This document shows positions 1 to 26,199 of a stretch of 26,199 nt of DNA, piece after piece. The stretch is from a virus. The position numbers and the translations under genes were made by a program. The DNA lies in IMG/VR virus record IMGVR_UViG_3300020160_001689, positions 1-26,199 of that record; one strand, written 5' to 3'. The notes under the pieces are model-generated. The model worked only from the letters and a program-made list of their open reading frames with translations, was not told the DNA's origin and searched no databases. The number at the start of each line of letters is the position of its first letter. The first letter of the stretch is position 1.

Positions 1-2556
1 AGTCAGGGAGGTATTGGCATGTAATTTGCCTTCACCTATAACTAATGATTGTGTGACGCTGTCAATAGTATAATCAAATGTGTCAGTATCAAAGTTATTC
101 TCAAAAACAATGTCACCAATATTCTGTATAGACTTGTATGATAATGCAAATCCCAAATTATTATCAATAGTGCCATTGCCAATTTGATAACCAAATATTT
201 TAGTGCCACCAACCAATGATGTGGCGGTTCCCGAGCCACTACCCACACCAGTCGCAATAAAAATTGTGCCCAGGGTATTGGTTGATGCACCAATTGTCGT
301 AAAATCTGTAGTGCCTATGGATTCAATCCTATATTTTAAGCCAATACTAAAAGCACCGGCAGATGTTACTCCGAGATTGTCAGGTGTTAATGCAAACGTT
401 GAGCCAGGATACTTGTTGGTGTCACCAAAGCTAACACCACTATCATCAAATACATCAAACATGGGAGTTTGGTTTATATTGGTTTTTTGTTGTCCAATAT
501 GCCATGCTGTACCATCAAACCAGACTGTTTTGCCACTCTTGGTAGCACCACGAGTAATTAATACAGATTCATTTGCATCAACAGTAGCATGTTCAACCAA
601 TGTTAAATGTTTAAATTGACTACTACCATCTCCAAACGGATCAACCACACTGACCTTATAAATCTTATTAGCAACATCAGGATTGATATCTGCAGAAAAT
701 ATCACTGTCATACCATCAGCTATATCAATACTATCAACAAGTTTATATTGTGTTTTTTCAACATGACTAAACGCATCAGTTTCTGTCATATCAAACAAAT
801 CTACAGTTTGTTTAAACGTTTTGCCTGAATTATATAATTGCAGATCGTAATTAAACTCCACAATAGGGCGTTTAGCATTAATTGATTGATCAATTACTGG
901 GGTAAATCCATTATACTCCGCAGTTGCATTGATAACATCAACGTGGAACCATCTATTACTTCTGCTCCAGGCATTTTGATCTCGGCTGGCTCTATTAACA
1001 GTGATGTAATCCAATCGCGTTGGTCCGGCAAAAGAAGGATCCCATGTAGTAGCATCCCAACCAACAGTATCAAATCGTTGTGATTCTGGAATGATATATG
1101 CTTCTGGGGTAATCATATCGGCCACAGCAACCAAGCGTATGGAATCTCCAACACCTTCAACATAAAATTCATTAAATTGATATGATTCAGGAGTTACTGT
1201 TGAATCAAACTTAACTTTTAATCCATTGGTAAATGTTACATTGTTTGGACTAATGTAGGAGGATTTTCCCACGATGTCTAACTCAGCATTAATTGGGGCG
1301 GAAGATACAGCATCAATTAATTTAATAGTGCCAAACATACCATCATTATTTGCATCTTGATAATACAATGTATCAATGTTTGCTGTAACTGGTGGTAATA
1401 ATTCTAATCGGTAGTTGTGCGGATTTTTATAAAAGTATTTGGCCGCATAAGTTGTTCCGCTTGCGATCTTGATCTTATTACCGGATTGACACTCATTTAA
1501 GTATCGTAATTTAATAATTGGAGTAGAGTAGGTATAGTCAACCTGAAGCGAGAAGATCCCCTGGCGACGAATCGTTGGTACTATTGTACCCACATCATAT
1601 GCTTCCTCATCAAATGCATGTTGATAGTCATCGAAAATGTTGAATGATGTCCAATCTTCATCATTTACAGAATTATTAACAAAAATTAATGTCTTGTTTT
1701 CAATATCTCTAACGCTATCAATACTACCGTATAAACTTTTAAACCGATCCAGTGTTAGGTTATGTAATTGTTTGAATGTTAAACTAGTTGCAAAGTCAAC
1801 GACAGTTTGTTCTGGTGCTTCCAAAATCCAATCTTGTGCGGTACGTTGTGGAACACCAAATATTACTTCTCCACTGTCAGTACCATTATACATCATTCCA
1901 TAAATGTCACGAGTACTTTCATTTGTTTGGTTAGAATATACTCCAGAAACACCAGGCTCTGCTTGTATATAAAAACTATTGCCATCTTGGTTGAGATTAA
2001 ATGTATATGTACCACCACGAGCTAATATGATGGTTGGATTTAGTTGCTTGAGCCCACTGAGTTTATAAGCGTTATCTGACGGGACTCTGGTAACGGTGTA
2101 GTCTTGATTAAACAATACCCCACTTGCACCAACATCAACCGAGTCTAATCCATTTGTTAACCAATAATATTGGCTGTAGTTAATGAACTTATCAAAGTCA
2201 TATTGACCATCGTAACTATAATACTCATTTGAAAATAATCTATCATGATTGCTATTATTACCACCATAAAAATTGATCGAGGATAATACATCAGCATAAT
2301 TAGATACAAACTTTTCCTGATTGGGTATCGATACCACAACACCTGGCTCTAACTGATATTGTTGCCGTTCTAAAGTTAACTCTGGTAGATAATTGTCTCC
2401 CTGAGCATGTGCTTGACTGGTGGAACGACCGATGTACCCATGTATTCTCCCAAGGCTTGTTTTAGTTACTAATTGATCTAATGTAGCATTAAGAAATTTC
2501 TTATTGTGGTCAGTTTGAAATATTTGTGGTAGTAATTTAATAGTTCTAGTTGCCAT
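1..2556 (-). CDS. Large virion/baseplate protein in the gp7 position (partial, 3' end beyond the left edge)
   Basis: The reading frame opens at the ATG at 2556-2554, two bases past the gp6 stop, and has no stop down to base 1, so at least 852 codons are present and the C terminus is missing. The N terminus (MATRTIKLLPQIFQTD, then NKKFLNATLDQLV) resembles a large structural protein that follows gp6 in environmental T4-like phages; T4 itself has gp7, a baseplate wedge protein, here. The rest is rich in Tyr, Asn, Ser and Thr, as expected for beta-structured virion proteins. Near residues 738-783 there is a module containing IGTTDFTTIGA followed by a Gly/Thr stretch, a motif I associate with phage structural proteins. 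No catalytic motif or membrane segment is seen. It is co-transcribed with gp6. The family assignment rests on position and N-terminal similarity; a tail-fibre-linked structural role is also possible. Confidence 0.72.
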   Translation of the reverse strand, partial: MATRTIKLLPQIFQTDHNKKFLNATLDQLVTKTSLGRIHGYIGRSTSQAHAQGDNYLPELTLERQQYQLEPGVVVSIPNQEKFVSNYADVLSSINFYGGNNSNHDRLFSNEYYSYDGQYDFDKFINYSQYYWLTNGLDSVDVGASGVLFNQDYTVTRVPSDNAYKLSGLKQLNPTIILARGGTYTFNLNQDGNSFYIQAEPGVSGVYSNQTNESTRDIYGMMYNGTDSGEVIFGVPQRTAQDWILEAPEQTVVDFATSLTFKQLHNLTLDRFKSLYGSIDSVRDIENKTLIFVNNSVNDEDWTSFNIFDDYQHAFDEEAYDVGTIVPTIRRQGIFSLQVDYTYSTPIIKLRYLNECQSGNKIKIASGTTYAAKYFYKNPHNYRLELLPPVTANIDTLYYQDANNDGMFGTIKLIDAVSSAPINAELDIVGKSSYISPNNVTFTNGLKVKFDSTVTPESYQFNEFYVEGVGDSIRLVAVADMITPEAYIIPESQRFDTVGWDATTWDPSFAGPTRLDYITVNRASRDQNAWSRSNRWFHVDVINATAEYNGFTPVIDQSINAKRPIVEFNYDLQLYNSGKTFKQTVDLFDMTETDAFSHVEKTQYKLVDSIDIADGMTVIFSADINPDVANKIYKVSVVDPFGDGSSQFKHLTLVEHATVDANESVLITRGATKSGKTVWFDGTAWHIGQQKTNINQTPMFDVFDDSGVSFGDTNKYPGSTFALTPDNLGVTSAGAFSIGLKYRIESIGTTDFTTIGASTNTLGTIFIATGVGSGSGTATSLVGGTKIFGYQIGNGTIDNNLGFALSYKSIQNIGDIVFENNFDTDTFDYTIDSVTQSLVIGEGKLHANTSLT

Positions 2557-2558
2557 AA

Positions 2559-5500
2559 TTATACCTGATTAAGTTGTGCATTTGTTATTGCTGGGATGAT
2601 CTGAATGTCGTTGGCTGTTACTGCACTGACAAAAATCTCATCCGGTCCGGCATTGACTTGAAATAAATTACCAAACTTCTGATTAGCGTCCTGTGATACA
2701 ATAACGACACTGCTAATATAAGAAGCTAATTTATTATGTAAATATGCACTAAGTTCAGTATAATAAAATGTTTCACCAAAATCCCAATTGTCAATAGAAA
2801 AATATTCATTTAATGCAGTGATAAGTCGAGACTTAATTTCAGTATCACTAATGTTAATTACTGAACTCTTAACTACTTTAAAAGTACCACGCAATGCTGG
2901 TGCGGCTTTTGCACCAAACAATGGTTTAAATACTGCGGTGTTGTAAATTATGGTATCGCTTATCATCTTGTAATTTTCTAAATCTGAGAAATTTAAAAGT
3001 AAATCTTCACTGCTAGGAATAGTTGGTTCTGTAATCTTTCCGGTTGCATCAGTTACCCAACGCACATAATCATCACTGTAATTTTTAGTTAATAGATATA
3101 AATCTATAATATTGTTTGGTGACGGATCAATTCGTCTATTGTTTGGACTATTGTGTCTATATTGAAAGGACAAATCTTGCCTACCAACTTTATATTCGTA
3201 GCTGGTCGATACTGTAATGGTTCTGGTATTACCAGCAATAGTCAATACATAGAATTTATCGTCAGTACTGGCATAAAATACTGTGCCATTTGTATATCTA
3301 GTTTTGGCTGCATTAATAGCGGCCTGTGTAGTATGTTGTAATATTATATCACCACTGGATATTGGAGTACGATCTTCGTTAGATTCTATTTTGTAATAAA
3401 CTCTCTTTGAGGTAGTATTAACACTGGGTGCAACAACATCAATGAAAAAATCTGGATTATTCGGAACTCCATCGTCGTCTATATCATTAAATGTCACACG
3501 AACTCTTTCGTTATTTTCGTATCCATCAGCACCAACTACACTATCATATACCGCTAACGTAGTGGGTGTTATCAATGGGGTAGCTGAGTCAGGTTGTGAG
3601 TTAATTTTTAATACTTTGATTTGATCAGTAACCACTAATCCAGTCTTGGGATCAAATACTCGTTGTGTATTATCAAAATAAAATCTTGTTTGTAATTCAC
3701 TTTCAAAGTAATAATCTAATCCACGATATGTAATAGTGTAGATTGCATTAGTGACCGTAAATTTAATTAACCAACTTGCATCCAAGTTACTATTTGCGCC
3801 AACTGTCGCATATGTTTGACTAAAACTACCAGTTGCATTTAAATCGTTGGGAGAAATAGTATACCAAGCCAACGTTACTGGATCATACCCCAATCCAAAA
3901 TTTTGATATTGGTCAATATAATCCACAACTTCTTGCCGTACTGTGCTGTTTAAGGAATCTACATATGGTGCAATTACCTGTATTGCTTCGGCACCATCTG
4001 GAATAATATCTGTTAATGCAACAGGTCCATTACCAAACGATGCTATCTCAGCCGCATCAAAAGTGCCATCACTATCAACAGACTTAATTGATGTGTATAT
4101 GTAGCGAGATTCACTTTCATATGTTGGGGTACCTGTTTGAATAGTACGATTAATATCAAAGTAATTACCTGCGCCAGCATCAAATTTTACTATAGCACCA
4201 GGGCGTAAATGAATACGCGGAGCACCTACATATGCACCAATTTGCAATAAATCTCCATTGCTTTGTTGGAAATTACCAGTAACAGTATTAGTGCCTATAG
4301 TTTGTTGATTCCAGTAAGTATTGGTTAATGTATACCGAGTAAAGTAAGAGTAATAAAAATGTTTAGTTGCTTGATCATTTAAAATAGGTGATATTTTACT
4401 TTCAATTACTTGTTGAATATCGCTTATGGTTGTAAATTCAAATGTCTGAGTTAGAGCAGTATCTTGTCTGTATACGATACCATCATCACAGAAGATATTT
4501 GTACTACTATACTTCCCAGTAGTGTCTAATACATCCAAATAACGGCTAATACCACTGCTTGTTCGGTTAACTGCTTTAACTTTAATTAAGTTATTGAATT
4601 TTGTAAATGGAAGAATATTGTAGTCTTCACCATTGACCATGCGATTCTGTACATAGTATTGTTGTGGAGCGTTAGTTCTAATATCTGACAGAGTTTCTCT
4701 GGATTTTGCATTAGTTACTGAATACTTTAAACTAACAGATAGAGTTAATGTCTCTGTTCTACCGGCTTTGCTAAGATATGGAATAGACAATTGCACATTG
4801 CTAATTTCGTCAGGAGTAATTCTATAATCTAAATTATTACTAGTTCTGTAAAATAAAGTAAATGGGCCTTGTGGGATATCAGCAAATATACCATCACCAA
4901 AAACTAAATCAATCTGATCATTACCACGTGATGCAACTTCAAATATTTTTCTATTAACATTATTAACAGTGTTATAAGCAATGTTTGTATTGCTTATGTT
5001 GGGTAATTGTGCCCATTGTGCAGTGGCAAAATTTAAACTGTTAAGTTGATACAACCAAATATCCAGATTGTTTATGTTATCAGTGTTGATACTAACCACT
5101 CTGTTTACTAAACTTTCCTGGAAATTTAATGATACACTTTGCAGTTCTCCTTGTTTAAACAACACAAAGAATCCAGTATTGTTACTGGCATTACCTAAAT
5201 TGTCGTTTCTAGCAATAAGGTTAAAAGTTGAACTAACGTTTGGACTGCTTTCATATATAAAACTTTGCCCTATGGTAGTACCACTTACTGCTTCAAATAT
5301 CATGTTGCTACCATTTACTTCTGACTTAAATTTATATACGTTACTGCCCTGTGATGACAACCTTAAACTATACTCGTCTGTTTTAACACCATTAAGATAT
5401 TGACTGTTTCCAGGTTTACCAACTCGCTGTCCTGAGATCATCGCTGAATTCATAACTGTAACAAACTGCTCATACCAATTTGAATTGGTATTGTCATTCC

Positions 5501-5930
5501 AAAATATTAATGCGTTGGATAAACTAACCCCATCACTGTCTGATATTTCTTCAGTTGTAGATATGCTATCTATTTTTAATACACCGCTGGCTGGAACGTT
5601 TCGTTGTGGTCGATAATTGACTAACCGTGCCAACCGCAATACGCTATCTCTGCGTTCAGCAGTATCAATGAAATTCTCTCTGGCATTAAGATCAGCACGG
5701 AAGGCTAAGTTTTGACCCAAGAATGCAATTAGATCGATTAATGCAATATATTCACTGCTTTCAATAAAATCGTTAAAATCTTCTGGATAATATAGACGTA
5801 AATAGTCAATCATGGACTTACGCAACGTTTCATAGTCGTAGGCTTTAAAGTCAGCGTTTCTAAAACTCTGATATACTTTGGTCCAGTCTTCTGCAACCAA
5901 TAATGTTTGTTGTCGTGTAATTTGTGCCAT
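2559..5930 (-). CDS. 6: Baseplate wedge protein gp6 (baseplate J-like)
   Basis: This 1123-residue protein matches the gp6/baseplate J family, which forms the inner ring of the baseplate wedge and joins neighbouring wedges around the hub. The N-terminal third is the most recognisable part: DFKAYDYETLRKSMIDYL, then YYPEDFNDF, SSEYIALIDLIAFLGQNLA and NARENFIDTAERRDSVLRLA, the typical start of the long gp6 proteins of environmental T4-like phages. T4 gp6 is about 660 residues, so this one is much longer, with extra beta-rich sequence in the middle and C-terminal half. The gp25-gp6 order is as in T4. The start follows a 45-base gap after gp25 that contains a CATAAATA late-promoter-like box; the Shine-Dalgarno is weak (AGAG). 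The stop lies two bases before the next gene. Identity is confident; the role of the extra length is unknown. Confidence 0.88.
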   Translation of the reverse strand: MAQITRQQTLLVAEDWTKVYQSFRNADFKAYDYETLRKSMIDYLRLYYPEDFNDFIESSEYIALIDLIAFLGQNLAFRADLNARENFIDTAERRDSVLRLARLVNYRPQRNVPASGVLKIDSISTTEEISDSDGVSLSNALIFWNDNTNSNWYEQFVTVMNSAMISGQRVGKPGNSQYLNGVKTDEYSLRLSSQGSNVYKFKSEVNGSNMIFEAVSGTTIGQSFIYESSPNVSSTFNLIARNDNLGNASNNTGFFVLFKQGELQSVSLNFQESLVNRVVSINTDNINNLDIWLYQLNSLNFATAQWAQLPNISNTNIAYNTVNNVNRKIFEVASRGNDQIDLVFGDGIFADIPQGPFTLFYRTSNNLDYRITPDEISNVQLSIPYLSKAGRTETLTLSVSLKYSVTNAKSRETLSDIRTNAPQQYYVQNRMVNGEDYNILPFTKFNNLIKVKAVNRTSSGISRYLDVLDTTGKYSSTNIFCDDGIVYRQDTALTQTFEFTTISDIQQVIESKISPILNDQATKHFYYSYFTRYTLTNTYWNQQTIGTNTVTGNFQQSNGDLLQIGAYVGAPRIHLRPGAIVKFDAGAGNYFDINRTIQTGTPTYESESRYIYTSIKSVDSDGTFDAAEIASFGNGPVALTDIIPDGAEAIQVIAPYVDSLNSTVRQEVVDYIDQYQNFGLGYDPVTLAWYTISPNDLNATGSFSQTYATVGANSNLDASWLIKFTVTNAIYTITYRGLDYYFESELQTRFYFDNTQRVFDPKTGLVVTDQIKVLKINSQPDSATPLITPTTLAVYDSVVGADGYENNERVRVTFNDIDDDGVPNNPDFFIDVVAPSVNTTSKRVYYKIESNEDRTPISSGDIILQHTTQAAINAAKTRYTNGTVFYASTDDKFYVLTIAGNTRTITVSTSYEYKVGRQDLSFQYRHNSPNNRRIDPSPNNIIDLYLLTKNYSDDYVRWVTDATGKITEPTIPSSEDLLLNFSDLENYKMISDTIIYNTAVFKPLFGAKAAPALRGTFKVVKSSVINISDTEIKSRLITALNEYFSIDNWDFGETFYYTELSAYLHNKLASYISSVVIVSQDANQKFGNLFQVNAGPDEIFVSAVTANDIQIIPAITNAQLNQV

Positions 5931-5947
5931 AATTTACTCTATTTTAA

Positions 5948-5955
5948 TATTTATG
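5948..5955 (-). promoter_or_regulatory. Late-promoter-like box CATAAATA before gp6
   Basis: On the minus strand this reads CATAAATA, one base from the T4 late consensus TATAAATA. It lies in the 45-base gap between gp25 and gp6, about 18 bases upstream of the gp6 ATG. The genome encodes a gp55 late sigma factor, so such sites are expected. AT-rich sequence gives chance matches, so this single site is moderate evidence. Confidence 0.42.
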
Positions 5956-5975
5956 TAGCTTATAATACTGCACTA

Positions 5976-6350
5976 TTAAAGGCTCATTACTGCATTTTTG
6001 TTCTGATCAAATTGCATAATTAGCTTTGATGTTTGATTAGAGTTTACTAGACTTAAAATAATTTCCACTTGAACACCTTGGTCGTAACTGGTTACCGTGA
6101 CCTTATCAGCATTAACTCTAGGTTCATAATCTATAACTTGTTTAATCTCGTCAACTATTTTTTGTCTGGTATCTTCCATAAGTGGTTCAAATAAATGAGC
6201 CCATATTCCACAGCCAAACGTAGGGCGCATAAGTTTTTCACCACGCTTTATATTAAAGTGATTTATTAAATCACGCTTAATCAACTCAAAATCAGCTAAT
6301 CTAAATTTACGATTGGCTGATTGAGTATTAAATCCTTTGTACGTAGCCAT
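5976..6350 (-). CDS. 25: Baseplate wedge protein gp25
   Basis: This 124-residue protein belongs to the GPW/gp25 family, a conserved baseplate wedge component of contractile injection systems that binds gp6 and helps start sheath assembly. Visible family features are the N-terminal region leading to LIKRDLINHFNIKRGEKLM, the segment RPTFGCGIWAHLFEP and the conserved EPR triplet in VIDYEPRVNADKVTV. The length is normal for the family (T4 gp25 is 132 residues). Its ATG overlaps the gp5 stop as TAATG, and a GGGAG ribosome-binding sequence sits inside the end of gp5, implying translational coupling. The gp5-gp25-gp6 order agrees with the call. No catalytic role is known for the family despite its old 'acidic lysozyme' label. 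Confidence 0.93.
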   Translation of the reverse strand: MATYKGFNTQSANRKFRLADFELIKRDLINHFNIKRGEKLMRPTFGCGIWAHLFEPLMEDTRQKIVDEIKQVIDYEPRVNADKVTVTSYDQGVQVEIILSLVNSNQTSKLIMQFDQNKNAVMSL

Positions 6351-8491
6351 TATGCAATCAAACTCCCATTATTTGTTAACGTATTTATAGCAAATTTTCC
6401 CTTGGCCACGAAGGCTAATCCAGACATTCCAATACTATCGGCAGTAGATTGACCATATCTAGTGATATATGCTCCGGCTGCACCAAGGTGATGTGCTGAT
6501 GCCAATACTCCAGCTACATCTGCGGCACCGTCGCCTGGTTTAATTGCTCCGTTGCCCACACAACTGCGGAAATTGCTTTCGGTAAACGATTGCATAGTAA
6601 GTTCTTGTACACCTGGTGCTTGTAAGAACAGAGCTTTGCTGGTTATACCATTCATACCAGTCCAAGCACCTGGGTCATTTAATACCTGATTACCACTACT
6701 CAACCCACCATACAAGGAGTACAAATCTTTGCTGACTAATCCCTCGCCAACTAATGCACCAGCACCCATTTGATATTTGCCCACAAATCCTCCCAACGTA
6801 ACTGCATCATATTTCATGTCAGGTGCCGCCATTCCTACCATATATGCTTTGGTTTCATCTTTGGTTAATGTACCTATTGCGACCACTGGGTCTGGTTGTT
6901 TACCAAGATTATTTGCTAGGGTTCCAGCATCCTTGGGAACTGCCGCAACAGCCTTATTGTTATCTACCGGAGGAGGTGGTGTTGCACTATTTGGAACTCC
7001 TTCAATCACAGGAGTACCAGTGCTGGTAACACAATTCTTTGCTGGTGGAGGAGGTACCACTCCTTCAGTACCTTGTTTTTTTGCTTCTGCATCAGTCATT
7101 GCAATTGCATTTGGATTTCTAATTTGCTCAGCAATGACATTGTGATTGATATCAGGCTCATGTGTTGGTACTCGTGTTGCTACACTGCTTATACGTTTTG
7201 GCGAGCTTCTATAACTATCTGCTGTTAATAATGCGTTTGGATATGAGGAACGAGGAATGTCGGCTAATGGAGGCACAGTAGCAGTACCACCACAATTTAA
7301 GTTTACTTTCTCACCACGCAATGACAATGCCCCTGATGCTTTGATGTTTATTGCCGTACCACCATCTAAATTGGTAATTGCACCGCTTTTAAAATTTAAT
7401 GTACCACACGCATGAATTGTAGTATCTTTGGATGAATTAAGGTTGACATACAAACTCTGTAAATCTGTACCTTGTTCTGCCACAACTGTTAGTTTGTTAC
7501 CAGCATACATATTAATGTCTTTGTCAGCATGTAAATTAATACTGTTGGCTGCTCTAAGACTAAATGTGCCTTCACTGAAAATATCTATGTTGCCAGATGC
7601 ATCTAGTTCTACCCAAGCGGTACCTTTGGAATTGCTGATATAGATAAAGTCACTGGTATCATGCATCAATATTTGATGCCCACCACCAGTCTTTAGTCGT
7701 AAAAAATTATTTGCCCCAGTGGTATCTCCATCATCCATCACAAAGGTATGTCCACCTTTACGTATTTTTTTATTAGCTACATCTTTTCTATTAATTAATC
7801 TACCTGGTGTGCTAATACCAAATACTTGACTGGGGCTTTCGCGTTGACTTGAACTGAGAATTGGTCCACGAACGTAATCAAAGTCCAACCCTTGTTTGCG
7901 TAATTGCAACAATTGTTCTTGGTGCAATGGTTTATTATTCTTTTCCCAATTTGGTTGAGATCCTAAATCTTTATTTCTATCATTAAATTCTACTACCGGA
8001 ACTCGATCTGGTCGTCTATCGGAAGGAATTTCTTTATTATCGGTTATCCAATCACTGTTTATACTTGCACCCATACTGGGTACCATATAATGATTGTGTG
8101 CATCCATTATACAAGCAATCCAAAATCCTTTTGTAATATCCCCTTCAGCAAAAATTACCAATACTTTAATGCCAATATCTGGTGGCACCATCCACATACC
8201 ATACGATTGTCTAGTTGTATAGTATCCGTTTTTGTCTTCTTTACTATCTATGTCAGTAGTATAATGTCCATAATATGGTGGTGCATAATTTACCGTAACC
8301 CACTTAGTGTTGTCGTCTTCTTCTGGACTTAGTAAACCGACATATACTTGTAATCTGCCCATGCGTTGTGGGTCAACGTTGTTTTTAACAACGGCAATGT
8401 ATGGCCCAGAATTTACTACTGAGCCATCTTTTGCACCTTCCTGTGTAAACGGTGCTGGTTTATTGGTTGTTTGTGATCGTTCAATTGGCAT
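6350..8491 (-). CDS. 5: Baseplate central spike protein gp5-like, with OB fold, beta-helix and C-terminal muralytic-type domain
   Basis: This 713-residue protein forms the central spike of the baseplate. Residues about 28-150 contain the OB fold (IAVVKNNVDPQRMGRLQVYV, then WVTVNYAPPYYG and a PDIGIKVLVIFAEGD segment), as in gp5/VgrG-type spikes. Residues about 240-400 are regular short strands (GGGHQILMHDTSDFIYISN and similar) typical of the spike beta-helix. A proline-rich linker (PPPPAKN, PPPPVDNN) covers about 470-540. The final part (about 545-705) contains GFVGKYQMGAGAL and FLQAPGVQE, which look like a phage lysozyme/transglycosylase-type domain, but where I expect the catalytic Glu the sequence reads AAPDMKY. 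No T4-type lysozyme domain is present here; it lies in the neighbouring hub protein. The ATG has a GGAAA-type Shine-Dalgarno. Confidence 0.87.
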   Translation of the reverse strand: MPIERSQTTNKPAPFTQEGAKDGSVVNSGPYIAVVKNNVDPQRMGRLQVYVGLLSPEEDDNTKWVTVNYAPPYYGHYTTDIDSKEDKNGYYTTRQSYGMWMVPPDIGIKVLVIFAEGDITKGFWIACIMDAHNHYMVPSMGASINSDWITDNKEIPSDRRPDRVPVVEFNDRNKDLGSQPNWEKNNKPLHQEQLLQLRKQGLDFDYVRGPILSSSQRESPSQVFGISTPGRLINRKDVANKKIRKGGHTFVMDDGDTTGANNFLRLKTGGGHQILMHDTSDFIYISNSKGTAWVELDASGNIDIFSEGTFSLRAANSINLHADKDINMYAGNKLTVVAEQGTDLQSLYVNLNSSKDTTIHACGTLNFKSGAITNLDGGTAINIKASGALSLRGEKVNLNCGGTATVPPLADIPRSSYPNALLTADSYRSSPKRISSVATRVPTHEPDINHNVIAEQIRNPNAIAMTDAEAKKQGTEGVVPPPPAKNCVTSTGTPVIEGVPNSATPPPPVDNNKAVAAVPKDAGTLANNLGKQPDPVVAIGTLTKDETKAYMVGMAAPDMKYDAVTLGGFVGKYQMGAGALVGEGLVSKDLYSLYGGLSSGNQVLNDPGAWTGMNGITSKALFLQAPGVQELTMQSFTESNFRSCVGNGAIKPGDGAADVAGVLASAHHLGAAGAYITRYGQSTADSIGMSGLAFVAKGKFAINTLTNNGSLIA

Positions 8492-8509
8492 ATTAGATTT
8501 CCATATATT

Positions 8510-11500
8510 TTAGTTCTTCATTGCGGCACGAGCGGCGGCATTTCTCGCTTGTCTTTGTTCTGCTAAACTTAGCGCACCTGGGACACGTACTGGGCCGGTG
8601 TAAGCACCCAGTCGCTCACCAGTATCAGGATTAATGTTCGACATTGCAATTCTAGATTTTTCTGCCGCAATTACAGCATTTTCATCGCGTATTCTAGCAT
8701 TTCTTTCTTGATGTTGCGTTGCTTGACTTCGACCAAGCTCATCAACTCTAGTTATCCCAGTAACCGCACCGCCTTTGTTTTCCACAAATGTCGATCCAGC
8801 AGTACTTAATCTTGATGTGGTTGGTGTGGTTGTTAATGTGGCAGTTGTGGTTGTTACTGTTGGTGTGGTGGTTAATGTGGCAGTTGTGGTTTCTAGGTCA
8901 GCATTGGCTGTCATTGCCGCGCCCATATCTGCATCCTCTTGATCTGCCGCAGTAAGAGCACTTGCTTTTGTAACGTTGGCTTTGTTGGCATCTGGATCAT
9001 TATATAACCTTACCATTTCAAGTTTCTGTTTAAATAGTCCTCCAGATAATGTATTTTCAATAGTTAAAATTTTATATATACCAGTAAACGCATTCATTGT
9101 ATCAGCAGTTCCACCAGATCTGCGGGCCGAATCATTCGCACCAGGAAACTTAATTAACCCAGTTTCAGTATCTATATCAGTGGGAAATTTAAAATTTACT
9201 TTTATTAATAAATTTTTATCGCTCATAATCAAACTACCATCTTTATATGTCCGAGCGTTGGGGTTATCGGTTGATATCTCACGATATGCAGTTGATGGGC
9301 TAACTGTAAATTCTTCTTGTTGTAGATATCCAGGATCACCAACAATTTCCATACTCATTTGTAAAGTATCAACCGATCCACTATATATGTTAGCCATTAA
9401 GTCATTGGCCAGCATTGCATCAGTTTGTGCTTGTGTTAACTTATTCCCGCCCGGCATGGCCGGAGCAAAAACTAAAGATGTTGGTATTACTTTATTAAAT
9501 TTAGAATCTTGTTTACCTTCACCAGTGTTTTCTGCTTCGGCTTTGGCGGCGATCACGGCGGCTGAATTATTAACGTCTTGTAATCGAGCTGGTCTAGCAG
9601 AAACCGCGGTGTAAAATGAAGAATCAAAGTTAATTTTTAAATCTGTCACATCTACGTTTTGACCAGTAAACAGATAATTGTATTCCTTAACGCAATCAAC
9701 ATCTCGAGGTACGGTGCCTTTTTTAATGCCTGGATAAATTACTCCGTGCATCTTGTAAGGAGAAATTACAAATGTGATTTCTCTACAATAGTCATTTCTT
9801 TGAGGATCAAATTCCCCCATCGTAATTATTGGTGTAACTCTAAAGTGATTGAGCGGATCTCCTGCTTTTGTCAACTGTTCTTTGGCTTTGACTGGATCTT
9901 GTGCTTTGTTGGTGTCATTCTCCATCGCAGTATCCACTTCAATTTTAAGTTGATTGGTTATATAATCTGAACTTTTCATCATTTGATTAATAACCGTAAG
10001 TATACTGGTACCTTCTCGAAAAACCACATCAGTTCCGGTCAATGCCGCAAACTGTTGTGATGTTGCTATACCAACTGGTTGCTCTGCCGCAGGTGTTTGA
10101 GGGTTAGTTGGTGGGCAATCAGTAGTCCCCACTGTTGCAGCCGCTCCAATACCACCAGTGGTCGGACCACCGCCACCGGCACCTGCAATCATTGAAACAA
10201 TTTTTGGTGCTCTATTACCAACTTGCCCATACCATTGACTATTTTTAAGTTCGGCGGCTGCTCCAGAAAAATCCCCAGCTGATAATTTTTTAGTGAAAGC
10301 TGGGAAGCCCAAATACCAAGCGTTACCCATATTAAATGTCAAATCAATTAGAGCTCCTTGTCCTTGGGCATTACATAATTTAAATCCCGGAATGCTTTCG
10401 GCGGCTTTTGCGTGTGAATTAAAATCTTGAGTAAACAGCGCATCAATTTCTGCTGCCGAATAAGTTCGCATTTCAGGTTTAACTCTACCATTACCAATCA
10501 AATGTCCAACACCCACTGTCCACAGACCAAGGCTATCCTGATATGGTACATTTCTAACACCTTCGTGATCTTTAATCATTTGTTTTATATCAGCCGATCC
10601 ACTAATTATAGGTGCAGTAGATGTTGCGGTAGGCGTTTGTGCGCCTGGTCTAAGAGTTTCAGCATTTTGTTCTACTGGTTTTTTAGTCTCCATGGGTGCA
10701 GTATCACCAGGTAGTCGCCCTGGATCGCCTATTGTTGCCTTGTCGATTGGTGGTAAAAACGAAAACTTATATATAATTGGTGGTCCAACTAAATTGTATT
10801 CCTTTTGTAAAAATCTGTTATATTCGTTTAATACTGTGGCTAACCCAGTTGCATGGGTTCCTGTTGGTTTAGCAATACTGTTTGAATTCCTTTTATCATA
10901 TTCCACTGTGGCTGTTTCTGTAGTAAGTGGAGTTGGAGGAGGTTGCATAGGCTTAGTTGCCACTGGTACCGCTCCGCTTCCAGAAGTATTCTGCCCTGGT
11001 GCGGCAGCTTGTCGTGATAGTTCTGCTTCGTATTTCTTTTGCAACTCAGGTAAATCTTTATTGTATTTGTCTATCTCTTTTTGTCGGGCGTCAACCATGT
11101 CAGCAATTGCTTTATCTTTTCGTTCCTTGGTTGCGCCACCACGTGCTGAACTAAGTGAGGCCGCTTCGTCCTCATTCATTGAAAAGAAATCTGTAAGTAA
11201 ACGAGTACCACCAGCTCTAATAGTTGTAGTGGTAGGCAAGGTAACGTTTAACTCACTAAGTGCAGAATGATTGTAAGGTACCGCAGTAAAATTATATGTG
11301 GTACCTTTCTGATCAAATGCTATAGACATACTCAATAGCCGAATTGGGAAAATTCTAGTCCCTTCAGGAACTCGAACTGGGTTGTACGGTTCGTTACCTT
11401 GAATAGCCTTGTCACTGTACCCAAAAAAGTCCAATTGAATTATGTATGGGACTGACATATAATTCTTAATACCATAGTCACCACAGGTATTGATTAATCT

Positions 11501-12487
11501 ATCTAAAAAACTAATCCCATATGGTTCTATAATGGTAAAACTCATCTCAAGTGAATTAGTACCTTTGTTTTTACTGTTATGTCCAATAACCGAAGTCATT
11601 TTAAATGCGTCGAAATAAAAATCTGCTTCCCAATTTTTATTCCTAGAAAAGGTTGTGGTATCAACTCTGCCAGCACCAGCTACCAATACACGATTTCCGT
11701 CTGCTTTATACTCGCCAGTGTCTTGCAGTTTATTAAATGCATCTTTTGGCAAGATATGTAAACTTAAGTTGTATGTATATGTGGCATAACCATGTAATGG
11801 ATTCGTTATTGGTTCAAATTTTGGGTTGTTGCTGGTTGACGTTTTACCAGTATCTTGACTTGTGCCGGTGGTTGCTTCTGGACCACTGGATGCGTTAACT
11901 GGTACTGGGGGTTCGGCAGTATTCTCTTTGGAATTATCATCTGCATTTGTAGTGCCGCCAGGGAGTGGTAAATCATCGGTGATATATGTTTGCTGAGAAG
12001 CTGTATTATCAAGTCTAGATTTTTCTTCAGCAGTTAATGTGCCAGAAGGAATAGGTTGCGGTTCGGCTTGGGTACTTTGCTGTGGTACGGATGCCGCAGT
12101 TTCAGCTGTGGGCTGTGCGGCCTTTTCAGTCTCTGGTGTAGTAGCAACTACTGGTTTTTCTTGTGCCTGTAATTCTGATTCCAACTGTAGTCGCGCATCG
12201 GTTAATGCTTTTTTTTCTGCCTGAGCGGTTATTAAGTCAGAGCGTAATGCTGCCAATGCGCTAATTTTTGTCGCCAAGTTAGCTTTTGCGCTATCGTAGT
12301 CTGCTTGCCCAGTTGGTAACAGGGTATCGCCCTTTGCAAGCACACGTTCGGCTCTTGCAATAGTGCTTTCATATTTAGATACTTCACCGCTCAATGTTTC
12401 TTCGGTTGATAATAAATTATTAACTTTATAGCTGGTGCTTTTTTCATCAGCTTTAGCTTGATTAACTTGTTCTTGTGTAACAGCCAT
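8510..12487 (-). CDS. Baseplate hub protein with an embedded T4-type (GH24) lysozyme domain
   Basis: This 1325-residue multidomain protein starts with a coiled coil (about 1-115) and a Gln/Glu/Thr/Pro linker (to about 225). A hub-like beta domain follows (about 229-430, NPLHGYATYTYNLSLHILP onward), then a second charged coil near 446-500. Residues about 628-770 are a T4-lysozyme-type domain: HEGVRNVPYQDSLGLWTVG carries Glu642, Asp651 and Thr657 at the same spacing as the T4 lysozyme catalytic triad E11-D20-T26, followed by VGHLI and a downstream GALIDLTFNMGNAWYLGF. Hub-like sequence resumes from about 810 to 1200. The C terminus is Thr-rich, then basic. It probably sits at the gp27 hub position and cuts peptidoglycan during injection. 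Cytoplasmic lysis is a less likely role given its place between gp53 and gp5. The lysozyme call is strong; the gp27 relation is inferred from location and domain style. Confidence 0.82.
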   Translation of the reverse strand: MAVTQEQVNQAKADEKSTSYKVNNLLSTEETLSGEVSKYESTIARAERVLAKGDTLLPTGQADYDSAKANLATKISALAALRSDLITAQAEKKALTDARLQLESELQAQEKPVVATTPETEKAAQPTAETAASVPQQSTQAEPQPIPSGTLTAEEKSRLDNTASQQTYITDDLPLPGGTTNADDNSKENTAEPPVPVNASSGPEATTGTSQDTGKTSTSNNPKFEPITNPLHGYATYTYNLSLHILPKDAFNKLQDTGEYKADGNRVLVAGAGRVDTTTFSRNKNWEADFYFDAFKMTSVIGHNSKNKGTNSLEMSFTIIEPYGISFLDRLINTCGDYGIKNYMSVPYIIQLDFFGYSDKAIQGNEPYNPVRVPEGTRIFPIRLLSMSIAFDQKGTTYNFTAVPYNHSALSELNVTLPTTTTIRAGGTRLLTDFFSMNEDEAASLSSARGGATKERKDKAIADMVDARQKEIDKYNKDLPELQKKYEAELSRQAAAPGQNTSGSGAVPVATKPMQPPPTPLTTETATVEYDKRNSNSIAKPTGTHATGLATVLNEYNRFLQKEYNLVGPPIIYKFSFLPPIDKATIGDPGRLPGDTAPMETKKPVEQNAETLRPGAQTPTATSTAPIISGSADIKQMIKDHEGVRNVPYQDSLGLWTVGVGHLIGNGRVKPEMRTYSAAEIDALFTQDFNSHAKAAESIPGFKLCNAQGQGALIDLTFNMGNAWYLGFPAFTKKLSAGDFSGAAAELKNSQWYGQVGNRAPKIVSMIAGAGGGGPTTGGIGAAATVGTTDCPPTNPQTPAAEQPVGIATSQQFAALTGTDVVFREGTSILTVINQMMKSSDYITNQLKIEVDTAMENDTNKAQDPVKAKEQLTKAGDPLNHFRVTPIITMGEFDPQRNDYCREITFVISPYKMHGVIYPGIKKGTVPRDVDCVKEYNYLFTGQNVDVTDLKINFDSSFYTAVSARPARLQDVNNSAAVIAAKAEAENTGEGKQDSKFNKVIPTSLVFAPAMPGGNKLTQAQTDAMLANDLMANIYSGSVDTLQMSMEIVGDPGYLQQEEFTVSPSTAYREISTDNPNARTYKDGSLIMSDKNLLIKVNFKFPTDIDTETGLIKFPGANDSARRSGGTADTMNAFTGIYKILTIENTLSGGLFKQKLEMVRLYNDPDANKANVTKASALTAADQEDADMGAAMTANADLETTTATLTTTPTVTTTTATLTTTPTTSRLSTAGSTFVENKGGAVTGITRVDELGRSQATQHQERNARIRDENAVIAAEKSRIAMSNINPDTGERLGAYTGPVRVPGALSLAEQRQARNAAARAAMKN
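8821..8893. repeat. 39-bp direct repeat, about 1.9 copies, in the hub gene
   Basis: A 39-base unit beginning TTGGTGTGGT at 8821 recurs at 8860 with a T-to-G change, and the second copy fades after about 33 bases. It encodes the Thr-rich part of the C-terminal tail of the hub protein (ATLTTTPT repeated). It is probably a replication-slippage duplication in a flexible tail. Confidence 0.75.
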
Positions 12488-12488
12488 A

Positions 12489-12788
12489 TTAGATGCCCAA
12501 CGCTGTAGTTAGGTTTTGTTTTTTAGGTACAAAAATTTGTAATCCTGGAACAAAATCAAATACTGAATCTTTGATTGTGTTTGGATTACGTACCGCAAAT
12601 ACCCACCACAATCTGGAATCCTGATATAAGTCATATGCCAATAAGTCTGGTCTATTTCTGTATGCCTCAGTCAATGTTACTTGTACATCATCAACTTGCA
12701 TAGGAAAAGTTCGCTTATTCATAACATCTAAAAAGTTGCCATACGATGACGTATCGTAGTATGGACTGGATTTGCTATAGTCAGCCAT
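12489..12788 (-). CDS. 53: Baseplate wedge protein gp53
   Basis: This 99-residue protein matches the short form of gp53, the wedge component that connects the wedge to the hub during baseplate assembly. Recognisable parts are SPYYDTSSYGNFLDVMNKR at the start, then LTEAYRNRPDLLAYDLY, the aromatic run SRLWWVFAVRNP and the ending SVFDFVPGLQIFVPKK, which looks like the LysM-like end of the family. T4 gp53 is 196 residues, so this is the compact version found in many environmental relatives. Its ATG overlaps the previous stop as TAATG and is preceded by a strong GGAGG Shine-Dalgarno nine bases upstream. The stop lies immediately before the hub gene. Confidence 0.88.
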   Translation of the reverse strand: MADYSKSSPYYDTSSYGNFLDVMNKRTFPMQVDDVQVTLTEAYRNRPDLLAYDLYQDSRLWWVFAVRNPNTIKDSVFDFVPGLQIFVPKKQNLTTALGI

Positions 12789-14542
12789 TAAATAAATCCT
12801 CCTTTGATCAGTTCGCCACTGGCGAATGTTTTCATATCAAACTTCCTCACTTGCTCTCTGCTGTAGATTGGTGCAACTGTAAAACTCATATTGTCAATTT
12901 GACTTGGTACTCTGGTGTTGCCATATTTTTTAACTGGTATATAATCAACATCAGCTGATAAATTATATGTGAAGTTCTTGACTACTACTGGCACTTTCTT
13001 CCACTGATAGTCGCCATGCCCATACAGATGTAACACTGGCGGTGGCGATCCAGCATCTGTGCTTGCTCCAAAAAACATCTTGGTAACCATTTTACCAAAC
13101 GTAAGTATAGCCAACATCATTTCTGCTTCGATTTGATTTTGTGCTGTGAACATACCCTGCAATTGTATATCTTGTATTTCACTACTGTTATAAAATTGCG
13201 CGGCATAGTTGCTATGAGTTAGTTTTTGTGATGTCCATTCTGCCGCATATGTCACTGTGATACTTGGTGTATATGGAAATACCACTCCGCTACCTTTTAA
13301 CGGTTCCATTATTCCAGTGCATAATCTGCTGGCCAATGCCGATGGCAATACCATACGTACTCGCCAATCTGCATCAAAACTCATGCCGTTGTTACTTGGT
13401 GACACTGCCCGGTTAGTATCAAATGCTGATGATTGAGCTCCCTGTGATCCGTTTGCATTTAATCCAGCCCCTCTTAACCGAGCTGAGCTGCCAGTCTCAT
13501 CTTCAGAATCTTCCCAGTTTTTTTCATCAATTTCTGATTGACTTAATCCCAGCTGTTCTGGTTGCTCACCTTCATCTTCAGCTTCTTCACTTTCATATCC
13601 TTCTGTTGGATCTTGCGGATCATCAGCAATTGCTTCATTGTTTTCATCGTTTTCAGTATCGGCGGCATCTTGTGCTTCTGCTTCTGCAAGTTCTGCATTG
13701 TCACTTGAGCGAGCATAATCATTTGTGGCAAAAATTAATGCTTCTTGTGCGACGTCGTGTTCTGGTGTGCCAGGTGTGGTCGCAGCAAGCTCTTCTTGTG
13801 CTACCAGCATGGAGCCATATGCACTGTCTTTCTCTGCCTTGGCCGCATTGGCTGCTTCTTTAGCTAGTGATGCAATAGTATCTGGGTTGGCATTATCAGC
13901 AGGCTGTCCGCCAACTGTTGGTACCGTTGCCAATGTTGACGTATTAGTCACTGCTCGATTGCCTTCAGGAACAATTTGAGCACCTGCTATAGTTCCGGCC
14001 GCTTCGGCAGTAGCTATGTGATTTACGTCTGTTGTTCGCGCTTCAACTATACGTTGAGTTGTGTTTACTTGTTCAGATATTTTGTGAGCCGCATCTGATG
14101 CATCGGATCTGTCGCTGGCATATTGATCAGCTTTATTTTGCAATGCTTGAACTTCTTGTGGCGATGCACCAGCGGCTTTGGCTGTTTCGACCGCAGAATT
14201 TAATTGCTTTTGTTCGGCCCGCGAAAAACTATTGGCTGTTTCGTATGCCGCCGCTTCTTGAGTGCTTAAAACTGTTAATTTATTTGTTGCGGCTGATAAT
14301 TCTGCTTGTTGTGCTGCCAAAATCTTTTTTTGCTGTTCGGCTGGTGCCAGTGTAATCTCTGGTTTCAATCCAAATATTTGAAGCACTTGAGCAGGAGGAT
14401 TTGGCCCGTATGATAGTTTGAGATTGTCCCGAATATCCTTATCTCTCACTATTTGTTTTGCTGTTTCAGACAGGTCGCCATACTGGCGTTGAAGGCCAGT
14501 AGTTGGGTCAGTAACTAGCGTATCGCTTGTAAAGAGGGCCAT
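12788..14542 (-). CDS. 48: Baseplate tail-tube cap/junction protein (gp48/gp54-like) with long coiled-coil N-terminal extension
   Basis: This 584-residue protein has two clear halves. Residues about 387-584 (SFDADWRVRMVLP, then GVVFPYTPSITVTYAAEW, HSNYAAQFYNSS, QLQGMFTAQNQIEAEMM, PPPVLHLYGHGDY and SADVDYIPVKKYGNTRVPS) resemble the tube-like domain of proteins that cap the baseplate and start the tail tube in T4-like phages. Residues about 55-370 are Ala/Glu/Gln-rich coiled coil followed by a very acidic stretch (about 275-330, with repeated Asp/Glu), which ordinary gp48 (364 residues in T4) lacks. The start has AGGAC-type ribosome-binding sequences upstream and is the first gene of the leftward baseplate operon. 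I cannot separate gp48 from gp54 with certainty. The extension may contact the tape measure or the coiled-coil start of the hub protein. Confidence 0.72.
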   Translation of the reverse strand: MALFTSDTLVTDPTTGLQRQYGDLSETAKQIVRDKDIRDNLKLSYGPNPPAQVLQIFGLKPEITLAPAEQQKKILAAQQAELSAATNKLTVLSTQEAAAYETANSFSRAEQKQLNSAVETAKAAGASPQEVQALQNKADQYASDRSDASDAAHKISEQVNTTQRIVEARTTDVNHIATAEAAGTIAGAQIVPEGNRAVTNTSTLATVPTVGGQPADNANPDTIASLAKEAANAAKAEKDSAYGSMLVAQEELAATTPGTPEHDVAQEALIFATNDYARSSDNAELAEAEAQDAADTENDENNEAIADDPQDPTEGYESEEAEDEGEQPEQLGLSQSEIDEKNWEDSEDETGSSARLRGAGLNANGSQGAQSSAFDTNRAVSPSNNGMSFDADWRVRMVLPSALASRLCTGIMEPLKGSGVVFPYTPSITVTYAAEWTSQKLTHSNYAAQFYNSSEIQDIQLQGMFTAQNQIEAEMMLAILTFGKMVTKMFFGASTDAGSPPPVLHLYGHGDYQWKKVPVVVKNFTYNLSADVDYIPVKKYGNTRVPSQIDNMSFTVAPIYSREQVRKFDMKTFASGELIKGGFI

Positions 14543-14605
14543 ATTATTGTCCTGTCCTTGTTTTTAGTATTGATGAAATTTTTGGCATAAATTATCGGTA
14601 ACCCA

Positions 14606-14634
14606 TTGTATCATCTATTTATTTGTGCTAAAAT
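14606..14634 (+). promoter_or_regulatory. Host-type (sigma-70-like) extended -10 promoter for gp55
   Basis: TTGTAT at 14606-14611 and TAAAAT at 14629-14634 are separated by exactly 17 bases, and TGC directly precedes the -10, giving an extended -10 box. The expected start near 14641 would leave a leader of about 30 bases before the gp55 ATG. This suits early or middle expression of the gp55-gp47-gp46 block by host polymerase. The -35 match is weak (3 of 6). Confidence 0.5.
14616..14623 (-). promoter_or_regulatory. Late-promoter-like box AATAAATA before the baseplate operon
   Basis: The minus strand reads AATAAATA, one base from TATAAATA, about 74 bases upstream of the tube-cap protein start. 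It is the only good late-type box in the divergent gap and lies inside the spacer of the opposing host-type promoter. The distance to the gene is longer than at the other sites, so confidence is limited. Confidence 0.35.
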
Positions 14635-14672
14635 GTACTAGTATTAAGTATCACCAACAAGGACCCAATACT

Positions 14673-15509
14673 ATGAGAATTAATTATCTAAACAACAAAG
14701 ATCTGCTGAGCGAGATTCACAAAAGCAAAACATCTTATTGTAGTTATAAGACCGATCGCGATGTGGATTACGACATGATCTTAAAAGGTGTTGACGAAAT
14801 CAACACTAAAAATGTAAAAAAGGCTAAAAAAGCTCGTGCAGAACGGTTAAGTAAGCTGGAGTACGAACAAGCGGTCAAAATAGATCCAACGGTTAAGTTA
14901 GATAAAAATAAGATCAAACCCAAAGATATTTTGGATACTGACGTAATTTTCAGAGTAATGACCTGGGATCATATCCCGGTAGATAAAGTTAAAATGGCTG
15001 CTATGGACGAAAAAGACAGCACCGACACTGAATATGATGCAGATGTTGAGCCTGTTACACAATATATCAAAGTTAACTTCCCACCATTTCAACATTATAG
15101 GTTGGATAAGAATAACTTGCCCAAATGTGTTGCTAAAAGTCATTGGAAAGGTACACTAAGTGGTGGCGAATATTCCCGTGATCATGGTAAAATGACCAAC
15201 AAATTAGCATTGATGTTTATGAAATTATGTGAGCGTTATGCTACACGTAGTAACTGGCGTGGATACACCTATAACGACGAAATGCGTAGTCAAGCATTGC
15301 TACAGCTAAGTCAGATTGGTTTACAGTTTGATGAAAATAAAAGTAATAACCCGTTTGCTTACTATACTGCGGTTATTACCAATTCATTTACCCGTGTGTT
15401 AAACGTGGAAAAACGTAATCAAAATATGCGTGATGACATTCTTGAAATGCACAATTTGAATCCATCATACACACGACAAATGCAAAAATCTACACAAAAC
15501 GATGAATAG
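14673..15509 (+). CDS. 55: Late-transcription sigma factor gp55
   Basis: This 278-residue protein resembles gp55, the small sigma factor that directs host RNA polymerase, with the sliding clamp, to phage late promoters. The start RINYLNNKDLLSEIH parallels the T4 gp55 opening (YNYVNNKELLQ). The sigma-like core is at about 180-260: WRGYTYNDEMRSQALLQL, then QFDENKSNNPFAYYTAVITN and VLNVEKRNQNMRDDIL, equivalent to the DNA- and polymerase-binding regions. T4 gp55 is 185 residues; the extra part here is a lysine-rich segment at about 25-150 with no domain I know. I chose the ATG at 14673 because AAGGA lies nine bases upstream; an upstream in-frame GTG at 14625 would add 16 residues, but it overlaps the promoter and lacks a ribosome-binding site. 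It is divergent from the baseplate operon it should activate. Confidence 0.85.
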   Translation: MRINYLNNKDLLSEIHKSKTSYCSYKTDRDVDYDMILKGVDEINTKNVKKAKKARAERLSKLEYEQAVKIDPTVKLDKNKIKPKDILDTDVIFRVMTWDHIPVDKVKMAAMDEKDSTDTEYDADVEPVTQYIKVNFPPFQHYRLDKNNLPKCVAKSHWKGTLSGGEYSRDHGKMTNKLALMFMKLCERYATRSNWRGYTYNDEMRSQALLQLSQIGLQFDENKSNNPFAYYTAVITNSFTRVLNVEKRNQNMRDDILEMHNLNPSYTRQMQKSTQNDE

Positions 15510-15514
15510 AGTGG

Positions 15515-15544
15515 TTGCTATAGTCCACTATAATGTTATATAAT
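15515..15544 (+). promoter_or_regulatory. Possible promoter before gp47
   Basis: The short gp55-gp47 gap has two TATAAT hexamers (15529-15534 and 15539-15544) and a TTGCTA 18 bases before the second. No Shine-Dalgarno is visible before the gp47 ATG, so a start here would give a nearly leaderless message. A small hairpin AGTGG/CCACT overlaps it. Chance in AT-rich sequence is a serious alternative. Confidence 0.25.
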
Positions 15545-15551
15545 TGATGCT

Positions 15552-16565
15552 ATGCGCCTATTTAAAAAAGCAATAGTATTCACTGATCTTCACCTCGGGC
15601 TAAAGTCCAACTCAAAGTTACATAACGAAGACTGTTTAGCATTCATTACTTGGGCCTGTGGCTTGGGAAAGTCACAGGGCTGTGATGTCTGTATTTTCAT
15701 GGGTGACTATCACAATAATCGTGCCAGCATCAATATCATGACATTAAGCTACAGTCTCAAATGTCTAGAATTGATGAGTAGTACATTTGATCAAACATTC
15801 TTTATTCCCGGCAACCACGATCTGTATTATAGAGATAAACGTGACATACAAAGTGCCGAGTGGGCCAAACATATCCCCAACGTACAAATTGTCAACGACT
15901 TCTTTAAAGCAGACGGTGTCAGCATTGTACCCTGGTTGGTAGCCGATGATTACAAACGTATACCTAAAATATCTGCAGACTATATGTTTGGACATTTTGA
16001 GTTGCCGCATTTTTACATGAATGCCATGGTACAGATGCCCGAACACGGCGATATACGTCGTGAGCATTTTGGTCATATCGGTCAGGTGTTCAGCGGGCAT
16101 TTCCACAAACGGCAACAACACAACAATATCACCTATGTGGGTAATTGTTTCCCACATAACTATGCTGATGCTGGAGACGAGAAACGTGGTTGTATGATAT
16201 TGGAATGGGGCAAGGAGCCAGAATATCATAGTTGGCCAGATCAACCCACATATGCTGTACTCAAACTTAGTGATTTATTGTCTGATGCTGATAATTTGCT
16301 TAAGCCACGACAACACGTTAGAGTCAATTTAGATGTTGATTTAAGCTACGAAGAAGCCAACTTTATTAAAGAAACATTCATAGACAAATATCATTTACGT
16401 GAGATTACATTGATGCCACCTAAAAACACAGCATTGTCTGAGAATATCCTGGGTGCAGAGATTATATTTGAGAGTGTTGATCAAATTGTAACCTCTAATA
16501 TTAATAATATTGATAGTGATCACTTTGATAAAAATCTGTTGCTAGATATTTACAGGAACCTTTAA
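15552..16565 (+). CDS. 47: Recombination endonuclease subunit gp47 (Mre11/SbcD-like phosphoesterase)
   Basis: This 337-residue protein is the nuclease subunit of the gp46-gp47 complex, which resects DNA ends for recombination-dependent replication in T4-like phages. All metallophosphoesterase motifs are visible in order: TDLHLG (Asp12, His14), MGDYHNN (Asp52), IPGNHDLYY (Asn88, His89), MFGHFE (His148) and SGHFHKR (His183, His185), together making a two-metal active site. Length is normal (T4 gp47 is 339). Its TAA stop overlaps the gp46 ATG by one base, so the two subunits are probably made in a coupled way. There is no clear ribosome-binding site at its own start. Confidence 0.95.
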   Translation: MRLFKKAIVFTDLHLGLKSNSKLHNEDCLAFITWACGLGKSQGCDVCIFMGDYHNNRASINIMTLSYSLKCLELMSSTFDQTFFIPGNHDLYYRDKRDIQSAEWAKHIPNVQIVNDFFKADGVSIVPWLVADDYKRIPKISADYMFGHFELPHFYMNAMVQMPEHGDIRREHFGHIGQVFSGHFHKRQQHNNITYVGNCFPHNYADAGDEKRGCMILEWGKEPEYHSWPDQPTYAVLKLSDLLSDADNLLKPRQHVRVNLDVDLSYEEANFIKETFIDKYHLREITLMPPKNTALSENILGAEIIFESVDQIVTSNINNIDSDHFDKNLLLDIYRNL

Positions 16566-18361
16566 TGTTCAAAATTAAGAATCTCACGGTAAAGAATTTT
16601 CTGAGTGTGGGTAACGTTACACAAGCAATTGACTTTGATCGTTATGATCTCACATTGGTATTGGGCGAGAATCTGGATCTGGGTGGTGATGATGCTGGTG
16701 CTAGAAATGGTACCGGCAAAACCACTATTGCCAATGCGTTGAGTTATGCATTGTTTGGACAAGCATTAACCAACATTAAAAAAGATAACCTAATTAATAA
16801 AACCAATGCCAAGAGCATGGTTGTTACTGTGGAGTTTGAACACGGCGGAAATCAATATCGCATTGAACGTGGACGTCGTCCTACATTTTTAAAGTTTTAT
16901 GTCAATGATGTTGAACGACTAGAAGATGGTGCAGAGGCATCTGCGTCTAACGAAAGCCAGGGAGACAGTCGTGAAACACAATCAGAGATAGAACGTATAC
17001 TGGGGGTGGGTCACGATATGTTTAAACATATAGTGGCATTAAACACGTATACTGAGCCGTTTCTTAACTTAAAAGCCACAGAACAGCGCAATATCATTGA
17101 GCAATTGCTGGGTATTACATTGCTAAGTGAAAAGGCAGAAACTCTCAAGATACAAACTAAAAGCACAAAAGATTTAATTGTTCAAGAAGAACACAAAATC
17201 AAAGCTACCGAAGAAGCCAATGTGCGTATCAAGGAACAAATTGAAGCATTGGAACGACGTCAACGGTTATGGTGCAATAAACTGGAAGAAGACAAGATCA
17301 GATTATCCAGAGCCATCGGCGAGTTAGTTAACATCAACATTGAAGATGAAATTCAAGCTCATCGTGATTTGGATACGTTTAACGATCGTAAAAAACAAAT
17401 AGACGATTGCAACCGGTATATTAAACAATGTACTGACAGCAAAGCTAAACTGGAAAAGACTCAGGACAAACTAAACAAGGAAATTGCCGCATTAGACAAT
17501 CACGAATGTTATGCGTGTGGACAAACTATCCATGATGGTAAACAGGACGAAATTAAAACAACCAAACAAGCCAGTTTAACCGAAGCCGCATTGCAGTGGT
17601 TGGCTGACGATACACAGGAACTAGAACATCACACAACATTAAAGGAGTTGGGTGCGTTGGGTAAAGCACCCAAGGTATTTTACGACGATATTGAACATGC
17701 ACTCAATCACAAAAATCAATTGGATGCTCTGGGGCAACAGTTAGAGACCAAGGAACAGGAAGTTGATCCGTATACTGAGCAAATAGACGAGATGCGTCAC
17801 AAGGCTGTGGTGGAGGTAGATTACGAAACAATTAATCAACTCAACACAGTCAAAGAGCATCAGGAGTTTTTATTAAAACTGTTAACTAACAAAGATAGCT
17901 TTGTACGTAAACGTATTATTGATCAAAACTTGGGTTATTTAAATATGCGGTTAGGTCAATATTTGGAAAAGATTGGTTTACCACACACTGTTACATTCAT
18001 GAATGACCTAACTGTAGAGATCAGTGAGCTGGGCCGTGAGTTGGATTTTGATAATTTATCAAGGGGAGAACGTACCAGACTGATATTAAGTTTAAGCTGG
18101 GCATTCCGTGATGTTTGGGAAAGTTTATATCAGCCCATCAACTTGTTGTTTATTGACGAATTAATTGACAATGGGTTGGATAGCAGTGGAGTAGACAATG
18201 CTCTGGGTATGCTAAAGAAGATGAGCAGGGAATTAAACAAGAGTATTTGGTTGGTCAGTCACAAGGACGAACTCAGTGCTCGTGTTAATAACATTCTCAG
18301 AGTAATCAAAGAGAATGGATTTACTACGTATGAAAACAGCACAGAAGTCAGTAACATTTAA
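16565..18361 (+). CDS. 46: Recombination endonuclease subunit gp46 (Rad50/SbcC-like ATPase)
   Basis: This 598-residue SMC-type ATPase partners gp47 in DNA end processing. The Walker A motif is GARNGTGKTT (residues 45-54, Lys52). Two long coiled-coil arms flank a zinc hook, CYAC at residues 315-318, which dimerises Rad50-like proteins. The ABC signature is LSRGE (498-502), Walker B is LLFIDE (Asp531, Glu532), followed by a switch histidine in WLVSHKDE near 563. Length agrees with T4 gp46 (560). The start overlaps the gp47 stop as TAATG. All catalytic residues are intact, so it should be active. Confidence 0.95.
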   Translation: MFKIKNLTVKNFLSVGNVTQAIDFDRYDLTLVLGENLDLGGDDAGARNGTGKTTIANALSYALFGQALTNIKKDNLINKTNAKSMVVTVEFEHGGNQYRIERGRRPTFLKFYVNDVERLEDGAEASASNESQGDSRETQSEIERILGVGHDMFKHIVALNTYTEPFLNLKATEQRNIIEQLLGITLLSEKAETLKIQTKSTKDLIVQEEHKIKATEEANVRIKEQIEALERRQRLWCNKLEEDKIRLSRAIGELVNINIEDEIQAHRDLDTFNDRKKQIDDCNRYIKQCTDSKAKLEKTQDKLNKEIAALDNHECYACGQTIHDGKQDEIKTTKQASLTEAALQWLADDTQELEHHTTLKELGALGKAPKVFYDDIEHALNHKNQLDALGQQLETKEQEVDPYTEQIDEMRHKAVVEVDYETINQLNTVKEHQEFLLKLLTNKDSFVRKRIIDQNLGYLNMRLGQYLEKIGLPHTVTFMNDLTVEISELGRELDFDNLSRGERTRLILSLSWAFRDVWESLYQPINLLFIDELIDNGLDSSGVDNALGMLKKMSRELNKSIWLVSHKDELSARVNNILRVIKENGFTTYENSTEVSNI

Positions 18362-18414
18362 AAATTTATGATCCTGGGTAAAACTAGATAACTAACTATA
18401 ACAAGGAGAAGCAA

Positions 18415-18603
18415 ATGAGTACACATGAATCAATTTTGGCCGCCGTTGAAACTTATACCAAAGAGCAAGAAGCATTTGAAGTCAAGAGCAACAAGGCTGC
18501 TGCCGGACGTGCCAGAAAGGCACTGAGTGAGCTATCTAAGTTAACGAAAAGTCGTAGAGTCGAGATCCAGGAAAAGAAAAACGCAATGACTGCGAAGGCC
18601 TAA
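18415..18603 (+). CDS. Small basic Hc1-like (histone H1-like) protein
   Basis: This 62-residue basic helical protein has the pattern NKAAAGRARKALSELSKL followed by RRVEIQEKK. It resembles the short Hc1/histone H1-like proteins found in many environmental phages and the N-terminal part of chlamydial Hc1, which bind DNA or nucleoprotein. It has a strong Shine-Dalgarno (AAGGAG) six bases before the ATG. Its TAA overlaps the ATG of the nuclease gene by one base, so the pair is coupled. It lies just after the recombination genes, which suits DNA binding, but that role is inferred and the true function is unknown. Confidence 0.72.
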   Translation: MSTHESILAAVETYTKEQEAFEVKSNKAAAGRARKALSELSKLTKSRRVEIQEKKNAMTAKA

Positions 18604-19106
18604 TGACTAAACGAGTGAATGGCAAGCAGAAGGGAAATGGCTTTGAACGTAAAATAGCCAATTTACTAAGCGAGCGATTTGCTGGAATATTAGGTATTGA
18701 GCAGGGATTTAGACGTAACCCTGACAGTGGTAGTTTTTTCGGGGGTAGTAATACGCAACGAACAGCAACACACAGTATGGATTATGCAATATTTGGGGAT
18801 TTAATATGCCCCAGAAACTTTGCATTTAGTGTAGAATGTAAGCATTACAAGACTGCACCGACCTTTCAGAGCATTGTAGAGCACACAGTGAAACAATGGG
18901 ATGACTGGTTGGGGCAAGTAGTACAAGACAGTATCAACTCAGGCAAAAAATTGGCACTTATTGTTAAATACAACAACGTTCCAGAGATAGTATTTTTACA
19001 AAACCCGATCGCAGGCACACCAGAATCCTTTAAATATAAAAATTATTACATATACAAACTTGGCACATTCTTAAAACAGCCCGATTCTGAATTTTTCACA
19101 CAGTAG
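18603..19106 (+). CDS. PD-(D/E)XK-type nuclease, Holliday-junction-resolvase-like
   Basis: This 167-residue protein has the layout of Hjc-like and related restriction-endonuclease-fold nucleases: a first helix KGNGFERKIANLLSERF (Glu15), then RRNPDSGSF, then an acidic residue at FGDLICP (Asp66) and the E-x-K pair in FSVECKHYK (Glu78, Lys80). These residues normally bind metal and cut DNA. It follows gp46-gp47 and the Hc1-like protein, overlapping the latter by one base, so a part in recombination or processing of branched replication DNA is likely. The substrate cannot be read from the sequence; a genome-packaging or host-DNA role is possible. It is the last rightward gene before the non-coding region. 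Confidence 0.75.
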   Translation: MTKRVNGKQKGNGFERKIANLLSERFAGILGIEQGFRRNPDSGSFFGGSNTQRTATHSMDYAIFGDLICPRNFAFSVECKHYKTAPTFQSIVEHTVKQWDDWLGQVVQDSINSGKKLALIVKYNNVPEIVFLQNPIAGTPESFKYKNYYIYKLGTFLKQPDSEFFTQ

Positions 19107-19450
19107 TATAGGCATTTACATAGCAACATTGTTTGGTCGGGATAGCTCGACCCTCCTTGAGACTGCCAGGTATCCCCTGTTGCCGTCAGATTAGCTGGAG
19201 CGTTGCAGGCAAGAAGCAAACTTTATAGGCTTTAAACGATTCTGGGCTCTGTGAAAAAGATACATCCCATACCGAGGTTACATCGCTGATCCGTGTAACG
19301 TAGGTCCCGTTGTTATGACAAATGCTAGAGTAGGGGGTACAGGACAACCGCCTCCGTGTAGAAATACAATCTCTTTAGATCAGTGGCTGGTGCAACTCAG
19401 ATGAAGTGCCTTAGTCATTTTTTGCCGATTCAGGCAAATTATGACTAGTT
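19107..19450 (+). ncRNA. Candidate structured RNA, family not recognised
   Basis: No protein frame of useful length lies in this stretch, and its composition is less AT-rich than the flanking spacer. Several complementary segments could fold: GGTCG/CGACC (19135-19139/19148-19152), alternatively GGGATA/TATCCC (19139-19144/19171-19176), TTGCC/GGCAA (19180-19184/19208-19212), GTTAC/GTAAC (19277-19281/19295-19299), AGAG/CTCT (19327-19330/19371-19374) enclosing TGTA-GAAA-TACA (19357-19368), and a strong last hairpin 19412-19447 with a 7-bp stem, a 2x2 loop and a 6-bp stem. The GAAA loop in the plus sense favours that strand. It is not tmRNA, RNase P, SRP RNA or tRNA by the landmarks I know. It could be processed from the gp46-nuclease transcript. 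Ends are approximate. Confidence 0.42.
19412..19447 (+). other. Strong hairpin at the end of the candidate RNA
   Basis: TAGTCAT pairs with ATGACTA and TTTGCC with GGCAAA, separated by a symmetric TT/TT internal loop, with the loop GATTCA. No T-run follows on either side, so it is not a typical Rho-independent terminator; it may be a 3'-stabilising or processing hairpin for the RNA to its left. Confidence 0.7.
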
Positions 19451-19513
19451 AATCTAGATGAAGCTATATAAAAGCACTTAATAATTATATCTTAAAAGAA
19501 CAATTAGAAGAAT

Positions 19514-19563
19514 AAAAAAATCTTCGAGCGTAAGCGAAGAAGAAAGTTGTTCGAAGAACAACT
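19514..19563 (-). terminator. Tandem-hairpin Rho-independent terminator for the gp26 operon
   Basis: Read on the minus strand, a hairpin AGTTGTTC/GAACAACT (19545-19563, loop TTC) is followed by a second hairpin TCTTCG/CGAAGA (19521-19540), and then seven T residues (19514-19520). That is a standard terminator. It lies about 70-120 bases after the stop of the small membrane protein, so it would end leftward gp26-operon transcripts before they reach the opposing recombination block. Confidence 0.68.
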
Positions 19564-19579
19564 AAGAGAAGATGGAAAA

Positions 19580-19618
19580 GAATATATCACTTTAAGAATA
19601 ACCATGAGCAATATATTC
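19580..19618. repeat. Inverted repeat GAATATAT/ATATATTC
   Basis: Eight bases at 19580-19587 are complementary to 19611-19618, with a 23-base loop. It lies between the terminator and the stop of the membrane-protein gene. It could stabilise the 3' end of that message, but an AT-rich palindrome of this kind can arise by chance. Confidence 0.5.
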
Positions 19619-19634
19619 CTTTGTGGTATTTAGA

Positions 19635-19868
19635 TTACTTGTTCTTCCAAATACTATACAATACCCAAACTGCTACCAAACCCACTAAACCTTGAGAACC
19701 TATTGATGCCACTATTGATGTAATGTTTGAGATCACTGAGGTAGCTGGGAAGAAAGGAATCGCAATCCCTTTAAACAAAACCTCTAGAACGATGGACAAG
19801 GCAATGATGCTTACGCCCAAGTCGGCCAGGGAACTGGCCCATTTTTTAACTGCGGTAATAATTTCCAT
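19635..19868 (-). CDS. Small two-helix membrane protein, holin candidate
   Basis: This 77-residue protein has two hydrophobic helices (about residues 16-36 and 54-73), a lysine near the start (VKKW) and a basic end (WKNK). I do not recognise a named family. Small size, two membrane spans and charged ends are the features of small phage holins, which form holes in the inner membrane at lysis; an inner-membrane role in injection or host take-over is equally possible. The ATG has a good AGGAG Shine-Dalgarno nine bases upstream, and a TCTAAATA late-like box lies 44 bases upstream, so late expression is likely. No endolysin gene lies beside it, which weakens the holin idea. Confidence 0.65.
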   Translation of the reverse strand: MEIITAVKKWASSLADLGVSIIALSIVLEVLFKGIAIPFFPATSVISNITSIVASIGSQGLVGLVAVWVLYSIWKNK

Positions 19869-19911
19869 ATTGTGTATCTCCTATAATACCATCCAGTGCG
19901 GACAGTATGAT

Positions 19912-19919
19912 TATTTAGA
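19912..19919 (-). promoter_or_regulatory. Late-promoter-like box TCTAAATA before the membrane-protein gene
   Basis: The minus strand reads TCTAAATA, one base from TATAAATA, 44 bases upstream of the ATG in the 114-base gap after the gp51-position gene. Its position and orientation fit, but this is one mismatch from a short AT-rich motif. Confidence 0.35.
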
Positions 19920-19982
19920 TGCCTGCTGTCACAGGTAGTAATACCACTTTATGATTGTAGGATCGGGATACATACAGAACTT

Positions 19983-20201
19983 TTAGAAATATGGCATTCC
20001 AGATTTCTTAGTTATTTCAAAATTCTCTTTGATTAATTCCGAGATTATCTCTCGTTATTCTTTGCTTAACTCCATTGCTTCGGAGTAATTTAACCCACCA
20101 CGCATCGCCCAGCAAAAACGTAGTGCTTCTGCTTTTAAGGCTTTTGACTCCTGGTCGTAACTCTCAAGCATTTTAATGAGACCAGGTTCATCTAATGTCA
20201 A
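19983..20201 (-). pseudogene. 51: gp51-position small protein interrupted by an in-frame TAA
   Basis: Directly after gp26 a minus-strand frame begins with a TTG that overlaps the gp26 stop (TTGA), with AGG just upstream. It reads 48 residues (TLDEPGLIKMLESYDQES onward, then FCWAMRGGLNYSEAMELSKE), reaches TAA at 20057-20055, and then continues in the same frame for 23 sensible residues, starting REIISELIKENFEITKKSG and ending MPYF, to a second TAA. The two halves join into one helical protein of 72 residues if the first TAA were a Glu, Lys or Gln codon. In T4, gene 51 (baseplate hub assembly catalyst) follows gene 26, hence the name, which is tentative. The break may be a real mutation, a sequencing error or programmed read-through. 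Confidence 0.55.
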
Positions 20202-21046
20202 AAGCCTGCGTCGAAAAAACTTGCGTAATCGAAGTCCACACTCATGCTGTATTCTGCTTCACACGAAGTACATTTAACTTGATATGGTTTAATAGCGGCA
20301 TCAGTGGCCATTTGTCCTATCTTTTCCTGGATAGTTCTAATTATAGTAGATGGAGCATTGGCATAAAACTCTTTGATAAAATTCTGATCACTGACTACAT
20401 CTCCTTCCGATAGCGCAATATATGCAGTACTCTTGGCCAACAAGTCAGTAGTCATATCAATCAGCTTATTCATTTGTGCGGCTATTGCTCGGGCTTTTTC
20501 TTCTGCATCAAGAGTGGACTCGTTAATATTTGCTACCATACGTTGTTCTTCGTAACCCATTGCATTGGCTTTGGATGTTTCTGTGTATTCCTGCGGTTTA
20601 AGTTTGATACGCAATTCGCCTACTTGTAGTGGAGTATTGTAGTCAGGAGGAATAATAGAATCCAATGCTGAACGTAGGTCAATAGTAAACCGATTGGGTT
20701 CCTGACACTTTGCACATAACGAATCCACATCCATATCATGCCCATAACTGGCAATTCTGATAGCAATAAGTAATGTATCCATGTCAATACTTGGAGCATC
20801 CCAGGCATTTTTAACATTGGGACAACAACTTTGAATTACAGAAACAACTCCTTGCCCGCTCATTAATGCATCAGGTGTACGTAAAGTAAGCTCATCTTTG
20901 GTGGTCATTGGATATACTGGTAATTCCCCATTCAGCGGTAGTTCTACACTACCTTCAGCCCAATATTTGCCACCACTGGGCAGTTTGATATAGATTGATG
21001 GCTGTCTGAAATGTTTTGCTAGTGGATTTTGATTGTTGTCAACCAT
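20198..21046 (-). CDS. 26: Baseplate hub protein gp26-like (T4-type base plate protein)
   Basis: This 282-residue protein resembles the T4_baseplate (gp26) family, needed for baseplate hub assembly. The start FRQPSIYIKLPSGGKYW and the segment PVYPMTTKDELTLRTPDALMSG are typical of the family in environmental T4-like phages. Two Cys pairs, CAKC at 111-114 and CTSC at 259-262, could bind zinc together. T4 gp26 is 208 residues. It has a GGGGGA Shine-Dalgarno eight bases before the ATG and an exact TATAAATA late promoter 33 bases upstream, so it should be a late gene. The next gene overlaps its stop. It is divergent from the tape measure gene. Confidence 0.83.
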   Translation of the reverse strand: MVDNNQNPLAKHFRQPSIYIKLPSGGKYWAEGSVELPLNGELPVYPMTTKDELTLRTPDALMSGQGVVSVIQSCCPNVKNAWDAPSIDMDTLLIAIRIASYGHDMDVDSLCAKCQEPNRFTIDLRSALDSIIPPDYNTPLQVGELRIKLKPQEYTETSKANAMGYEEQRMVANINESTLDAEEKARAIAAQMNKLIDMTTDLLAKSTAYIALSEGDVVSDQNFIKEFYANAPSTIIRTIQEKIGQMATDAAIKPYQVKCTSCEAEYSMSVDFDYASFFDAGF

Positions 21047-21059
21047 GTAAGATTTCCCC

Positions 21060-21067
21060 CATAAATA
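21060..21067 (+). promoter_or_regulatory. Late-promoter-like box CATAAATA before the tape measure gene
   Basis: CATAAATA on the plus strand, one base from consensus, 51 bases before the tape measure ATG in the 72-base divergent gap. With the opposite box at 21080-21087 it makes a back-to-back pair of late promoters. Confidence 0.4.
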
Positions 21068-21079
21068 AATTGATACATA

Positions 21080-21087
21080 TATTTATA
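21080..21087 (-). promoter_or_regulatory. Late promoter TATAAATA before gp26
   Basis: The minus strand has the exact T4 late consensus TATAAATA, 33 bases upstream of the gp26 ATG, a spacing that leaves a normal leader with its Shine-Dalgarno. Recognition by the gp55 of this genome is inferred. Confidence 0.65.
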
Positions 21088-21118
21088 GTGTAGAAAACCC
21101 TGGGGATTTTAAAGTATT

Positions 21119-23890
21119 ATGCCTGACCAAGATGAACAGTTAAAAAAGATACTGGAAGCGTTTGAGCGCATCGCCAAAAGTGATTCTGGAAAAAACTCAA
21201 CAGTTGAAAAAGGGCTGGGGATTTCTGCTCTTGCGACACAATTTGCAAAATTAAAAAGTGATTCGGTCTTTTTAGGTAATAGTTTTAAAGATCAAGTTAA
21301 AATACATGTACAATTAAAAGCACGAGAACAAGAAAAATTAAAACTTCTTGAAAAAGAACTAGCAATATTAGCAAAACAAACAGACCAATGGTCTAAAACA
21401 CAGTTAGCTGAGAAACAGAAAGAAAAAGCAACATTGGCCAGTGTTGACTCAGTGGGTATATTTAATAAAACAGTAATGTTTAGTGGCGCGGCTCTTGCAG
21501 GATTTTCTAAAGGGTTAATAAATTTAAGCGGCAGTGCATTTAGTAAGTTTACGTCAGGACTTAGTGGTATACAATCTGGCGCGGGCGCAATTCAGTCTGG
21601 AACTGGATTATTAACCAGTGCAATTGATCTAGCATCTGAAGCAGGATCTGCTGCCGGCAAAGGACTCCAAGGCGTTGGCACGATAGCAATGGCTGGAGGT
21701 CCAAAATTAAAAGCATTGGGTGCGGCTGCATCAGTAGCTGGCATGATGCTGGATGCTTTTGCGAGTGGTGCTGGTAAAGCCGCCAAGTTTGCAGTAGAGT
21801 TTTTAGGCAAACAATTAGAACAAGTTCGTGAAGGTTTCCAGACAATGAGCGCATCGGGTGCCGTATTTTCAAACGGCATGACTGGCATGATTGATGCGGC
21901 TCATGGTGCTGGATTAACAGTACAGCAATTTGGTAAAGTAGTCAAGGAAAATGCCAAAGATTTAGCCGCCAGCGGGTTGGGAATGACAGGCGCAACTGAA
22001 AAATTAGGCAAAGTTACCACACAAATTAATAACTCTGGTGTTGGCGAAAGATTGCAAAAGTTGGGATTTACGTTTGAGGAGCAAGCAGGTCTAGTTGCAG
22101 ATGTAATGGGCCAAATGAACAAGTACGGAACTGGCCGTGGCATGAGTGATGCCAAACTAGCACAAGAAACAGAAAAATATGCCAAAGATCTCAGACTGAT
22201 ATCAGGTATTACTGGTGAAGATGCCAAAGCAAAAATTGCTCAAGCTCGTGAAGCTGCCAATAACCTAGCATTTCAAAATAAGTTAGCAGAAATGGCACCT
22301 GAACAAGCAAGAGCAATGCAAGATGCTATGGCAGGTATGACCAAACAGCAACAAAAAGATTTTATGGAAATGCAAGTTTTTGGTACTGTGGTCAATAAAA
22401 CTGGTGCAGTAATGATGGCAAGCAGTAATGGTTACTCTAGTATGATGCAAGAACTAACCACTGCAACAAATCCAGAAGATGTTATAAAAATTAAAGCCAA
22501 ATACAAAGACGAAATACAGCAAGATAGAAAAAATTCCGAAGGAATCGGAATGGCTGCAATGGCCGGGGTTGGTGGCGTAGGGGATATTGCGGCAGCATTT
22601 AATGAAACGTTAACTGATATTGCAAAATTTACACCTGAAGCATTTGAAAAAGTTAAAACTTCTGTTGAAAATGCCGCCAGTACGCAAGACAAACTTACTG
22701 GCGAATACATTGCTATGGAAAGGGCATATCAAAATCAACGAGTAGAATTAGAAACTTTTGCTATTAGCCACATGAATACATATATTGAGGGTGTTAAAAC
22801 CGTTAACAAATTAATGACCGCCGCAATTGAAGAGATGAAGAAAATACCCGGACCATTGGGATTTATTCAAGATAATTGGATGAAAATTCTTGAAGGAGCA
22901 GTGGGAATAATTGGTGCAATTGCTACAGCCACTGGCATACTTGCATCACTTAAACAAAATCGCCAACTAAATGACCAAGCAAAAGCTAATACAACACCGC
23001 CACCAACAACTCCAACTGGCCCGGGTGCGCCTGGCGGGAGTGGACCCAAAGGTGGCGGACCCAAAGGTGGTAACCGTAAACAACGAAGAGCCGCAAAATT
23101 CCAAAATAAAGGCAAGTCCGGTGCCGCCGGTGCCATAGCTGGTGTACTTGGTGGTGGTGCTCCTGACGGATCAGCCGCCAATCCTTTCCATGTTGTAATG
23201 GCAAGTGGTGGTCCTGGTATATCAGATTTATTAGACGGTGGGAAAAACAAAGGTACTCCCACTAAAACTCCTTCTAAACTTGGAACAATTGCAAAAGTTG
23301 GTGGTAAAGCATTGGGTGCCGCAGGGTCAGTTATAGCAGTTGGTATGATGGCAAGTGAGCTAAGTGACATATCCAAGAGATTAGAAAAAGGCGAGATAAC
23401 CAAAGAAGAAGCATCTAAACAAAAAGGCGGAGCCATTGGTGAAGCTGGTGGTGGTGTTGCTGGTGGTTTGGCAGGTGCGGCAATGGGTGCGGCAGTTGGC
23501 TCAGTAGTACCGGTAGTAGGTACAATAATTGGTGGATTAATTGGTGGAGCATTGGGTGCTTGGGGTGGTGGTGTTGCTGGTAAAGCTGGTGGAGAAGCAG
23601 TTGGAACTTCGGTTGGCAAAGGCGGAGCAACTCCAACTACACAAGCAGCCACAGTGGCTCAATTATCAGAAGCACAAAAATTAAGTTCTACACAATATGC
23701 CGAAACACTTAAAGCAATGGATTTAACACAGCCAGACTTGCTGATTAATAAGTCAGTGGCCGAGCAACTTAAGTTAGCCAAAGCTGGTAATACCATGTTC
23801 ACAGAGCAAAACAAACTGTTAGAAAAAATGGCTAAATCTCTAGAAGATCAGTCAGACTACTTAAAGAACATCAGAGGCAATACTGCGTAA
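21119..23890 (+). CDS. Probable tail tape measure protein
   Basis: This 923-residue protein has the build of a tape measure, which sets tail length and lies inside the tube. The N terminus (1-115) is charged coiled coil. Residues about 120-245 are Gly/Ala/Ser-rich and hydrophobic. The middle (about 250-570) is helical with many Gln, Lys and Met residues and segments such as KQQQKDFMEMQVFG. A Pro/Gly/Lys-rich linker follows (about 620-670). Residues about 775-830 form a Gly/Ala zipper (GSVVPVVGTIIGGLIGGALG) that could enter the membrane during ejection. The C terminus is helical again. No peptidase motif is seen. It is divergent from gp26 and near the gp51-position gene, in keeping with a hub/tape measure block. 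The call rests on composition, length and place; another internal virion protein is possible. Confidence 0.68.
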   Translation: MPDQDEQLKKILEAFERIAKSDSGKNSTVEKGLGISALATQFAKLKSDSVFLGNSFKDQVKIHVQLKAREQEKLKLLEKELAILAKQTDQWSKTQLAEKQKEKATLASVDSVGIFNKTVMFSGAALAGFSKGLINLSGSAFSKFTSGLSGIQSGAGAIQSGTGLLTSAIDLASEAGSAAGKGLQGVGTIAMAGGPKLKALGAAASVAGMMLDAFASGAGKAAKFAVEFLGKQLEQVREGFQTMSASGAVFSNGMTGMIDAAHGAGLTVQQFGKVVKENAKDLAASGLGMTGATEKLGKVTTQINNSGVGERLQKLGFTFEEQAGLVADVMGQMNKYGTGRGMSDAKLAQETEKYAKDLRLISGITGEDAKAKIAQAREAANNLAFQNKLAEMAPEQARAMQDAMAGMTKQQQKDFMEMQVFGTVVNKTGAVMMASSNGYSSMMQELTTATNPEDVIKIKAKYKDEIQQDRKNSEGIGMAAMAGVGGVGDIAAAFNETLTDIAKFTPEAFEKVKTSVENAASTQDKLTGEYIAMERAYQNQRVELETFAISHMNTYIEGVKTVNKLMTAAIEEMKKIPGPLGFIQDNWMKILEGAVGIIGAIATATGILASLKQNRQLNDQAKANTTPPPTTPTGPGAPGGSGPKGGGPKGGNRKQRRAAKFQNKGKSGAAGAIAGVLGGGAPDGSAANPFHVVMASGGPGISDLLDGGKNKGTPTKTPSKLGTIAKVGGKALGAAGSVIAVGMMASELSDISKRLEKGEITKEEASKQKGGAIGEAGGGVAGGLAGAAMGAAVGSVVPVVGTIIGGLIGGALGAWGGGVAGKAGGEAVGTSVGKGGATPTTQAATVAQLSEAQKLSSTQYAETLKAMDLTQPDLLINKSVAEQLKLAKAGNTMFTEQNKLLEKMAKSLEDQSDYLKNIRGNTA

Positions 23891-23903
23891 TAAAGCGTCG
23901 CCA

Positions 23904-23911
23904 TATAAATA
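23904..23911 (+). promoter_or_regulatory. Late promoter TATAAATA before the LysM protein gene
   Basis: An exact TATAAATA lies in the 46-base gap after the tape measure stop, 25 bases before the next ATG, with AAAGG as the ribosome-binding site between them. Spacing is as expected for a T4-type late promoter. Confidence 0.65.
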
Positions 23912-23936
23912 CATTATCGTTAATTAAAGGTTAATC

Positions 23937-26199
23937 ATGAAAATTTCCGCAATTTTACCAAAACCACGTTTGTTCGAAGATATGATCAGAGAAGATACAA
24001 CTTATAAAGCATTTAATCGTGCTGGTCGTATGCTGGTTGAGAGACAAATGAGCGAAAAAGAAATTTTAGACTTGTTTGCAAACATTGAAAAGGGTGTAAC
24101 AGCCGCTGGTAAAATGCCAGGTGGTGCTAGTAACAGAACTTTATTGGGCAAAGGCAAAGATACGGCAACAGATGCGGCAACAGCAATTTCCAACGCATTT
24201 AGAGCAGTCGATAAAAAAATTGGTATTTCAAGCGGCATAGAAAGTTTTGATACTAGTTATGACATATTAGCCAGAAAACTCGGCGACAAGTTCGGGCAAG
24301 ATGGTAAAATAATGACTGCAATTAAAAAATATCGTGAATTTGCAAACGCACATCCAATTATGCAAGGCGCAATCTATGCAGGTTTGATAGCATTAACTGG
24401 ATTAAGTGGTGCAGGACTTGGTGGTGCGGCTATTCTTGGTGGTATAAAGCTGTTTGACAAGTTGCTATTGGGTAACAAATTAAGTAGCTCACTGTGGTCT
24501 GGATTCTTAACTGGTGCAACAGCATACGGAATTGGACAAGCTCAACAAGCATTTAGTGGCGGATCCGCGCCAGCTTTTGATCCTAGCAAAATGCCGGCAT
24601 ATGATGATGCCGGCAACTTGATGCCCGGTTTCAAAATTAATCCCGAAACTGGCGGTACTTACTACAATCCTGATTCTACAGCCCTGCCAGGCGCAGGCCC
24701 TGACCCACTCGCCCCCGGCACGCCGGTCACACCACAATCACAAATGAATGCGGATGATATTGCAAATGGCAGTGGTGGACCAGATGTGCCAGCTTTAGAT
24801 GCAGAAACTATGGCTAACAACGCCGCAAATGCCAAAGCATATGGCATAGATGGTGCGGATTCCACTGCTGATATGAATAAAGCAATTATGCAAACTGCCG
24901 AGCCAGGCACTACTCCGGCTGATTATAGTCAGCTAGGTGCCGCAGGTAATGGTACAGAGTATACTGTAGTTAAAAATGATACACTGAGCCAGATTGCTGA
25001 AAAAAACAATGTATCTGTTCCTGATATGATGAAGGCCAACCCAGACATAACAAACCCTGATGTTTTAAAGACCGGGCAAAAAATTACTATTCCAGCTGAA
25101 ACTGGTAATTCAGTATACGACCAAGGAGTGGGTACCGCGTCAGACACAGCCGCTAAAGTAGCCAGTGGACAGTACACCCCAAATCCAGCATCTGCGGCAC
25201 CAGCACCAGTACCAACACCAACACTTAAGGCAGCACCAGGTCAGCAGGTTGCCGAATCACGCCGTAACATGAACAATATGTTGATGGAAGCAATTGTAGC
25301 TACAACCAACTCCATTAAACCATTCAAAGCCAAAACTATTGATTTGTCAGCAATGATTGATCGTCAAACAACAGCACATGTTTGGATGTTGGGTGAATCG
25401 TTGGGTCGTAATTACAAACATCGTTACCATATTACAGAAGCTGGTATAGACAATATATTTAAAAACGTAGAAAGATATCAACGTCATATACAAATAGTAG
25501 TTACGGAATCATTATTAAACGAAGATGCACCACCAGCAGGCGGAGCACCTAAGCCAGAAATCTATGATAAAAATAATCCAGAGCATGTAGCATCAATGGC
25601 AGCTACGACTACTGCAAGAAGAGCAAGAAGAGCCGCGGCAGCAGATGCAAAACCAGCAGGAGCACCAGCAGGAGCACCAGCAGGAGCACCGGCAGGAGCA
25701 CCGGCAGGAGCACCGGCAGGAGCACCAGCAGGAGCACCAGCACCAGCACCAGCAGGTGCAACAGCAGCCGGAGCATCCACGCCAAAAAAACCAGGCTTAC
25801 TGAGTAGAATGTGGGCAGGTGCTAAACAACTTGGGCATCAGTTTACCACAAAAATTACTGCCGAGAAGTTAAGAATGAATTGGGGGAAAGATAAACCAAC
25901 TGAATCAGATGAAATTGCAACCTTCCTGCAAGGTCAAGGAGTGCCAGCAACGGTAATTTCAGATGTGTTTACTCAATCAAAATTACCAGTACCGCAAGCA
26001 ATAACAGACGCGGCAGCAGTACCAGCACCAGATGCAGCCGCAGGTGGAACAGCAACACCAGCAGGAGGAGGTGCAGCCGCAGGTGGCCCAGGTAATCCTG
26101 ATAATCCAGCAGTAGCTAAAGCCAAAGCCGCACTGGGAATTAAACCAGATACTCCAGCAGAAGCACCAGCAGAAGCACCAGCAGGAGCACCAGCAGGAG
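23937..26199 (+). CDS. LysM-domain virion-associated protein with Pro-Ala-Gly-Ala repeats (partial, 3' end beyond the right edge)
   Basis: The frame opens at ATG 23937 and has no stop to the window end, so at least 754 codons are present. The first 135 residues are helical (start MKISAILPKPRLFEDMI). Residues about 138-205 are hydrophobic and Gly/Ala-rich (HPIMQGAIYAGLIALTGLSG, then GGAAILGGIKLFDKLLLG), a possible membrane segment. Residues about 340-390 are a LysM domain, EYTVVKNDTLSQIAEKNNVS followed by ANPDITNPDVLKTGQKITIP, which usually binds peptidoglycan. A helical part follows (about 440-525), then seven PAGA repeats (about 573-600), a module with KLRMNWGKDKPTESDEIATF, and a second repeat array at the edge. 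An exact late promoter precedes it. I know no named family for the whole protein; an internal or tail protein that meets the cell wall is inferred. Confidence 0.7.
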   Translation, partial: MKISAILPKPRLFEDMIREDTTYKAFNRAGRMLVERQMSEKEILDLFANIEKGVTAAGKMPGGASNRTLLGKGKDTATDAATAISNAFRAVDKKIGISSGIESFDTSYDILARKLGDKFGQDGKIMTAIKKYREFANAHPIMQGAIYAGLIALTGLSGAGLGGAAILGGIKLFDKLLLGNKLSSSLWSGFLTGATAYGIGQAQQAFSGGSAPAFDPSKMPAYDDAGNLMPGFKINPETGGTYYNPDSTALPGAGPDPLAPGTPVTPQSQMNADDIANGSGGPDVPALDAETMANNAANAKAYGIDGADSTADMNKAIMQTAEPGTTPADYSQLGAAGNGTEYTVVKNDTLSQIAEKNNVSVPDMMKANPDITNPDVLKTGQKITIPAETGNSVYDQGVGTASDTAAKVASGQYTPNPASAAPAPVPTPTLKAAPGQQVAESRRNMNNMLMEAIVATTNSIKPFKAKTIDLSAMIDRQTTAHVWMLGESLGRNYKHRYHITEAGIDNIFKNVERYQRHIQIVVTESLLNEDAPPAGGAPKPEIYDKNNPEHVASMAATTTARRARRAAAADAKPAGAPAGAPAGAPAGAPAGAPAGAPAGAPAPAPAGATAAGASTPKKPGLLSRMWAGAKQLGHQFTTKITAEKLRMNWGKDKPTESDEIATFLQGQGVPATVISDVFTQSKLPVPQAITDAAAVPAPDAAAGGTATPAGGGAAAGGPGNPDNPAVAKAKAALGIKPDTPAEAPAEAPAGAPAG
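25653..25736. repeat. 12-bp tandem repeat, seven copies, encoding PAGA
   Basis: The unit CCAGCAGGAGCA (or CCGGCAGGAGCA) occurs seven times without a gap and encodes Pro-Ala-Gly-Ala each time; three central copies share an A-to-G change, which points to duplication of a block. Degenerate CCAGCA units follow. The copy number is probably unstable. Confidence 0.92.
26154..26199. repeat. Second 12-bp repeat array, cut by the window edge
   Basis: Two CCAGCAGAAGCA units are followed by one CCAGCAGGAGCA and a partial copy that reaches the last base. They encode Pro-Ala-Glu-Ala and Pro-Ala-Gly-Ala. It is nearly identical in DNA to the array about 500 bases earlier. Confidence 0.85.

Follow-up and report, generated by a model that had tools for sequence, protein, structure and literature searches.

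Hub proteins that bear peptidoglycan hydrolases are already known (A-1(L) gp15 and Deep-Blue Gp189). The Tal proteins of siphophages are both hub proteins and peptidoglycan hydrolases, and in Tal-type hubs an NlpC/P60-type peptidase is appended at the C-terminus. NlpC/P60 domains are carried by Deep-Blue Gp189 and Vp4 Gp110 (PMC11406892). Gp15 of the Anabaena myophage A-1(L) is a trimeric hub with lysozyme, endoglucanase and peptidase domains in addition to its barrel (PMC10966104; PDB 8kea), with lysis of host cells demonstrated for the isolated endoglucanase and for the isolated peptidase domain (PMC10966104). In the T4 gp27-gp5 cell-puncturing device, the gp5 lysozyme digests peptidoglycan for the tube (PMC3004832). 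This GH24 domain is located in gp5, between the OB domain and the beta-helix, and gp27 has none. The jumbo phages RaK2 and CBB carry a lysozyme at the gp5 C-terminus (PMC3622015, PMC5259590).

The DNA analyzed here, from an uncultured T4-related phage (the window; 26,199 nt, positions 1 to 26,199 of virus record IMGVR_UViG_3300020160_001689) encodes a single GH24 lysozyme domain in the middle of the hub protein. The window phage shares with T4 a hub, an OB/beta-helix spike and a linker-tethered GH24 domain at the tail tip, presumably with the same job, but the GH24 domain is in the hub rather than in gp5 (the T4 gp5-type layout of OB, GH24 and beta-helix in one chain is absent), and the end of the window gp5 is occupied by another module that is catalytically degenerate. 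RaK2 and CBB share a related gp5 and gene order with the window phage and likewise have a lysozyme away from the T4 position; theirs is in gp5, whereas the RaK2 hub has no GH24 domain. A-1(L) gp15 has a lysozyme-like domain near the N-terminus (residues 56-265), followed by the endoglucanase and a C-terminal peptidase, while the window hub has one GH24 domain before hubC, the second half of the hub fold. Unlike A-1(L), the window phage is T4-like and its gp5 spike bears its own lytic-transglycosylase-like domain. In contrast to the Tal-type hubs, the enzyme is a glycosidase inside the hub fold.

The minus strand of the window carries a T4-type baseplate operon in the order tail protein, gp53-like protein, hub, gp5, gp25, gp6-like protein and the end of a gp7-like gene (coordinates are listed in the table). 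Homologues of gp55, gp47, gp46 and gp26 are found on the other side. PA5oct, Atu_ph07, Phosso and RaK2 share the order gp46/gp47/gp55, structural protein, gp53, hub and gp5, so the proximity of the hub and gp5 genes is a habit of this clade. Several other genes have features of their own. The tail protein has a conserved C-terminal part (PHROG 12050 at residues 409-539) following approximately 400 coiled-coil-like, Ala/Glu/Gln-rich residues, and a comparable region opens the hub (residues 1-225). On the plus strand, a 923-aa tape-measure-like protein (21119-23890) adjoins the gp26 gene. Next to the tape-measure-like gene is an open-ended 754-aa protein (23937-26198, plus strand) with a LysM domain (PF01476; E-value: 2.2e-13) and a long (GAPA)n repeat; it is a possible second wall-binding tail component. 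A 77-aa ORF between the endonuclease and gp26 genes (19635-19868, minus strand) has two likely transmembrane helices and may encode a holin-like or virion membrane protein.

Table. Baseplate genes and protein domains in the window, listed along the minus strand.
Feature	Position	Strand	Basis
Tail protein	12788..14542	-	PHROG 12050
gp53-like baseplate wedge gene, directly upstream of hub	12489..12788	-	PHROG 7145 (E-value: 1.2e-25)
Baseplate hub gene, 1325 aa, with inserted lysozyme	8510..12487	-	Uninterrupted open frame
hubN, hub residues 228-425, first beta-rich hub domain	11213..11806	-	Profile matches in relatives, AF2, fold alignment
Hub middle segment, residues 541-600, strand-helix-strand, immediately precedes insert	10688..10867	-	Conserved in alignments A1 and A4
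Linker 1, hub residues 598-631, P/T/A-rich, predicted disordered	10595..10696	-	AF2 pLDDT < 50
GH24 lysozyme domain, hub residues 632-770	10178..10594	-	PF00959, PDB matches, VIA-align
Linker 2, hub residues 771-818, G/T/P/A-rich, predicted disordered	10034..10177	-	AF2 pLDDT < 50
hubC, hub residues 819-1156, second half of hub fold	9020..10033	-	Profile matches, fold match
gp5 spike gene, 713 aa, OB and VgrG-type beta-helix	6350..8491	-	PF04717
gp5 C-terminal lytic-transglycosylase-like domain, gp5 residues 545-710	6362..6859	-	105-domain alignment, AF2, VIA-align
gp25 baseplate wedge gene, downstream of gp5	5976..6350	-	PF04965 (E-value: 1.5e-15)
gp6-like gene	2559..5930	-	

The hub GH24 domain has the conserved domain PF00959 (Phage_lysozyme, hub residues 639-757; E-value: 9.4e-17, 62 bits against a Pfam cut-off of 22.3). 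A search of PDB sequences matched it to T4 lysozyme (E-value approximately 1e-13), and VIA-align Z-scores against T4 lysozyme chains are as high as 14.3. Residues E642 (codon 10562-10564), D651 (10535-10537) and T657 (10517-10519) align with Glu11, Asp20 and Thr26 of T4 lysozyme, and the Glu-8x-Asp-5x-Thr triad spacing is intact. An earlier note on this DNA had placed a lysozyme with a full triad at 10170-10605, and these results bear it out with slightly narrower limits. Judged by profile and triad, this is a complete T4-type lysozyme, and muralytic activity is predicted. The G+C content is 0.44 over the GH24 domain and 0.37-0.46 along the hub gene, which is not diagnostic.

The GH24 domain is flanked on either side by sequence of a conserved hub family. 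Hub residues 204-421 match PHROG 11190, annotated as virion structural protein (E-value: 4e-33), and the stretches conserved among the hub ORFs next to gp5 (more than 100) are residues 228-422 and 825-1156. Profiles built from hubN (residues 226-430) and hubC (residues 801-1160) match the gp5-adjacent protein in more than 100 ORFs, including those of PA5oct, Atu_ph07, Phosso, RaK2 and SCTP-2. An AF2 model of residues 226-1160 (53 sequences, mean pLDDT 72) was aligned by VIA-align with the A-1(L) hub 8kea (Z 14.3, 272 residues, rmsd 3.9), the best-scoring hub structure among the matches listed, as well as the Anabaena contractile injection system 7b5h (Z 13.7, 308 residues), Bas63 9ndy (Z 13.5, 295 residues), Mu gp44 1wru (Z 13.3, 296 of 325 residues) and P1 9vzk (Z 13.1). 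These alignments (272-309 residues) cover about model residues 1-14 to 935, beginning in the first barrel, ending at the final strand and crossing the insert. Foldseek results with the whole hub were filled by T4 lysozyme, and the hub matches came from VIA-align. The predicted fold on both sides is thus of the Mu gp44 type. The earlier note had expected hub folds resembling T4 gp27 around a GH24 match: the match and the flanking hub folds were recovered, but T4 gp27 itself is absent among the VIA-align matches listed, and the hub profile had only chance matches to PDB sequences.

The GH24 domain is bounded by stretches of low model confidence. Most of model residues 364-406 (linker 1) and 547-592 (linker 2), or about hub residues 589-631 and 772-817, have pLDDT values below 50. 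The secondary structure of the segment preceding the insert (residues 541-600) was taken from the same model. In many freshwater relatives (L024, L025, L037, L040, L044, L054, L063, L067, L074, L083 and others; L-numbers denote contigs of relatives), the hubN and hubC portions of the hub are separate, neighboring genes; in many, gp5 is likewise divided, with the OB/beta-helix part in one gene and the transglycosylase-like domain in a second gene downstream. The hub split does not mark the GH24 site: it lies upstream of the middle segment (L024, L037, L074), while the GH24 domain follows that segment.

An OB domain (PF04717; E-value: 8e-9) was identified in the neighboring gp5, along with a beta-helix signal of the VgrG type, based on a DUF2345 match below threshold. 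This gp5 shares 35.7% identity with the PA5oct "baseplate hub subunit and tail lysozyme", aligned over 59% of the length. No GH24 domain was found in it by Pfam search, in agreement with the earlier note, and the hub domain is the sole GH24 of the whole record. That note overlooked a separate lytic-transglycosylase-like domain at the end of gp5. The AF2 model of this domain has a pLDDT of 91 and VIA-align Z-scores of 7-10.6, with matches to Cj0843 (10.6), MltC (9.7), MltE (9.3) and Slt (8.9) as well as gp144. Foldseek E-values are above 1, and the fold assignment therefore rests on the AF2 model, the VIA-align scores and the motifs. PF06737 is matched by 8 of 47 members (best E-value: 8e-4), and a profile of the domain had only chance matches to PDB sequences. 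It is predicted to have a fold like that of the lytic transglycosylase/goose-lysozyme superfamily.

The gp5 C-terminal domain is conserved in the clade, in some relatives as a separate downstream gene. Of 105 distinct domains, 38 retain the catalytic Glu and 67 lack it; the window and L009, a near twin, belong to the latter. The ES(GG)...Y...GKYQ motif is intact in L010, L011, L200 and others, among them L179 and L181, which with L180 are the sister contigs of the window phage. In the window and L009, the Glu position is occupied by A556 or, with another placement of a two-residue gap, by D558 (codons 6818-6826). The domain appears to remain constrained despite this loss, as the window and L009 copies differ by 16 synonymous and 4 non-synonymous changes. 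Throughout the group L013-L088, the domain is strongly conserved and lacks both the catalytic Glu and the GKYQ motif.

The hub GH24 domain could be an extra enzyme beside a gp5 domain that still functions, with D558 or another residue substituting for Glu. The sister phages provide a precedent, since L179 and L181 have both a hub GH24 domain and an intact ESGG motif in gp5; in the window, the constraint on the gp5 domain and the ungapped reading that puts D558 at the Glu position are consistent with the same arrangement. Against this, neither the window nor L009 has a Glu near the motif (gp5 residues 547-582), and changes of Glu to Asp or Ala normally cripple enzymes of this superfamily. Two working muralytic domains are thus unlikely in the window phage, although this is the strongest of the alternatives. 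Loss of the gp5 Glu is not a strict counterpart of GH24 gain. GH24 domains were found neither in the eight searched contigs of the L013-L088 group (91-352 kb) nor anywhere in 15 of the 17 searched records of relatives. A strict swap rule is unsupported because many relatives lost Glu without a detectable GH24 domain, and as gp5 Glu loss is not tied to hub GH24 gain, takeover by the hub is one story among several.

The origin of the hub lysozyme was examined by comparison with other GH24 domains. It shares 49-63% identity with GH24 domains carried by tape-measure/tail-tip-like proteins that other T4-like phages (such as L002 and S-SM1) encode near gp26, and 27% identity with the T4 gp5 lysozyme. 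Identity to the gp5-borne GH24 domains of Vibrio phage 2.275.O and RaK2 is 31-32%. The S-SM1 "endolysin" SSM1_016 (48% identity) and similar T4-like tail proteins fall in the same GH24 branch as the window domain, but their carriers are tape-measure/tail-tip-like and without hub domains. The idea that cyanophage proteins with a mid-protein GH24 domain, such as SSM1_016, are also hubs was rejected, as the GH24 loci fetched gave no hub profile matches; their flanks look tape-measure-like. In the hub tree, the window, L179 and L181 form one clade (support 100/100), with a hubC 45% identical between the window and L179/L181. The hub GH24 domains of L179 and L181 are only 21-27% identical to that of the window and, by sequence comparison, are a different subfamily. 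Constraining the hub-borne GH24 domains to group together costs 104 log units (AU test; p-AU 2e-64). Because the hubs are one clade and their GH24 domains are not, either the lysozyme was replaced in place or the site was entered twice.

The earlier note proposed that the lysozyme domain had moved between neighboring genes of one phage, from gp5 to the hub. The two genes adjoin, and one GH24 subfamily does occur in both locations in relatives: the closest relative found for the L179/L181 hub domain is the C-terminal GH24 domain of L238 gp5 (53% identity). This link is seen only there. The window domain is far more similar to the tape-measure/tail-tip-like lysozymes than to that of T4 gp5 or the sister hubs, and the usual gp5 module of the clade is lytic-transglycosylase-like rather than GH24 and is still present in the window. 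Given the identities, the tree and the AU test, simple relocation is quite improbable, and an origin from the neighboring gp5 is not supported for this phage. Less probable still is that the hub GH24 domain is a structural or binding relic with no catalytic role in infection. In many relatives the catalytic residue is missing from the lysozyme-like domain at the tail tip, but the window GH24 domain has a complete E/D/T triad, a PF00959 score well above the cut-off and substantial identity (49-63%) to other GH24 domains.

The insert is rare. The distance between hubN and hubC is 74-198 residues in 107 hubs and 403-459 residues only in the window, L179, L180 and L181, with none in between (counts include re-fetched copies). 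The order hubN-GH24-hubC recurs in the three sister contigs, which are 180,565 bp (L179), 54,456 bp and 51,474 bp long. Over its full length, the L179 hub shares 33% identity with that of the window, and its PF00959 match (53.6 bits) is at the equivalent position. A second assembly across the GH24 junctions of the window itself was not found, as the L009 contig begins inside gp5. That two genes were joined by an assembly error, a caveat of the earlier note, can be dismissed as highly improbable: although the exact junctions are known from a single contig, the hub frame (12487-8510) has zero internal stops, the flexible linkers are in-frame, identity between the hub lineages covers both flanks, and the presence of GH24 at the equivalent place in three sister contigs excludes a simple mis-assembly.

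The proposed model for the hub of the window phage, which is the probable reading of these data, is as follows. The 1325-aa protein would be a trimeric hub of the Mu gp44/T4 gp27 type in a myovirus of the T4 superfamily (trimeric by homology), with the GH24 domain held between the two hub-fold halves by flexible linkers of about 35-48 residues on each side. As the hub is a trimer by homology, three lysozymes would be tethered around it, directly behind the spike. Sheath contraction would drive the spike and hub through the outer membrane, allowing the tethered lysozymes to reach the peptidoglycan and digest it for the advancing tube, the role of the gp5 lysozyme in T4. The different way of placing the enzyme at the tail tip that the earlier note envisaged is implied by this position within the hub, with a presumed location in the virion. 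In the window lineage, the hub enzyme would have taken over from the C-terminal domain of gp5, which, without its Glu, is probably retained as a structural or cell-wall-binding part. The GH24 domain would thus replace the muralytic domain of the spike, while in the sister phages it would add to it. The insertion site may serve as an entry point for differing GH24 modules on one hub backbone, and the donor of the window module would be a tape-measure/tail-tip-type lysozyme of another T4-like phage rather than the neighboring gp5.

The most unusual part of this system is that one hub slot has different GH24 contents. No description of a GH24 domain inserted in the hub of a T4-superfamily phage, or exchanged in place, was found in the open-licence literature. 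More tentatively, the hub may be regarded as having an enzyme slot: on a vertically evolving hub, an unrelated GH24 domain possibly replaced the lysozyme cassette in situ, muralytic function may pass between the spike C-terminus and the hub, and the abandoned spike copy could be kept as a catalytically dead structural part. In a contractile-tail phage, the timing and manner of cell-wall opening depend on where the wall-degrading enzyme is placed. The sequences compared here suggest that this slot was refilled during evolution, such that the enzyme can change both place and type while the hub backbone retains a single ancestry. This calls for caution in the default annotation of gp5 as "tail lysozyme" and makes the placement of the tail lysozyme an evolvable, testable property.
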